Assembly: GCF_000186865.1 (NCBI RefSeq)
Contig: NW_008705566.1
Coordinates: 219,945-283,944 of the forward strand
Reading direction: 5' to 3'
DNA from: Aureococcus anophagefferens
Taxonomy: Eukaryota > Sar > Pelagophyceae > Pelagomonadales > Pelagomonadaceae
Length of the DNA stretch: 64,000 nt
Below are positions 1 to 64,000 of this stretch, piece after piece (positions within the stretch are counted from its first letter, which is position 1; each line of letters opens with the position of its first letter). The translations under genes and the position numbers were made by a program. The notes below the pieces were generated by a model that saw nothing but the letters and a program-made list of their open reading frames with translations, ran no database searches and was not told where the DNA came from.

Positions 1-666
1 CCAGCCGCGCGCGCGCGCGAGCGGGCCCACGTCGAGCGAGTCCTCGAGCTTCAGGACGACGTCGAAGCGGTCCTCGAGCACGCGCGCCGCGACGTCGACG
101 TGCGAGGCGTTGAGCGCGCCGACGGCCACCTCCCGGAAGACCTTGCCGCCGTTGAGCGTGCGCACGAGGAAGTTGTCGAAGTAGCCCAGCGCGTGGGCCG
201 CGTAGCGCTCGCCGACGAAGCCGAGCGCCGCGTCGCGCGGCGCGAGGCCCCGCGCCGCCGCCTTCTCGAGGAGCGCGCCGACCTCCGCGGCGTCGACGTC
301 GTTGTTCCGGAGCGTGGACCGCGCCGTGTCCAGCGGCCGCCGCAGCGTCAGCCCGTACGCGAACTCGGCGCAGCCGACGTCGCTCCGCTCGAGCGGCCGC
401 TCGACGAACGTGAACGACGCCTCGGGCTGCTCCGCCAGGAGCTCGGCCTTCTCGCGGCAGGTCCGGTCCTTGTCGAAGGCGAGGTTCCAGTTGTGCGTCG
501 CCGGCTCCAGCGGCTTCTCGCCGTTCGCCTCGGCGTGGAGCCGCAGGGACGTGCCGCCGGCGTTGTGCACGTGCAGCCAGAGCATGGGCTTGCGCCGGCA
601 GCCGCCGCGCTCCGCCGCCGCGGCGGCGCACGCGACGGCGACGCAGCAGCGAAGCGCGCGGTTCAT
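1..666 (-). CDS. Sulfotransferase-like secreted/Golgi protein, 3' truncated by window edge
   Basis: The frame is open from an ATG at 666 to the window start, giving 222 residues with no stop, so the C-terminus lies outside. The N-terminus (MNRALRCCVAVACAAAAA) resembles a signal peptide or anchor. Next comes LWLHVHNAGGTSL, which matches the 5'-phosphosulfate loop of Sulfotransfer_2-type enzymes (hydrophobic strand, H/K, then a GGTS turn). A later RRPLDTARSTL fits the 3'-phosphate segment (R-x-P...R...S). The family transfers sulfate from PAPS to glycans in the Golgi, and that role is inferred from these two motifs only. A second gene with similar features lies at 13673-14581. Confidence 0.6.
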   Translation of the reverse strand, partial: MNRALRCCVAVACAAAAAERGGCRRKPMLWLHVHNAGGTSLRLHAEANGEKPLEPATHNWNLAFDKDRTCREKAELLAEQPEASFTFVERPLERSDVGCAEFAYGLTLRRPLDTARSTLRNNDVDAAEVGALLEKAAARGLAPRDAALGFVGERYAAHALGYFDNFLVRTLNGGKVFREVAVGALNASHVDVAARVLEDRFDVVLKLEDSLDVGPLARARGW

Positions 667-1478
667 ACGGGCCTAGCGGGTCGAAGGCCCACCAATTTTT
701 TTTTGCGGACCCATGCGCTCCGCTGCTCCTGCGTGAGTGTTGGCACTGTTGGACTAGTTATTGAAGGGGGTGCGCACCCGAAGATCCCGCCCGGAGACTC
801 ACCCTGCCGTTCAAGGACTAACAGATACTACCAGAATTGGTCTCATGCGAGAGTCGACCACGGACAAAAGATCCGACGGCATCCCCCAGTGGGTGGGTGG
901 GCCCGGAGGTCGGGTTTTAAAAACCCGACGTGTACTTAAAGGGTACTTGTAACGCGCGCGCGCGCGCGCGCGGAGGCCGCGCGCGTCCCGCGTCCCGCGC
1001 CGCGCCAGGAGCCGGGAGGAGGTGCCATGGGCCACGGCGGTGTCCTCGTCGAGTCGGGCCGCGCCCGGCTTTCGTCGGCTGACCCGCGGCTGCACGGTGG
1101 CGGCTCCTGCAGCGGCACCGGCGACTCCCGGTCGAACTGCGGCGCCGCGCGGTCCCGCGCGCGCGGTGTGGCAATTCAGCGATAACCAGCGGCGCGCGAC
1201 GCGGCAACTTGAAGGCAACCAACGAAAAAGGAGCTCGCTGATTGGCCGGGAGGTGGGTGGGTGGGCGCCGGTCGCCGGCACCAAAAATCCGGCATGCCGT
1301 CGGGTATTGTTTTTTAGGTAGCCTCCTGTCTCATGTTAAAATCACTGGTCTCAATCTCCGTATGCGTCTCCGCCTCCACACCGACAATGTTGAAACTGTT
1401 GCCAGGCTGTTGGCGTGCTTGACAATGCGTCGCCTTGCTGGCGTGCGCTGCGCGATCGATTTGAGATAGGCGGATAGC
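667..1478. other. Gene-free interval with palindrome and G-rich repeats
   Basis: No convincing coding frame is present; the open frames are Arg/Ala-rich shadows. It is AT-richer than the flanking genes at 690-950 and 1300-1470. It contains a 21-base palindrome at 909-929, an alternating CG run at about 953-971, two similar GGTGGGTGGG stretches (about 890 and 1253) and a CCAAT-type motif (CTGATTGG) near 1239, upstream of the next gene. Confidence 0.5.
909..929. repeat. Perfect 10+1+10 inverted repeat
   Basis: GTCGGGTTTT and AAAACCCGAC flank a single A, so the arms pair perfectly over 10 bases. It lies between two divergently oriented genes. It could be a cruciform, a protein-binding dyad or a remnant end of a mobile element; the sequence does not decide. 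Confidence 0.55.
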
Positions 1479-2847
1479 ATGCGAGCCGCGGCCGTCGTCG
1501 CCCTGCTGGCCTGCCGCGTTGGCTGCGTCAACCTCGGCCACCAGGGCGGCTGGGTGCGCACGGCGCCGCGGCACGAGTACGGCGCGTCGTGCTGGCTCAT
1601 GAAGGCCCGCTACAATTGCCAGAACGACACGCGCAGCCCGCCGGCGGACGCCTGGGCCCACGTGCAGAACAGGGCGACGAACGCCACCTGGCGCGACTTC
1701 GTGGGCGCGCGCGGCGGCCACCTCGCGGCGGCGCGCGCGCACCGGCGGAGCGCGAACCGGACGCGGACGAACGTCGTGCTCATGGGCAACTCGTACCTGC
1801 GCCAGGTCTTCGAGGCCATGGCCTGCCGCTGGGACGCGACGATCACCGCGGGCCTCCTGCAGGTCCGTGGGCCCGAGATGCACATCGAGGACATCGCGGC
1901 GCAGAAGCGCACGAGCGTCGCCGACCGCGGCTTCCGGAGCCTCCCGTTCGGCGACGTCGCGCGGCCGTCGTGCCACGGCAACGACGCGGAGCGCTACTAC
2001 GCGCTCGGCGTGGCCCCGTCGGTCGCGGGCTGCAACGACAACCTGGCCATGGTCGAGTTCGCCAAGGACCTCCGCGCGTACTTCGTGTTCCGGCCCTGGT
2101 CCTACGAGGAGGACGCGATCGACGTGCTGCGCGCGCTCGACCTCAAGGCGCGCGACGTCGACGTCCTCGTCTGCAACGAGTACTGCGGGCTCGTCGCGCC
2201 CCCGAAGCGCGCCTTCGGCCTGACCACGGAGGAGGCCGTGCTCGGCGAGCGGCGCGACGCGTTCCGGGCCGCGCTCGGCCGCCGGTCCGGCGACGCGGGA
2301 CCGACGTTCGTCGACTTCGACCGCGTGCGCCGCACGGCGCCTTTCGACGAAACGCAACGCGGGCGAGGACCGTCGCGCGTCGCAGGTCCGGGCGACGCTG
2401 AAGGCGCAGATGAAGCGCGACGTCGGCCACGCGTACGGCGCGACGAACGCGGTCCTCCGGGACGACAACCACCCGTGCCTGCCGGGCATCCCCGACGACG
2501 AGGTGGACATCCTCTTCAGCGCCCTCGCGGACCGGGGCCACGCGCAGCGCCTCGGCTACGTGCCCGCGCACAAGGAGGAGTTCTGGCGCGCGCCGCCGCC
2601 GGAGGACGCGCGGCGCGCCACATCCACGACGAAGGCCCCCGAGCTCAAGGGCCGCTGCGGCCGGGCCGCGCTCGCGGAGGAGAAGAAGTGCAACAAGAAA
2701 GAGCGGTGCAAGTGGGTCTTCGGTTCGCACGCGTGCATGTCCGACTGCACGCTCAAGAACGAGGAGGAGTGCGACAAAAAGCACCACTGCACGTACAACG
2801 AGAAGAGGGGCTGCAAGCCCAAGAAGCACGAGGCGCCGTCGCGGTAA
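1479..2847 (+). CDS. Secreted protein with GNSYLR motif and Cys-rich tail; frame break near 2345
   Basis: The ATG at 1479 opens a signal-peptide-like start (MRAAAVVALLACRVGCV). About 285 residues follow, including VVLMGNSYLRQVFEAMAC, which recalls the GDS/GNS block of SGNH or acyl-esterase-like folds; this is a weak resemblance. Near 2340-2355 the coding signal jumps to another frame, which then runs through KRNAGEDRRASQVRATLK to a stop at 2845-2847. That second part ends in a Lys-rich tail with about eight cysteines (CNKKERCKWVF...CDKKHHC). The two parts read as one protein if a single base is gained or lost there, so a sequencing indel or a recent mutation is likely. I do not recognise the family. 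Confidence 0.6.
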
Positions 2848-2902
2848 TGGTGTACTGCAACATTGGCGTCGTCGGGTTATGCTGGTTTGTACCCTCTTGA
2901 AT

Positions 2903-4432
2903 ATGGCGGCCCCTCGCATCATTCTGGCTGGCCTGTCCATCGTCCTGGCCGGCGCCGACGACTCGCTGCGCCTCGCGGCCATCAGCGGCTCCTTCGATGG
3001 CTGGGACGCGGCCCAGGCCCTCGCCGAGGTGCAGCCCGACGTCGACCGCCTCGTCGCCCACTGCGCGGCGCGGCGCACGTCGTTCACGAATAAGGTCGTC
3101 GCCTACGCCGACACGCGGGCGAAGGGCCCGCGGAATCTCGCCCTGGCCGTCGTCGCGCTCGCGCAGCTCCTCGAGTCCGGCGTCGTCGGCGCCGCGGCGC
3201 GCGCCGCGGCCTACGACGAGATGATGGACCTGGCGCTGCTCCTCAACGGCACGTTCGTCGACATGTACGGAACCGTCGAGGAGAAATCCATGCGCGGCTG
3301 GCCCTTCGTGATCAAGGGGACGACGCCCGAGTTCGACAGCTACCAGGGCGGCCACGTCGCGGAGGCCGTCGCGCTCGCCGCGGAGCAGGCGGCCGTCGCG
3401 GGCGCCCGCGGCACGGCGGCGAGCCTCGCGGGCGCCGTCGCCGCGTTCCTCCACGACGGCTTCCTCACGGGCGACCCGGAGCGGACCAAGGTGGCGTCGC
3501 CGGGCGTCGTGGTCTACGTGCCGGACTTTTCGAGCGACGGCCGCCGGGCGCGCTGGGCCGAGCACCACGGCCACACGCCGATCGACTGCCTCGGCGAGCC
3601 CCAGGCGCTGAACCACGGCCTCATGGCCGCCCAGGCCGGCGTCGCCCTGCTCCGCGCGCACGCCGCGATCGACTGGGACGGGGCCCGCTGGGCGGTCGCG
3701 GACGCGGACGGCGCGCCGCTCGGCCGCGAAACCTTCGTCGCGGACCTCGAGGCCTTCGTCGAGGCGTCGACGAAGACGCTCCGGCGCGCGCTCAAGAAGA
3801 AGCGGACGAAGGCCAAGGCCGCGGACCGCTACGAGGGCCCCGTCGGCACGGCCTGGTACAAGTGGCGGTACCGCGACGTTTCCGGCTGCGAGGCGTACGC
3901 GGGCTCGCCGATCAAGGATAGGTGGGAAGACGTGGGCCACTCGCTCTACGAGGCCGAGTACGTCGCCAAGGTCCGCGCGCTCGGCGCGCGCTACTACGGG
4001 TCGAGCAAGCGCTTCGGCCTCCGGCGCAAGCACGTGCGGCGCCTGCTCGTGACGTGCCTCAACCGCCTCGTCCGCGACCGCGCCGCGGTCGGCGGCGCGC
4101 GCTTCGCCTGCGACGTCCACGGCTCGGTCACGAATGAGAAGAGCTGCCGGCTCGGGCGCCAGGAGAGCGAGCGCCACCTCTACATGCCCAACCACCTCGC
4201 CCTCGCGACGGCCGCGCGCGACGACCCCAAGGCTCGCTGCGACGCGCTCAGCCTCGTCGACGTCGTGCTGCCGCTGTTCTTGGAGGGCCACGCCGACTTC
4301 CACGCCCACGGGCCTGAGGGCGTCGGCGGCATCTGCGACAAAGGCTCGCTCATCTCGGCGCTCATCGACGCGAAGTACCACTTCTACTGGTACGAGCACG
4401 GCCGCGCCGCGTGCCTCGCGTCCTCGCGATGA
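2903..4432 (+). CDS. Secreted protein of unknown function, alpha-helical
   Basis: The start is taken at 2903 (MAAPRIILAGLSIVLAGA), which gives a clean signal peptide; an in-frame alternative-codon start at 2879 lies upstream. The 509-residue product has many short helical Ala-rich segments, a basic stretch RRALKKKRTKAKAADR, and then YKWRYRDVSGCEAY and WEDVGHSLYEAEY. The W-R-Y-R-D and E-D-x-G-H pattern resembles (alpha/alpha)6-toroid polysaccharide-active proteins, but the resemblance is loose and I assign no activity. It converges on the RGS gene, with 19 bases between stops. Confidence 0.6.
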   Translation: MAAPRIILAGLSIVLAGADDSLRLAAISGSFDGWDAAQALAEVQPDVDRLVAHCAARRTSFTNKVVAYADTRAKGPRNLALAVVALAQLLESGVVGAAARAAAYDEMMDLALLLNGTFVDMYGTVEEKSMRGWPFVIKGTTPEFDSYQGGHVAEAVALAAEQAAVAGARGTAASLAGAVAAFLHDGFLTGDPERTKVASPGVVVYVPDFSSDGRRARWAEHHGHTPIDCLGEPQALNHGLMAAQAGVALLRAHAAIDWDGARWAVADADGAPLGRETFVADLEAFVEASTKTLRRALKKKRTKAKAADRYEGPVGTAWYKWRYRDVSGCEAYAGSPIKDRWEDVGHSLYEAEYVAKVRALGARYYGSSKRFGLRRKHVRRLLVTCLNRLVRDRAAVGGARFACDVHGSVTNEKSCRLGRQESERHLYMPNHLALATAARDDPKARCDALSLVDVVLPLFLEGHADFHAHGPEGVGGICDKGSLISALIDAKYHFYWYEHGRAACLASSR

Positions 4433-4451
4433 ATTCGGTTCGAATTAACAG

Positions 4452-5513
4452 TTACGACCAGCTCCCCCGCCGGTCGCGGCGCGGCGTCGCCCACTCGCGC
4501 CAGGCGTCGGACCGCTGGAAGCGCGTGAAGATGTCGAACAAGACCTCCCGCTTGATGTCGTCCGACGCGCCCTCGAGGTCGACAAGGGACACGGGCGTGG
4601 CGTCCCGCAGCGCGGCCCTCGCCGCGGCGACGCGCCGGCTCGACACGTTCACGGAGCGATCCGACTCCGGGTCGAGGAACTCATCGAAGAACCGCTTGGC
4701 GCTCTCGTGGGGCACGCGCTCGGCCTCGTCGCAGCACCGCCGGAGCTCCGCGAGCGCGCGCACAAAGTCCAGTAACTCTTTCGCGTGCTCGCGCTCGACG
4801 AAGTCCTCGAGGAGCCGCGAGGTCTCCGGGTGGCACAGCGTGCGTTCGAGATCCCACTCGGCGGCGTCGACGGGCGCGTCGACGGCCGCGAGGATGGGCT
4901 CCGGCGCCCACGTGCCCCGCCGCTCGCGGCCGCGGCCGAAGACGCGGCCGTCGCCGCCCCGCCGCTCGCGGCCGCGGCCGAAGACGCAGCCGTCCGCGAA
5001 GAACGCGCAGCGCTGGTCGTCCTCGGCTTGGGGCGCCTCGGCGTCGAGCCGGTCGCGCTCCTGCTCGCAGCGCCAGAGCGCGTCGCCCCGCGCGATCTCC
5101 TCGTACTCGTGGAGCCCGATCGCACTCGTGATGTAGAGGCGATAGGCCTTCTTCAACGCGATGGAGGCCGCGGGCGACGGCGGCGCCACGGCGGCGCGGT
5201 CGCGGTCGACGGTGTCGAGGCTGTCGACGTTGATCCTCGTCTCGAAGCGGTGGCGCGCGTCGCTCTCGATGAGGACGGCGTGCTGTTCCGGAGTTATCTG
5301 ACCGGAGGCGAGGAGCTTGTCGGCCGACGCCGCGGCGGCGGAGCGCTGCGCCTCGCGAGGACCCCGGGGCATGCGGATCGCGGCCTGCTGACGCGCGGCG
5401 CCCATGGTGTTGGCTTCCCGAGGCTGCCCACGCACGGCGCGATCGGGATTCTCGGCCAATTGCGCGCTTTTCGAGTTTTCGGCTGCAATATCGGCCTGCG
5501 ACCTCGACGGCAT
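4452..5513 (-). CDS. RGS-domain protein
   Basis: 353 residues from an ATG at 5513. The C-terminal third fits an RGS fold: TLCHPETSRLLEDFVEREH (helices 3-4), KELLDFVRALAEL, then SAKRFFDEFLDPESDRSVNVS and a final helix ending IFTRFQRSDAWREW. RGS domains speed GTP hydrolysis on G-alpha subunits at membranes. A 42-base unit is duplicated in tandem (about 4910-4995), encoding VFGRGRERRGGDGR followed by VFGRGRERRG. The N-terminal 150 residues are unassigned. The gene is divergent from the PX gene, with only 44 bases between start codons. Confidence 0.75.
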   Translation of the reverse strand: MPSRSQADIAAENSKSAQLAENPDRAVRGQPREANTMGAARQQAAIRMPRGPREAQRSAAAASADKLLASGQITPEQHAVLIESDARHRFETRINVDSLDTVDRDRAAVAPPSPAASIALKKAYRLYITSAIGLHEYEEIARGDALWRCEQERDRLDAEAPQAEDDQRCAFFADGCVFGRGRERRGGDGRVFGRGRERRGTWAPEPILAAVDAPVDAAEWDLERTLCHPETSRLLEDFVEREHAKELLDFVRALAELRRCCDEAERVPHESAKRFFDEFLDPESDRSVNVSSRRVAAARAALRDATPVSLVDLEGASDDIKREVLFDIFTRFQRSDAWREWATPRRDRRGSWS

Positions 5514-5557
5514 GCGACGGAACAGCTAGAGGCAGCCCCCGCGCGCGCTTCCCGCCC
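5514..5557. promoter_or_regulatory. Shared divergent promoter interval (RGS / PX genes)
   Basis: The start codons of two divergent genes are 44 bases apart, so their core promoters or 5' UTRs must overlap. No TATA-like box is visible; the spacer is GC-rich. Confidence 0.4.
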
Positions 5558-6580
5558 ATGGCCGCGCTGGCGCGGTTCAGCGAGGAGGACGCCTGCTGGT
5601 GGCTCGACGAGTCGGCGACTTTGACCATCCTGCGGAAGGACGACGACAGCCACCCGCTCTACCGCATCGTCATCTCGTCCGCGGCCGACGCCGAGGAGCG
5701 GCGGTTCCTGCAGAGCGACTTCGTCAAGTTCAGCAAGCTGCGCGACGCCCAGAAGACCGTGGAGCGGGTGCTGGCGCCGCGCGGCGCCTTCCCGCCGTCC
5801 TACGCGAAGTCGCGCTTCGGCGCGTCGCTGTCGCGGAAGGAGCTGGAGAAGCGCACGGGCCTGCTCGAGGACTACCTCGCGGGCGCCCTGCGGTCGACGG
5901 CGTCGAGCGACGACCAGCCCTCGGAGGCCGACCGGTCGGCGCTCCTCGAGGCCCTGCGGCTCGCGGAGGTCGACGAGGTCGACGAGGCCGCCGTCGCGGA
6001 CGCGGCCCGGCGCCGCGCGGAGTCGTTCTCCAGCGACGGCTCCGGGGACCGGCGCATGGTCAAGTCCTTCTCGACGGCGGCGCGGGGGTCCGCGCGGCTC
6101 GCCGAGGAGGACACGCGGCCCAAGTCGGAGACGGCCGCGGCGGCGGCGGCGAAGAAGCGCGGGCTCGGGTCCGCGCGGTTCTCGCTGTCGGGCTTCGCGA
6201 AGCGCGAGAGCGAGGTCGGTGGCGCCGACGAGCACTGCCTCGCGCACCTCGCGTCCGGGCCCGTCGGCGTCGCGTTCGCGCCGGACAAGTGGCCGCCGAC
6301 GGTCTCGGCCGTCACCGACGCGCGGCTCAACGTCCGCCCGGGCGACGTCGTCACCAAGGCGACGGTGCGCGACGAGGGCAAGGTCGTCGAGACGGACTGC
6401 GCCCTCCTCACGGGCGACCAGCTCGAGCTCATCCTCGCCGCGGACGACCACGCGAAGGGCCGCGTGCTCCACGTCCAAAAGGCCCGCGCCGCCGAGGCCC
6501 GCGGCTCGACCAAGGCCAAGGGGCTCTGGGGATCCGCCCTGCGGAAGACGGCCCTCGTAGCCGCCCTGAAGAGGAAGTAA
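5558..6580 (+). CDS. PX-domain (phosphoinositide-binding) protein
   Basis: 340 residues. Residues about 20-115 match a Phox-homology domain: LYRIVISSAADAEERRFLQ (strand pair), SDFVKFSKL (the RR-y-SDF-L position, with FLQ in place of the usual Arg pair), FPPSYAKSRFG (the P-x-x-P loop) and RTGLLEDYLAGAL (the final helix). PX domains bind PI3P on endosomes. Substitutions at the basic positions make lipid binding uncertain. The middle is Ser/Ala-rich. The last 120 residues form a separate conserved-looking module (VGVAFAPDKWPPTVSAVTDA...VRPGDVVTKATV) with PDZ-like flavour, which I do not assign. The stop is 4 bases from that of the convergent ankyrin gene. Confidence 0.7.
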   Translation: MAALARFSEEDACWWLDESATLTILRKDDDSHPLYRIVISSAADAEERRFLQSDFVKFSKLRDAQKTVERVLAPRGAFPPSYAKSRFGASLSRKELEKRTGLLEDYLAGALRSTASSDDQPSEADRSALLEALRLAEVDEVDEAAVADAARRRAESFSSDGSGDRRMVKSFSTAARGSARLAEEDTRPKSETAAAAAAKKRGLGSARFSLSGFAKRESEVGGADEHCLAHLASGPVGVAFAPDKWPPTVSAVTDARLNVRPGDVVTKATVRDEGKVVETDCALLTGDQLELILAADDHAKGRVLHVQKARAAEARGSTKAKGLWGSALRKTALVAALKRK

Positions 6581-6584
6581 AGCC

Positions 6585-7295
6585 TTAGTCGTCGCGGGCG
6601 CTGTGCCAGAACGTGAGGACGAGCGAAAAGATGTCGTCGGGGACGTCCTTGCGGAGGAAGAGCCGCTCGTGCGCGCGGACGCTCGACGACGGCGCCGCGC
6701 GGCCGCGCTCGCGGAGGGCCGGGAGGCGCCGGCGGAGGGCGAGGAGCTCCTTGCGCGGGGCGTTGACGTAGGGGAGCCAGCCGCCCGCGGCGCGGACGGC
6801 GGCGAGGAAGTCGGCCGTGGTCGTGTGGTCGTAGGCTCGCGCGCGGGCCTCGGGGTCGTCGCCGTCGTTGTTGCGCGCGTCCAGCGACGCGCCGCGACTC
6901 AGGAGAAGCTTGCACATCTTGGAATTATTGCGCCGGGCTGCGAAGTGCAGCGCGGTGTCGCTTGTCCCCGCGCGATCGTTGACCCGCGCGCCCGCGTCGA
7001 GCAGCAGGACTGCTGTGTCAGAATGGCCCCAATGAGCGGCGGTGTGCAGTGGCGTCAAGCCGAGGCTTGGGTAACCCAAGTGGACGTCGGCGCCGCGTTC
7101 CAGAAGCCAAGATAGGGCCGAGAACCAGCCCTCTCGCGCTGCAAAAAACAGGCGCGTCGGTCCATGTGATGCATCCTCGATGCGCACACCGCCATCCCCG
7201 TCTAATGTCACGTCAACTAGCGCATCGAGATCGCCGCCCGAAGCGTGATAGCGCGCAGTTTGGTCGATGAACGAACGCTCTCGAGAGCCGACCAT
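6585..7295 (-). CDS. Ankyrin-repeat protein, paralogue 1 of 4
   Basis: The start at 7295 (MVGSRERSFIDQTARYHAS) is chosen because the paralogue at 27431 begins identically; an alternative-codon start lies 51 bases upstream. The 236 residues hold a leader, about four ankyrin repeats (TPLHTAAHWGHSDTAVLLLD and TALHFAARRNNSKMCKLLLS are clear) and a conserved C-terminal block: GGWLPYVNAPRKELLALR, RLPALRERGRAAPSSS, and VPDDIFSLVLTFWHSARDD. Ankyrin repeats bind proteins; the C-terminal block is family-specific and its role is unknown. About 30 bases just upstream (CAGCCCGAGTCTC and flanks) are shared with the 27431 gene, so the duplication included 5' sequence. Confidence 0.85.
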   Translation of the reverse strand: MVGSRERSFIDQTARYHASGGDLDALVDVTLDGDGGVRIEDASHGPTRLFFAAREGWFSALSWLLERGADVHLGYPSLGLTPLHTAAHWGHSDTAVLLLDAGARVNDRAGTSDTALHFAARRNNSKMCKLLLSRGASLDARNNDGDDPEARARAYDHTTTADFLAAVRAAGGWLPYVNAPRKELLALRRRLPALRERGRAAPSSSVRAHERLFLRKDVPDDIFSLVLTFWHSARDD

Positions 7296-7474
7296 CGTGA
7301 GACTCGGGCTGCTCGGGCTATTGTTGAACCGCTTCAAGCAAGCCATGTTCTATCTCCAGTGGCATTTTGCGAGTGCTTCTCTCCCAGCCACTCCGCGCGG
7401 ATCCGCCCGCGCCGTGCTGCCTCGCGAGCCGCTTCTCCACGCCCGCGCGGTCCTCGGAACCCCCCTTTCCGACG

Positions 7475-9811
7475 ATGGCGCCGCGGCCGTCCATCGCCTA
7501 CAATGTCATCAGCTCCTTTCGCGAGACGTCTTTCACGGCGTCGCTGGACGCGCCGCAGGAGGCGGACGAGAACACGCGGAGTCCGAACCCGTTCCGCAAC
7601 GTCGCGAGCTCGCTGCTCCAGATGAAGAACTTCCGCTACTCGCCGGCGCCCGCCGCCGACGGCGGCGACGCGCAGATGAAGAAGGAGGCGCGCGCGGCGT
7701 GGTTCGTCGAGGACGCGATGATCGGCGTCTTCGACCCCGTGGGCATGCTCAAGAAGCGCCTCGAGCACCGCGAGCTCTACGTGCGCTACGAGAACATGGT
7801 GCACCCGGAGCGCCTCATCTGCGTGCTCCTGCTCACGGTCGTGAGCTTCGTCGAGATCCCGCTCTGGTGCCTCGAGCGCCGGTCGGACGTCTTCGCCTGG
7901 GAGGACGCGCGCGCGCTCTGCGCCGCGCCGGGCCGCGTCTACCTGTCGGGCACGGACTACCTGCCCGTCGGCGCGACGCTCCTGGCCGAGTTCGCGTGCG
8001 TCGGGTACCTCGCGACGCTCGTCGGCATGGAGGCGGCGTTCGGCTTCCGGGACGGCGCGCGCTTCCGCGCCCGCGCCGCGGCGACGGCGGCCTACGCCGC
8101 GGACTGCGTGCTCTTCCTCGTCGCGGAGGTCGGCTTCGGATCGCACCCGGCCTTCCGCTTCGCGCCGTACCTGCGCGTCGCGCTGCTCGCGGTGAACGTG
8201 ACGGCGATCTACGAGTCCTTCGAGGCCGTCGTCGCGCTGCTGCCCGCGTTCTTCAACGTGTCGGCGCTGCTGGCGCTGTGCGTGGGCATCTCCGGGTGGC
8301 TCGCGGCGATCACGTTCGACGACCTCGACTTCGAGAACCGCGAGGGCGTCGACGTCAACGACGGCTTCGACAGTTTAGGGACGTCGATCTACACCATGTT
8401 CTTCGTGTCGACGACGGCGAACTTCCCGGACCAGATGCTGCCGTCCTTCACCTACCGGCGGACCTTCGGCCTCTTCTTCTTCATCTACGTGCTGCTCGCG
8501 GTCTTCATCTTCCTGAACCTGATCCTCGCCGTCGTCTACAACGAGTACTCGGACTTCGTCAAGGGCCGGGTCATCGAGGCGAACCGGAACCGCGCCCGGG
8601 GCCTCAACGAGGCGTTCAAGCTCCTCGCGGACGCCAAGGGCGACGACGGGAGCCCGCAGATCTCGCGCGACGCCTTCGAGAAGCTCGTCGAGCACACGAA
8701 CGACGTGGAGCGCGTGCCCCGCGTGGAAGCGGGCGAGGTCGCCTTCTTCTTCTCCATCATGGACGACGACAAGTCCGGCGCGATCTCCAAGGCCGAGTTC
8801 TACGACGTCTGCGACATCCTGCAGTACTCGTTCGTCAAGGTGCGGACGACGACGTGGCTCCAGCGAAACCGGCCGGACGTCGCCGCGTCGGAGGAGTACG
8901 CCCGGCTCGAGGCCTTCGTGAGATCGCCCCTCTTCCCCCGCGTCTCCATGGCCGTCCTGCTCCTCAACACGGCCGTCGTCTTCCTCTCGTCGTACCTCGA
9001 CCTCGCGGACACGCTGACGCCCGGCGGCGAGGAGGCCTTCGCCGTCGTGGAGATGCTCTTCTCCATCGCCTACGCGGCGCTGCTGGCGGCCCAGCTCGCC
9101 GTCGAGCCCTTCGACGAGTTCTGGCTCCACACGTCGAACCGCTTCGACGCGACGGTGACGGTCGTGCTCTTCGGCGCGGCGGTCTTCTGGGCGCTGCCCT
9201 TCGTCGACGTGTCGCGGGACGTGCTCCACCGCCTGACCATCCTGCGCCTCGGCCGGCTCCTCACGGTCCTGAACCAGGTCGACCGCTTCCGCCTCATCTG
9301 CGAGTGCGTCGCGAAGATCGTCCCCGCGTCCACGGGCGTCGTCGGCGTCCTCTTCTGCGCCGGCGCGCTCTGGTCCGGCGCCGGCGTCCAACTCTTCGGG
9401 GGGCTCGTCTACGACGGCAACGGCGCGCTCGAGGGCTCCGACTACCTCGACAGCCACTACGACGTGCTCAACTTCAACGACTTCGCGATGGGCTTCCTGC
9501 CGCTCTTCGCCATGGTCACGTCCGGCGGGCCCTACACGGAGTTCGTCGAGGCGCTCAACGACGTCTCCGGCGCCAAGGGCGCGGGCTACTACTTCTTCGT
9601 CTCCTTCTACGTCGTCGGCGTCCTCATCTTCTTCAACGTCTTCTCGGCCTTCGTCATCGACGCGTTCCTCAGCCAGTACACGGAGGCGCGCGCGCTCGCC
9701 CACGACGACGAGGCCGACACCCTCGACCAGTCCTGCGTCGAGGAGGGGTACCGCATCGTCGCCACGCGCCGCTCCGCGCAGAACGACGTCTACCGCGCCA
9801 TGTTCCTCGAG

Positions 9812-9846
<35 letters not shown>

Positions 9847-9865
9847 GGGCGGCGTGATCAACTAG
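7475..9865 (+). CDS. Two-pore-type voltage-gated cation channel with EF-hand
   Basis: The start is at 7475 (MAPRPSIAYNVISS). The 796 residues contain two six-helix channel repeats joined by a Ca-binding linker. Repeat I ends in a pore segment TSIYTMFFVSTTANFPDQM followed by an S6 ending IFLNLILAVVYNEYSDF. This resembles the TPC filter I and S6. The linker has an EF-hand loop DDDKSGAISKAE near residue 429. Repeat II has an S4 with spaced Arg (LTILRLGRLLTVLNQVDRFR), a second pore at FLPLFAMVTSGGPYTEFV and an S6 (IFFNVFSAFVIDAFLSQYTE). The C-terminus has a run of Asp. TPCs are endolysosomal or vacuolar Ca2+/Na+ channels; location here is inferred from the family. It is intronless. Confidence 0.85.
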
Positions 9866-9989
9866 GCGCCCCGGCCCTGTAAACGTCTTTTGCTGCGCGA
9901 GGCGTCGCGCGCCTTTCGCCCGCGAGCGGCGCGGCGAGCGGTGCTCGAGCGACTCGTTGTCGTCACGCAAACCAAAGCCGCGGCGGGAG

Positions 9990-10007
9990 AAGCCGGGCTT
10001 TGCTCCG
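9990..10007 (+). repeat. Outer inverted repeat, left arm
   Basis: AAGCCGGGCTTTGCTCCG here is the exact reverse complement of 12109-12126. The two arms enclose 2.1 kb. Confidence 0.6.
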
Positions 10008-10730
10008 GCGACGGCGTCCGATGGCCGACGCGCTCCCCGTCCAAACTGCCGGGGATTGGTTTGCGGCCAGGGACGCCCGGTGGCTATACGTGACAAAAAC
10101 AAGCGCTCGGATTGGGACGAATGGCTAGCCGTTTCGCTGGCCGGGCTTGAGTACCAAACACGTACGCGCGGGCCAGGAACGGCGACCTCTGAGGCCAAGC
10201 TTCCGACGCACGGCAGCCCGTTCTGGTGGTCGGAGTGGCCTTCCATGACCCCTAGGCGCAAGCCTGACCGTCGGTGCCCCCATCGGAGGTGGTTCTGGCG
10301 TCGACCAAATTCCACCGCGCGGGCCTCGTCTCCGCGGGGCTGCCGCGGCGTACAACTCCGTGGTCATGGCGCGCGCCACCATCGATGGCATTGGATACGC
10401 CCCTTGGTTTTGGGCGCGACGTGGGTGTGACGGCTGGGGTAGGCGGCCGTAGGCCATTTCCCTGCAGTTTAATCGACCACCCCGCCGCGCACGCAGGGGC
10501 GCCCACTTGCGCCTCGCCACTGCCACTAGACATCGGCCGATGGGCGCACCAGAACTCAGCGACTTCCGCACCGATTTGGTCGCTTCAAAGCCATGCTGTT
10601 CGTCACACACACCCTACGCGATGGTCCATCGACTTGGTTTGACGCGCGCCGCCGCGCGCACGCGAAAATCGGCTGGCACAGGCTGCGACGGCGGTCGATG
10701 GCGATGGTCCACGGGGTCACAGCGCGACCA

Positions 10731-10756
10731 GAGGCTACCTTGCCCGTCCCTTGGTC
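10731..10756 (+). repeat. Inner inverted repeat, left arm
   Basis: Contains TTGCCCGTCCCTTGG, the reverse complement of 11828-11842. Extended to 26 bases, the arms match at 23 positions. Confidence 0.5.
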
Positions 10757-11825
10757 ATCGCTGCTTGGTTTATGTGTGGACGGAACTGCGTGGACCGTTG
10801 GACGGACCCGGGAACCGGTTTTCGCACGCGCTCGCGACCTCGGCGCGCTGGCGCGAACGCTGTATCGAGACGCGCTTGTGTACGTCGAGAGAGGCTTCTC
10901 CGAGGCTGTACGAGCTACAGCGGCTGGCGCGCGGACCCCTACGACTCGGCCAAGGTGTCAGACACGTTACTGCGACGCCTTCATGGCCTCGACGGCATGG
11001 GCCCAAAAGCGCCGATATCGCCCTGGTGCCAGGCTCAGCATTCGCGCGCGCGTCGCGACGACTACGACCGCGCGTCGAGCTCCGAACGCGATGCCCGTCG
11101 AGTGCAGCGTCGTGGGCGCCCTGCGTTCGACTCCTCGCCCCCAAACCGGCCTTTTTCGAGCCCACCACGTCCAGAAATCGACCCATCGCCGCCGCGCTCC
11201 CAGCCATCGACTACCGAACACCCACGCCCCGCGCGAGCCCGGACGCGAGAGGGCTCCCTTGTGGCTACCTAACAGCGCCCTGGTGGCCCCATGGGGCGCC
11301 CTCCTCGCTGCCGAGGGCTGGGAGCGACTGGTGCTCAGATTTGACAAAATTAGCCCGGCGAAACAGCTCCGACGCTCTCCGAGCGCCTCAGAGAGCATGT
11401 GAGCTGATTTCGAGACCTTTTGCAGCCGCTATGGCATAGATTCCAGCCGTTCTTCTTCGTGTGCGCGCCCCGGACATGTTGCGACGACAACCACGCGCAA
11501 AAGTCGGCGCTCGATGCGGTCGCGCGCGTCCGGAATCGGCTCAAAAGTGGTCGATTTGCGAGTTATAGCCCATGGATCCAAGGTTTTGCGCGAGTTCGGG
11601 AATGTCAGACGCCACAGAGGCGGCGAACGTGACCCATGGTAAGCCCATCGTCGCACTGCACAAGTGGTCCCGCGTCGCGGGCTCCGTCGGCGTTTTTACA
11701 GCGTTCGAGAGCGTGTCGGCGTTTCGCTCGGGAAGCCTCGAACGCGCAGCCGTGGACTCGAAAACAGCCCCGATGGTCGTCTGGCGGTCCGGTCAGCTCG
11801 GTCTATGTACTGAGCGTCCTAAAAC

Positions 11826-11851
11826 GACCAAGGGACGGGCAAAGCTGCCTC
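11826..11851 (-). repeat. Inner inverted repeat, right arm
   Basis: Contains CCAAGGGACGGGCAA; partner of 10731-10756. The enclosed 1.1 kb has no recognisable gene. Confidence 0.5.
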
Positions 11852-12072
11852 GGGCGACTCGATGACCCCGAATCGACTCGAAATCATCAAATCCGAGCAC
11901 CTGGCGCGGCCGCGGTGGCCGCGCGCGCGCGTCGCTCGGTAACAAATAAGCTTTGGCCGACCTCCTAGGACTGATGCGCCGCGGGGCCACCGAAAACCGC
12001 ACCCGAATCGGTGTCGACGCCGCCGAGAACGAGCTGCGCAGGCCGCCGCCGATGTCGAGTGGCGGCCTCCAG

Positions 12073-12077
12073 CCAAT
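12073..12077 (+). promoter_or_regulatory. Possible CCAAT box
   Basis: CCAAT within AGCCAATCAG lies 64 bases before the ATG at 12141. Distance and orientation fit a CCAAT promoter element bound by NF-Y-type factors; function is inferred. Confidence 0.35.
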
Positions 12078-12108
12078 CAGGGCGCAAGTGCGCCGCCGGC
12101 GCCACTGG

Positions 12109-12126
12109 CGGAGCAAAGCCCGGCTT
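12109..12126 (-). repeat. Outer inverted repeat, right arm
   Basis: CGGAGCAAAGCCCGGCTT pairs perfectly with 9990-10007. It ends 14 bases before the start codon of the prolyl hydroxylase gene, so its 5' UTR or promoter overlaps this arm. Confidence 0.6.
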
Positions 12127-12140
12127 GCGGGAGGTGCGAG

Positions 12141-13676
12141 ATGGGCTTCGCCGCGCGCGTGTGCGCGCCGCTCCTGGCCCTCGTCGCACTGACAGCTGCG
12201 GTCGAGGACGGCTGGCGATGCACCGACGGCCACAACAACTGCCAGGAGTGGTCCTACAAGGGCGAGTGCGACAAGAACGCCGCCTACATGACGGCGACCT
12301 GCCCCTACTCCTGCGGCCACTGCAGACGCGAGGCCGGTGCGGCGGTCGACGCGTCCGGGAACGCTGTGGCGGCCCTGACGAGCCACAACGTCTCCGGCGT
12401 CTTCGACGACCCGGCGAAGCGCTGGCGGGGCGTCGTGCGGAACCCCGCGGCGGCGATGGACGCGACGGCGTCCGGCGGCGTCGAGATCACGATCGCGCAC
12501 GCCTACGGCGCCGGCGGGTCCGTCGACGTGCTCTGGGAGAGCGGCGGGAAGACGCGGGACGCCCGGGGCGAGGGCACGAAGCTCTTCGGCATGGAGCCGG
12601 GCGAGCGCATGAAGATCTCGACGTTCGAGGACCACGTCTTCCGCGTCGCGTCCTCCGCGAGCGGCGCGACGCTCACGTCCTTCAAGGTCATGCCGAACCG
12701 GCCCACGTTCACCATTGACGAGAACAGCGTCCGGCGCTACGCGTCGACCGAGGACTGCGCGGACACGCACCCGTCGTGCGCGGGGCGCGCGTCGCGCGGC
12801 GAGTGCACGAACGCGCCCGGCTGGATGGTCATGAAGTGCAGCCGGTCCTGCGAGTCGTGCCACCTGCGGGACCCGGAGCTCCGGTGCCCGCGGAGCCGGC
12901 TCAACGTGCGCCAGGTGCCGGGCCTGCTGCCCGGCGGCGTCGACGCGCTCTACGAGAACCTCGCGGCCGCGTGGCCGCAGTTCAACGTGACGATCCACAG
13001 CCGGCCCGGCGGCGACCCGGACGGCGACGACGTCGCCGACGGCCCCTGGATCGCGACCTTCGACGACTTCTTCTCCGAGGCCGAGGGCGCGGAGATCCTC
13101 GGCACCGTGAACAACCAGTTCTCGCGATCGACGGACCAGGGCGCCGTCGACAAGTACGGCGAGCAGCAGAAGGTCGTCTCCACGAGCCGCACGTCGGAGA
13201 ACGCCTGGTGCACGGGCGCCTGCGAGTCGAACCGGGCCACGCGGGCCGTCATGGCGCGCATCGAGGAGGTGACCGGCGTGCCGAAAGAGAACTACGAGTC
13301 GTTCCAGGTCCTCCGCTACACCCACGGCCAGCAGTACCGCGCGCACCACGACATGTCCCGCGGCGACAACGCCCTGGCCTGCGGGCCGCGCATCTACACC
13401 TTCTTCATGTACTTTAGCGACGTCGAGAAGGGCGGCGAGACGGAGTTCCCCATGGTCAAGCGGCCGTCGGGGAAGACGGTGAAGATCGCGCCCAAGCGCG
13501 GGTCCGCGCTGCTCTGGCCCTCCGTGACGTCCGACGACCCGACGGCCCAGGACCCGCGGACGCGCCACGCGGCGCTCCCCGTCGTCGAGGGCACGAAGTT
13601 CGCCGCGAACGCGTGGATCCACATGTTCGACTACAACGAGCCCAACATCTGGGGCTGCACGGGCGCCTTCGACTAG
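12141..13676 (+). CDS. Secreted prolyl 4-hydroxylase with two ShK-type domains
   Basis: 511 residues with a signal peptide (MGFAARVCAPLLALVALTAA). Two six-cysteine ShK-like (SXC) domains follow: the first at about residues 27-60 (CTDGHNNC...CPYSCGHC), the second at about 203-237 (DCADTHPSC...CSRSCESC). The C-terminal half is a 2-oxoglutarate/Fe(II) dioxygenase: HHDM supplies the H-x-D iron ligands, TRHAALPVVEG the distal His, and the Lys in VEGTKFAANAWIH the 2-oxoglutarate contact. Such enzymes hydroxylate prolines in secreted or wall glycoproteins in the ER. ShK domains accompany plant and algal P4Hs as folding or substrate modules; this is not a toxin. The stop overlaps the convergent neighbour by 4 bases. 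Confidence 0.88.
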   Translation: MGFAARVCAPLLALVALTAAVEDGWRCTDGHNNCQEWSYKGECDKNAAYMTATCPYSCGHCRREAGAAVDASGNAVAALTSHNVSGVFDDPAKRWRGVVRNPAAAMDATASGGVEITIAHAYGAGGSVDVLWESGGKTRDARGEGTKLFGMEPGERMKISTFEDHVFRVASSASGATLTSFKVMPNRPTFTIDENSVRRYASTEDCADTHPSCAGRASRGECTNAPGWMVMKCSRSCESCHLRDPELRCPRSRLNVRQVPGLLPGGVDALYENLAAAWPQFNVTIHSRPGGDPDGDDVADGPWIATFDDFFSEAEGAEILGTVNNQFSRSTDQGAVDKYGEQQKVVSTSRTSENAWCTGACESNRATRAVMARIEEVTGVPKENYESFQVLRYTHGQQYRAHHDMSRGDNALACGPRIYTFFMYFSDVEKGGETEFPMVKRPSGKTVKIAPKRGSALLWPSVTSDDPTAQDPRTRHAALPVVEGTKFAANAWIHMFDYNEPNIWGCTGAFD

Positions 13677-14581
13677 GGGGCGCCTAACCGCGGCGCCTCG
13701 CAGCCGGCGTAGCCGAAGCAGGCGTAGTCCGCGGCGTAGAGGTCGCAGAGCAGGCGGCGCACGTCGCCGTCGCCGAGGTCCGGCCGCGCGCACGCGAGGC
13801 CCGCGGTCGTGTGGTGGTGGCGGCCGAGGACGTGGCGGTCGTGGCCCGGCGGGCTCGCGGCGCCCACGGCCGCGCGGACCTCGGCGAGGTCCTCGCCGAC
13901 GCGCTCCAGCCGCCCGAGCGCGTCGAAGCGGCGCCCGCCGCGCGGCGCGACGACCGCGAGCTTGAGCGCCTGGGGCCAGGCGTGGAAGGCCTCGCGGCCG
14001 AGGTCCGTGCCGTTGGCCAGCTCCTGGAGGAAGGTCTTGAAGCGGCGCGTCGCGCCCGCGGCGTCGCAGGGGATCCCGCGGTACGCGCCGAGGCCGCCGT
14101 CCGCCTCGACGGTCGGCTCGAGCTTCTGCGGCCGCGTGCGGCGCCGGCTGATCTGGAGGTAGGCCTTGGCGGCGACCGTTCCCGGCTCGCCGACGATCGA
14201 GAAGACGAAGAAGTCCGCGGGCAGCGCCGCGGGCGTCGCGTAGCTCAGCGACGGCACGTCGCCGCGCGGGAACCGGCCCGCGTAGTCGAGCGGCTTCTGC
14301 GGGCCCAGGGGGCTGTGGCGCGCCGACGACATGATCATCTCGCTGCCGACCTTCTGGTTGCGGACGTAGAGGATGGTCCCGTTGTAGAGCGCGCCGTCCT
14401 GCTGCACCCAATTGGGGGATAGCATCGCCCAGCGGCTGCCCGCGAAGGCGCCCGTCGGGTCGAGCATCCGGCGCATGGCCGACCGGCAGGCCGGCGCGTC
14501 GTAGCGCGCCGCCAATGTTCGCGTCGCTGACTCCGCTGTGGCGTGTGCGGCTAGGAGGACGATGGGCAGCCATCGTAGCAT
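13673..14581 (-). CDS. Sulfotransferase-like secreted/Golgi protein
   Basis: 302 residues with a signal peptide (MLRWLPIVLLAAHATA). ILYVRNQKVGSEMIMSSA matches the 5'-phosphosulfate loop of carbohydrate sulfotransferases (x-P/R-x-x-K-V-G-S). DFFVFSIVGEPGTVAAKAYL sits where the VRdPfeR-x-S 3'-phosphate motif is expected, but the Arg is replaced. The terminal DYACFGYAGCE resembles the Y-D-x-x-x-FGY end of Sulfotransfer_2 proteins. I infer PAPS-dependent glycan sulfation with reduced certainty because of the altered second motif. It overlaps the stop of the P4H gene by 4 bases; both products would work in the secretory pathway. Confidence 0.6.
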   Translation of the reverse strand: MLRWLPIVLLAAHATAESATRTLAARYDAPACRSAMRRMLDPTGAFAGSRWAMLSPNWVQQDGALYNGTILYVRNQKVGSEMIMSSARHSPLGPQKPLDYAGRFPRGDVPSLSYATPAALPADFFVFSIVGEPGTVAAKAYLQISRRRTRPQKLEPTVEADGGLGAYRGIPCDAAGATRRFKTFLQELANGTDLGREAFHAWPQALKLAVVAPRGGRRFDALGRLERVGEDLAEVRAAVGAASPPGHDRHVLGRHHHTTAGLACARPDLGDGDVRRLLCDLYAADYACFGYAGCEAPRLGAP

Positions 14582-14597
14582 GGTGCGGGAGGCTAGC

Positions 14598-14723
14598 AGC
14601 CAGGCAGCGCCGCAGGGCGCGTCTACATGTACATCGCGCGCATAAGTGCTACTAGGCTAGGAGAGATTACAGCCAGGCAGCGCCGCAGGGCGCGACTACG
14701 TGTACATCGTGCGCATAAGTGCT
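14598..14723 (+). repeat. Two-copy tandem repeat, period about 73 bases
   Basis: AGCCAGGCAGCGCCGCAGGG begins both copies (about 14598 and 14671). Each copy continues through a TGTACATCG block to GCGCATAAGTGCT with few mismatches. It lies in the divergent promoter region between the sulfotransferase-like gene and the SDR gene, so it may hold regulatory sites. Confidence 0.7.
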
Positions 14724-14830
14724 TCAATTTAACTTCAATGTTGTCGCTCGCCAAATCGGCTGTGGAGCTCGGTAGCAGGCCGCCGCACATCCATCACATC
14801 CATCGCGTCGCACCGCAGCCAACACCAGAG

Positions 14831-16025
14831 ATGGTCAACACGCAGGTCGCCATCTCGGCAGCCACGGCCGTGGGGCTCATCTACTCCATGCGCACCTGCG
14901 AGTGGATGACCTTCGTCGCGCTAGTGATCGTGCCCGGCGTCCTCTACGCGCTGCTCGCGGAGCAGACCAAAGCTACGAAACTCCGCGGGAAGACCGTGCT
15001 CGTGACGGGCTCGTCCTCGGGCCTGGGCCTCGCCCTCGCGCGCGAGGCCGCGAAGCGCGGCGCGGCCAAGGTCGTGCTCGCGTCGCGGACGAAGGCCGCG
15101 CTCGAGGCCGCCGCGAAGCTCTGCGCGGGCGACGCGACCCACGGCTCCTTCGAGGCCGTCGTCGCCCCCTGCGACGTGACGAAGCCCGACGACGTCCGCG
15201 CCTTGCTCAAAAATTTGCCGCCCGTCGACGTGCTCGTCAACAACGCCGGCGCGGGCGCGTGGAAGCACGTCGAGGAGACGACGCCCGAGGAGGCCTACGG
15301 CATGATGGCCTGCCCCTACCAGGCCGCGTTCACGATGACGAGCCTCCTCGTGCCGACGATGGTCGCGCGCGCGACGGACTGCCACGTCGTCAACGTGACG
15401 TCCGCGGCGTCCGAGGTCGGCTTCCGCGGCGCCGTCGGCTACGCGACGGCGCGCTGGGCCATGCGCGGCTTCTCGCGCATGCTCGCCCAGGACCTGAAGC
15501 AGCTCGGCATCGGCGTCACGCACCTCAACGCGGCGGAGATCAGCGGCACGTCCTACTTCTCCGACGCGCCCGGCTGTGTGGAAATCAACCAGTGGAATGG
15601 ACGCGTCCAGCAAAACTTCAAACCTCTCTATCTCGGTCAAATCGAAGTCGATTCGGCTGATTTTTGGACGAATCGATTGCTCTCGTTGAGTTCTCGAAGC
15701 ACAGCCGAAGAGCTTGCATCGAAACGGTCGCATATGCGCACATTGAAGTCGGGTTGAAGATTTGAATTCCACACAGGCGCCCGGGAAGGCGGGCGCGGCG
15801 TCGCACGCGAAGATCCCGTACCTCTTCCAGCTCGTCGACGGCATGGGGCTCAACTACACGACGACGCAGGTCGCGGCGGCGGCGCTCGACGGCGTCGAGA
15901 AGGGCTGGTCCACGGTGCTCGTGCCCGGCTTTTTGCTCATCCCGACGAAGATGGTCGCCGACGTCGTCCCGTGCTTCCTCGAGTTCCTCTGCGGCCTCGG
16001 ACCCGCGGGCCGGCGCGCGATCTAG
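14831..16025 (+). CDS. Membrane-anchored SDR, interrupted by an introner (exons 14831-15565, 15777-16025)
   Basis: Spliced length is 327 residues. The N-terminus has one membrane segment (WMTFVALVIVPGVLYALLA), then the Rossmann motif VTGSSSGLGLALAREA, the NNAG motif VLVNNAGAG and the catalytic Ser in VNVTSAASEVGF. The usual YxxxK appears as YATAR, so the catalytic Lys is Arg. This layout fits ER-bound SDRs acting on lipids or sterols; the substrate is unknown. The intron (15566-15776, 211 bases) is GC-AG and consists of one 8-bp duplication copy plus an introner. Removing it joins FSD to APGKAGAASHAK in frame; read through, the frame stops at 15757. Exon 2 ends with a hydrophobic stretch near WSTVLVPGFLLIP. 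Confidence 0.85.
15574..15776 (+). mobile_element. Introner element, CTGTGTGG family, in SDR gene
   Basis: 203 bp. The left end is CTGTGTGGAAATCAACC. The right end is TTGAATTCCACACAG, the inverted repeat with one mismatch. The flanking 8-bp duplications are GCGCCCGG at 15566-15573 and 15777-15784, identical. The body carries the core TCGGCTGATTTTTGGACG shared with the other introners and CATTGAAGTCGGGTTGAA near the 3' end. The upstream duplication provides the GC 5' splice site and the element's terminal CAG the 3' site. It is in sense orientation and is AT-richer than the gene. Confidence 0.9.
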
Positions 16026-16052
16026 CTAATCTTGTTCGTGGCCGCGTTCCTA

Positions 16053-17162
16053 TTACGCGAGCCCCCGCGCGCGAAACGTGGGAAACACGCGGCACTCGTC
16101 GAGCGCGCCGTCGTCGCCCGCGTCGTCGACGAGGAAGCCCGCGGGACTGTAGGCCGGCTGGCGCTTCGCCTTGGACTTGGCGCGCGCCTTGGCGAGCGCG
16201 TCCTGGGGCAGGAGCTTGCTCTGGCGCGAGTCGGGCAGCGTCGCGAGGCGCTCGAGGTCCGCGGGGGAGAGCGCGTGGCTGCTGAGGAACTCGTCGAAGT
16301 CGACGGCGCCGTCGACGTAGACGCGGTCCGGCGGCGGCGGCGGCGCGCCGACGGGGTCGACGACGATGGACACGGCCTCGGGCTCGGACCAGGCGTCGTC
16401 GGGCGAGCGCCGCGCGCAGAAGGCGAAGCCGTCCGCGCCGACGAACAGCGGCCGCGGCACGTAGAAGACGGAGCCCCCCGCGACGACGCAGGCCCGGCCC
16501 GCGAGGCCCCCGTAGGACACGCGCCGGCTCGCGCAAGCGTCGTGGAAGAGGTCGCCGTGCTGCGGGCCGACGGCGATGCGCCGCTCGCCCGCGCCGGGCA
16601 GCGGGATCTCGAGCACGGCGCCGACGGCGGCGCCGTCGGCGCCGCGCTCGAGCTCGGGGTCGCTCACGACGACGGCGGGCGCCCGCGCGCCGTCCTCCTC
16701 CGGCGCGGCGGCGGCGGACGGCGCGGCGGCGGCGGACGACGCGGCGGCGGCGGACGGCGCGGCGGCGGCGGACGACGCGGCGTCGTCGTCGTCCTCGGGC
16801 GGCTCCTCCGTGAGCGTGAAGCCGAGGCGCTCCATGATGCGCTCGACGGAGACGTCGGACGTGGCTTCCGCGATGGCGCGCTTGACGACCTCGGGCGGCG
16901 CGGCGGCGCCCGTGGCGGAGACGAACTGGACGCGAGCCCGCGACACGCCCTGGTGCGCGTGGGCCTCGTCCGGCGTCGTCCGGAACGACTCGCGCCGGTG
17001 GTCCGAGGCCTGCTTGTGCGCGCTCAGCGCCGCCTGCCACTGGCTCTCCTTGCGCGGCGCGTTGGACAGGGACCGGCGCCGCCGGGCGCGGCGCGGCGCA
17101 TCGGCGGGCGCCGGGAGCGAGCGATCCGGGGCCGGGGCGGCGCCCGAGGCCGCGTCGGCCAT
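16053..17162 (-). CDS. Protein of unknown function with Ala/Ser hexapeptide repeats
   Basis: 369 residues from an ATG at 17162. The N-terminus is basic (RRARRRRSLSNAPRKESQWQ). The middle has an Ala-rich repeat SAAAAP/SAAAAS, about four units, encoded by an 18-base tandem repeat near 16705-16776. The C-terminal half contains VYVDGAVDFDEFLSSHALS and a basic helix LAKARAKSKAKRQ. I recognise no domain. It starts 132 bases from the divergent DUF819 gene and ends 27 bases from the convergent SDR gene. Confidence 0.55.
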   Translation of the reverse strand: MADAASGAAPAPDRSLPAPADAPRRARRRRSLSNAPRKESQWQAALSAHKQASDHRRESFRTTPDEAHAHQGVSRARVQFVSATGAAAPPEVVKRAIAEATSDVSVERIMERLGFTLTEEPPEDDDDAASSAAAAPSAAAASSAAAAPSAAAAPEEDGARAPAVVVSDPELERGADGAAVGAVLEIPLPGAGERRIAVGPQHGDLFHDACASRRVSYGGLAGRACVVAGGSVFYVPRPLFVGADGFAFCARRSPDDAWSEPEAVSIVVDPVGAPPPPPDRVYVDGAVDFDEFLSSHALSPADLERLATLPDSRQSKLLPQDALAKARAKSKAKRQPAYSPAGFLVDDAGDDGALDECRVFPTFRARGLA

Positions 17163-17294
17163 GGCGGAGGCGGCGCGCGCGCAGCCAAGGGCACAAGCTG
17201 CGCGGAATCGATGGTCGAGGCTGCCCTAGGACAACAGCAACATGCAAACCTTCTTGAAGTTGGTTGAAGCTCACAAGAGGCCGCCTACGCTGGA

Positions 17295-18626
17295 ATGATT
17301 ATGGCGTCGAGTTTTTCACAAGCGTGCTCGCGTATGCCATTGCTTTGTGCCCTCTGCGCGCTCTGCCTGCCGCGCGCACACGCGCTGGCACTGCCGCGCA
17401 GCCTGCCGCTGCGGCAGACGCCGCCGCGCAGCCTGTCGCTGCGGCGGACGCCGCCGCGCAGCCTGCCACGACCGCGGCCATCATCGACCGCACTGGACGC
17501 TTTGCTGGCGCCGACGGACCACGTCGGCTTGAGCGCGTCCCTCGTGGGCGCCGCCGTGCTCGGCCGCTCCGCGGGCCTGCGGACGCGCGCCGGACGAGCG
17601 CTCGGCGGGCCGGTGGCGGCGATGGCGATCACGTTCTTCGCGAGCTCCTGCGGAGCGCTCCCCGGCGACGCGAGGGCCGTGGCGCTGGTCCGCGACGCGG
17701 CCGTGAAGCTCGCGACGCCGCTGCTGCTGCTCGACGCGGACGTGCGCGAGCTCGCGAAGGCGTCGCGCGACTACGTCCTCGCGTTTTCGGCCGGCGCCGC
17801 CGCGACGACCGCGGCGGCGTTCGCGTCGGCCGCGCTCTTCCTGCCGGCCGTCGCCGCGGCGCTGGGCCGCGCCGACGCCGTCGGCGCCGTCGCCGCGCTG
17901 ACGGCGAAGAACATCGGGGGCGGGGTGAACTTCTGCGCCGTCGCGGCGACGCTGAAGACGGGCGCCGTCGCGCAGTCGGTCGCGCTCGCGGCGGACAACG
18001 TCATGGCCCTCGCTTATTTTCCGCTGTGCTCCTGGCTCGCCGGCGACCGGGATCCGTCGCCCGCGGCGGCGGGGGACGCGCGGGCCGGGCGGCGGGCGGA
18101 CGTCGACGCCGGGTCGCTCCTCTCGGCGCTCGGCGTCGCGCTCGGCGTCCTCGGCGTCGCCGAGCGGCTCGCGCCGGCCGCGCCCCTGCCCTGCGCGACG
18201 CTCGTGAGCCTCGCCCTCGCGGCGGCGCTGCCCCCGGCGGCGCGGAGCGACGCGCGCGCGACGCTCAACGCGTCGGCGAACGTGCTCTCGGAGCTGCTCC
18301 TCTACCTCTTCTTCGCGGGCGCCGGCGCGGCGGGCGGCGCGGCGGGCGCGGTGCTCCTCGGCGCGGGCCCCCCGCTCCTCGGCTTCCTCGTCTGCCTCTA
18401 CTCGGGCCACGCGCTCGCGCTCGGGTTCGTCGGCCGCGGGCTCCTCCGCGTCCCCGTCGCGACGCTCTGCATCGCCTCCAACGCGTGCATCGGCGGGCCC
18501 GCGACGGCCGCCGCGCTCTGCGCGGCCAAGGGCTGGGACGGCGCGATCCCGCCGGCCATCTGCGTCGGCACGCTCGGCTACGCGGTCAGCACGTTCCTCG
18601 GGCTGGCCATGGCGCGCGTGTTGTAA
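17295..18626 (+). CDS. DUF819-family integral membrane protein, probably organelle-targeted
   Basis: 443 residues. A hydrophobic leader (LLCALCALCLPRAHALA) is followed by a basic segment built from three near-copies of PRSLPLRQTP, encoded by a tandem repeat at about 17395-17470. This combination could be a bipartite plastid leader. About ten membrane helices follow. The pair ALTAKNIGGGVNFCAVA and IASNACIGGPATAAAL is the hallmark of the DUF819 (YjcL-like) family, a transporter-like fold of unknown substrate. Plastid placement is inference. The last codons are part of a short direct duplication with the 3' flank. Confidence 0.75.
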   Translation: MIMASSFSQACSRMPLLCALCALCLPRAHALALPRSLPLRQTPPRSLSLRRTPPRSLPRPRPSSTALDALLAPTDHVGLSASLVGAAVLGRSAGLRTRAGRALGGPVAAMAITFFASSCGALPGDARAVALVRDAAVKLATPLLLLDADVRELAKASRDYVLAFSAGAAATTAAAFASAALFLPAVAAALGRADAVGAVAALTAKNIGGGVNFCAVAATLKTGAVAQSVALAADNVMALAYFPLCSWLAGDRDPSPAAAGDARAGRRADVDAGSLLSALGVALGVLGVAERLAPAAPLPCATLVSLALAAALPPAARSDARATLNASANVLSELLLYLFFAGAGAAGGAAGAVLLGAGPPLLGFLVCLYSGHALALGFVGRGLLRVPVATLCIASNACIGGPATAAALCAAKGWDGAIPPAICVGTLGYAVSTFLGLAMARVL

Positions 18627-18671
18627 CGACGTGTTACATGGCGCGCGTGTTGTACGAGTAACCACGTGTTA
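18609..18671 (+). repeat. Direct duplication spanning the DUF819 stop codon
   Basis: ATGGCGCGCGTGTTGTA occurs at 18609 and again at 18638, each followed within a few bases by ACGTGTTACA. The first copy encodes the last residues and the stop; the second lies in the 3' flank. The motif TGTTACA then abuts the stop of the convergent gene. Confidence 0.7.
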
Positions 18672-19796
18672 CAGGCCGGCGAAGGGGTCCTCGGCGGGCG
18701 CGGCCGCCCGCATCGACGGCGACATCGTCGACGGCGGCGGCGGCGCCATCGCCGGCGCCATCCCTGGAAGCGGCGAGGCCGGCGTCCCGTAAAACTGTTG
18801 CTGGGGGGGCTGCTGGCCGTAGTGCTGCGGCGAGTACCCGTGCGCCTGGGGCTGGCCCGGCGCCTGGTACGCGACGGGCGGGTACTGCTGCTGCACGCCC
18901 GGCTGCGGCATCCGCTGCATGCCAGGCTGCTGCGGCATCTGCTGCATGCCCGGCTGCGGCATTCGCTGCTGCGGCATGTGCTGCATGCCATGCTGCGGCA
19001 TTCGCTGCTGTTGCATCTGCTGCATCCCCGGCTGCGGCATGTGCTGCATGCCAGGCTGCGGCATTTGCTGCATGCCCGGGTGCGGCATGTGCTGCATGCC
19101 CGGCTGTTGCATCTGCTGAGGCATGAAACCCTGTTGCTGCTGCTGCTGCATTTGCGGCGGCCGCTGCTGCTGCTGCGGCGGCGGCGCGAAGCCGGGCTGC
19201 GGCGGGAACGGTTGCTGCTGCGGCGGCGGAAACTGCTGCATCTGCTGCTGCTGCCGGAGCGCGTGCAATTGGATGAGCTGCTGCTGGAGCTGCTGGAGCT
19301 CGGCGAGCTGCCGTCGGAGCTCCGCGTCGTCCGGCGGCGGCGCCGCCGCGGCGACGACCGCCGGCGCGGCGACGACCGCCGGCTCGGGGCTCGGCGGCTT
19401 CGGCGGCGGCTCGCGCGGCGCGACGGGGCTCTGCGGCTGCATGCGGTTCCAGAGCCGGCGGTGGTCGGACCGGTCGACGTAGAACCGCGCGTCGAGCGTG
19501 ATCGCGCCGTCCGGCGCGCGCTTCGAGTTCTCCGGGTGGAGGAACGTGACCCACTCCTCGTAGGACGGCGCTATCGTCCCGCGGCTCATGTCCTTCAGGA
19601 AGGCGACGAGGTGGTCCTCCATCTCCTTCATGCACGCGCGCGTCGCCTCCTCGCGCAGCCGCTCCAGCGAAGCCAGGTCGTCGGCGTCCGCGTCCTCGAG
19701 GCCGCCGGCCGACGACGTCGACTGCGCGTTGGTCGCGCCGCGGAGCGCATCCTTGAGAGCGGCGATCTTCGCCGCCGTCGCCGCGATCCTGTCCAT
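18669..19796 (-). CDS. Gln-rich protein with MPQPGMQ repeats
   Basis: The first ATG is at 19796 (MDRIAATAAKIAALKDALRG). Of 375 residues, the first 130 look folded: a helix with CMKEMEDHLVAFLKDMSRG, then PSYEEWVTFLHPEN and ARFYVDRSDHRRLWNRM. A Pro/Gln segment and about a dozen imperfect repeats of M-P-Q-P-G-M-Q-x follow; these resemble prion-like or condensate-forming tails. The C-terminus is DPFAGL; DPF motifs bind clathrin adaptor ears in other eukaryotes, so an endocytic role is possible but speculative. The repeat DNA is a purine/pyrimidine-biased minisatellite at about 18890-19130. Confidence 0.65.
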   Translation of the reverse strand: MDRIAATAAKIAALKDALRGATNAQSTSSAGGLEDADADDLASLERLREEATRACMKEMEDHLVAFLKDMSRGTIAPSYEEWVTFLHPENSKRAPDGAITLDARFYVDRSDHRRLWNRMQPQSPVAPREPPPKPPSPEPAVVAAPAVVAAAAPPPDDAELRRQLAELQQLQQQLIQLHALRQQQQMQQFPPPQQQPFPPQPGFAPPPQQQQRPPQMQQQQQQGFMPQQMQQPGMQHMPHPGMQQMPQPGMQHMPQPGMQQMQQQRMPQHGMQHMPQQRMPQPGMQQMPQQPGMQRMPQPGVQQQYPPVAYQAPGQPQAHGYSPQHYGQQPPQQQFYGTPASPLPGMAPAMAPPPPSTMSPSMRAAAPAEDPFAGL

Positions 19797-19855
19797 TCGT
19801 GCGCCTGGAGACACTCACACGAGCGCTACGAAAGCCTTCCCATGTTCACCCTGTG

Positions 19856-19899
19856 AGCTCTGGTTGAGGCCTCCATGCTCTGGTTCAGGCCTCCATGCT
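19856..19899 (+). repeat. 20-base tandem duplication
   Basis: CTCTGGTTGAGGCCTCCATG is followed at once by CTCTGGTTCAGGCCTCCATG with one mismatch. It lies upstream of the Gln-rich gene and 40 bases outside the hAT element. Confidence 0.7.
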
Positions 19900-19975
19900 C
19901 GGCGCAGCCAGCTCGTTGCCGCCAACCAAAGAACTTGCCCCCCCGCCGGGGTTCGACGTAACGAAAAAAGTAACC

Positions 19976-20045
19976 CGTTTTTAAGTCGTTGGCGCCGATT
20001 GTAAGTCGTAGGGTAAGTCGTCGGGCCCCGGGGTAAGTCGTTGGG
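19976..20045 (+). repeat. Left subterminal TAAGTCGT repeats of the hAT element
   Basis: TAAGTCGT occurs four times between 19981 and 20042, preceded by one GTAACCCGT. The same motifs occur in the same order and strand near the right end (26356-26400), giving about 45 bases of alignable direct repeat. hAT transposases bind such subterminal repeats; binding here is inferred. Confidence 0.65.
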
Positions 20046-20107
20046 CTCGCCAAAACGGACGGATGACTGGGCACTCGCCAAAACCCGCGGGCTGCTAATA
20101 GTTTTTA

Positions 20108-23100
20108 TTACTGCTTAGCGAACGCGACCCAGTCCGTGCCGTAGCCGCTCTCGCGGAACTTGACCTTGGTCATGACGAGGTTGTGCTTGGTCAGCTTGAG
20201 CTCGTAGGAAAACTTGGTCTTGAGCACGGTCGTGCCGTCCGAGGCCAGCGTGTCCTTCTTCTTGTAGTTGACGACCTTGCCCAGGTCCCAGACGCCGTCG
20301 TCGTCGATCTTGGCGATGCGGCAGCCCACGAGGGCGGGGCCGAGCTCCGGCATCACCGGGTTCGAGTAGTGCGTGAGGCCGTGCTGCGCGTTGAACGTCT
20401 CGCGCCGGGCGTCGGCGGCGCCCGACGCCGCGATGGCTTCGTTGTGGGCCGCCGTCTTGACGTCGAGCGCGATTTCAGCGGCCTTGCGCTTCTTCTCGTT
20501 GTTGGCGGCCTTGGCCTTGGCCGCCGCGACGCCGCTCGCCGCGCGCCCGGGCACGCGCTTCGTTTCGACCCAGAATTTCTTGCCGACGCGCATGAGCAGG
20601 GCCTTGACGCCGTCGTCGTCGTCGAGCGCCGGCCCGTGGAGCTTCACGAACATGCGCGCGTTGAGCGTGTCCGTGCCCATCTTGCCCTGCAGGTCGCCCT
20701 TGGTCAGCTTCATCAGCGAGAAGCCGCCCTCGCACGCCGCGTTCGTGACGACGAGGACGAGGACGACGTTCCCGAGGAGCCAGAGGTTCGGGTACTTGTC
20801 CTTGCACTGCGTGACGAGGCACTTGAGGACCGCGTCCATGTCCAGGCCCCGCCAGCGGTAGAACTCGTCGGCCTTGAACGCGAGGTACTCGCGCCCCAGC
20901 GCCGCCGCGTCGAGGAAGTTCGGGTCGTCGACGCTGCCGTCGCCGCCGCTGCGGCCCTGGGCGAAGTGTGCGCCGACGAGGTCGATCGCCTTGGCCCCGT
21001 AGATCGCCAGCGCCGTGCCGTCGCCGCCGCGCGTCGCGACCTCAAATTTCGACGGGTCGAAGATCTCGACGAGGCCGCGCAGCAGGGGCTCGTCCGGGAT
21101 CCGCTCCTCGAGAGCGTCGAGGACGTTCTTCGTGTAGTCGCGGACGAAGTAGTAGAAGGCGTCGCGCTGGTCCGCGGTGACCTGGATCGCGTGCTTGCCG
21201 AGCTTGAACGAGCCCGGTTCCTCGCCGTTGAGGTTCGGAACGCGCGCGAGGAACTGCGCCGCGGAGTCCCCCCACGTGAACGTGTCCGGCGACAGGTACT
21301 GGGCCTTGATCTGGCGCCGCGTCGCGTCCAGGGTCTCCATCATATCCTTGATGCCGAGCGTCGGCTTCTGGAACGCCTTCGACAGGGTGCCGAGGTGGCC
21401 GACGAGGTCCGTCAGGAAGTGCAGGGACGCGAGGAGCTTGAAGTCAAGGAAGTAGGTGTGCAGCTCGTCGATCGAGAGGCGGCCGTGGGACTCGGGCTCC
21501 TCGTCGGACCGCCCGAGCGCCTGCTTGCGCGTCGCCGGCGACATCGCGGAGAGCTCGGCGACGTAGTCGATGATGCTCACGAGGGACTTGACGACGCTCG
21601 CCAGCGCGTCGCTGCGCCCGAGCCAGCGCGTGGCGCACGAGCGGAGGATCTTGCCGCTCTCGTCGTTGGCCTTCTGGAGCTCCGCGAACTCCTCCTTGCG
21701 CTTGGACGAGTGTGCGAAGATGTTGTAGGTGCCCTTGAGCACGTCCTCCACCACCTCCCAGTAGCTCGCGAGGTCTGCGGCCTCGTTTGCCGCCAGGGCG
21801 AGCTTGTGGCAGATGCAGTGGATTCGGATGAGCGCCGACCATACGCGGACGTCGGCGCCGAGCTGCGCCGCGACGCCCGCGTTCTTGCCGAGCATCACCG
21901 ACGCGCCGTCGCTCCCGAAGCAGATGAGCTTCTCCAGGAGCCCGGCCTTCTCGAGGATGTCGCAGAACGTGCGCTTGATGTCCGCGGCCTTCGTCGACTT
22001 GAGGCGCGTGAGCTTGAAGTACTTGCAGGCCGCCTCGCCGTTGTGGACGTAGTACACGTAGATGACGGCGTTCTCGTTGTCGCTCACGTCCGTCGATTCG
22101 TCGATTCCGGCGCCGATGACGGGCGACTTGGCGAGGATGGCGAGGAACTGGGCGCCCAGGTCGCCCTCGAACAAGTCGAAGAGCTCCTTCGCCGAGTGCT
22201 CGTGGCGGAGCGTCGGGTTGACGTTGACCGTGGCGTCGAGCATGGCCGCGGTGCGCTCCATGGAGGAGCACAGACCGGACATCTTGTACGCCGCATCCGC
22301 GTTCGTGGCGAGGTAGTAGGCCGCCTCGAGCTGGGCCCAGCCCTTGATGACGCGCATGTCGACCTTGGCGATGTCCTGGCCCTCGGCGATGCCCTGGCCC
22401 TCGGCGATGCCCTGGCCCTCGGCGATGCCCTGGCCGACGAAGGTATCCATGGAGCCCTTGGCCTTGAGGGTGTCCACGGCGTCGCTGTGGGTCTTGGAGT
22501 TGTCGTGGTTCTCGAGCGTCGTCTTGCGTCGTGTCGACGTGCCCTTCTCGACCCACGTCGTACGGGCAATCCCCGCGCTTACGTCCGCCTCCGTGCACGT
22601 CTTGCACTTCATCTGCATGTTCTCCGGATCCCAATACAACCACGGATAGAGCTCGCGCCACTCTTTCAGCTGGAGCTCGACCTTCTTCTTCTCCTCGTCG
22701 CGCATGGGCACGATCGCGGGCGTCTTCGACGCCTCGGCCTTCGTCTTCCTCGCCTCGCCCTCCTTCTTCTTCCTCGACTTGGGCTTGGAGGGGCCCGGCG
22801 TCGAGGACTCGCCCTTGGGCTTGGGCGCGAAGATGCATGCGACCTTCCGCTTCATGGGGAGCGGCAGGGCCTCGGCGGTCTTGGCGCCGGGGGCGAGCGT
22901 CGGGCCCTGGAGCACCTCGCCGCTGCCGGGCACGACGCCGCCGACGTCTATGAGCGTGTCGCCGAATGTGAGCGTGACGTCGCCCAGGCTCGTCGCGGCC
23001 GCGGGCACGTCCTTCGCGGCCGAGGGCTCGCCGGGGGGCGTCGCCACGGGCTGGACGGAGTCGGGCGTCGTGTCGAGGAGCACGGTGGAGGTCGTCGCGA

Positions 23101-23452
23101 CGCGCGCGGGGGGGTGCTCGTGGGCCTCCCAGACCTGCTGGAACATCTTCTGATGCTGCTGCAGGTCAGTGGTGGGAATCTCGATCCCGAAGGTGATCTC
23201 CATCGGGGGCAGCGCCGGCGGCGCAGGCTCGGCCGCTGCATCAGGGAAGCTAGGCGGGGCCTCGGCGGGCGCCGGCGCGGCGGGAGCCGGAGCCGCGGCG
23301 GCCTGCTGCGGCGGCGCAGCGGTGGGGGTCGGCACGCCGCCGAGCGTCGCGAGGGCGATGTTGAGTTCATCGAGAGTGAGCTTGCCCTCTCGATAGCGGT
23401 CGCAGGCTGCCATGATGGCGCCAGTCATCCGAGTTATGGGGCTGTCGGACAT
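20108..23452 (-). CDS. hAT transposase with N-terminal zinc-finger domain
   Basis: The ATG at 23452 (MSDSPITRMTGAIMAACDR) gives 1,114 residues; a longer open frame to 23755 is Arg-rich and less likely. After a Pro/Ala-rich 200-residue leader comes a TTF/BED-like finger: MQMKCKTCTEADVSAG...ENHDNSKTHSDAV (C-x2-C...H-x4-H). The catalytic RNase H-like region follows, with PVIGAGIDESTDVSDNENA and LICFGSDGASVMLGKNAGV, as in the ZNF862/KIAA1586-like hAT branch; IRIHCICHKLALAA is the conserved CHxLxL block. Near the C-terminus LLGNVVLVLVVTNAACEGGFSLMKLTKG is the hAT dimerisation motif. The sixfold-related segment GQGIAEGQGIAEG is a small internal repeat. The frame is intact, so the protein may be active. 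Confidence 0.9.
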   Translation of the reverse strand: MSDSPITRMTGAIMAACDRYREGKLTLDELNIALATLGGVPTPTAAPPQQAAAAPAPAAPAPAEAPPSFPDAAAEPAPPALPPMEITFGIEIPTTDLQQHQKMFQQVWEAHEHPPARVATTSTVLLDTTPDSVQPVATPPGEPSAAKDVPAAATSLGDVTLTFGDTLIDVGGVVPGSGEVLQGPTLAPGAKTAEALPLPMKRKVACIFAPKPKGESSTPGPSKPKSRKKKEGEARKTKAEASKTPAIVPMRDEEKKKVELQLKEWRELYPWLYWDPENMQMKCKTCTEADVSAGIARTTWVEKGTSTRRKTTLENHDNSKTHSDAVDTLKAKGSMDTFVGQGIAEGQGIAEGQGIAEGQDIAKVDMRVIKGWAQLEAAYYLATNADAAYKMSGLCSSMERTAAMLDATVNVNPTLRHEHSAKELFDLFEGDLGAQFLAILAKSPVIGAGIDESTDVSDNENAVIYVYYVHNGEAACKYFKLTRLKSTKAADIKRTFCDILEKAGLLEKLICFGSDGASVMLGKNAGVAAQLGADVRVWSALIRIHCICHKLALAANEAADLASYWEVVEDVLKGTYNIFAHSSKRKEEFAELQKANDESGKILRSCATRWLGRSDALASVVKSLVSIIDYVAELSAMSPATRKQALGRSDEEPESHGRLSIDELHTYFLDFKLLASLHFLTDLVGHLGTLSKAFQKPTLGIKDMMETLDATRRQIKAQYLSPDTFTWGDSAAQFLARVPNLNGEEPGSFKLGKHAIQVTADQRDAFYYFVRDYTKNVLDALEERIPDEPLLRGLVEIFDPSKFEVATRGGDGTALAIYGAKAIDLVGAHFAQGRSGGDGSVDDPNFLDAAALGREYLAFKADEFYRWRGLDMDAVLKCLVTQCKDKYPNLWLLGNVVLVLVVTNAACEGGFSLMKLTKGDLQGKMGTDTLNARMFVKLHGPALDDDDGVKALLMRVGKKFWVETKRVPGRAASGVAAAKAKAANNEKKRKAAEIALDVKTAAHNEAIAASGAADARRETFNAQHGLTHYSNPVMPELGPALVGCRIAKIDDDGVWDLGKVVNYKKKDTLASDGTTVLKTKFSYELKLTKHNLVMTKVKFRESGYGTDWVAFAKQ

Positions 23453-23780
23453 GTTTTTTGGCGCGAGTTTTCGACGAGGTTGGTGAATTTGGGCGCGCAA
23501 AACTCGGAGCTCGCAGACGGCCTCGGCGAGCGCTTGCCGGGGGTCTGGGCGACCTTGTTCCACCACAGCAGGTTCGCGCCGATGACGAGGCCGGCGTCGC
23601 CGCGAAGTCGCGAGGCGGCTGTGGCGCCGGGTCCGGCTAGATCGCTTTCCGGACCGCGGCTGCGAAACCGCTGCGCGAGCGGCGCGAGGCGACGGCACGT
23701 CTCGCGACCGGCGCGCGTTGGGGCAGCCGCAGGCGCCGAGCGGCGAGGCCTTCACGCGGTTCTAGAGAGCGTGCCTCGAC
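23453..23780. other. hAT 5' non-coding segment
   Basis: Upstream of the transposase start. No motif is recognised except an AT-rich TGTTTTTTGGCG next to the ATG. An open frame on the minus strand continues from the transposase but is Arg-rich. Confidence 0.4.
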
Positions 23781-24055
23781 CTGGACGCCGAGCTGGACAT
23801 CGACTACGTGCTATTCATGATCTAGTACTGCTTCGTCGGCGACCAGAGCATCAACGCCTACGAAACGAATTCCCCGAAACCAGCCCTCTGCCTCGAGTAG
23901 AGCGAGGCGTTCGTCGTCACGTAGAACACCAAGGCCTCGTGGACGACGCCCGTGACGGCCACGGCCTTCCAGCCCGACGCCTTCCTCGCCCTCGACCAGT
24001 TCACGACGCCGGAGACCACGCCCTCGAACACCGCGGTCTCCATGACGGTGCTCTC
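23781..24055 (+). pseudogene. Decayed coding fragment with three in-frame TAG codons
   Basis: The frame beginning CTGGACGCC at 23781 reads as plausible protein for about 90 codons (for example LDAELDIDYVLFMI and FQPDAFLALDQFTTPETTPS) except for three TAG codons at 23823-23825, 23898-23900 and 23922-23924. All three would be CAG (Gln) before a C-to-T change. TAG is a normal stop in neighbouring genes (P4H, SDR), so recoding is not supported. It is carried inside the hAT element, perhaps as a captured host fragment. Family unknown. Confidence 0.5.
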
Positions 24056-24829
24056 CGCGGACGCTGTACGCACATCGTCATGGAGCAGTACCAGGGCGTC
24101 GCCTACGACGTCGCCATGGGCCCCCTTGGTGTTGTTCGCATCCTTCCGGGGTGCGCTGGGGTCGCGGTCGTAGTTTGTACCACGCTCGGGCACCTTGGGC
24201 TCGCGCCCTGGCCGTAGGGACTGCGTTCCTGAGAGTGTAGGTTCCTCAGGCACGCGGACATCTCGGATCTACAGCGTACTCAGAGGGCCACAACTGGCCA
24301 CTACGGCCGAGTATCGCCGTCACCCGCATACCGCTGGACACGGTAGATCACAACCAACCCCAGGGACATCTCAAACACGGCGTGGGGCCGAAATTACTGC
24401 GTATTTTGGTTTTTTTTTGCCCTCGGGGCCAAAAATAGGGCTCCCAGCACGGCAACGCGTATACCCGCCAGATGCACGACCCAGAGGTTGGTCAGCTGGA
24501 TCGAGGGCCGATCTCAGTGCATTAGCTCGGGGTCCGACAGCCGGGGCCACGGGATGTGGCGCATCTCGTGCGTGAAAACGTCCACCGAACGTCGTTACGA
24601 ACGCGTCGAATTTAAAAATACTTCTGGTGCCAAAAACCTATAGCTAGATAGCAGGAGCGACATGGTAGTTGACGGATCCGTCCTGCCAGAGCCGACAACA
24701 AAGGTTTTTCGGCACAATACAGCCGAGATAGGGCCTCGTCGTGACGTGCGGCGTTTCGATGACGTTCCGTCGGGTTTTTGGACGAGCTCTGGGTCCTCAT
24801 CCGTGAACGAGTGCTTATCTAGCTAGAGC

Positions 24830-25260
24830 TTTTCGGTCGACTCGGACCTCGGAACCAGCTCTTCGGCGTCCCACGCGTTTCTTGAGGCGATAAAATCGAT
24901 CTCCGCAGCTCCGAAACGTGGCCGGAGACGGGAATTCGTTTTTTTGGGCCAGTTTTGGGCCCTCGTTCGTGAATGATTGGCTCTATATCTCGGGGAATCC
25001 GGTCGATTCCGACCTCGAGACCGACCCTTCGACGTCCCACGCGTTTCTTCAAGCGAAAAAATCGATTTCCGTAGCTCCGAAACGGGCTCCGAGCCGGGAA
25101 CGTGTAATTCTAGACGAGCTCTCGGTGCTCATTCGCTAAAGAGTGATTCTGTAGCCCGAGGTTTTCGGTCGACTGGGGTCCAGGGGCCGCTTCCTCGACG
25201 TCGGTTGCGTTCCTTGGGTCGAAAAAATCGATCTCCGCAGCCCGAAAAGACGCTCGACGG
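24830..25260 (+). repeat. Diverged tandem array, period about 165 bp, ~3 copies
   Basis: Copies begin near 24830, 24996 and 25161; a partial copy lies at about 24750-24829. Each has CGGTCGA, a GACGTCCCACGCGTTTCTT block, then AAAATCGATCTCCGCAGC, and later a GGGCCCTCATTCG-like tail. Copies differ at many positions. It lies in the right half of the hAT element and has no coding potential. Confidence 0.65.
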
Positions 25261-25849
25261 CGGCTCGCGAACCGATACGAGCCCGTTAATGCGCAGCACC
25301 GTCGAGAAGACGTCGACCGCGCGAGCGAACTGTCGCCCGCGACGCCTGCGGACGTTGTGCCACCGAAACCTCATGGATTGGTAGCATTGCGACGATGTAG
25401 TGGCCGCACGAGGCCGCCACAACCTCATGGTGGGAGCGGAGTTCAAGAACAGAAAAGCGAACGGCAAATTTCTCGGTGCCGCGGTGCAGCGCGCCTTCCT
25501 GCGCGCGCACGAGCCGCACTGAGCAGGCCCGATTGCGCGCCGCTTCGCATTCGCGGGTGCAGTCTGTCGCATCCCATCGCACGGGCTGGTTCGAGACGGT
25601 TCAACGTTAAGGGTATCTGCCGATATCTTAAGATGTTGGGCAGATACGATGGCTGCGTGGATCCTCTGCCCGCGCAGACGCCACGGCGCGTAAACTCGCG
25701 TGATTTTTCTCTTCGGCGCTTCGCGCCGCGGAGCGCTCGCGGCCGCGCGCCGCCGCGACGTCGCGCCGCGCATGGGCACGAAGCAGCGAGCCCACGTCGC
25801 GGCCAAACTTCGAGGCGCTCGAGCGCGGGCCGGGCTGCCCTTGGCGGGC

Positions 25850-26160
25850 AGCGTCGACTGGATGTCGAAGACGCGCGCCAGCGACGTCGTCGATTGTCGG
25901 CTCGTGCCGCAGGGCTCGCCGGCGGCCACGGCGACGACTGTTCGTCTGCGGATCGCGCACCGCGACCGGACCGAACTCGACGCAGCGCTCCAACAACACG
26001 TAGAGCGCGTCGCAGTTCGGCGACGCGCTCGGCGCCCTCGCGAAGCTCGCCCAGCCCTTCGACAATGTGCTCGTGGACCGCAGCCGCATCAAGGACACGC
26101 GTATCTTCTTCGACCAGCCAGAGCGCAGCGTTCGGAGCGTGAAATTCTGCAAAATTTTCT
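25850..26160 (+). pseudogene. Gene-like fragment inside the hAT right arm
   Basis: From about 26013 one frame reads FGDALGALAKLAQPFDNVLV followed by DRSRIKDTRIFFDQPERS, which looks like real protein, but it has no start, no stop context and shifts frame upstream. Probably a remnant of a captured or older gene. I cannot name the family. Confidence 0.3.
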
Positions 26161-26355
26161 CCGGCGCTTCGCGCCGTACGCCACGCGAGCTGAAGCAATC
26201 GGCGGCGCGGCGGCGGCGATCGCGCCGGGGGCCGACATCCACGGCGCCGCCGCCGTCGGATTGCCCCGCCGCGCGCGCGCAACGCGAAAGCGGCGCCCGG
26301 GGCCCCGCGCGGCCTCGGGCCGAGGTAGGCCGCCGGGTAAGTTGTCGAGTCCAAA

Positions 26356-26418
26356 AGTAACCCGTCAGGTAAGTCGTTTTGGCCGAATGTAAGTCGTAAG
26401 TAACATGTTAGGTAAGCT
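26356..26418 (+). repeat. Right subterminal repeats of the hAT element
   Basis: GTAACCCGT, TAAGTCGT (twice) and the variants TAACATGT and TAAGCTGT precede the right TIR. They parallel the left end in the same orientation. Confidence 0.6.
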
Positions 26419-26469
26419 GTTACGTCGAACCCCGCCCCCCGCCCGCGCGCCGCGAAGCAGCTGACTGTA

Positions 26470-27180
26470 TTAGTGGAACACGGCGGGCTTGTCGTCGTCG
26501 AAGTAGAGGTGGTGGCGGTAGATGTAGGCGAGGACGCCCGCGGGGACGAGGCCCGCGGCGCTGTCGAGGTCGCCGGTCTTCTTGAGGCGGTTGCGCACGG
26601 CCGTCGACGAGCCGTTGCCCTCGATCATCTCCTCGTCGCCGTCGACGTCGAGGTAGGAGAAGCGCGGCCCGTAGTCCGACAGCTCGCCGTGCGGCGGGAA
26701 GCCCGGCCGCTTCAGCACGAGGAAGTCGTACTCCTCGACGAGCAGGTGGCCCGTGACCTTGCGCTCGCCGCCCGCGTCCGACTCCCAGGTGCGGATGTCC
26801 GTGCCCTCCTGGAACCAGTCCGTGCCGACGACGAAGACGAACTCGTGCGTCGCGTCGTGCTCCGCGGAGAGCTTGTTGAGGAGGTCGTAGGTGAAGAACG
26901 CGCGGTCGCGCGTCACGTCGACGTCGCAGACCTTGACGGGCAGCCGGGGCGGGAAGACCGTGTTCACGGCGATCTCGCACATGGCCCATCGGTCCGACGT
27001 CGACGTCCTGAGCGCGGGCTTGTCGGGCCGCGCGCCGCACGGCGTGAGCCAGACCTCGTCGACGCGCGACGACCGCAGGATCTGCGCGCAGGCCCGCATG
27101 TGGTCCACCGTCGGCGGGTCGAAGGCGCCGCCGTAGATCGCCACGCGCGTCTTCGGCGACGCGCCGGCGAGGGCCGCCAT
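26470..27180 (-). CDS. nadD: Nicotinate/nicotinamide mononucleotide adenylyltransferase-like protein
   Basis: The first in-frame ATG is at 27180 (MAALAGASPKTRVAIYGG), giving 236 residues; the frame stays open upstream to 27294 and could encode a targeting leader if another start or an exon is used. GGAFDPPTVDHM is the nucleotidyltransferase G-x-F-D-P...H-x-x-H-type signature with H retained (D-H-M). EGNGSSTAVRNRLK matches the ISSTxxR motif that binds phosphates. NadD joins NaMN and ATP to form NaAD, the penultimate step of NAD synthesis. FVVGTDWFQEG matches the conserved G-x-D/N-W-F region. The stop lies 36 bases from the hAT right end. Confidence 0.8.
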   Translation of the reverse strand: MAALAGASPKTRVAIYGGAFDPPTVDHMRACAQILRSSRVDEVWLTPCGARPDKPALRTSTSDRWAMCEIAVNTVFPPRLPVKVCDVDVTRDRAFFTYDLLNKLSAEHDATHEFVFVVGTDWFQEGTDIRTWESDAGGERKVTGHLLVEEYDFLVLKRPGFPPHGELSDYGPRFSYLDVDGDEEMIEGNGSSTAVRNRLKKTGDLDSAAGLVPAGVLAYIYRHHLYFDDDKPAVFH

Positions 27181-27430
27181 GCCGCGCGCGGCGAGCGCCG
27201 AGCCCCGGCCGGCGGCGCACGCCACCGCGAGCCCGCGGAGAATGGTCTTTCGCGTTGCCGCGAACGCTGCGCCGCGCGATGCGGCCGGCGGCAAGCGCTG
27301 TTTTTCGCGAGCGACCGGCGCGAACGCTGTCTTGCGCGAGCAATTGCGATGCGAGAGGGCGCGAAGAGTGAAATTGAGTCATGGTGAGAGTTGTTGACAT
27401 TCAACAATAGCCCAAGCAGCCCGAGTCTCG

Positions 27431-28156
27431 ATGGTCGGCTCTCGAGAGCGTTCGTTCATCGACCAAACTGCGCGCTATCACGCTTCGGACGGCGACCTTG
27501 ACGCGCTCGTAAAAGTGAGACCCGACGGAAATGGTGGTGTGACCATCGAGGATGCACCAGAGGGAGGGGCGATTCTGACAGAGGGAGGGACGCGCCTGTC
27601 TTATGCAGCTCGTTACGGTTTTTGCTCGGCCCTATCTTGGCTTCTGGAACGCGGCGCCGACGTCCACTTGGGCTGGCCATCCTACGGCTGGACGCCACTG
27701 CACATCGCCTCTTTACGCGACGCTTGCGACGTAGCCGTCCTGCTGCTCGACGCGGGTGTGCGGGTCGACGATCGCAGCGCGAGTGGCTTGACCGCGCTCC
27801 ACGTCGCAGCCTTGGAAAATCGCTCCAAGATGTGCAAACTTCTGCTGAGTCGCGGCGCGTCGCTCGACGCGCGCAACAACGACGGCGACGACCCCGAGGC
27901 CCAAGCGCGATACCGCGGCCACACGGCCTTGGCCGACTTCCTCGCCGCCGTCCGCGCCGCGGGCGGCTGGCTCCCCTACCTCAACGCGCCGCGCAAGGAG
28001 CTCCTCGCCCTCCGCCAGCGGCTCCCGGCCCTCCGCGAGTGCGGCCGCGCGGCGCCGTCGTCGAGCGTCCGCGCGCACGAGCGGCTCTTCCTGAAGACGC
28101 CCGACGACGTATTTTCGCACGTCCTCACGTTCTGGCGCAGCGACCGCGACGACTAA
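27431..28156 (+). CDS. Ankyrin-repeat protein, paralogue 2 of 4
   Basis: 241 residues beginning MVGSRERSFIDQTARYHASD, identical over 19 residues to paralogue 1. It has about four ankyrin repeats (TPLHIASLRDACDVAVLLLD, TALHVAALENRSKMCKLLLS) and the family C-terminus (GGWLPYLNAPRKELLALRQR ... PDDVFSHVLTFWRSDRDD). Upstream bases 27404-27430 (TTCAACAATAGCCC...CAGCCCGAGTCTC) repeat those of paralogue 1. The last 200 bases are nearly identical in DNA among paralogues 1, 2 and 4, which suggests recent duplication or gene conversion. Confidence 0.87.
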   Translation: MVGSRERSFIDQTARYHASDGDLDALVKVRPDGNGGVTIEDAPEGGAILTEGGTRLSYAARYGFCSALSWLLERGADVHLGWPSYGWTPLHIASLRDACDVAVLLLDAGVRVDDRSASGLTALHVAALENRSKMCKLLLSRGASLDARNNDGDDPEAQARYRGHTALADFLAAVRAAGGWLPYLNAPRKELLALRQRLPALRECGRAAPSSSVRAHERLFLKTPDDVFSHVLTFWRSDRDD

Positions 28157-28167
28157 AACAACAAAAA

Positions 28168-29330
28168 CTAGCGGCGCGGCGGCAGCGGCGGCGCGTCGCG
28201 GCGCGGCGGCAGCGGCGGCGGCGCGGCGGCTCCCGCCGTCGGCGCGGCTTCCGGCGGCGGCGGGCGGACGGTCGGCACGGCGGGCGGCGGCGGCCGGATG
28301 GTCGGCACGGCCGGCGGCGGCGGGCGGACCGTCGGCGCGGTCGGCACGGCGGGCGGCGGCGGGCGGACCGTCGGCACGGCCGGCGGCGGCGGGCGCGCGC
28401 CCTCGGGCGGCGGCGTCGCCGCGAAGACCGCGGGCGGCGTGGCCGTCGGGTCATCGTCGAAGACATGGGGCGGCGTGGCCGGGGGGTCCCCGGGCGGCGG
28501 GCGCCGGAACGCATCGAAGGCCTTGATGGGCGTGAGGTCGTTGGCCGCGAAGACGTCCGTCGTCGGCGCGCGGTCCCGCGAAACCGCCGCGGCGTCCCCG
28601 ACGCCGAGCAGGACGAAGGCGGCGACAGCCGCCGCCGGGCGGCACCGCTCGTGGAGCTCGGCGAAGGGCCTCGCTGCGTCTAGGCGCCACGGCACGCGGC
28701 GCCCCGCCGCCACANNNNNNNNNNNNNNNNNNNNNNNNNNNNNNNNNNNNNNNNNNNNNNNNNNNNNNNNNNNNNNNNNNNNNNNNNNNNNNNNNNNNNN
28801 NNNNNNNNNNNNNNNNNNNNNNNNNNNNNNNNNNNNNNNNNNNNNNNNNNNNNNNNNNNNNNNNNNNNNNNNNNNNNNNNNNNNNNNNNNNNNNNNNNNN
28901 NNNNNNNNNNNNNNNNNNNNNNNNNNNNNNNNNNNNNNNNNNNNNNNNNNNNNNNNNNNNNNNNNNNNNNNNNNNNNNNNNNNNNNNNNNNNNNNNNNNN
29001 NNNNNNNNNNNNNNNNNNNNNNNNNNNNNNNNNNNNNNNNNNNNNNNNNNNNNNNNNNNNNNNNAGCGGCGCGGCGCACACCGCGACGAGCCGCGCGCGC
29101 CGCCGCGCGCCGACGTCGCCGCGGCCCGTCGCGCCGAGGCGCACGACGTCGCGGCAGAACGCGAAGCGCCGCGCCTCCAGCGCGCTCTCGCCCTCGCCGC
29201 TGAGCACGGCGAAGGTCGACTGCGCGCAGAGCAGCGCGACGGACGCGGCGCTGGCGTCGGCGGGGAGCGGCTCCGGCGCGGCGACGGGTTCGCGGCCGTC
29301 TTCGAGCAAGAGCAATGCGACGAGGTCCAT
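28168..29330 (-). CDS. Pro-rich protein with a 350-base N gap
   Basis: The start is at 29330 (MDLVALLLLEDGREPV). The N-terminal 85 residues are helical, including SVALLCAQSTFAVLSGEGE. The N run (28715-29064) hides the middle. After the gap the frame encodes PFAELHERCRPAAAVAAFVL, then ANDLTPIKAFDAFRRPPPG and about seven P-P-P-P-A-V-P-T-x-R repeats, ending PPLPPRRDAPPLPPRR. Poly-Pro tails of this kind bind SH3, WW or profilin. No domain is assigned. The frame on the two sides agrees only if the gap length is right. Confidence 0.55.
28715..29064. other. Assembly gap (350 N)
   Basis: A run of N within the Pro-rich gene; the sequence is unknown. Confidence 0.99.
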
Positions 29331-29497
29331 GGTGTATGACTCGCGCGCGCCGGTGAATGGGAGCGCACAGCCGCGCGATGATGAGCACGCAAGTCGTCTC
29401 ACCTTGTCACCTTGTGGTGATCTCAGTCAAGAGCTTACAGTGCAACTTGAACTCAACATGCAGGGGAAACAGCCCACAGACGCCGTCGGACGACACG

Positions 29498-30020
29498 ATG
29501 CGGAGATCGGGCAGCCGTAGTGTTGTTGTCGTCGTCGCCGCCGCGTGGTGCGCGTGCGCGCTCGGCTGGCCGCGGGGCGCGACGGAGGAGATGCACAAAA
29601 AATCCGAGGAGCATCGCAAGATGCATCGCAAGAGCAAGGGCCTCCTCGGCGAGATCTCGACCATGAGCATCATGAAGGTCTATCCGAAGCCCATCCTCCG
29701 CGAGATGCACGACTTCTGGTGCCAGGAGCGCGAGGAGGCGCGCGTCGACCGCGTCGAGAGCGCCGTCTGCGACCACTGGGAGGACGTGCGCGGCGGCGGC
29801 TTCTACATGGGCGCGAACAAGAGCCCGCCGGTCGACGAGGTCGAGGAGATGCACGCGCGCGGCCCGCGTCCCTCCGCCGCGCGTTTTTTTCGCGCGGCGC
29901 GCCATTCACCCCCCCTCGCAGACGCGATGGTGCGACGAGGCGGATCTCTCGAAGAAGGCCGAGAAGGTCTGCGCGCACTACAGGGCGCGCCGCGAGCGCG
30001 AGGCGCGGGAGGAGCTCTAG
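29498..30020 (+). CDS. Small secreted helical protein, two exons (29498-29854, 29922-30020)
   Basis: Unspliced, the frame degenerates after EVEEMH. A 67-base GC-AG intron (29855-29921, pyrimidine-rich 3' end TTCACCCCCCCTCGCAG) joins it to TRWCDEADLSKKAEKVCAHY and a stop at 30018-30020. The 151-residue product has a signal peptide (VVVVVAAAWCACALGW), a charged helical region EEMHKKSEEHRKMHRKSKG and several cysteines (FWCQ, AVCDHW, RWCDE, KVCAHY). Regular Cys spacing in helices recalls CHCH-like folds, but I do not assign a family. It converges on the large channel gene with 20 bases between stops. Confidence 0.6.
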
Positions 30021-30040
30021 GGGCCCTAAACCTCGGAGCT

Positions 30041-33000
30041 TCAGCTTAGCGACTCCCGCATGCCCACGACCCGGTCGTGCATGGCCCGGCGCTTCTCCTC
30101 GGAGACGTCGAGGATGGAGATGGGCCCGAGGAGGAGGAGCCAGCGCGGGAAGAAGTAGTCGTGGGGGATGCCGTAGGCCGAGATGACCATGGGCAGCCAG
30201 AGGCGCTCGATGGAGAGGATGATCATGCTCTTCTCGTGGAGCATCTCCGCGACGGCGGACGCGCGGACGCGCTCGTAGGCGCTGTTCATGATGGCGATGA
30301 GCAGGTTGAGCGCGAGGACGCCGAAGATGAGCATGAAGAGCTGGAGGACCGTCGTGATGGGGAGCTGGCGGTCCATGCGCCAGTCGTAGAAGCCCTGGTC
30401 CCCGCTCAGGTAGTCCTTCTCGTACTCGCCGTAGAAGCCCGCGTTGAAGAGGAAGACCATGAGCCACTCCGTCGGCGTCTCCTGCATGCCGATGGCGAAC
30501 GCGAGCCAGAAGCCGACGAGCATGAGCGCGACGACGGCGGAGAAGAAGCGCACCTCCCAGACGATCTTCACGATCATGCGCACGAGGGGCCCCCAGTTCT
30601 CGAAGCCCCGCGCGAAGGAGATGATGCGCCAGTTGAAGAAGAGGACGTTGACGCAGGCGAAGAAGGCCAGCAGCCAGCCGCCGACCTCCATGGCGAGGAG
30701 GCCGTCGACGAGGAGCTGGAGCGACAGGCACGCGAGGTCGAGCGCCTTCCAGACCGCGTGGCCCGCGAAGTAGTTCTGCGACCCCTCGAGGAGCATCTGC
30801 CGCACCTCGAGCCCCAGGAGGAAGCAGGTCAGCAGGACCACGGGCAGGTAGAGCGCGAGGGCGAAGACCTCGCCGAGGCCGTGGGCGGGCCGGCCGCGGT
30901 CGCCCGGGTCCCAGCGCGTCGGCAGCCGCATCGCCGGCGTCACGGCGACGTAGAGCGCGATGACCAAAGCGAAGTGGAAGACGCAGAGGACGCACTGGGC
31001 GATGAAGATGGACCGCGCGTAGTGGTCCCACTTGAACTGGATGATCGCGCGGACCATCTGGCTCTCGAAGACCCGGTAGTCGTTCATCGACGCCGCGCAC
31101 CGCGTCGCGAGCGCGAGCACGGAGTCCTGGCTCACGGCGTCGCCCCCGAAGGTGCCCAGCACGCGCTCGAAGGGCACGATCATCGCCGCGACCTCCGTCT
31201 TCTTGAGGTGCGCGCGGACGCCGGCGCCGCCCAGGGTCGCGAAGTTGGCGAACGTCGGCGCCGCGCCGGCCCGGCCGCCGTCGAAGGACCGGCGGCTCAG
31301 CATGTGGCGCAACGAGTTGCGCGCGTGGAAGGCGCCGCTGGGCCGGTGCGCCGCGCCGTCGTCGGACTCGCGGTGCTCGAAGTAGCGGAACCGCGCGCCC
31401 GCCTTGACCAGGAAGTCGCTCCAGAAGTCCGCGGGCGACCGGTGGTCGCTGCCCGCGGTCACGGACGCGCCCGTCGGCGGCATGAGCGCGAAGTTGTGGC
31501 CCGGGGGCACGACGTCCGTGTCGTGGATGAGGAAGGACCGCGAGATGAAGTCGAGGTAGAGGTCCGGGTACTGGTCCGCGATGGCCGCGTGCGCGTTGCT
31601 GAACGCGGCCGCGGCGAGCGGCGACCCGTCCAGCGACGTCATCATGACGTCCAGCAGCTGGCTCAACGCCCCCTTGCGCTCGTTCGCGAGCGCGACGGTG
31701 ATCGCGTTCATGCCGTTGCAGTCGCCGAGGAGGCCGATGGGGCAGTCCGCGTGGAGCAGCTGGTCCACGGCGCGCCGCGACTTCTTCCGCACCGCGTACT
31801 GCAGGATCGACTCGCCGCTCACGGGGTTCACCTGGTTCACGAGCGTGCGGTGGAGCCGGAGCGCCGCGCGCAGCGCGCGCGGGTGGTCGAGCGTCGCGCG
31901 CGCGACCTCGTGGTTCAGCGCGTCGTACCACGCCGGCACCTAGGAAACAAAAATATTCAACACGACTTCAATGTGCGCGTCTTCGAAGGTTTCGACACGA
32001 GCTTTTTGGCTCTACTTCGAGAACTCGCCGAGATACATCGATCCGTCCAAAAATCAGCCGAACGACGTCGATTTTACCGAGCTAGAGAGATTCGAAGTTT
32101 CGCCGGACATTCCGCTGGTCGTTTCCCGCGCGGGCCGGCACGCGGCTCCCGACGCCCATGGTGCTGAAGATCGTGCCGTTGCAGAACGCGAAGCCCCGCA
32201 GGCTCAGCGCGACGTCGTTCGTCGTCGCGTGGCGCGTCACGACGAGCTTCTCGCGCGGCCGCGACGCGTCCGACAGGTCCCAGACGTCGACCGTGTTCTG
32301 CTCGGCCGCGATGGCGAGGTCCCGCGCCGCGGGCGCGAAGCAGAGGTTCTGCACGAGGCCCTCCATGGCGATCGTCGCCGTCCGCGCCTCGCTCGCGACG
32401 TCGAAGACGGCGACGAGGCAGTCGACGCGGCCGACGGCGAGGACGGCGTCGTCGTGGCCTGCGCGGCGCGAGGGGGTGCGAACGCCCCAACGTCAAGGGC
32501 TTTCGGCCCGTGTCCCCTCGTTTCGGCTCATTTTGGGACGAGCGACCATCGCTCGGAGCGCTCTCGACGCGCGGATGCTTTTTCCGGAACGGTCGCGCGC
32601 GTTCCGCGCGCGTCGAAGCTCGCTCGAATCGCCCGGTTCCCGCGCCGGCCGCGGCTCAGCGCGACCGCGTACACGAAGGCCTCGTGGACCGTCTCGAAGA
32701 GCGCGGCGATGTGGTCGCCGTCGACGGCGTAGACCGCCGCGCGCTTGTCCCGGCCGCCGACGGCGACGAGCGCGCCGTCGCTCGACAGCGCGACCGCGTA
32801 GACGCGGTCGCCGCGCTCGATCGCGCCGAACTCGCGGAGGTCCGCCGCGTCGACGAGGTAGGCGTAGGCGTCCCAGTGGCCGATGGCGAGCGTGTCGCCG
32901 TCGCCGGAGAAGTGGACGGCCCAGGTGAAGGGCGCGCCCTTGCCGAGCCACGACGTCTTGAGCCAGAGCACGGCGCCGTCGGCCGCGGCGTAGAGCACGA

Positions 33001-36000
33001 CGGCGTTCGCGTAGTCGCCGGCCGCGACGCGGGTCCCGTCCGGAGTCACAGAGACGGTCCAGACCTTGCCCCGGTGCTTCGCGCTCCAGGAAGGCTGCGA
33101 CAGGGACCCGCGCACGAGGTCGTAGCAGCGGCACAGCGCGTCGTCGCCGCCGACGGCGAGGACGGCGCCGGCGCGGTCGACGGCCACGGCGCGCGCGGTC
33201 GCGCCGCACTCGCCGACGGCACAGGGCGCGCCGCGGCCCACGTGGTGCAGGCGCAGCGTCGCGTCGAAGCCCCCGAAGGCCAGCACCTCGTCGTCGCCGC
33301 AGAGCGCGACCGCGCGGACGCGGTCGTCCGCGCGCGCCTCGTAGCGGAGCGCGGCCGTCGTCACGTCGCAGAGCTTGACCTCCTTGGACGCGCCGCCGAA
33401 GAGCACGGACTTGCCGCTGCGCGACAGGGCCACGCTGTAGAGCGCGTCGCCCGCGTCGAGCCGGAAGACGACGCAGCGGCTGTCGAAGTCGTAGACGACG
33501 ACGACCTCGCGCGCGCACGCCGCGACGCGCCGCGTCGAGCCCGACAGGGACACGCAGTTGACCGTGTGGTCGAAGCGCATGGACCAGGCCCGGCTCGCGT
33601 GGCGGCTCGTCCGCGGCGACGCGCCCGCGGCGCACTCGACGGCGTCGCGCGCGCCGCCGTCCGCCGGCGGCCGCGGCCGGCCCGCGACGTCGTAGCGCCA
33701 GACCTCGGCGCGGCCGGACTCGCCCCCGAAGGCGACGTACTTGTGCGTCTCCACGGTGCGCGACGCGCAGCGGAATCTCACCCAGACGGGCATGCGGTCG
33801 CGCTCGCCGAGCGACCCCTTGGCGTGCGGGTCCGCGTCGGCCTCCGCGCGCGACGTCCGGGTCCGCTTCCAGCGCCGCGACGCGAAGCGCTTCAGCCGCG
33901 GCATGGGCGGCGTCGTGCCGAGGGGCTCCGGCGCCTCCGAGCGGCCCCGCGACCCTCGCGTCTCCCGCTCGTCGCCGCTCCGCGCGCGCGCGGCGCCGAA
34001 GCCGCGCGGCGCCATGACCTCGTCGCCCGCGGCGCGGCGCATGTCGACGTAGCGCCGCTCCGGGTTCGTCAGGATGTCGCGCCGGTCCACGTCGCCCACG
34101 ACGGCGCCGCCGTCGAGCTCGACCGCGTAGGTCCGGCCGGACGCGGCGCGCGCGTGCCTCAGCCCCCGGAGGTGGCGCGCGCAGGACCGCGCGGCGCGGA
34201 GGAAGCGCGCGCACTTGCTCAGGGCCAGGCCCCAGGACACGTAGGGCGCGTGGCGCACGAAGACGGCGGCGAGGCCCAGGGCGACGACGGCGCCGTCGGC
34301 GACGCACGCGGGGTCCCGCGCGAACTTCCAGAGCGAGTGGTGCACCTCGACGTGGCAGATGCCGCGGATCACGAGCTCGAGGAGGTAGAAGAAGGTCACC
34401 CAGAGGTCCGCCGCGGCGTACTGCGCCGCGCTCAGCGCGCCCCGGCCCCGGAGCGCCGCGCCCGCGACGCAGCCGAGCGCGAGCGCCGCGTCGAGGCCCA
34501 GCCTGGGCAGCACAAGGGTGATTCAACGTCGCTTCAACGTGAGTGTTCCGCGCGCGCGCGTAACAAAAAAACACATCCATGCTTCGAGACCGTTCCGAGA
34601 GATGATCGCTCGTCCAAACATCAGCCGAAACGAGTGGAAAACGGCCGAGATCGGAGCCTTTGAAGTTGGGAATTTCGCTCTCTTGTCCTGCCCTGGGCCC
34701 AGCAGGCGCTTCTTGTCGAGGCTCTCGTGGACGGAGACGACGCGCGTCCGCGAGCTCTCGCCCTCGACGACGCGCAGCGCCGCGTCCTCGTGGACGTAGG
34801 TCGCCCCGGCGTCCGTCACGCGGAGCCGCGAGTCCTCGCCGTCGCCGGACGCGCCGACCTCGAGCACGCGGTGCGTCTTCGCGCGCCGCAGCGTCGACTG
34901 CTGGCGCGCGAGGGCCGAGTCCCACTCGGGCCACTCGGCCGCGTCCTCGGCGTCGCGGCTCGGCACGGCGAAGCGCACCGGCGGCCCGCCGCGCGCGCGC
35001 GAGAGCTCGTGGTTCTCCGACGCGCCGAGCGCGACGCCCCAGGCCGTGCCCGACGCCTCGAAGCGGTAGAGCTCCGCGCGCTGCGCGACGGCGTAGATGA
35101 CGACGGCGTCGCCCGCGGCGACGGCGAGCTCGCCCGCGCGCTCGAAGAGCGCGAGCGCGTTGACGTCGCGGCCCGCCTGCCACGCGGCGTCGCCGGGCGC
35201 CGGTTCGCCCCCGCCGGCGCCGAGGTCCGCGACGTAGTCGAGGTGGCCCGGCGCGAAGCAGCCGACGGCGAGCCCCCGCGCGCCGAGCGCGACCGCGCCG
35301 ACCTGCTTCGGGAAGCGGCGCTCGTAGAGCCGCGCGTCGCGGCCTGTGTGGAAATCAAATCTTCAACCCGACTTCAATGTGAGCTTAATCGAACGATGTG
35401 GACCAGACGCTTCCGCTGTGCTTCGAGAACTCGACGAGAGCAATCGATCCGTCCAAAAATCAGCCGAATCGACTTCGATTTGATTGAGATAGAGAGTTCT
35501 GAAGTTTGGTGGGGACCCCCCAAACCAGTGGTTGATTTCCACACAGGTCGCGGCGCGCGTCCCAGACGACGCAGTAGAAGTCCATGCCGCCGCAGGCCAC
35601 GCGGCTCCCGTCGGGCGACAGGGCCACGGTCGTCACCGTCGACGCGCGCGCGAGCTCGAGGCGGCCCGGCGCGGCGCCCGCGGCGCCGCCGCGCGGCGCG
35701 TCGCGCGGGTCGAGGAACCGCGCGAGGTCGACGAGGCGGATGTGGTCCAGCGAGTTGTCCAGCAGGTCGTAGAGCGCCTCGATCTCGCCGTCGAGGAGCC
35801 GCACGCGCAGCAGCTCGCCGAAGATGCGCGCGATCTCCCCGAACTGCACGAGGCCGTCGTTGTTCTCGTCGAAGGCCGTCATGCGCGCGGTGTCGAGGGC
35901 CGACGACGCCACGACGTTGCGCAGCAGGCAGGCGATGTCGACCTGCTCGTAGGACGTCCGCGCGGCGCGGGACCCGTCGTCGCCCGCCGCGAGCAGCGAG

Positions 36001-36620
36001 CCCGCCGCGACCGGCGGCGCGGCGACGAGCGCGACGGGCGCGGCCGCGACGTCCTCGCGGTCCGCGCGCCGCGCGAGCGCGTTCGCGCCCCGGGGGCCGC
36101 GGCGCGCGCCGCCGCCGCCGCCGGCGGCGGCCGGCGCCGGCGCCGCCGGCGCCGCGTCCGCGGCCGCGACCGCGGAGAGCAGCGCGAGGACGTCGCGGTC
36201 GCGCCGCGCGATGGCCCCGCGGAGCGCGCGCGCGTCGTCGGCCGACAGGCCGTCGACGCCGAGCTGCCGCCGCAGCGCCGACGACAGCGCGGCGCAGACC
36301 ACGGCCGCGAGCGGCTCGAAGCGGTCCGCGCGCGACGCCCGCGGCGCCGCGGCGCCGAGCGCCGCGCGGACCGCCTCGAACGGCCGCGGCTCCGCGCCGA
36401 GGGCGCGCGCGGGGGGCACGGGCGACGCGTGCGGCGGGAGCACGGGCAGGGCGACGGGCGTCAGCGCCGTCGGGGTCCCGCCATCGCTCGCCGGCGACGC
36501 GAGGTCGGCGTCATCGCGCGGATCCGAGCCGCTTCGAGGCCGCGTTTCCACGGGCGGCGGCGGCAGCTGCGGCGTCGTGCCGACCGTATCTAGTTGCGGC
36601 GGCTTCGCCGCCGCGTCCAT
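30041..36620 (-). CDS. Giant EF-hand/WD40/ankyrin/TRP-like channel protein, five exons split by four introners
   Basis: Exons: 36620-35555, 35343-34704, 34502-32656, 32458-32142, 31939-30041. All junctions keep frame and give 1,922 residues. Order: disordered leader; EF-hand loop DENNDGLVQFGE at 251-262; WD40 units in exons 1-2 (VTTVALSPDGSRVACGGMDF); a membrane region near 570-680 (YAAADLWVTFFYLLELVIRG...VADGAVVALGLAAVF) resembling part of a voltage-sensor fold; more WD40 repeats (VYAVALSSDGALVAVGGRDK); ankyrin-like repeats at the start of exon 5 (GESILQYAVRKKSRRAVDQL); then a six-helix channel whose pore region is WLMVFLFNAGFYGEYEKD with a long S6 (FGVLALNLLIAIMNSAYERV). The last part resembles TRPV/polycystin-type channels. 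A Ca-regulated, beta-propeller-gated cation channel is my inference. The full architecture depends on all four introns being spliced. Confidence 0.8.
31940..32133 (-). mobile_element. Introner in channel gene, intron 4
   Basis: 194 bp in sense orientation with the gene. The flanking duplication is identical: GTGCCGGC (minus strand) at 32141-32134 and 31939-31932. Ends are weakly inverted (GGGAAACG near the donor side, TGTTTCCTAG at the acceptor). The body shares the TCGGCTGATTTTTGGACG core. Here the duplication starts with GT, so the intron is GT-AG. It joins the WD40 part to the ankyrin/channel part, phase 0. Confidence 0.87.
32459..32647 (+). mobile_element. Introner in channel gene, intron 3 (antisense)
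   Basis: 189 bp. The core lies on the plus strand (TTTCGGCTCATTTTGGGACG), opposite to the gene, so an antisense insertion is also spliced. The duplication is imperfect: GCCGCGGC upstream and GCCACGAC downstream (6 of 8). GC-AG splicing gives VALSHDDAVLAVG, a good WD40 strand. Confidence 0.75.
34503..34695 (-). mobile_element. Introner, CAGGGCAG family, in channel gene intron 2
   Basis: 193 bp in sense orientation. Ends are CAGGGCAGGACAAG and CTTGTGCTGCCCAG, inverted with two mismatches. The duplication GCTGGGCC is perfect (34703-34696 and 34502-34495). It is a GC-AG intron; splicing joins KKRL to LGLDAALAL. Confidence 0.88.
35344..35546 (-). mobile_element. Introner, CTGTGTGG family, in channel gene intron 1
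   Basis: 203 bp, the same length as the SDR copy and about 75-80% alike by eye. TIRs CTGTGTGGAAATCAA and TTGATTTCCACACAG are perfect. The duplication GCCGCGAC is perfect (35554-35547 and 35343-35336). GC-AG splicing restores DARRDARLYERRF within a WD40 repeat. Confidence 0.92.
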
Positions 36621-36906
36621 CAGCCGTCGTGGGGCGGCAGCCCGGCTATGGACTCACCATCAATACCATGCTCTTCACAAGCTTCTAGCAAAAAAGTTTT
36701 GCCCTCGAGGTTGAAGCCTCCTTGAATAGGGAGGGATCGTAAAAAAAAGTCCCGAGGAGCCACTTCAAGAGCCCGTCCGGGACGCCGTCAGCGTCGTGCG
36801 CCGCCCCCCGTCGGCCCGGGGCCCCGACTCGAGCCGCCTAGCAGCCGTCGGCCTCTCGCGGCCGGCCTCGGACCTGTCTCCGAGTCGAGCGAGTGTCTAA
36901 TTTTGT

Positions 36907-39210
36907 TTACCTCACGCTGTCCTCCTCGGACGTCGACGCCTCGTCGGCGTCGGCGTCGCGCGCGAAGGACCGCGGCGACGTGCCGCCGTTCGTCGGCGGC
37001 GGCTCGGGCGGCTCGAGGGCCTCGCGGAGCTCGGCGAGGGAGACGCCGAGGAGGTCCGCGAGGGTGCCGTAGCGGTAGACGCGCGTCGGCGGCGGCGCCG
37101 GCGCGCCGACGTGGTCGAGGAGCCGCGGCGGCCGCCACGCGAGGCGCGGCGGCGCCGCCGCGTCGGCGGCGGCGTCCGGCGGCGCGTCGGCGGCGGGCGC
37201 GGGCGGCGGTGGCGCGTCGGCCGGCGGCGCGCCGTCGTCGTCGTCGTCCGGGTCGAGGGGCGGCGGGAGGCGGTAGGCGAAGCGGTCGTCGCGGGGCCCG
37301 TGGACCGCGGCGACGACGTCCGCGTCCGCCGCGCCCTCGGCGGCGGCGGCGGCGGCGGCGGCGTCGGTGGCGGCGCGCGCGGCGCAGGCGGTCGCCGGGG
37401 CCCTCGAAGAGCTGCTGGAAGTGCTGGGTCTCGACGAGGGCCCGCGTGAACGCGCGCGCGGCCGCGGCGCAGCGCGCGACGGCGATGACGCCGCGCGTCT
37501 TCGGCTCGAGGCCGCGGCGCGCGGGCGCCGCCGCCGCCGCGCGGTCGTGGCCCGGGTCCAGCAGGTCGAGCACCGCCGCCGCGCAGGCGAGCTGGAGCCG
37601 CGCCTCCGCGGCCTGGAGGCCGACGTGCGGCGCGCGCGCGGCGCCCTCGCCGGCCGCGTCGCCGTCGCCGTCGCCGTGCGCCGCGAGGCAGGCCTGCTCC
37701 CGGAGCGCGCGCGCCGCGGCGACGACGGCGTCCCGCGGCGCCGGGGGCAGCGCCGGCGGGTCCTCGCCGCCGGGCGCGTCGACGGCGCGCGCGTCGAGGT
37801 CGAAGAGGACGACGCCGGGGCCGATGGTCACGTCGGGGCCCGATTCCGCGCCGGGCAGCCGCAGGTCCTCGGCGGAGACCGGTTCCTCGCCGCGCGCCGC
37901 GCGCCGCTCGCGGTCCCGCGCGCCCGCGGCCGCCTCGGCCCGCCGCCTCTCGGCGTAGAAGCCGCGGTCGATCCACTTCGACTCGACGCCGAGCAGGAAG
38001 GCCTGGGGCGCGTCGAGCAGCTCCAGGAGGGGCTTCGGCAGCACGGGCACGTAGACGCCGGCCCACTCCAGCGGCGCCGCCAGCGCGAGGAGCGCCTCCG
38101 CGACGGGCGCGAGGACCGTCGTCGACTCCGCGTGGAGGCACAGCGGCCGCTCGAGGAGCACGCAGGCCAGCGCCGTCGCCAGGCCCTCGGGGCCCAGGAG
38201 GAGCGCCGCCAGCCACAGGCTCCCGCCGCCGCCGACGGGCCGCGGCAGCGCGCCGCCGCCCGCGAGCGTCGCGGGCCGCGCCGCGCGCGCCGACGGCGCG
38301 CCGACGCGCTCGCGCGCGTCCACGAGGTGGCCGAGCGGGCCCGCGGCCAGCAGGCTCAGGGCGCCGCGCACGGGCCGCGGCGCCTCGTCGGCGAGCTGCG
38401 CGAGCCGCGCGACGAGCGACGGCCCGTCGTCGCCGCCGCCGGCCCACCGCGCCGCGAGCCACGGCTCGGCCTGCTCGAGCCTGGGCAGCAAAATGGTGAT
38501 TCAACGTCGCTTCAACGTGAGTGTTCCGCGCGCGCGCGTTCCGGAAAAAGCATCCACGCTTCGAGATCGTTCCCAGAGATGATCGCTCGTCCAAAAATCA
38601 GCCGAAACGAGTGGAAACCGGCCGAGATCGGAGCCTTTGAAGTTGGGAATTTCGCTCTCTTTTGCTGCCCTGGCTCCAGCCACGCGACGAGCGCCGGCAC
38701 GACGCCCAGGCGCGTGAGCAGGCAGAGCGCGACGGGCGCCCAGAGCCTCCGGGACCGCGCGCCGCCCCGCTGGTGCGCCTCCGGCGCCCGCGGCGCCCAG
38801 CGGCCGCCGTCCGCGGCCCAGCGGCCGCACGCGCGCCACGCGACGAGCACGACGCCGCGCACCGGCGGGCCCTCGGCGTGGAGCGCGAAGGCGTGGCAGC
38901 GGCTCGGCGGCCGCTTCTTGCGCCACTTGAGCACGACCTCGCCCTCGGGGAAGCAGAACCACTCGACGCGGTTCGGGGGCTCGGGCCGCGGGCCGGGCCT
39001 CCCGCCGCGCCGCGGTGTCGCGGGCAGGCGCTCGAGCACGACGGCCTCGCGCGCGATGATCGGCCGACGCAGCCAGGGCCCGACGTCGGCCACCGACTCC
39101 TCGACGTCGAAGGGCGCCGCGCCGACGACGACGGCGTCGTCGATGAGCCCGACCTGCACGGGCACCGCGCGCTCCGACGCCGCCGCCAGGCGCTCCTGCG
39201 CCGTCGGCAT
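36907..39210 (-). CDS. DENN-domain protein, split by an introner, with a frame break near 37400
   Basis: Exon 1 is 39210-38681, exon 2 starts at 38480; a GC-AG intron of 200 bases is removed. The tripartite DENN module is visible: uDENN (EWFCFPEGEVVLK, CHAFALHAEGPPVRGV), cDENN (ALCLLTRLGVVPAL; LLLGPEGLATALACVLLERP; PLEWAGVYVPVLPKPLLELL; QAFLLGVESKWID) and a dDENN end (FTRALVETQHFQQLFEG). DENN proteins are GDP-GTP exchange factors for Rab GTPases. After LFEG (about 37397-37405, a GGGCCCC run) the coding signal moves by one base and continues in an acidic Pro-rich tail (DPDDDDDGAPP, RVYRYGTLADLLGVSLAEL) to a stop at 36909-36907. Without the shift the frame becomes Arg-rich and ends at 36788. 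About 700 residues if corrected. Confidence 0.8.
38481..38672 (-). mobile_element. Introner, CAGGGCAG family, in DENN gene
   Basis: 192 bp in sense orientation. TIRs CAGGGCAGCAAAA and TTTTGCTGCCCAG have one mismatch. Duplication GCTGGAGC / GCTCGAGC (7 of 8). It is nearly identical over most of its length to the copy at 34503-34695, implying recent spread. GC-AG splicing joins LVAW to LEQAEPWLAARW. Confidence 0.9.
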
Positions 39211-39456
39211 GAGACGGCGCGCGTGCTGCCGCGACCGCTGGCAACGCGCGACTGGCTCCTAGCGCGCTAGCGAGCCGCTGGCAGCGCTCGTTTTGTGACT
39301 CGCCGGCGCCGCCATGCCCACGGCATACATTTCACAGGAGCAGCATCTACTTCATCTTGGCGCGAAACCTTCGGTTTGCCCTCGAGATCTCGAGCTGAAC
39401 CTGGAAGGGCTGCCATCAGACGCACCCATTGGCCCGTTCGTTCGAATCTGCCATCT

Positions 39457-40920
39457 ATGCGGCGCGCCCTCGCGGCGGCGGGCCTGGCCCTCGGTGCGGC
39501 GACGGACTGCGACGCCCACGACAGCTGCGAGGCCTGCGCTTCCGCGTCGTCGTGGCTCGGGGGCTGCCGCTGGTGCCCGCTCGCGGGCGACTCGAGCTGC
39601 CACGCCTACGGCAGCCCCGAGAACGCCTGCGGCTCGTCCCAGGAGGTGACGAACGCGTCGGCCTGCGCGGCGCTCTACGAGCCGACGCAGGTCCACTTCG
39701 CGTTCGCCGGCGGCGACGGCCTCAGCGTGTCGTGGACGACGCGGGGCAACGCGACGCAGCGCGCGGCCTACGGCGCCGCCGGCGCGGAACTCGACGCGGT
39801 CGTCGACGCGACGACGGTGTCCTACCTCGAGAGCTTCCAGCACACGGCCGTCGTGACGCGCCTCGCGCCGTCGACGACCTATCACGTGAGCGTCGGCGCC
39901 GAAAAGGCGTGGTCCGACGTCTTCAACATTACTACCGCGCGCGCGGCCGGGGACCTCGCCGCGCCCGTGCGCGCGGCCGTCTTCGGCGACCTCGGCCGGC
40001 GCCAGTACGGCGGCGCGGCCACGATGGACGGCCTCGCCGGCGTCGCGGACACCGTCGACTTCTTCTGGCACCTGGGGGACGTCGGCTACGCGGACGACGC
40101 GCTGCTCCACGAGCCCCTGACCTGGGCCTACGAGGCCGCCTGGGACGAGTACATGGACCAGGCCTGCGGTGCCTTCGCGTCCCGGGCGCCCTACATGGTC
40201 CTGCCGGGCAACCACGAGGCCGAGTGCCACAGCCCGGCGTGCGTCGCCAAGTACGCGTCGCGGGCCCTCAAGCTCTCGAACTTTAGCGCCTACAACGCGC
40301 GCTTCCGCATGCCGTCGTCCGAGTCGGGCGGGTCGGCGAACATGTGGTACAGCTTCGACGTCGGCCCGCTCCACGTCGTCGCGCTGTCCACCGAGAGCGA
40401 CTTCCCGGGCGCGCCCGACGTCTGCCACGTGCCGGGGGCCTCCTGCGGCGGCTTCTGCGACGCGCTGGGCTGCGGCGACTGGCGGCCCTGGCTCGAGGCG
40501 GACCTCAAGTCCGTGAACCGGTCCGCGACGCCCTGGGTCGTCGTCGGCGGCCACCGGCCCCTCCACAGCGTCAAGGATCTCGACGCCGACGGCGAGCCGG
40601 CGGGCACCCAAGCGAGCCTCGTCGCCGCGCTGAGCGGCCTCTTCGCGACCTACGACGTCGACCTCTACGTCAGCGGCCACGAACACGCCTACGAGCGCAA
40701 CGGGCCCTTCAACGGCACGACGCACGTCGTCACGGGCGCCGGCGGCGAGGACGAGGGCCACAGCGACTACAGCGCGGCCCAGGACCCGCCCTGGAACGTG
40801 CTCTGGGACAACAAAACCTACGGCTACGCCATGCTCGAGGCCACGGGCGACGAGCTGTCCTTCACGCAGGTCGACGCGGCGACGGGCGGCACCCTGGACG
40901 CGTTCGTCCTGCGGAAATAA
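39457..40920 (+). CDS. Secreted purple acid phosphatase
   Basis: 487 residues; the start at 39457 gives a short signal-like leader (MRRALAAAGLALGAATDC). A Cys-rich PSI-like segment (CEACASASSWLGGCRWCP) is followed by a fibronectin-like domain (LSVSWTTRGN) and the metallophosphatase core. Metal-ligand motifs are complete: AVFGDLG, WHLGDVGYAD, LPGNHEAE, VVVGGHRPLHS and VSGHEHAYER. These bind the Fe/Zn pair and hydrolyse phosphomonoesters, so a role in scavenging organic phosphate outside the cell or in vacuoles is likely. It ends ATGGTLDAFVLRK and converges with the aldo-keto reductase gene. Confidence 0.92.
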   Translation: MRRALAAAGLALGAATDCDAHDSCEACASASSWLGGCRWCPLAGDSSCHAYGSPENACGSSQEVTNASACAALYEPTQVHFAFAGGDGLSVSWTTRGNATQRAAYGAAGAELDAVVDATTVSYLESFQHTAVVTRLAPSTTYHVSVGAEKAWSDVFNITTARAAGDLAAPVRAAVFGDLGRRQYGGAATMDGLAGVADTVDFFWHLGDVGYADDALLHEPLTWAYEAAWDEYMDQACGAFASRAPYMVLPGNHEAECHSPACVAKYASRALKLSNFSAYNARFRMPSSESGGSANMWYSFDVGPLHVVALSTESDFPGAPDVCHVPGASCGGFCDALGCGDWRPWLEADLKSVNRSATPWVVVGGHRPLHSVKDLDADGEPAGTQASLVAALSGLFATYDVDLYVSGHEHAYERNGPFNGTTHVVTGAGGEDEGHSDYSAAQDPPWNVLWDNKTYGYAMLEATGDELSFTQVDAATGGTLDAFVLRK

Positions 40921-40933
40921 TAAGAGTGAGACC

Positions 40934-41937
40934 CTAGGCCGCGGGGCGGGGGCCGTCGCCCCAGGGCGCGGCCGTGCCCGCGCGCCGCTTCTCGTAGTGC
41001 GCGCGCCACGCGTCGATCGCCGCCGGCGTCGTCAGCGCGTCGAGCGCGGCCACGTCGTCTTCGGAGAGCTCGAAGCCCGCCACGTCGAGGTTCGCCCGGA
41101 TGCGGCCCGGGTTCGCGCTCTTGACGCAGACGTTGAGCCGCTTCTGCACGCCCCAGCGGATCAGCACCTGGGCCGCCGACACGCCGAGCTTCGAGGCCAG
41201 GGCGCCCACGGTCTCGTTCCCGAGGGCCGCGCCGCGCTGGAGGGGCTTGAAGGCCTGGACGACGAGGCCCTTGGACTGGAAGTAGTCGACGCACTCCTTG
41301 CGGTAGAGGAACGGCGAGACCTCGATCTGGTTGACGCAGGGCGGCGCGCCGGTCGCGACGCCCGACGCCATGAGCTCCTCGTAGTCCTCCGGCGTGTAGT
41401 TGCTCAGGCCGCAACGCTTCACGATCTTGAGCTCGTCGCGGCAGTGCACGAGCGCGCGGTACTGCTCCAAGTGGTGGCCGGGCACGGGCCAGTGCACGAG
41501 CGCCTACGGCATATTTCCTCGTTTTTTCCCGGTCAAAAAGCTCTCGAACGTCGCCACGGGTGCGGGACGCCGACGGGCGCGAGGTCCAACGGGCGGCCGA
41601 GCTCCTTCGCGCTCCGCTGCACGGACCGCACGGCGTCGTCGAACGTTTTGTCCGTCGTCCAGACCTTGGACGTGTAGAAGCAGTCGGGGGTCAGCGCCGC
41701 GGCCGCGGCGGCCTCGTTGTCGTAGAACGCCGCGCCGTCGAAGTGGCGGTAGCCGGCGTCGACCGCGGCCTGCACGCACGCGCCGGCCTCGTCCTTCGGG
41801 ATGAGATAAAGACCAAAAGCGATCTGGGGCATGGTCGTGCCATCGTTGAGCGCGAGCGACAAGGAGCCATCGGGTTCGTCGGACTCGCCGGCGCAGCACA
41901 GCATCGTGTTCATAGTGTGTGGACGAGCTGTGGCCAT
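40934..41937 (-). CDS. Aldo-keto reductase, two exons (41937-41581, 41503-40934)
   Basis: 308 residues if started at 41937; an ATG at 41913 is also possible. Motifs: DAGYRHFDGAAFYDNE (catalytic Asp and Tyr, with Ala replacing the usual D-T-A step), TSKVW (Lys), LVHWPVPG (His, from exon 2), VNQIEVSPF and the cofactor loop VCVKSANPGRIRANL. AKRs reduce aldehydes and ketones with NADPH; the substrate is unknown. The 77-base intron (41580-41504) is GC-AG and is flanked by GCGCCCGT / GCGCTCGT (7 of 8), so it may be an eroded introner. The open frame upstream runs into the uL4 gene but belongs to a separate transcript. Confidence 0.85.
41504..41572 (-). mobile_element. Possible eroded introner in aldo-keto reductase
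   Basis: Only the flanking near-duplication (7 of 8) and the GC-AG layout match other introners; the core is not visible. Confidence 0.4.
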
Positions 41938-41998
41938 TCGGCGAAGCAGCAACAGTAAACTTGCCGTCTGCGAGGCGAGTTTAAAGGCCCCCGGCGTC

Positions 41999-42906
41999 CT
42001 ACGGCGCGAGGCGGGCGGCGAGCGCGCGCCTGCGGGGGGATGCGCGCGTACCCCACACGCGCGTCCTTTCCGTTTCGTCGGCGCGGGCCGTCCGCACGCG
42101 GCGCTTTCCGAGAGGACGAGGTGGTCCCGCTGGAGGATGGAGTAGACGTTGGCGCCGACCTGGGGGAGGACGTCGACGAGGGGCACGTTGCGGCAGGCCG
42201 TCTTGAAGTCCTCGGCGAGGTCGTCGTCGACGAAGAGCGCGGACCGGATGCCGCGGCCTCGGAGCGCGTCCGCGACTACGCGCGTCTTCGGCGGCGTGTC
42301 GAGCGACGCCGCGACCGTGAGGCGGCCCTCGCGGAGCTTGGCCGAGAGGGCGACGCGGAGGGCGAGGCGCCGCTGCTTCTTGTTCAGCTCCGTCTTGAAG
42401 TCGCGCGCGGCCGGCCCGTGCGCCTTCGCGCCGCCCTTTCGGAGCGGCGACCGCAGGCTCCCCGCGCGCGCGTTGCCCGTGCCCTTCTGGCGGTAGAGCT
42501 TCCGCGTCGACCCGGAGACCTCGCCGCGGCGCTTCGACGCGCGGTGCACCTGCCGCCGCTTGTTGCGCTGCCACCGGACGCAGTCGTGGAGCACGTCGAC
42601 GCGGAGCGGCGCGGCGAAGACGTCCGCGGGCAGCGCGATTGCCGGCGCCGCGGCGCCGCCGCCGAAGAAGGCCTCGACGTCGACGTGGATCTCGTCGCCG
42701 CGCAGCGCGTAGTTGATGCGCGGCGGCGGCGGCGTCGGGGTCGTCGCCGTCGGCGCGGGCTCGGCGAGCGTCAGGTTCGCGGGGAGCGACGACAGCGGCC
42801 GCGCGCCGAGCAGCGCGAGCGGCCGCGCGCGCGCGGACCGGAGGAGCGGCGATGCTCGCAGGAGCGGCGCGGCGACGCGCGACCACACAATGCGCATCGC
42901 AGCCAT
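41999..42906 (-). CDS. Mitochondrial ribosomal protein uL4, two exons (42906-42098, 42029-41999)
   Basis: 279 residues. The N-terminus (MAAMRIVWSRVAAPLLRASP) is a basic, Ser/Arg-rich mitochondrial presequence. The uL4 signature is clear: RASKRRGEVSGSTRKLYRQK, KGTGNARAGSLRSPLRKGGA and later LNKKQRRLALRVALSAKL. VDVLPQVGANVYSILQRDHL corresponds to the C-terminal strand. A 68-base GT-AG intron (42097-42030) lets the protein end SAARALAARLAP just after the usual family end; without it the frame runs into the aldo-keto reductase gene. uL4 lines the exit tunnel of the large subunit. Confidence 0.82.
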
Positions 42907-43010
42907 GCTCAGCGAGTGCAATGTCGACCAAGTCGTCGACCTTGCGGACTTCTTGAGGTCGCAGGAGCAGCCCGGGGTCGAGCCAGTGCGGCGCGCGCGC
43001 AGCCTCCACT

Positions 43011-43772
43011 ATGGTGACGGAGACACGGTTCATGGACCAAATGCAGCGCTTCCGTGCGTCGGGCAACGACCTTGACGCCCTTGTTTGGCTTGGTTGGCTT
43101 GGTGGGCTGGCGATCCACCCTGCGGGGGAGGAGACCCTTCTCTATCATGCCGCTCGGGGTGGTTTGTGCTCGAGTATCAGCTGGCTCTTGGCACAGGGCG
43201 CCGACGTGCACCGTGGCCGGCCCTTTACGGCACAGACGCCACTGCACAGCGCTGTTATTCACAATAAACTCCGCGCAGCGGTGCTCCTGCTCGACGGCGG
43301 CGCGCGAGTCGATGATCAAACTGTAAATGTCAGTGATGGAGGGGAACCTCTCTGTGAAGATACCTGGGATGGGTTCGCCGCGCTCCACGACGCTGCTCTT
43401 AGAGGCTCCATCAAGATGTGCAAGCTCCTGCTGAGTCGCGGCGCGTCGCTCGACCTGCGTGATCCCGAAGGTCTAGACCCCGAGGCCGTCGCGCGTCACG
43501 TGAACAAAGCGACCACGGCCGCCTTCCTCGCCGAGGTGCGCGCGGCAGGCGGCTGGACGGGCTACGTCGCCGCGCCGCGCCTCGAGCTCCTCGCGCTGCG
43601 CCGCGCGCTCCCCGCACTCCGCGAGCGCGGCCGCGCGACGCCGTCGAGCGTCCCCGTGCACGAGCGCCTCTTCCTCCGCAAGGACGTCCCCGACGACGTC
43701 TTCTCGCACGTCTTTTCGTTCTGGCGCAGCGATCATCGCGACTACTACGCGCTGTCAGACGACGAAGACTAG
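43011..43772 (+). CDS. Ankyrin-repeat protein, paralogue 3 of 4 (most divergent)
   Basis: 253 residues, MVTETRFMDQMQRFRASGND; the opening is analogous to but not identical with that of paralogues 1 and 2. Ankyrin repeats: TPLHSAVIHNKLRAAVLLLD and ALHDAALRGSIKMCKLLLSR. An extra loop (VSDGGEPLCEDTWDG) sits between repeats. The C-terminus keeps the family plan (GGWTGYVAAPRLELLALRRA, VPDDVFSHVFSFWRSDHRDY) and adds an acidic tail SDDED. Its start is 104 bases from the divergent uL4 start. Confidence 0.85.
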   Translation: MVTETRFMDQMQRFRASGNDLDALVWLGWLGGLAIHPAGEETLLYHAARGGLCSSISWLLAQGADVHRGRPFTAQTPLHSAVIHNKLRAAVLLLDGGARVDDQTVNVSDGGEPLCEDTWDGFAALHDAALRGSIKMCKLLLSRGASLDLRDPEGLDPEAVARHVNKATTAAFLAEVRAAGGWTGYVAAPRLELLALRRALPALRERGRATPSSVPVHERLFLRKDVPDDVFSHVFSFWRSDHRDYYALSDDED

Positions 43773-43816
43773 AGGCGAATAAGCAAACAGGGGGAATTAC
43801 AGGCGCCTCCGGGGCC

Positions 43817-44797
43817 CTAGAAGCAGTCCTCCTCGACGATGCGGGGCTGCTGGTCGTCGGGCGCGTTGGGGCTGTCGGGCCACTCGTCGGGCGCGGCGAG
43901 CGGCGAGTCCGCGGCGAGGACCTCCGGGCACGGCGGCGGCGCGGCGACCGCGTCGCCGGGCCACTCGGGCTCGGGGCTCGGCGGCTCGTCGGCCTGCGGC
44001 GGCGGCGCGAGGGCCGGCGCCTCCGCGGGCCCGCGCGCGCTGTGCTCCATCCACCGGAGGAGCGACGACCGCGACACCGACAGCGCGATGGACACGGAGT
44101 AGGCGAACTTGATGAAGGGCAGCGTGAGGCCGACGGCGCCCTGGGAGCCGAGCATGGGGTCCGGCACGTTGGGCACGTGGGACCAGGCGATGGCGCGCCG
44201 CTCCATGCGCGCGACGAGGCTCCGGAGTAAGCGCGCGACGCGCTCCTCGCCGGCCTCGAGCCACGCGGCGTCCGCGACGGCGGTCTCCGGGTCGTCGCCG
44301 GCGCCCGGCTCGCCCGGCGCGACGTCCGCCGCGATGGACTCGGCGACGAAGCCCAGCTGCACGCTCACGGCGACGCGGCCGCCGTAGCCCCGGAGCCGGT
44401 AGAGCCCCGCGGTCCGCGCGAAGGTCCGCTGGAGCCAGCCGTGGTCGCTCCCGGCGCCGCCCTCGCCCAGGGCCCTGTCCGCGGCGGCGACGGCCGCGTC
44501 GGCCGCGGCCAGGGCCGCGCGGTCGTCCGCCTCGCGCGCGCGGTCGACCGCCGCGCCCGACTCGACGACGACGCCCTCGTCGTCGTCGGCCTCCGTGAGC
44601 TCGTCGTCGTAGCCCCGCGGCACGACGGCCGCCTCCTCCTGGCTCCGCAGGCCCGCCAGCTTCCGCCGCGCGCTCCGGTAGAGCGCCGCGAGGCGCGCCG
44701 TCGCCGGCTCCCGGGGCTCCGGCGGTTCCTCCTCGAGCGTGTAGATGGACCGGTTCATCAACCCGCCGCGGCCGTTGCACGGGCCGCCGACCTCCAT
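43817..44797 (-). CDS. Acidic Ala/Pro-rich protein of unknown function
   Basis: The start at 44797 (MEVGGPCNGRGGLMNRSIYT) gives 326 residues; 44758 is an alternative ATG. The N-terminal part is a charged helix (REPATARLAALYRSARRKLAGL). The centre LGEGGAGSDHGWLQRTFART and RVAVSVQLGFVAESIAADV looks folded; near the middle VGLTLPFIKFAYSVSIALSV is moderately hydrophobic and could be one membrane segment. The C-terminus is Pro/Asp-rich and ends RIVEEDCF. No family recognised. The stop lies 44 bases from paralogue 3. Confidence 0.5.
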   Translation of the reverse strand: MEVGGPCNGRGGLMNRSIYTLEEEPPEPREPATARLAALYRSARRKLAGLRSQEEAAVVPRGYDDELTEADDDEGVVVESGAAVDRAREADDRAALAAADAAVAAADRALGEGGAGSDHGWLQRTFARTAGLYRLRGYGGRVAVSVQLGFVAESIAADVAPGEPGAGDDPETAVADAAWLEAGEERVARLLRSLVARMERRAIAWSHVPNVPDPMLGSQGAVGLTLPFIKFAYSVSIALSVSRSSLLRWMEHSARGPAEAPALAPPPQADEPPSPEPEWPGDAVAAPPPCPEVLAADSPLAAPDEWPDSPNAPDDQQPRIVEEDCF

Positions 44798-46025
44798 CGG
44801 TGCGTGTGTGCGCGTCGAGCGATCGAGCCGACGCGGGAGGAGTTGCCGAACAACGAGCACGCGGCCGGCGCAGCCTCCACAGGCCTTATTGCCACAGCAT
44901 GATTTACCCCGCCCACGCCACTGGAAAATCGACGATTTTGGGCACCTCGACCGCGGACCCCCTGCTTGTCTCATCGTGATGGACGTTTATCTGGGGCTCC
45001 GGAACCGCAGCCGATCATGCTAGGTCATCGATTGGCACAAGTTATGGCCGAAAATGTCGGTTTTTGGAGATTTCCGGCGTGCGCGAGCGCCACGTACGCG
45101 TGTCCACCCGACGGCGGCGGGTGCCACGCACGTCCACGCTAGCCCAGGGAGTCCGCCCGGTCCCCAGGCGGTCGCGCGGGGCGCCGAAGCGAGTATATAC
45201 GGCGGTATACGACGCGTTTGTACTGGTTTAGTACGGCTAGGGTGTACTGGCGAGGCACCAACGGCAGGAAAACAGGCGCGCAGAGCACCGTTTCGACGGC
45301 CGAGCGTCTTCTGGAGTCGAGACAAGATGTCTCGACGCAACGCCAGCGCCAGTCCGCGTTCGTGGGCGCGTCGTCGCTGTAGACCGTGTTGGTGTCGTTT
45401 TCGAGGCGCTGGCAGGAGGCGCCCAAGCTGTAGCTGTCGCGTGCCGCGTTCACCTGACGCGCGGGCCAGCGGAGCCCCGGTGATCGGTCGTGAGAGGGCA
45501 TCGGAACCGCTCTGGACGTCCAGGGGCGTCGCGGCGCCGCACACTGGCTCGTTTTGACCGCCGCCAATCGATGAGAATCGAGGAATCGAGGCCGTAGGGT
45601 GGTCCGACGGTACATCTGGCCGTGTTTCGCGAGACATGTTCTTCGTAGCAACCCTCTCCGCAACTCCTCCGGAGAAACACGGCCAGCGAGGTCCGGAACA
45701 CGTCCAACACGCGCCAGCCGTCTCGAGAGAACGCTCCGACGAGGCCGTTGCGTTTTCGACGACGCCCGGACCGTTTCGCGCGCGGCGTCTTCGCAGTGGT
45801 CTGGCCACGCACGGTCCCGAGGCACATGCGGGAGCGCGCGGCCCCACTCCCCGGGGGCGCCGCGCACGCGCTGCTGCGGCGGCCGCTCTCCGAGCCGAGC
45901 GCCTCACCTCCCAAAGTCAAGATTGACCGCGTGGGCGGGGTAAATGATGAGCGACAACATCATCCTGGCGATCGCGAGCTTGTGGCGCCGCGGCTCGACG
46001 CCGCACTCGCGTCGCTCGCGCCGTC
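44798..46025. other. 1.2-kb interval without a supported gene
   Basis: Composition is less GC-rich and open frames on both strands lack motifs. The minus-strand frame 45020-45907 has scattered Cys and no coding bias I trust. The region presumably holds the promoters of the two divergent flanking genes; nothing else is seen. Confidence 0.45.
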
Positions 46026-46631
46026 ATGGCCAAGGGCAAGAAGTTCCGCGCCGCCAAGGTGAAGAACGTGAAGAAGGTGCTCGCGGCCAAGGACCCGCGG
46101 CTCAAGAGCACGCAGGACAAGCTCGCGAAGAAGGAGGCGAAGCGCCAGGCGGCGGCGCAGGCGCGCAACGTCGAGCAGGTGCCGACGTCCATGTTCTTCG
46201 CCCACAACGACGCCCTGGGCCCGCCGTTCCACGTGCTCATCGACACGAACTTCATCAACTTCTCCATCAAGAACAAGATCGACGTCGTCAAGGGCATGAC
46301 CGACTGCCTCCTCGCCAAGTGCATCCCCGTCGTTCTCGACAGCGTCATGGCCGAGCTGGAGAAGCTGGGCTCGAAGTACCGCGTCGCGCTGCGCCTCGCC
46401 AAGGACCCCCGGTTCATGCGCATGGCGTCCTACCTGAAGAAGGGCACGTACGCGGACGACGACATCGTCGAGCACGCGCGCGTCCACCGGTGCTTCATCG
46501 TCGCGACCTGCGACAAGGACCTGAAGCGGCGGCTGCGGAAGATCCCCGGCGTGCCCATCATGTACATCCAGGCGCGCAAGTACACCATCGAGCGCATGCC
46601 CGAGGCCTACGGCCTCATGCCGAAGACGTAG
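46026..46631 (+). CDS. FCF1: FCF1/UTP24 rRNA-processing PIN nuclease
   Basis: 201 residues, the full family length. The Lys-rich N-terminus (MAKGKKFRAAKVKNVKKVL) is followed by a PIN domain: PPFHVLIDTNFINFSIKNK carries the first acidic residue, PVVLDSVMAELEKLG the second, and ADDDIVEHARVHRCFIVATC with DKDLKRRLRKIPGVPIMYI the remainder. It ends RMPEAYGLMPKT as in eukaryotic FCF1. FCF1 cuts pre-rRNA at sites A1/A2 in the nucleolar small-subunit processome. Confidence 0.95.
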   Translation: MAKGKKFRAAKVKNVKKVLAAKDPRLKSTQDKLAKKEAKRQAAAQARNVEQVPTSMFFAHNDALGPPFHVLIDTNFINFSIKNKIDVVKGMTDCLLAKCIPVVLDSVMAELEKLGSKYRVALRLAKDPRFMRMASYLKKGTYADDDIVEHARVHRCFIVATCDKDLKRRLRKIPGVPIMYIQARKYTIERMPEAYGLMPKT

Positions 46632-46876
46632 CGCGCGCGCCCGCGTCCGCGCTCCGTCGATGCTTTCCGGCCCGGGGATGATGCTTTCGAGACCTGAGAC
46701 TCTGCAGCGGCGACGCCATGGCGAGAGAACACCATATCACACCTTGGAGAACTGAGGGCTTTTGTGGAGCGCTTTTTTTTTGGCGCGCGGCGCGCGCGAG
46801 TCGCGTCCACGGCGACGGCCCCCGCAGGTCGGTCGCCCCGCGTCGTGTTGTTGTTGTGCCTTCTAATTCGAATACT

Positions 46877-47874
46877 CTAGTTCGCTAGGACGGTCCGGAG
46901 GTTCTCGTAGACGCCGAAGACGATGGCCTGGCCGGACATGATCTTGAGCACGCGCGGCGCGAGGCCGTGCGCGAAGACCGCGGCGCCGCCGGAGCGGAGC
47001 AGCTGCGCCGCGTAGGCGACGCTGTTCGGCCGGCGCCCGCCGGCGCGGCTCGCCTCGGCCTGCATGCGGCTCTTGACGACGTCGACGGGGTGGTTGACGA
47101 CCGCGGACGCCGCTCCCGAGAACGCGCCGGCGAGGACGCTGTGCCAGGGCCGCGGCGCGCCGGAGGAGCGGCGGAGCTCGTCCTTGGCGAGGTCGTAGGT
47201 CAGGAAGCGCACGGCGAGGCCGCTGGCCTGGCGCGCCATCGTCGGCGCCGTGCCGCGCCAGAGGCCCAGCGGGAACTCGTTCGCGACGATGCGGCCGTGG
47301 ACGAGCGCGACCCGCACGAGCGGCGACGACGCGTCGACGCGCGGCGCCGCGGCGTTGAGCTCGGCCTGGCGGAGCGTCTTGATGCGCTCGATGGGCGTCG
47401 TCCAGCAGAACGCCTCCGTCAAGCCCGCGAGCGCGCCTGCGACGGGGGACGTTTTGTTTCCATACTCGGGCCGGCCTTCCGCGCGTTCGTTCGGGACGAG
47501 CGATCCGCGCTCTCTCTCTCTCGACGTGAATCGCCGCCGTCCGGCGCCGCGGACGCGCCCGCGCAGAAGGCCAGCCCGCCGGCTTCCAAACCCAGAGGCC
47601 CGAGCGACTCGCGCCAGAACTGGTAGGCCGCGAACTGGACGCCCGTCTTGCCGCCCTGGTTGAGCAGCGACGCGCCGAGGCCCGTGTAGAGGCCCGCGAT
47701 GCCGTGGCCGCGCACGATGGCCCGCGCCGACGAGCCCATGGTCCGGTAGTCGGCGTCGACGGACTTGCGGAGCTGCATCTGCACCTTGATCGTGTCCAGC
47801 GGCATCGTGCTGGAGAGCTTGACGACGCCGGCGGCGAAGCCGTCGACGAAGCCGCGCTTGTTCTTTCCGCCCAT
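46877..47874 (-). CDS. Mitochondrial carrier family protein, two exons (47874-47559, 47436-46877)
   Basis: 291 residues after removal of a 122-base GC-AG intron, in frame (LAFCAGALAGLTEAFCWT). Three carrier repeats show the P-x-[DE]-x-x-[KR] signature: MPLDTIKVQMQL, TPIERIKTLRQ and HPVDVVKSRMQ. Six helices are expected in the inner membrane. Repeat 1 and the C-terminal ARVLKIMSGQAIVFGVYE-like end recall the tricarboxylate carrier, but substrate assignment is tentative. The frame as read through the intron stops early. Confidence 0.85.
47437..47550 (+). mobile_element. Eroded introner in mitochondrial carrier gene (antisense)
   Basis: 114 bp. The stretch CGTTCGGGACGAGCGATCC on the plus strand matches the CAGGGCAG-family core (GGACGAGCGATCATC), opposite to the gene. 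The flanking duplication is weak (GCGCGTCC / GCGCGCTC, 6 of 8). It is shorter than intact copies, so internal deletion is likely. Confidence 0.55.
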
Positions 47875-48012
47875 GCTTGTGCGTGTGATACCTCTCTATG
47901 CGCCGGGCAGCCCCACCATTGCCATTGAGGTCGCAACCCTTGGGTGCAACATCACGGTCGGGCATCAAGGTGCGGTCAAAGATCAGCCCGAGCTCCACAT
48001 CGGACCACAAGC

Positions 48013-48574
48013 ATGGCGCTCCTCAAAGCCGTCGTTCTCTCCGCGGTCGCACTCGGCGCGCGGGCCGACACGCTCGTCCACCAGGCGTCGAACCCGCACA
48101 TTTCTTCCGAGGGCAGCTGCGGCCTCGGCGGCTTCGACGACTTGTTGGAGCTCCCGTACCTCGAGACGCTGAAGACCCAGGCCGACACCTTCGTCGGACA
48201 CGCCTTCGCGAAGACGGCGGCCGGCGCGCCGGTCAGCCTCTACGATTTCACGCAGCCCGCGCGCCTCAATCCGGCGGAGCTGCCGTTCTCCGTCGCGCCC
48301 GTCGCCTACCCGCGCGGCGACCCGCGGCTCCTCGTCGCCTCCGAGTCGAACGCCGACTCCTGGTTTCCGGGGTACTCGTGGCAGGTCGTCGGCGCGACGA
48401 ACGCCTGCGGCTCCTTGGTACCTCGGCTGGAAGTTCACGTCGGCGGACTCCGAGTTCCTCGCGCTCATCGTCCGCCGGTCGTCCGAGGACGAGTCCGCGC
48501 GCGTCTTCCGCGTCGGCTCGCCCGCGACGGCGGCGATGGCGGCCCTCCTCCTCCACGCGTCCTCGAAGCTCTAG
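48013..48574 (+). CDS. Secreted protein of unknown function with a frame break near 48420
   Basis: Starts MALLKAVVLSAVALGARADT, a clear signal peptide. About 137 residues follow (SLYDFTQPARLNPAELPFSV, ADSWFPGYSWQVVGATNACG). After CGSL (48415-48421) the coding signal shifts by one base into YLGWKFTSADSEFLALIVRR and SARVFRVGSPATAAMAALLL, ending at a stop at 48572-48574. The uncorrected frame turns Arg-rich and ends at 48579. A single-base indel explains it. No family recognised. It lies within 10 bases of the convergent exonuclease gene. Confidence 0.55.
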
Positions 48575-48583
48575 AGTAGGGTG

Positions 48584-49861
48584 TTATGTGGCCATGAAGT
48601 CCGCCGCGGGCGCGGGCGCGGCGGGCTTCGGCGGGGACCGGCTCGCGGCGCGCGCGCGCGCGAGCTCCCGCAGCCCCGCGGCCTTGGTGGGCTTGGGCGG
48701 CTTGGGCGGGGACCGGCTCGCGCCGCGCGGCGCCGTCGCGGGCGCGTCCTCGCGGGCCGGCGCGTGGCCCTCGGCCGCGAGCGACTCGTAGAGCGCGAGC
48801 GTGGCCCAGGCGTCGGCGGCGGCGTAGGCGCGCTGCTCCGGCGAGAGCCAGTGGCGGCTGTGGGAGAGGCCGAACTGGGGCCGCGACCGGTAGAAGCCGA
48901 AGGACCGCTGGAGGTCCTTGCGCTTCGCGAAGGGCGCGCGCCGGAGCGCGTCGCCCGCGACGGCCGCCAGGCCCCGCTGCTTGCCGACGTAGCCCGTCGC
49001 GGCGACCTCGAAGGCCTGGGCGTCGACGGCGTTGGCGATGGCCGCGCCGAGGTGCTCGCGGCTCGGGGGGCCGAAGAAGACCTTGGTGATCGAGGCGTCG
49101 CCGAGGAGCCGCGCGACGTCGCCGCCGAGCGCGTCGCCCGTCGGCGCGACGAGCAGCACGCGCCTCCGCGGGCCCCGGGCGCAGATCTGCAGGAGCAGCG
49201 GCGGCGTGAAGTGCGTGCCCTCGGCGTCGATGGCGACGACGTCCGGCGCGTCGGCCCAGAACTCGGCCCACGCGTCCGGCGAGTCGTCGACGAACTCGTA
49301 GCCGGCGGACCGGAACGCGTCCTCGAGGTAGACGGGGGGCTCGGCGCTCGGCGCCGGCGCCGGCTCGTCGCGCCGCGACACGTCCATGCCCTCGAGGAGC
49401 GCCGTCGCCTGGGCCTCGACGCGCGCGGTCTTGAGCGCGCGCTCGATCGCCGCGGCGGCGAACGCGGAGCCCTGCGCGGCCATGGACGTCAGCGGGTCGT
49501 CGGCGTCCATGGCGTCCTCGCCCTCGGCGTCGTCGTCGCCGTCGCCGTCGTCCTCATCGCCGTCGGCGTCGTCGGCGTCGGCGGGCGCGCGCGCGCCCTC
49601 GGTGTCCTCGGCGAGCGCCATCTCGAAGAGCCGCGCGGCGGCGGCGGCGGCGCGCCGCACGGACTTCTTCTTGTTCCGCAGCACCTGCTCCATGCTCTCG
49701 TCGCCCTCGTCCGCCGCGTCCTCGGCCTGGGCGCGCACGCCCGCGGCGATGGCGCTGTCGATGAGCTTCTTCGCCGCGAACGTCGCGCTCCGCATGGCCT
49801 GCTTCTTGCTCTTCGCCTTGGAGCGCTTCTTCGACGATTTTTTTTTGTTCGACTTGACCAT
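48584..49861 (-). CDS. RNase D/WRN-type 3'-5' exonuclease domain protein
   Basis: 425 residues. A Lys-rich start (KSNKKKSSKKRSKAKSKK) suggests nuclear or nucleolar location. A helical acidic region is followed by the DEDD exonuclease fold: VVAIDAEGTHFTPPLLLQIC holds the D-x-E pair, a central helix follows, and LSPEQRAYAAADAWATLALY gives the Y-x-x-x-D of ExoIII. The second Asp (ExoII, normally H/N-x2-D) is unclear in VFFGPPSREHLGAAI, so activity is uncertain. The tail has duplicated ASRSPPKPPKPTKA-like segments. The start is 124 bases from ankyrin paralogue 4, divergent. Confidence 0.75.
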   Translation of the reverse strand: MVKSNKKKSSKKRSKAKSKKQAMRSATFAAKKLIDSAIAAGVRAQAEDAADEGDESMEQVLRNKKKSVRRAAAAAARLFEMALAEDTEGARAPADADDADGDEDDGDGDDDAEGEDAMDADDPLTSMAAQGSAFAAAAIERALKTARVEAQATALLEGMDVSRRDEPAPAPSAEPPVYLEDAFRSAGYEFVDDSPDAWAEFWADAPDVVAIDAEGTHFTPPLLLQICARGPRRRVLLVAPTGDALGGDVARLLGDASITKVFFGPPSREHLGAAIANAVDAQAFEVAATGYVGKQRGLAAVAGDALRRAPFAKRKDLQRSFGFYRSRPQFGLSHSRHWLSPEQRAYAAADAWATLALYESLAAEGHAPAREDAPATAPRGASRSPPKPPKPTKAAGLRELARARAASRSPPKPAAPAPAADFMAT

Positions 49862-49985
49862 CGTTCGTGCGAAGGGCGCCTGGTTTTTTGGCGGCGAACT
49901 TCGAAAACTTTCAAGCTTGAGCTCCCATCGCCTCGCGCCTCAACTTGGCTTCATGGTGCATTGTCCAGCAGCCCGAGCCAACACG

Positions 49986-50714
49986 ATGGCCAGCTCTTTC
50001 GAACGCTCGTTGATCGACCAAATTGTGCCCTATCATGCTGCGGGCGGCGACATTGATGCGCCTATTTGGGTGACATTCGACAGAAGCGATGGTAGTGAAC
50101 GTGTGCGCATCGAGGATCCAAGCTGGGAAACAGAGGAGGTACTTACGCTCCTTTTTTGTGCAGCGCAAGAGGGCTGGTCTTCGGCCGTCACTTGTTGTCT
50201 CGAACGCGGCGCCGATGTCAACCTGCGTGAGGAAGACAATTGCTGGACGGCGTTGGAGATCGCCTCTTGTAAAGGCCATTGCGACGCGGCAGTCCTGCTG
50301 CTCGACGCAGGCGCGCGAGTCGACGATCGCAAAGGGGATGATAATATGACCGCGCTCCACTTCGCAGCCGGGTGCAATCAACCCAAGATGTGCAAGCTCC
50401 TCTTGAGTCGCGGCTTCTCGCTCGACGCGCGCAACAACAACGGCGACGACCCCGAGGCCCTCGCGCGACGCTGCGGCCAACCAACCATGGCCGACGTCCT
50501 CGCCGCCGTCCGCGCCGCGGGCGGCTGGCTCCCCTACGTCAACGCGCCGCGCAAGGAGCTCCTCGCCCTCCGCCAGCGGCTCCCGGCCCTCCGCGAGCGC
50601 GGCCGCGCGGCACCGTCGTCGAGCGTGCGCGCGCACGAGCGGCTCTTCCTGGACACGCCCGACGACGTATTCACGTCGGTCCTCGCCTTCTGGCGCACCG
50701 ACCGCGACGACTAA
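49986..50714 (+). CDS. Ankyrin-repeat protein, paralogue 4 of 4
   Basis: 242 residues, MASSFERSLIDQIVPYHAAG. Repeats: TALEIASCKGHCDAAVLLLD and TALHFAAGCNQPKMCKLLLS. The C-terminus is nearly the same as in paralogues 1 and 2 (GGWLPYVNAPRKELLALRQR ... PDDVFTSVLAFWRTDRDD), with DNA almost identical over the last 200 bases, whereas the first 250 bases differ much more. A short CAGCCCGAG upstream recalls the shared 5' flank of paralogues 1 and 2. Confidence 0.86.
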   Translation: MASSFERSLIDQIVPYHAAGGDIDAPIWVTFDRSDGSERVRIEDPSWETEEVLTLLFCAAQEGWSSAVTCCLERGADVNLREEDNCWTALEIASCKGHCDAAVLLLDAGARVDDRKGDDNMTALHFAAGCNQPKMCKLLLSRGFSLDARNNNGDDPEALARRCGQPTMADVLAAVRAAGGWLPYVNAPRKELLALRQRLPALRERGRAAPSSSVRAHERLFLDTPDDVFTSVLAFWRTDRDD

Positions 50715-50743
50715 AAACGAAGCTGTGATAAAAAAAGAAATAC

Positions 50744-51844
50744 TTACACGTCGATGACATCCGGCGCCGGCGCCGCGCCGCCGCGGCGGCGGCGGAGCGC
50801 GCGCGCCAAAGAACGCGCCGCGGCGAGCGCGACCGCGAGCAGCGCGATCCCGGCGGCGACGACCGCGAGCGCGCCGCCGAGGTCCGCGAGGATCGAGAGC
50901 GCGAGGGGCCGCGATTCCTCGCGCACCACGGCGCCGCTGGCGCGCAGCACGAGCCTCGCGCCGCGGGCCGCGTCCGGGTCCTGGAGCCGCGTCCGCGACC
51001 CCGCGTAGCGAACCGCGCGCGTCGCCCGCCGCCGCCGCAGGAACGGGCGCCGCTCCTCCGACTCCGCGAGCGAGAGCTCGACCTCCGCCGTGACTAGGGC
51101 CGGCAGGGCGCCGTAGTCGACGCGGAGCGAGCGCGTCGTGTCGTCGCCCGCGTCGCGGCGCTCGCGGACGGCGACGTCCATGACGCCCGCGCTCGCCTTC
51201 GCGGAGATCTCCACGAAGTCGAAGATGGCGTCGCCGTAGGCCCCGCCGAGCGAGAAGGACCCCACGCAGCCGTAGGGCCGCAGGCCGCAGGCGGCGAGCG
51301 CGAGCGGCGCGGACGTCTTCGTCGCGTAGGCCGCGCCGTCCCAGCCCTCGTAGCGCCACTGGAGCGCCTCGAGGTCGCCGCCGTCCGCGACGGCGACGAC
51401 GTCGCCGCCGAGGGTCCGCGGCGCCGCCCAGGCCCCGACAACGGTCGCGCCGTCCGGCGGCGCGGCGAGCGCGGCGTAGCACGCGACCGCGAAGAGGCCC
51501 GAGGCCGCGGCGGCGAAGCACGCGGGCGCGCGCCGGCCGCGGACGCGCGTCGCCTCCTCGCCGAGGCTCGACACGGACGACGACGACGATAACCGGCTCA
51601 GGGTCTGCGGGTCCTCCTTGCGCTCGTCGTCGGCGAGCGGGTTCGGGTGGGAGAACGTGTCCGGAGCGCCGAGGCTCTCGTTGGCGTCGAGGTACTTGGC
51701 GGCGATCTTGTCCTTCTCCCGCTCGCGCCGCCGCTTCGACCGGCGCTTCGACGGCCGCCGCGGCGCCTCGTCGTCGTTCTCGAAGTTGCAGAACGCGAAC
51801 TCGAGCGCCGCGATGCTGTCCTCCTCGGACCGGCGGCGGCCCAT
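50744..51844 (-). CDS. Two-TM protein of unknown function
   Basis: The start at 51844 (MGRRRSEEDSIAALEFAFCN) is preferred over an upstream in-frame start. The 366 residues have a basic cytosolic N-terminus (SKRRSKRRREREKDK), a Ser-rich segment, one membrane helix (APACFAAAASGLFAVACYAA), a ~190-residue extracytosolic domain with LRPYGCVGSFSLGGAYGDAI and a second helix (LGGALAVVAAGIALLAVALA). The topology resembles a transport or adhesion subunit with a lumenal ectodomain; no family known to me. It ends 30 bases from ankyrin paralogue 4. Confidence 0.55.
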   Translation of the reverse strand: MGRRRSEEDSIAALEFAFCNFENDDEAPRRPSKRRSKRRREREKDKIAAKYLDANESLGAPDTFSHPNPLADDERKEDPQTLSRLSSSSSVSSLGEEATRVRGRRAPACFAAAASGLFAVACYAALAAPPDGATVVGAWAAPRTLGGDVVAVADGGDLEALQWRYEGWDGAAYATKTSAPLALAACGLRPYGCVGSFSLGGAYGDAIFDFVEISAKASAGVMDVAVRERRDAGDDTTRSLRVDYGALPALVTAEVELSLAESEERRPFLRRRRATRAVRYAGSRTRLQDPDAARGARLVLRASGAVVREESRPLALSILADLGGALAVVAAGIALLAVALAAARSLARALRRRRGGAAPAPDVIDV

Positions 51845-52059
51845 CGGCTGCTGCCTTTGCAAACGCTGCGGCGCGGCCCGGATGCAGCCGCGACCTGTTG
51901 GCACTCCCGGCTGCTCCCAGGCGCGGCCGCTCCCGACGGCGCCGGAGATCGATCGGGGCAGCCCCGAAGGTGTGTCGACGAAAAATGACACCTCGATGTT
52001 CAGCTTCGCCTTCAACTTTCATCTCGAGCTCGAGACGCGTCTAAAAGCGACACGAACCG

Positions 52060-53961
52060 TTACGCCATCAGCGCCAGGAGCGCGTCCTGGACGTCCTCGG
52101 GCGCGACGCCCGCGTCGAGCCGCGCGGCGAAGTCCGCGCGGAGCTCCGGCGGGAGCCGGTCGAGGAGGTCCTCGAGCGTCACGGCGCCGCGCTGGCCGCG
52201 CGCGAGGCGCACGGGCCCCTGGGCCTGGCGCGCGGCCTCGCGGGCCGCGTCGGGCGAGAGGTTGGCCTCGTCGAAGCCCTCCGCGGCCTCGGGCCCCAGC
52301 TGCGGGAAGCCGTCCGCGAACTCCTCGACGGGGACGGCCGCGTACTTCGCCAGCGCGGACGTCGCCCAGGCCGTGTCGACGACGGCGAGGGTCTTCGCCG
52401 ACGTCTTGCCCGGGCCGAGGCGCCGCGCGAGCGCCGCGGCGCCGTCGTGGAGCAGGCGGAGCGCGTCCGGCGCGCGCCAGAGGTGGCGGCCCCGGAGGCA
52501 CGCGGCGTCCAGCGCCACGGGCAGCGCGCCGACGTCGAAGGCCCGCCGCAGCGCCTCGTCGCGCGCCTTGGCGCGGAAGTGGTCGTGCCAGAGGAGCTCG
52601 CGGAAGTCGTAGTTCGTCGACCGGTCGCGATCCGCGTCGACGCCGCACGCGTCGAGCACGCAGGCTAGGAGGTGCGGGAACATGGACAGCGCCTCCGCGA
52701 CGGCCCGGACGGCCTCGGACCGCCGGTCGAGGCGCAGGAGCGCCAGGCCCCGGTTGAGGCACAGGCCGGGGAGCAGCGCGGTCGTCGACGGCGCGAGGCG
52801 CCCGGCCGGCTTCGATTTCGCCGCGCGCGGCGGGTCGTCGAAGAGCGGGCACGCGGCGCTCGCGAGGGCCGCCGGCAGCGCCGCGACCTGCACGTTCGCG
52901 CCGTGGAGCTCGAGCACGGCGTCGTACTGCTCCGCGGCGAGGAGGTCCGCGTCCAGCCGCAGCAGCACGCCGCAGGGGTCGCCGCGCGGGTCCAAGGACA
53001 GGAGCAGCCGGAACAGGTTCGCGGCCGTCTCCGGCGCGCCGCGCATGGCCGCGCAGCGCGCGCGCCGGTGCAGCGCGACGAAGAGCGGCGCGTGCTCGGG
53101 CTCCGTCGCGTCGACGCGGATCGCGGCGCGCCTCACCGCGTCGCGCGTCTTCTCGCTGTTCGCGGCCATCGCGGCCTCGTAGGCCGCGCCGGCCCGCAGG
53201 AGCAGGGGCCCCGCGAGCTCGGGCCTGTTCAACCGGCAGACGAAGCGCGCCAGCGCGCAGAGCGCCGGCGCGTGGTGCGCGTTGTTGGCGACGTGGCGGC
53301 CGAGCTCGTTCGGGTCGCCCACCAGCGCCGCGAGCGCCTGCGACGCCGCCGCGTAGCCGTCGGAGGCCTCGAAGGCGTGCCAGGCCTCGCCGGGCCGGCC
53401 CCGCGCCGGCGGCGCCGCCGCGACCCAGCGCAGGCCGCCCTTGCCGAACGTCGGCGCGGGCTCGAAGCCCTCCGCGGCCGGGCCGAAGACGCCCCGCCGC
53501 GCGCCGCCGCCGCCGCCGCGCAGGCCCCGCCGCCGGCCGTCGCCGCCGGACGACCCGAAGCGGCTCGCGAGCTCCCGCTCCGGGTCCACGCGGCCGAAGT
53601 CGAAGCGGAGGTAGCCGGGCGCGACGGCGTTCGGGTCGGCGGCCGCGGGGAGCGCGGCCTGCTCCGCGGTCGCGCGCTCCATCGCCGCGGCCAGCGCGGC
53701 CTCGTCGTCGTCGTCGTTGTCGTCCTCCTCCTCGTCCTGCGGCTGCTGCTGCTGCTGCTTCTTCTTTTTCTTTTTCTTCTTCGCCTTGCGCGCGGGCGCG
53801 GGCGCCGGCGCGAGCGCGGGCGCCGGCGTCGGCGCGGCGTCTTGGCCGTCGGAGTGCTCCGAGTCGGAGTCGTCGTCCATGAGCAGCGATCCGAAGTTCG
53901 CGCGCACGGGTGCCGTGTCTTCCTCCTCCGAAGAGGTTGCGTCATCTACGAGGGAGGCCAT
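52060..53961 (-). CDS. TCF25: TCF25/Rqc1-family protein
   Basis: 633 residues. The N-terminus is acidic, then a Lys/Gln run (AKKKKKKKKQQQQQPQDEEE), as in Nulp1/TCF25. The helical body matches the family: WHAFEASDGYAAASQALAAL, DPNELGRHVANNAHHAPALC, CRLNRPELAGPLLLRAGAAY, APLFVALHRRARCAAMRGAP and NLFRLLLSLDPRGDPCGVLL. TCF25 (yeast Rqc1) acts with Ltn1/Listerin in ribosome quality control of stalled nascent chains. The Lys/Gln tract is encoded by a low-complexity run near 53730-53790. The last helical segment LEDLLDRLPPELRADFAARL is unassigned. Confidence 0.8.
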   Translation of the reverse strand: MASLVDDATSSEEEDTAPVRANFGSLLMDDDSDSEHSDGQDAAPTPAPALAPAPAPARKAKKKKKKKKQQQQQPQDEEEDDNDDDDEAALAAAMERATAEQAALPAAADPNAVAPGYLRFDFGRVDPERELASRFGSSGGDGRRRGLRGGGGGARRGVFGPAAEGFEPAPTFGKGGLRWVAAAPPARGRPGEAWHAFEASDGYAAASQALAALVGDPNELGRHVANNAHHAPALCALARFVCRLNRPELAGPLLLRAGAAYEAAMAANSEKTRDAVRRAAIRVDATEPEHAPLFVALHRRARCAAMRGAPETAANLFRLLLSLDPRGDPCGVLLRLDADLLAAEQYDAVLELHGANVQVAALPAALASAACPLFDDPPRAAKSKPAGRLAPSTTALLPGLCLNRGLALLRLDRRSEAVRAVAEALSMFPHLLACVLDACGVDADRDRSTNYDFRELLWHDHFRAKARDEALRRAFDVGALPVALDAACLRGRHLWRAPDALRLLHDGAAALARRLGPGKTSAKTLAVVDTAWATSALAKYAAVPVEEFADGFPQLGPEAAEGFDEANLSPDAAREAARQAQGPVRLARGQRGAVTLEDLLDRLPPELRADFAARLDAGVAPEDVQDALLALMA

Positions 53962-54125
53962 AACTTAATAACTCGACGTTCCAGGCCATGCGAGCCTGCA
54001 ACTATCGCTCAACATTGCCACAAGCACCGAGATGTTGACGAGCTGTTGACGAGCGCATCCAAGCAGCCAGCTCTTCCCTCGAGAGTTCTTCGCGGCCGCT
54101 TCGATCCGCGCTGAACAAGAGAGTC

Positions 54126-55423
54126 ATGGCCGAACAGTCGAACCTCCTCCTGCCCCTCAAGGTAACCCCTTTTCCGCCCGAAAGCCCCCCCCACCAACAC
54201 ACGGAACATTCCGTAGGTCGTCGACGCCCGCTCGGGCGAGGTGCGGCGCTGGCCGGCGCCGCAGCGCGGCTCCGACGGGGGCGTGGGCTGGGGCCGCTTC
54301 TCGCGGCGCGTGGCGTCGGTCTTCAAGGTCGACGAGAAGCGCATGTGCTTCACCTGGACCGACGACGAGGGCGACCGCGTCGTCGTCGCGGCCGGCGATC
54401 CGAGCGTCGCGCGCCTCGAGTGGGAGGAGGCGCACCGGGCCGTCGCCGAGCGGGGGCTCAAGGCCCTCACGCTCACGGTCCACGCGACGCGCGCCGACGC
54501 CCTGACGGCGGCGCCGCGCGCGGCCCCGGGGCCCGCGGCCGCCGAGAAACCCGCCGCCGAATCCGCCGAGGGCCCGCTCCGCCTCGGCCCGCGGCCCGGC
54601 AAGCTCGTGGCCCTGGACCTCGGCGTGCCCCTCCGCGAGGCGCGCGAGCTCGTGCGCCGCGCGAACCACGGCGACGCCATCGCGCGGCGCGTCGTCGCGC
54701 CGAGCGCGGCGCGGTGGGCGCGCATGGCGCGCGACGGGTCCTCGGCCGTGCTCCTCCGCGACGACCTCTTCCGCGCGGCCCACGCCGCGCGGCTCCAGGG
54801 CGAGGTCGCGGACCCCAAGGTCCGCGTCGCGGCGGCGGANNNNNNNNNNNNNNNNNNNNNNNNNNNNNNNNNNNNNNNNNNNNNNNNNNAACATGTGCCC
54901 CATCGTCGGCACGCGCTGGCACCTCGTCGGCGAGGACTACGACCTCTGCGACGCCGAGTACGGCAAGCTCCCGGACGACCGCAAGCGGCGCTTCGTCGCC
55001 ATCCGCGACCCGGCCGAGGCGGCGGACGTCGTCGCCGCGGCCCACGCCGACGCGCGCGTCCGCGCGCCCGCGCCGCCGCCGCCGCCGCCGGCCTACGACG
55101 CCGCGGCGGCCGACCCCGCGGCGCTCGCGGCGGCCGCGGACGCGGCGCTCCGCGAGGCCATCGCGCGGTCCCTGGAGGACGTCACGGCCGACGTCAGCCT
55201 CGAGGCCAAGGCCCCCCTCGAGGCCCCAAACGCCGCGGACCCCCGGGTCCTCGAGTCGTTCCCGAGCCTCGCGTCGCCCGACGACCCGCTCTTCGAGTCC
55301 GACGACGAGAACGAGCTCGTCCTCGTCTCCACGGCGCCGCGCACGCTCCCGGCCGACGCCGCCGACGACGGCGACGAGCTCGCGCTCAAGCAGGCCCTCG
55401 CCGCGTCCCTCGAGGACAAGTGA
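54126..55423 (+). CDS. PB1/ZZ/UIM adaptor-like protein (p62/NBR1-like), with intron and 50-N gap
   Basis: Exon 1 (54126-54161, 12 codons) is joined by a 55-base GT-AG intron (GTAACC...TTCCGTAG) to exon 2 at 54217. SVFKVDEKRMCFTWTDDEGD then fits a PB1 fold. A helical region follows. The 50-N gap (54840-54889) interrupts the gene, and the frame differs across it, so gap length is nominal. After it MCPIVGTRWHLVGEDYDLCD resembles a ZZ finger (C..PI-G-R...DYDLC), but the inner Cys pair is missing. The C-terminal half has two ubiquitin-interacting motifs: AALREAIARSLEDV and ELALKQALAASLEDK. PB1, ZZ and ubiquitin binding together are typical of selective-autophagy adaptors; that role is inferred. 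Confidence 0.65.
54840..54889. other. Assembly gap (50 N)
   Basis: N run inside the PB1/ZZ/UIM gene; likely a placeholder size. Confidence 0.99.
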
Positions 55424-55780
55424 GCGCGGTCCCTCCGCCGCGCCTCCCCCGCCGCCGCCGCTGTACACAGACGCCACCCCCGCGCGCGCCCTGCACCATA
55501 CTCTAACTCCGCCATTTTCCGACTTTTGAAAGCCTGTTTAGAAGCAAGCGGGTGTGAAGTGGTGTGGAGGAGTGCGGACAAGTGTGGGCGTCAATGAGGG
55601 TTCAATGAGGCTTCATCATCGACATGATGCCCGCCGAGTCCATCATCTGAGCCGTGCATTGGAGCGTTCGCGCGCCGCTGAGCAGGCCCGAGAGCCTACC
55701 AAGTGCGCCGCTGCGTGAGCAGGCCCGAGAGCCTACCAAGTGCGCCGCGTGCGCAGGCCCGAGTGCCTACCAAGTAGGAC
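55424..55780 (+). other. Interval upstream of Deltex gene with a triplicated 36-bp unit
   Basis: No gene. Downstream of the UIM gene it holds the presumptive 3' UTR, then from 55681 to 55778 three copies of GCAGGCCCGAGAGCCTACCA plus AGTGCGCCGC-like ends (periods 37 and 35), the last ending 2 bases before the Deltex ATG. The unit may be part of the promoter or 5' UTR. Confidence 0.6.
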
Positions 55781-57022
55781 ATGGCCGCGCTGTGGCAGTG
55801 GCGCGACGACTACGGCTGGAAGGACTACGCGCCGTCGGACTCGGCGAAGATCGAGGCGGCGCACCAGGCCCGCGACGCGCGGCCCGTCACCCTCGGCAAC
55901 GCGCGCTACGTCGTGCTCGTGACCAACCTCGAGCAGGTGAACCAGCGCACGGGCTTCGCGCGCGACGTGCGCCGCGTCGGCGCCGTCGTGCCCGCGGCCG
56001 TGTCGGCGGCCGCGCGCGCGGCCTCTTCCGGCGCCGCGTGGGAGTTCCGCGAGGGCGGCCGCTGGGTGCCCTTCTCGCCGGCCGACAGCGCGGCGCTCGA
56101 GGCGGCGTCGGGCCGCGGCGACGCGGGCGCGTCCTTCGCCTTCCGCGGCACGCGCTACGACGTCGACTTCGCGTCGATGTCGCAGGAGAACACGCGGACG
56201 CGCTTCCGGCGGGACGTGCGCCGCGTCGGCGGCGCGGCGGCGCCGGAGCCGCCGCCGCCGCCCGCGGGCCCGCCGCCGCCGCGCATGCGCGACGCGACGG
56301 CCGCGGAGCTCGCGGCCGCGCCGGCGTGCCCCATCTGCGGCGACGACTTCGCGGACGACGCGAGTTCGCGCCGGCGTCCCGCGGCCACGACGACTTTCGA
56401 GAGATGTCGACCGGGGAAACGATCGTGACCGACGCATGTGGTAGGTCTGCGCGCCGTGCAGCTGCTCGGGTGCACGGCGGTGCACCCGCAGCACGAGGCA
56501 TGCGCGTTGCGGTGGCTCGCCGGCGGCGCGGGGCGGTGCGGGGTCTGCGGCGTCTCCGTCGGCGTGCGGACGGGCGGCCAGCCGGACAACGGCGTCATGC
56601 GCGACTGGGTCGAGGACCGGGCGCTGCCGGGCTTCCGCTTCGGGTCCCGGACGCGCGTCGTCGAGTACGACTTCGACGACGGCGTCCAGGGCGACCGCCA
56701 CCCGAACCCGGGCCGGCCCTTCTCCGGCACGTACCGGCGCTGCTACCTGCCGACGCCCGAGGGCGACGCCGTCTTCGCGCGGCTCGCGGTCGCGTTCGAG
56801 CGGCGGCTCGTCTTCAACGTGGGCACGAGCCTCACGACGGGCCGGAGCGACTGCGTCGTCTGGGCGGGCATCCACCACAAGACGCAGAGGACCGGCGGCG
56901 CCGCGGAGCACGGCTACCCGGACGCGACCTACCTCGACCGTGTCTCCGACGAGCTCGCGGCCGCGGGCGTCGCCGCGGACGACGCGCCGCTCCCCGTGGC
57001 GACCGTCCTCGGCGTGGAGTAA
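55781..57022 (+). CDS. Deltex-type E3 ubiquitin ligase (WWE-WWE-RING-DTC), two exons
   Basis: Exons 55781-56363 and 56445-57022; the 81-base GT-AG intron gives 386 residues in frame. Two WWE domains open the protein: MAALWQWRDDYGWKDYAPSD and AAWEFREGGRWVPFSPADSA, each ending in FARDVRRVG / FRRDVRRVG. A Pro-rich linker leads to a RING split by the intron (CPICGDDFADD, then LLGCTAVHPQHEACALRWLA and CGVCG). The DTC domain follows (RTRVVEYDFDDGVQGDRHPN, PFSGTYRRCYLP, VFNVGTSLTTGRSDCVVWAG, GYPDATYLDRVSDEL). WWE binds ADP-ribose or iso-ADP-ribose and DTC binds NAD+/ADP-ribose, so the protein likely ubiquitylates ADP-ribosylated targets. Spliced order equals that of animal Deltex. Confidence 0.9.
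56372..56444 (+). mobile_element. Eroded introner in Deltex gene
   Basis: 73 bp. It retains GAAACGATCGTGACCGACGC, similar to GGAACGATCTCGAAGCGTGG of the CAGGGCAG family. The flanking duplication is GTTCGCGC / GTCTGCGC (6 of 8). GT-AG layout with the donor in the upstream copy. Confidence 0.5.
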
Positions 57023-57098
57023 GTGCGTGTGTACGAGCCCGCCCATTGTGGGAGGCCGCCGCCGGCATCGGCCGTCGGCTCGCGGCGCTCCGCTGTGC

Positions 57099-58328
57099 TT
57101 AGATGACGAGCGCCCAGGACGACCCGAGCGCGATGGGCTTGCAGCGCATCTTGTCGAGGTGCGTGGACACCTCCATGGCCGTGGGCCGGTCGCGCTCGTC
57201 GAGGGCCCACATGCGGCCGATGAGGTCGCGCATGACCCGGGGCGTGCGGTGGAAGGGCGGCCGGTTCCCCCCGCGGAGCGCGGCGAGGTGCCCCGCGGGG
57301 TTCGTCGCCCCCAGGGACGGCTGCTTGCGCTCGTAGATGAAGTAGAAGACGAGGGCGAGGGAGAACACATCAGCCGAGGACGTGTAGGGCACGCTGGGCC
57401 CCGGCGACGCGACCTCGGGCGCCATGAAGCGGACCGTGCCGCAGTTCGCCGTGAGATCCGTCGCGTCGTCGGACTCGGCGCTGCCCTGGCGCATGCGCGT
57501 CAGCAGCTTCTCCCCGAAGCTCTTCGCGCGGGGCCGCTCCGGCGTCGGCGGCGCGCCCTCGTCGCTGGAGTCGAGGTCGCGCGCGGGCCGCGGCGGGCCC
57601 TGGCGCGTCCGCGCGATGCCAAAGTCGCCGAGCTTCACGACCAGCGACGTCGTCAGCAGGAAGTTCGGCGGCTTGATGTCGCGATGGATCACGAGGCGCG
57701 GCCGCCGGCTGTGGAGGTACTCGACCGCGCGCGCCATGTCGACGCAGAAGCCGTGCGACCGCTTCACGCCGGGCGCCTTCGCGGGCACGTAGGCCTCGAT
57801 GGAGCCGTTCTCGAAGATCTCCAGGACGAGCGCCAGCGCCGGCGTGTGGGCGTAGCCCAGGAACTGGACGATGTTCGGGTGGTGCAGCGTCGCCATGAGC
57901 TGCACCTCCTTCTCGAAGAGCTGGCGGTCGTCCGCGCGCGCGTCGTGGTAGAGCACCTTGACGGCGACGGGCGTGTGGCGCCACCGGGCGGCCTTGACCG
58001 TGCCGAAGGCGCCGGACCCGATGACGTCGCCGATGTCGAGGTCGCCCTCCGCGATCTGGAACGCGGCGCCGATGCTCAGCGGCGGCGTCATCGTCCGCGC
58101 CGGCGGCGACGCGCTCCGCCGCGGCGGCGGCTCGGGCAGCGGCGCGAGCGTGCTCCGCTTGCCGCCGGGCGCCGCCATGGCGCTCGACGACCGGAGCGTG
58201 CCGCCGTCGTCGTCGTCGCTGAACGTGGCCTCCGGCGCGGGGCGAATGGCGGCGGCGCCGCCGGCGTAGGTGGAGTCGCAGAGGCTGCCCACGGATTCCA
58301 CGCGCATGTCCCGCTGCTGCGGCGCCAT
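57099..58328 (-). CDS. TKL-type protein kinase
   Basis: 409 residues. A Ser/Pro-rich leader of about 95 residues precedes the kinase: IGSGAFGTVKAARWRHTPVA (glycine loop), VAVKVL (Lys), VIHRDIKPPNFLL (catalytic loop), KLGDFGIART (DFG) and FMAPEV (APE). LHHPNIVQFLGYAHTPALAL is typical of tyrosine-kinase-like kinases. An acidic insert of about 45 residues (DSSDEGAPPTPERPRAKSFG) lengthens the activation segment between DFG and APE. All catalytic residues are present, so activity is expected. Targets are unknown. It starts 183 bases from the divergent PNGase-like gene. Confidence 0.92.
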   Translation of the reverse strand: MAPQQRDMRVESVGSLCDSTYAGGAAAIRPAPEATFSDDDDGGTLRSSSAMAAPGGKRSTLAPLPEPPPRRSASPPARTMTPPLSIGAAFQIAEGDLDIGDVIGSGAFGTVKAARWRHTPVAVKVLYHDARADDRQLFEKEVQLMATLHHPNIVQFLGYAHTPALALVLEIFENGSIEAYVPAKAPGVKRSHGFCVDMARAVEYLHSRRPRLVIHRDIKPPNFLLTTSLVVKLGDFGIARTRQGPPRPARDLDSSDEGAPPTPERPRAKSFGEKLLTRMRQGSAESDDATDLTANCGTVRFMAPEVASPGPSVPYTSSADVFSLALVFYFIYERKQPSLGATNPAGHLAALRGGNRPPFHRTPRVMRDLIGRMWALDERDRPTAMEVSTHLDKMRCKPIALGSSWALVI

Positions 58329-58510
58329 GGCGGCGGCGGTGACGGCTAGCCAAGCTAGCGGATCCCCATGCTTCCTTCCGAACTCTCAGAGGGCACGTGG
58401 GCGCATATTATATCTCGGAGAGTCAAGTGGGCTTGCCAAAATCGTCCATCATCATCGTCGGCTGTTTTACTCTACTCCGGGCCGTAGTTGCCCATATCGG
58501 GTGCCGCACG

Positions 58511-60760
58511 ATGGAGGCATCCTCCCTCCTCGGGGATGGGCAGCCCCCGAAGGAGACGCTGGGCCTGGACTCGTCCGGCGCGTCCGTGCGGACGCTCGAG
58601 GCCTCCGTCGGCCGCGTGCGGCGCCTCGTCGCGCTCGGGTCCCTCGTCTTCGCCGCGACGGTCGGCGCCGTCTGGGGCAGCGACCTGGCCACCTGGGGCG
58701 CCGGCGGCGGCCCGGCCCTGGAGGCGCGCGACGACGACGGCGCGGGCCTCGACGCCTACAGCGGCTACCCCATCGGGTCGCCCATGCCCGACTTCCACCT
58801 CGCGCTCGTCGACAACACGACGTTCGAGTACAGCGAGATCTACCGGAGTAAGTACGGCAACCTGCCGATGATCATCGTCGCGCTGGACGGCGTCGACCCC
58901 TGGATGCGCTGGATGGCCGAGTCCGCCGACTCCCTGCGGAGCTTCGCGGAGAACGCGCCCGGCGGCGTCTCCGTGCTCTTCGCGGGCTACGGCGAGCGGG
59001 GCGCCGCGGCCGTCGCGAAGCTCCGCGGGCGCTTCGTCGACGCCGTCGGCGAGGCGCCGGAGCAGCTCTACTTCGCGCGGACGCCCCTCGAGGAGGCGTC
59101 GGGCGAGCTCATCGCCATCCTGTCCCAGCCGCTCTGGCGCTCCGCGCGCTACGGCTGGGCGGCGTCCGCCGGCGGCGAGGCCATCTCCGGCCTGCGCCTC
59201 GACTGCAAGTTCGAGTGGTGCAGCGCCGCGGGCGCCCTCGACTCCATCACCGTCGTCCCCGGCGGCGACGCCTGCGCCGACGACTTCGACACGGGCAAGT
59301 TCGGCGCGGAGAGCTACGCGCTCGTCACGGCGGCGTCGTGCGACTCGCTGACCGAGGCCGCGGAGCGCGTCTTCTGGGGCACGAGCGCCGCCGGGGCCAT
59401 CGTCGCGTCGGCGAACCCGCTCCTGGAGCCCGTGGGCACCTACGACAGCAGCTGGTACGGCCAGCTCGGCACGACCATCTCCGAGGGCGACGCGGCGCGC
59501 ATCGAGGCGTTGATGGGCGACGACGCGAACGTGACCCTGAACCTGACGGAGTCGCTGGGGCCGGGCTTCTTCGTCGCCGTCGACGCGCGGGGGAACTTGT
59601 ACAACCTGGGCTACCGCTACGTCCAGGACTTCCGCTTCGTCCAGTGGGAGGCCGTCTACCTCGAGTACCTCTCGAACCTCGACGTCGCCGACGAGGCGTC
59701 GGGCGCGTTCGTCGTGCCCGTCTTCGACGCCGACGTGCTCAACGACATGACCGAGAGCCCGGCGCGCACGGTGACGCTGCCGCCCAAGGACTTCCTGCGC
59801 CACTTCTCGTCGCTGGTGATCGAGACGGAGCTCACGTGCCACAACGACGGGCAGACGGACCAGTCGTGCGCGGACTGGGACCACTGCGTGACCATCTGGG
59901 CCGACTGCGGCGGCGCCACGGACGTGAGCGCCACCGTGAATCTGGCGCCGGTGACGCCGGCGGCGGCGCCGAACCCGCACCGGCGGCTCGAGGTCGGCGG
60001 CGAGCCGAACGAGCTCGCGCGCTACGTGACGCCGTTCCGCCGCGACGTCGGCCGCTGGCGCAGCGACCGCACGGCGCTGATGCCGCTGTTGTTCGCCGGC
60101 GGCGGCGACGGCGGCACGTGCAACGTGTCGGCCAAGGTCACCTCGGGCACGGGCTGGGCGTTGACGGTCGACCTCCGCTTCGAGGACTACGACGCCGCGC
60201 CCGCGGACGCGCCGGCGACGCTCCTCGAGCTCGTCTTCCCGGGCGACTCGACGGACGACGACTACGAGCGCGACTTCGACTCGCTCGCGAGCTACAACGC
60301 GAACAAGACCGTGACCTTCGACGCGCCCGCGGCGGCGACGCGCGTCGAGCTCGTCGCGACGATCTCGGGCCACGGCGACTGCGAGTTCGAGCCCACGTCC
60401 CACCACTACGACATCAACGGCGAGACCTACTCCGTCGAGTTCTTCCACGCGGGCACCATGTGGGGCTGCGTCGAGGAGGTGAGGAACGGCGTCGAGCCGA
60501 ACGAGCACGGCACGTGGAACTACGGCCGCGACGGCTGGTGCGACGGCTCGCCCGTCGACGCCCACGTCTTCGACGTGACGGCATCCGTCGACCTCGGCGC
60601 CACAAACGAGCTCACGTACCGCGCCCAGTCCTACGGCGACGACGACGCGCGCTGGACGTCCGCGCTGGACCACGTCTACCTCGACCCCGTCACGCTCACC
60701 GACGGCTGCGGCGGCTACATGCTCATGACGGCCTACCTCGCCTTCTACGACGTCGTCTAA
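58511..60760 (+). CDS. Type II membrane protein with PNGase F-like domain
   Basis: 749 residues. There is one N-terminal membrane helix (LVALGSLVFAATVGAVWG) and a large ectodomain. The N-terminal half has IGSPMPDFHLALVDNTTFEY and ALDGVDPWMRWMAESADSLR, perhaps a redox or hydrolase-like fold. The C-terminal half resembles N-glycanase F: DQSCADWDHCVTIWADC, ARYVTPFRRDVGRWRSDRTA, GDCEFEPTSHHYDINGETYS and NEHGTWNYGRDGWCDGSPVD, matching the two jelly-roll domains with the W-x-x-x-R-D-G-W-C-x-G block. PNGase F removes N-glycans from Asn. Activity toward cell-surface glycoproteins is a hypothesis. Several N-x-S/T sites and paired cysteines fit a lumenal fold. Confidence 0.75.
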   Translation: MEASSLLGDGQPPKETLGLDSSGASVRTLEASVGRVRRLVALGSLVFAATVGAVWGSDLATWGAGGGPALEARDDDGAGLDAYSGYPIGSPMPDFHLALVDNTTFEYSEIYRSKYGNLPMIIVALDGVDPWMRWMAESADSLRSFAENAPGGVSVLFAGYGERGAAAVAKLRGRFVDAVGEAPEQLYFARTPLEEASGELIAILSQPLWRSARYGWAASAGGEAISGLRLDCKFEWCSAAGALDSITVVPGGDACADDFDTGKFGAESYALVTAASCDSLTEAAERVFWGTSAAGAIVASANPLLEPVGTYDSSWYGQLGTTISEGDAARIEALMGDDANVTLNLTESLGPGFFVAVDARGNLYNLGYRYVQDFRFVQWEAVYLEYLSNLDVADEASGAFVVPVFDADVLNDMTESPARTVTLPPKDFLRHFSSLVIETELTCHNDGQTDQSCADWDHCVTIWADCGGATDVSATVNLAPVTPAAAPNPHRRLEVGGEPNELARYVTPFRRDVGRWRSDRTALMPLLFAGGGDGGTCNVSAKVTSGTGWALTVDLRFEDYDAAPADAPATLLELVFPGDSTDDDYERDFDSLASYNANKTVTFDAPAAATRVELVATISGHGDCEFEPTSHHYDINGETYSVEFFHAGTMWGCVEEVRNGVEPNEHGTWNYGRDGWCDGSPVDAHVFDVTASVDLGATNELTYRAQSYGDDDARWTSALDHVYLDPVTLTDGCGGYMLMTAYLAFYDVV

Positions 60761-60780
60761 GCTCGTGTTGTTTATTGGAC

Positions 60781-61764
60781 CTAGAGGCGGTAGAACGTCG
60801 CCGCGGTGCCCGCGAAGAGCGCGCGCTGCGCGGCGGCGTCGAGGCCCCAGTCGTCGACCCAGGCCTGGAAGGTCGCGTAGAGCTCGGGCATGGTGACCTC
60901 GCACGAGTCGGCGCCGTCGCTGTTGCTCACGGCGCCGTTGATGTGCCAGTTCGACGCGAACATGCAGCGGTCGGGCCCGAAGAGGTCGACGGTCTCCTTG
61001 ACGAGCGACTTGACGAGGGCCCGCTTGCCGTCGTGCTCCGTCCAGCCGGGCACGGCGAAGCCGAGCATGGACAGCTTGACGCAGACCTGGGGCTGGGCGG
61101 CCATGAGCGCCATGCCGCGGCGCCACGCGTCGATGGCCTTGGCGTCGAAGGGGTCCCGCGCTTGGCTCAGGTGCCGCGGCTTGCCGAGGTGGTCTATGAC
61201 GACCGCGACGTCCGGGTGCTTCGCGCAGAGCGCCGCGGCCGCCGGCAGCTGCGCCGGGCAGCACTGGAGGTCGAAGCTGAGGCCCCGCGCCGCCAGGGAC
61301 GCGAAGCCCCGCTCGAAGGCCGCCGCGGGCTCGGGGTCGCGGAGGTAGTCGAGGCCGTGGAGCGAGCACTGGACGTGCGTCGCGTTGTCCTCGCCGAAGG
61401 GGCCGTCGTAGTCGAGGATGAAGCGGACGCCGCGCAGCTTCGGCGCGCAGGCCGCGAGGCCGTCGAGGACCGCCGCCGCGTCCGGCGCGCTCAGGTCGCA
61501 CTTGGCGACGACGGCCGCGACCTTGTGGCGATCCGCGAGCGACTCGACCCACGCGGCCTCGGCGACGCCGTCGTCGGGCATGGCCTCGACGTGCACGGTC
61601 TTGGAGATAGGCAGCGCGCCGCAGTCCGACGCGTACTGCTCGCAGGTGTAGTTCGGCGCGCCCAGACTCTTGAGAAAACCCTGGAAGGCGTTGTTTTGGG
61701 GTTCAATGAAGTGATGATGGCAGTCGACGATGTCCGCCGGGAACTTTTGCGCTTGCGCGGCCAT
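60781..61764 (-). CDS. Amidohydrolase_2-family metal-dependent hydrolase
   Basis: 327 residues from MAAQAQKFPADIVDCHHHFI. The D-x-H-x-H metal motif appears as DCHHHF. VVIDHLGKPRHL gives the conserved His after strand 6 and CMFASNWHING the terminal S-N/D-W-P-like block, here NWH. LDYLRDPEPAAAFERGFASL resembles the F..G...L family helix. The fold is a TIM barrel as in lactonase and decarboxylase members; the substrate is unknown. It is convergent with the PNGase-like gene (20 bases between stops) and divergent from the HSF gene. Confidence 0.8.
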   Translation of the reverse strand: MAAQAQKFPADIVDCHHHFIEPQNNAFQGFLKSLGAPNYTCEQYASDCGALPISKTVHVEAMPDDGVAEAAWVESLADRHKVAAVVAKCDLSAPDAAAVLDGLAACAPKLRGVRFILDYDGPFGEDNATHVQCSLHGLDYLRDPEPAAAFERGFASLAARGLSFDLQCCPAQLPAAAALCAKHPDVAVVIDHLGKPRHLSQARDPFDAKAIDAWRRGMALMAAQPQVCVKLSMLGFAVPGWTEHDGKRALVKSLVKETVDLFGPDRCMFASNWHINGAVSNSDGADSCEVTMPELYATFQAWVDDWGLDAAAQRALFAGTAATFYRL

Positions 61765-61770
61765 TGTTCG

Positions 61771-61852
61771 CAGCGATGAAGCGCGTGTTATAGGGCGGAG
61801 CGATGAAGCGCGCGTCACACGGCGGAGCGATGAAGCGCGCGTCACACGGAGG
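61771..61852 (+). repeat. Three-copy 26-bp tandem repeat
   Basis: GGAGCGATGAAGCGCGCGTC with CACACGGC occurs twice, and a diverged first copy (GCAGCGATGAAGCGCGTGTT) precedes it. It lies directly upstream of the amidohydrolase start, on its promoter side. Confidence 0.75.
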
Positions 61853-62054
61853 GCAGCGCGTAGAGCGTGGCAGTGGGAGATGGCAAGGTTGAAGGCGAGC
61901 AAGCGTGCAAGCGAGCAAGCGAGCACGCATACGCGAGCGCGCCAAGGGCAAGGAGTCGGCGAAGCCGGCAATTTGCCACACCTGCGGACAGGAGGAGAGG
62001 ACTTCGATCGAAGCCGGCTGCAACCACTCGAAGGTCGTCCCGGCCGCCTTCCTG

Positions 62055-62215
62055 CACTCGACTGTCGTCCCGCGCCACCACTCAAGTCCTTCCCGCACTC
62101 GACTGTCGTCCCGCGCAAACCCAGCCACTCGACTGTCGTCCCGCGCCACCTTCCCGCACTCGACTGTCGACCCGCGCAAACCCAGCCACTCGACTGTCGT
62201 CCCGCGCAAACCGGC
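62055..62215 (+). repeat. Five-copy direct repeat CACTCGACTGTCGTCCCGCG
   Basis: The 20-base unit recurs five times (one copy has GTCGAC), separated by two alternating short linkers (CCACC...TTCCCG and CAAACCCAGC). The unit itself contains the dyad CGACTGTCG. It lies 80 bases before the HSF start, so it may be a regulatory array. It is not a CRISPR: spacers are repeated. Confidence 0.8.
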
Positions 62216-62293
62216 TCAAGTCCTGACCGCGCCGACCGCTCCACAAGTTACCACAACAGCAGCCGCACGAGTGCAACCACGGAAACCGACGCC

Positions 62294-63311
62294 ATGGCGT
62301 CGCGCCGGTCCACGCGCGCGTCGGCCTCCCGCAACGACGCGCCGGCGGCCCTGCCGGAGCAGGGCGAGGCGCCGAACATGAAGCCGCGGCGGCGGCGCGA
62401 GCAGAGCGAGGCGTCCGCGTTCCTCTCGAAGACGTACGCGATGATCAACGGCTTGGACGGCACCGTGGGCGGCTGGAGCGACGCGGGCGACTCGATGGTC
62501 ATCCTGGACGCGGAGAACTTCGCGTCCGAGGTCATCCCGCAGTACTTCAAGCACAACAACTTCCGGAGCTTCGTGCGCCAGCTCAACTTCTACGGCTTCC
62601 GCAAGCTCCGCGCGGACCCGAGCGCGGGGCCCTCGACGCCGCCGCGCTGGGAGTTCAAGCACGTCAACTTCCGCCGGGGCCGGCCCGAGCTCCTCGTGCA
62701 GATCCGGCGCGCGGAGCACTACGACTACGCGTCGCCGGACGTCGCGGCCCAGCGCCAGCGCCAGCTCGAGCTCGAGCGCGAGGTCGGCGAGCTCCGGGGG
62801 ACCGTCGCGACCCTGCAGCGCCAGATCGACCGCATCCTCGACCGGCTCCCGCCGGACCCGGAGCACTACGCGGCCGACAGCGCCCCCCGTGCTGCCTCTG
62901 GACCCCCTCGCGGGCTTCGCCGACGAGCCCCCCGGTTCGCCCGCGAAGCGCGCGCGGTCGGGCTCCGCGCGCGACTTCGACGCTGGCCTCGCGCGCCTCT
63001 CCGCGCCGCTCCCCGTGCCCGACGTCGGCGCCCTGGGCTACGCGCCCCACTCCCTCGACGGCGCCGCGCTCCACGACCCGCTCCTCGAGGCCATCCCGGC
63101 CGACGCGCGCCACCTCGAGGGCGCCGCGCTCCGCCGCGTCGAGACCGCGGGCCACGGCGCGGACCTCGAGGGCCGGCCCCTCGCCAAGGCCACGTCCCAG
63201 GCCTCCAGCGCCCAGCCCCTCCTCACGTCCTTCGAGACCGCGCGCCTCGACTCGCTCATCCGCACGCTCTCCGACGAGCGCGTCGAGCAGAACGACAACG
63301 CCGGCGCGTGA
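62294..63311 (+). CDS. Heat shock factor-type transcription factor, frame break at a C run
   Basis: Starts MASRRSTRASASRNDAPAAL. The HSF DNA-binding domain is clear: SAFLSKTYAMINGLDGTVGG, MVILDAENFASEVIPQYFKH, NNFRSFVRQLNFYGFRKLR and WEFKHVNFRRGRPELLVQIR. A heptad coiled coil (QRQRQLELEREVGELRGTVA) provides trimerisation. At the six-C run 62883-62888 the frame breaks; one C fewer would continue into VLPLDPLAGFADEPPGSPAK and the rest, ending at the stop at 63309-63311. Corrected length is about 338 residues. The tail contains KRARSGS, a likely nuclear signal. HSFs bind inverted nGAAn arrays; no such array was noted upstream. Confidence 0.88.
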
Positions 63312-63573
63312 AACCCGCGCGCGTTAAGCTGTGTTCCAAGGAGGTGTCCTCGTGACGGTGGTTGGAGCGTTACTCCGAGGCGACGTCGCCGCCGACGGAC
63401 GCATTGGTGCGGGCAGCGCCGGCGGCGCGGCGCCAAGTGGTCGATTTAGGCGTCGATTTTGCGTGCCGCGTCGCCTGTTTCCACCCTCGCCACCAAGAAA
63501 GCGCATCTTCTCCGTGCCCGCCGTCGTCGCCGCCGCCGTCCCGCCCCGTTTCCACCCTCGCTCGCTACAAAAG

Positions 63574-64000
63574 ATGCCCTTCTTTGTCGTCACCCACAAT
63601 GTCACCGACTCGAAGTTCTACAAGGAGAACGTCGAGGCCATGATCGGCTCCCTCCCCAACTGCGACCCGATCAATGAGGGAGATGAGGGCCTCCACAAGA
63701 AGGACCTCCACCAGCTCTCCGTCAACTTCCCGTCGTCGGCGAACGGCGACGTGAAGATCGGGTGGGTGCGACTGCGTCCGATGATCTCCCTTTCATTCCG
63801 CGCGCCGCGTCAACGCCGACCCGACGATCTCACGATTTCCGCGCGCCGCGCGCCGGTCGCCGACGATCTCGCGAAACCGCCGAATCTTTCTTTCCGCGCG
63901 CCAGTCGCCGACGCAGAGACGAATCATCCGCGCGCGCCGACCGCTCGACGACTCATCCGCGCGCGCCGTCCGGACGCCGCCCGCTCGACGACTCATCCGC
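63574..64000 (+). CDS. First exon of an unknown gene, truncated by the window end
   Basis: MPFFVVTHNVTDSKFYKENV begins at 63574 after CGCTCGCTACAAAAG. The coding signal runs for about 62 codons (LHKKDLHQLSVNFPSS) to near 63763, where GGGTGGGTGCG offers a GT donor. The remaining 235 bases are repetitive (GACGATCTC, CGCGCGCCG) and look intronic, though the frame stays open. The family is unknown. Confidence 0.5.
   Translation, partial: MPFFVVTHNVTDSKFYKENVEAMIGSLPNCDPINEGDEGLHKKDLHQLSVNFPSSANGDVKIGWVRLRPMISLSFRAPRQRRPDDLTISARRAPVADDLAKPPNLSFRAPVADAETNHPRAPTARRLIRARRPDAARSTTHP

Follow-up and report, generated by a model that had tools for sequence, protein, structure and literature searches.

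Does the minus strand between 36620 and 30041 of the window (the whole 64,000-nt stretch of Aureococcus anophagefferens DNA that was analysed) carry one gene or several, and what would its product do? From target-site duplications (TSDs) and AG acceptors we rebuilt a model of five exons and four introners that encodes 1,922 residues (Table 1). The coordinates of the single gene proposed in the preliminary description were confirmed to the base, and the junction phases came out at the same values (1, 2, 1 and 0). Open frames were rejected as proof of one gene, because in this GC-rich DNA another frame of the joined exons is also nearly stop-free, with one stop in 1,922 codons; openness is thus weak evidence. 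Third-position GC of the model frame is 0.975-1.00 across the five exons (0.975 in exon 1), and 0.43-0.83 in the other two frames of the same strand. Picking donors by frame alone was rejected as well, since 207 of 1,280 combinations (5 x 4 x 8 x 8, a list that lacked the TSD donor of intron 1) give a frame open for more than 1,800 codons, while TSDs and homology discriminate. The donor of intron 1 is the least certain, and use of an alternative GT within the introner would lengthen the protein by four residues, to 1,926 aa. Splicing at a donor inside an introner is described for an Aureococcus isolate in PMC9860276.

Table 1. Predicted features of the gene, in positions of the window.
Feature	Position	Strand	Details
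Exon 1	35555..36620	-	start ATG 36618-36620; low-complexity N-terminus, EF-hand region, first WD40 blade; residues 1-355 + one base
EF-hand loop	35835..35870	-	DENNDGLVQFGE; residues 251-262
Introner 1	35344..35554	-	211 nt; TSD GCCGCGAC/GCCGCGAC; phase 1; GC 49.8%; empty site in C29 copy
Exon 2	34704..35343	-	continuing N-terminal WD40 stretch + linker into the voltage-sensor domain (VSD)
Introner 2	34503..34703	-	201 nt; TSD GCTGGGCC/GCTGGGCC; phase 2; GC 55.7%; empty site in C29 copy
Exon 3	32656..34502	-	VSD + bulk of second WD40 array
VSD S1-S4	34148..34502	-	residues 569-687; S2 E611, S3 D638, S4 K665/R668/R671/R674
Second WD40 array	32656..33751, running on into exon 4	-	from about residue 820
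Introner 3	32459..32655	-	197 nt; TSD GCCGCGGC/GCCACGAC (6/8 matching); phase 1; GC 71.1%; common to C29 copy
Exon 4	32142..32458	-	final WD40 blades
Introner 4	31940..32141	-	202 nt; TSD GTGCCGGC/GTGCCGGC; phase 0; GC 51.5%; empty site in C29 copy
Exon 5	30041..31939	-	coding 31939-30044, stop TGA 30041-30043; ankyrin-like helices + TRPV-like channel module
Ankyrin-like helical region	31538..31912	-	residues about 1300-1424
TRPV-like S1-S6, pore helix, post-S6 helix	30173..31060	-	residues about 1584-1879

Each introner is surrounded by an 8-bp target duplication, the first two bases of which (GC or GT) form the donor, and numerous similar genomic copies flanked by TSDs were found. Introners 1 and 2 each have at least 40 matches in the genome, their own copy included, the others being 94-98% and 94-96% identical, respectively. 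Introner 3 is 94% identical over its full length to its counterpart in a second copy of the gene on contig C29 of the same genome (next best score 81%), and the other copies of introner 4 among the matches listed are 80-86% identical. GC or GT stands at the 3′ TSD copy in 30 of 30 members of introner family 2 and at the 5′ copy in 28 of 30; in family 1 it stands at the 5′ copy in 20 of 30, with nine more on the opposite strand and one off by one base, the last two counts made by eye. By sequence, the introners bring an acceptor of their own, and the duplicated target site lends them the donor. TSDs, TIRs and a borrowed splice site are also described for Aureococcus and other algal introners in PMC9860276; we found no essential difference, and the copies in this gene are ordinary representatives of that kind. 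With the donor taken from the duplicated site, splicing restores the frame as it was before insertion. The phase-keeping first put forward in support of one gene therefore holds, but it is nearly automatic and a weak argument in GC-rich DNA, so that the case for one gene rests on homology and empty sites.

Residues 265-1187 of the C29 copy are readable in one frame, and 80-nt empty-site probes matched this copy without gaps at junctions 1, 2 (77/80 nt) and 4. As introners 1, 2 and 4 are missing there, the history in which they stitched four frames together has to be reversed: introners interrupt one pre-existing reading frame. In the C7 paralog, single-frame alignments cross all four junctions, and omitting two 88-nt introners at other sites leaves 1,725 codons free of stops. 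Among 12 aligned relatives (P0007 left out), 6, 6, 10 and 9 are gap-free at junctions 1, 2, 3 and 4, respectively, and in five of the six without a gap at junction 2, 17 additional residues stand just upstream of it. Both the domain search and the relatives' alignment indicated that introner 3 splits a WD40 blade that is completed on its far side. Against the earlier placing of every junction in a WD40 or linker segment, junction 2 (residue 569) lies at the first VSD helix. The order EF-hand, WD40, membrane module, WD40, ankyrin, TRP-type pore is supported by domain searches, homologs and the second copy; the Chrysophaeum protein P0009 and relatives on other contigs have it within one protein. 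These comparisons support a single gene interrupted by four introners, with predicted splicing.

The relatives are unevenly annotated. Some database records are labelled as hypothetical, others as a calcium ion transmembrane transporter or as a Rab or Rho exchange factor, and three of them run on into the DENN gene next door; the NCBI models P0004 and P0005 retain parts of introners as coding. We took the DENN fusion in P0004, P0005 and P0007 as a gene-model artefact and not as a real domain, because P0008, P0009, P0012 and P0013 start without it and DENN/uDENN sit in separate upstream frames. The first protein search, with exon 5 alone as query, scored 7,993 candidates and gave three hits, all partial.

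Exon 5 is predicted to encode a TRPV-like six-helix cation-channel fold behind ankyrin-like helices, in agreement with the ankyrin and TRP-type pore named earlier, although the ankyrin match itself (Ank_2, E 4.9e-5) reaches 24.3 bits against a cut-off of 27.3. TRPV channels have an N-terminal ankyrin domain of six repeats; here the predicted model has nine helices over residues 10-134 of the exon. The best PDB sequence matches and the best 50 Foldseek rows listed are TRPV5, TRPV6 or other TRPV channels, and six helices with a pore helix between S5 and S6 were found together with TRPV sequence kinship, in a low-confidence model (mean pLDDT 59.8; every residue below 90). In the same low-confidence model a long helix follows S6 (exon 5 residues 526-589), where NLLIAIMNSAYERV aligns with NLFIAMMGDTHARV of TRPV5. 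TRPV5, TRPV6 and other TRPV channels share the ankyrin-like region followed by the six-helix module, but here the ankyrin match is weak, and the alignment with TRPV5/6 revealed no recognisable signature in the filter region, which could not be aligned with confidence. TRPV channels are not known to contain WD40 repeats, an EF-hand or an additional voltage sensor.

Exon 3 also appears to encode an S1-S4 domain of the voltage-gated-channel type, separate from the TRPV-like module. An Ion_trans match covers residues 598-684 (E 1.5e-4; 21.5 bits against a cut-off of 25), and at E up to 0.1 such a match is found in five of seven VSD members (best 9.5e-7). A profile of the seven VSD sequences matched Cav, KCNQ, Nav, VSP and Hv1 structures in the PDB (best E 1.5e-10), and the best 60 of the 87 rows are all voltage-gated channels, VSP or Hv1. 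The profile also matched the free-standing sensors VSP 4g80 (E 0.0021) and Hv1 5oqk (E 0.016), and kinship with the VSD superfamily extends over S1-S4. Voltage sensors carry Arg or Lys at every third position of S4, with counter-charges from S2 Glu and S3 Asp. This pattern is present, most strongly in the C7 paralog (S4 RLVRLVRLVRVVRAGR), with strict spacing limited to four charges in the window copy; the S2 E, S3 D and S4 K and R are invariant in the seven aligned sequences. Kinship and S4 charges thus bear out the voltage-sensor-like module of the preliminary description, and voltage gating may be inferred from them, but the four helices (H2-19, H25-54, H64-83 and H90-119) come from a predicted exon 3 model with pLDDT of about 43-66. 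A crude hydropathy scan, which also returns two false segments elsewhere, picked only segments 568-586 (1.64) and 633-651 in the window VSD, with S1 weak and S2 not picked. The structure predictions proposed for both regions yielded sensor and channel helices at low pLDDT. An Hv1-like proton channel was rejected, as RxWRxxR, the proton-channel S4 motif, was not seen in the seven sequences.

The VSD lies among WD40 blades. A blade profile found one clear and one weak blade N-terminal of it in the window copy, where inspection by eye gives three or four, and eight clear and two weak blades after it; having been made from second-array blades, the profile disfavours those on the N-terminal side. 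Tandem blades forming a propeller were found in the second array, and the exon 3 VIA-align gave only propellers among the matches listed, a result that bears on the WD40 part and is silent on the VSD part. Of the propellers suggested earlier on both sides of the membrane module, the long set after the VSD stands, but the blades before it seem too few to make up a separate propeller, and a single propeller may therefore be split by the VSD. The EF-hand stands in part: we take its loop to fit the canonical 12-residue Ca2+-loop pattern, but the EF-hand_1 match of the window copy (E 0.03) falls under the Pfam cut-off, while P0015, the C7 paralog protein, matches EF-hand_7 (E 4.5e-7), its EF-hand reaching 30.6 bits, just above the cut-off of 30.

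Known voltage sensors are attached to a pore of their own or to a phosphatase, or stand free. Over S1-S4 the domain found here shares with Cav, Nav, KCNQ, VSP and Hv1 sensors the conserved Glu of S2, Asp of S3 and charges of S4; it differs in that no pore of its own follows and in its place amid WD40 blades within a TRP-type protein. The distant relatives P0016, P0017, P0019, P0031 and P0032 (23-30% identity over aligned parts) have a WD40 or unassigned N-terminal part and then a TRP/PKD-like channel module, but in their N-terminal part the hydropathy scan found no VSD-like hydrophobic pair, only single segments (two in P0019, one at the start of P0031). Chlamydomonas TRP channels (6pw4; TRP15/ADF1) are similar as algal TRP pores, and the family profile matches PDB 6pw4, which we take to be Chlamydomonas TRP1, at E 1.3e-15. 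The accessible part of the TRP15 paper (PMC5068960) describes no VSD fusion, and WD40 there belongs to another protein, FAP16. Our open-access literature search recognised no paper describing a VSD-WD40-TRPV architecture, and a TRPV-type pore with a separate VSD set among WD40 repeats appears to be an undescribed combination.

A VSD, whole or partial, is present in 11 of 12 close relatives. In the tree (P0004, P0005 and P0007 left out; five distant rows long-branched, their mutual order unsure) the VSD-bearing proteins fall in one supported group of ten (99/99), with the VSD-less P0010 nested inside, and two changes of the VSD label are required. The VSD may therefore be dispensable, or an exon was lost from the P0010 gene model. 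As this grouping and the five VSD-less distant relatives suggest, an older WD40-ankyrin-TRP channel would have gained the VSD in a single insertion that predates the divergence of the pelagophyte copies.

Our main reading, to which we assign a probability of roughly 0.6, is that one gene encodes a 1,922-residue channel subunit, whose TRPV-like pore has an extra WD40-held VSD adding voltage control, with EF-hand feedback. Four subunits would form a Ca2+-permeable pore through their TRPV-like modules. The S1-S4 of the pore itself seems to have few charges, and the extra VSD, held by the WD40 scaffold, would supply control by membrane voltage, while the EF-hand would provide Ca2+ feedback. A tentative elaboration places the VSD in a loop of a WD40 propeller that would act as a rigid lever onto a foreign TRPV-like pore, so that voltage control would be transplanted, with Ca2+ feedback through the EF-hand. 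It is somewhat doubtful that the VSD of the same single gene leaves the TRPV-like pore ungated, serving as an anchor for the WD40 scaffold or acting independently in the manner of free-standing voltage sensors, as a proton pathway or a sensor signalling via the blades. The matches to free-standing VSP and Hv1, the weak first helix in the window copy and P0010 agree with such a role, as does the hydropathy scan, which found no clear hydrophobic pair between VSD and ankyrin part. The invariant S2, S3 and S4 residues make a mere anchor unlikely, however, and the absence of RxWRxxR from the seven aligned sequences argues against a proton pathway.

That the locus is one transcription unit producing mainly shorter isoforms, such as VSD and pore minus the second WD40 array, seems very improbable. 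P0002 (491 aa, on a 2,741-nt contig) does join VSD residues straight to the pore module at KWDHYARS, but this join comes from a single cluster of two sequences, whereas VSD and array occur side by side in six or more of the longer relatives. We give still less credence to two or more genes (EF-hand/WD40, VSD/WD40 and ankyrin-TRP) with introners in the gaps and a joined frame due to high GC. Several frames do stay open at high GC, and databases hold partial proteins such as P0001 (632 aa), which has the extent of exon 5. This reading is contradicted by the uninterrupted C29 frame; the C29 and C7 copies read across the junctions, except junction 3 of C29, and the relatives' common domain order and the blade cut by introner 3 also stand against it.

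Introner presence and absence can be read cleanly from this gene, since the second copy that the same genome carries lacks three of the four introners. The predicted product is a subunit with a complete TRPV-like channel module, and the VSD, which has no pore to itself, sits within the WD40 region of that subunit. If this VSD gates the TRPV-like channel, a soluble scaffold can link a sensor to a pore, and the protein could show how a TRP pore acquires voltage control. Brown-tide algae and related species would then possess a channel that responds to voltage and Ca2+ and has been hidden by automatic annotation.

Starting from the ATG at 36620 on the minus strand and removing four introns, we obtained a gene of 1,922 codons, whose coordinates, length and phases coincide exactly with those of the preliminary description. 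In DNA with a GC content near 70% the open frame is weak proof of the joining: another frame through the joined exons has one stop in its 1,922 codons, and when donor combinations were enumerated, 207 of 1,280 left a frame open for more than 1,800 codons. The joining of the five exons is decided by four lines of evidence, namely the GC3 register, the 8-bp target-site duplications (TSDs) flanking the introners, related proteins and further genomic copies, which together confirm the earlier observation of one joined gene. GC3 of every exon is 0.975–1.00 in the frame of the model and 0.43–0.83 in the other two same-strand frames; by our estimate, exons that do not belong together would share the register at all four junctions about once in 81 by chance (one third for each).

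Directly upstream, on the same strand, lies a DENN/uDENN gene, which the database models P0004, P0005 and P0007 fuse with the channel and for which they are assigned PF02141. Between the DENN and uDENN frames sits an introner (38478–38680) with about 92% identity to introner 2. About 1 kb past the 3′ side of the channel gene there is a run of N (about 28,700–29,070) that may be an assembly gap.

Features of the channel gene and of its upstream neighbor in the window
Feature	Position	Strand	Remarks
DENN/uDENN gene	36788-39258	minus	PF02141 E 9.3e-19, PF03456 E 6.2e-5
Introner 1	35344-35554	minus	phase 1; starts GC
Introner 2	34503-34703	minus	phase 2; starts GC
Introner 3	32459-32655	minus	phase 1; starts GC
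Introner 4	31940-32141	minus	phase 0; starts GT
Stop TGA	30041-30043	minus	end of 1,922-codon joined frame

Each introner is bounded by TSDs, perfect at three and matching at six of eight positions at introner 3. Each intron opens with the initial dinucleotide of the upstream TSD copy and closes with an AG supplied by the introner. Genome searches with introners 1 and 2 yielded at least 40 matches for each family. In family 2, GC or GT opens the downstream TSD copy in 30/30 cases and the upstream copy in 28/30 (own copy included). In family 1 it is found at the upstream copy in 20/30, on the strand aligned; of the remainder, as judged by eye, nine carry it on the other strand and one is shifted by a base. 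As the TSD supplies the donor and the introner the AG, splicing gives back the pre-insertion sequence, and phase-keeping is thus automatic. The preliminary description had counted the kept phases in favor of one gene; its interpretation is supported overall but needs corrections such as this one. Borrowed splice sites are an already known mechanism of introners, described together with a variant in an Aureococcus isolate that adds 12 bases (PMC9860276).

Searching the protein database with exon 5 gave three matches, all partial proteins (7,993 candidates scored). Residues 1185–1922 gave 27 (7,988 scored), including 12 close relatives (P0004–P0015); among the remaining matches are distant TRP proteins and many that share only the WD40 part. 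The channel region of P0009 recovered the same 12 relatives and two distant proteins (14 matches, 7,983 scored). Those with a named source are P0004, P0005, P0007, P0014 and P0015 from Aureococcus and P0009 from Chrysophaeum taylorii; P0004 (Aureococcus anophagefferens) is 99% identical to the window protein over residues 1185–1922. The relatives go by database names (calcium ion transmembrane transporter, Rab or Rho guanyl-nucleotide exchange factor, hypothetical) that fail to convey their domain architecture. When the window model was aligned with 12 relatives, leaving out P0007, junctions 1 and 2 were each gap-free in six, junction 3 in ten and junction 4 in nine of the 12. Among the rest, P0004 and P0005 are NCBI models that retain introner pieces or miss the stretch at junctions, other records are without the stretch concerned, and some have small insertions. 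An additional 17 residues stand a little upstream of junction 2 in five of its six gap-free relatives.

The 49-Mb assembly (86 contigs) carries two further copies of the gene. The closer one (L077, contig C29) is 83–91% identical to the window protein over residues 265–1914 and 55% over residues 25–270, and encodes residues 265–1187 in a single unbroken frame. Probes of 80 nt for the empty sites align with it without gaps at junctions 1, 2 (77/80 nt) and 4, and the copy lacks the introners of these three junctions. At junction 3 it is interrupted by an introner with 94% identity to introner 3; introner 3 therefore predates the split of the two copies. The simplest reading is that introners 1, 2 and 4 were gained in the window copy; they may instead have been lost from the C29 copy. 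At about 1857–1906 and 5671–5815 of L077, the C29 copy also shows a frame change near residue 1460 and, near residue 268, an additional insert (about 140 nt) missing from the window copy, either of which may reflect sequencing error or decay.

The paralog (L078, contig C7) is 32–43% identical to the window protein. Single-frame alignments cross all four junctions, and its reading frame stays open over 1,725 codons once two 88-nt introners at other sites are skipped. These introners, located from 3625 and near 5475, have the TSDs GCACCTGC and GTCTTGGC/GTCTGGGC, beginning with GC and GT, and apparently belong to a different family from those of the window. Another distant TRP-like locus (L079, contig C2, 1103–1594) shows 27.9% identity over 165 columns.

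The S1–S4 voltage-sensor domain (VSD), whole or partial, is found in 11 of the 12 close relatives. The database models of P0011 and P0014 are without S1–S2; C7 DNA 98% identical to P0011 encodes a full VSD after skipping the C7 introner. In a tree that left out P0004, P0005 and P0007 and has long branches for the distant proteins, P0010, without a VSD, nests inside the VSD-bearing group with support 98/99, which requires either loss of the VSD or an exon dropped from the record. A hydropathy scan of the distant P0016, P0017, P0019, P0031 and P0032 found no VSD-like segment pair N-terminally, although single segments occur, two in P0019 and one at the start of P0031. The simplest history would be that an already existing WD40-ankyrin-TRP protein acquired a voltage sensor by insertion, before the divergence of the pelagophyte copies. 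In P0002 (ENA record, 491 aa, 2,741-nt contig) VSD residues abut the pore module, with the second WD40 array and the ankyrin region skipped, due to an isoform, a deletion or an assembly fault.

The window gene encodes an EF-hand loop, WD40 stretch, VSD, second WD40 array, ankyrin-like part and pore in one reading frame, with a voltage-gated-type sensor and a TRPV-type pore module. The subunits would assemble as a tetramer with a pore letting Ca2+ through, the extra VSD would put this pore under voltage control, and the EF-hand would supply Ca2+ feedback. Both ends of an S1–S4 bundle are cytosolic, which allows such a bundle to project as a loop from a cytosolic propeller. The WD40 blades N-terminal to the VSD look too few to make a ring, hence they may complete a propeller together with blades past the VSD. 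In a search of open-access literature other than bioRxiv preprints, we recognized no paper on a WD40-VSD-TRP protein. In a Chlamydomonas TRP channel study (PMC5068960) the WD40 repeats are in a different protein, whereas the window protein has WD40 and TRP pore in one. Such a WD40-VSD-TRP protein is of real interest for channel evolution.
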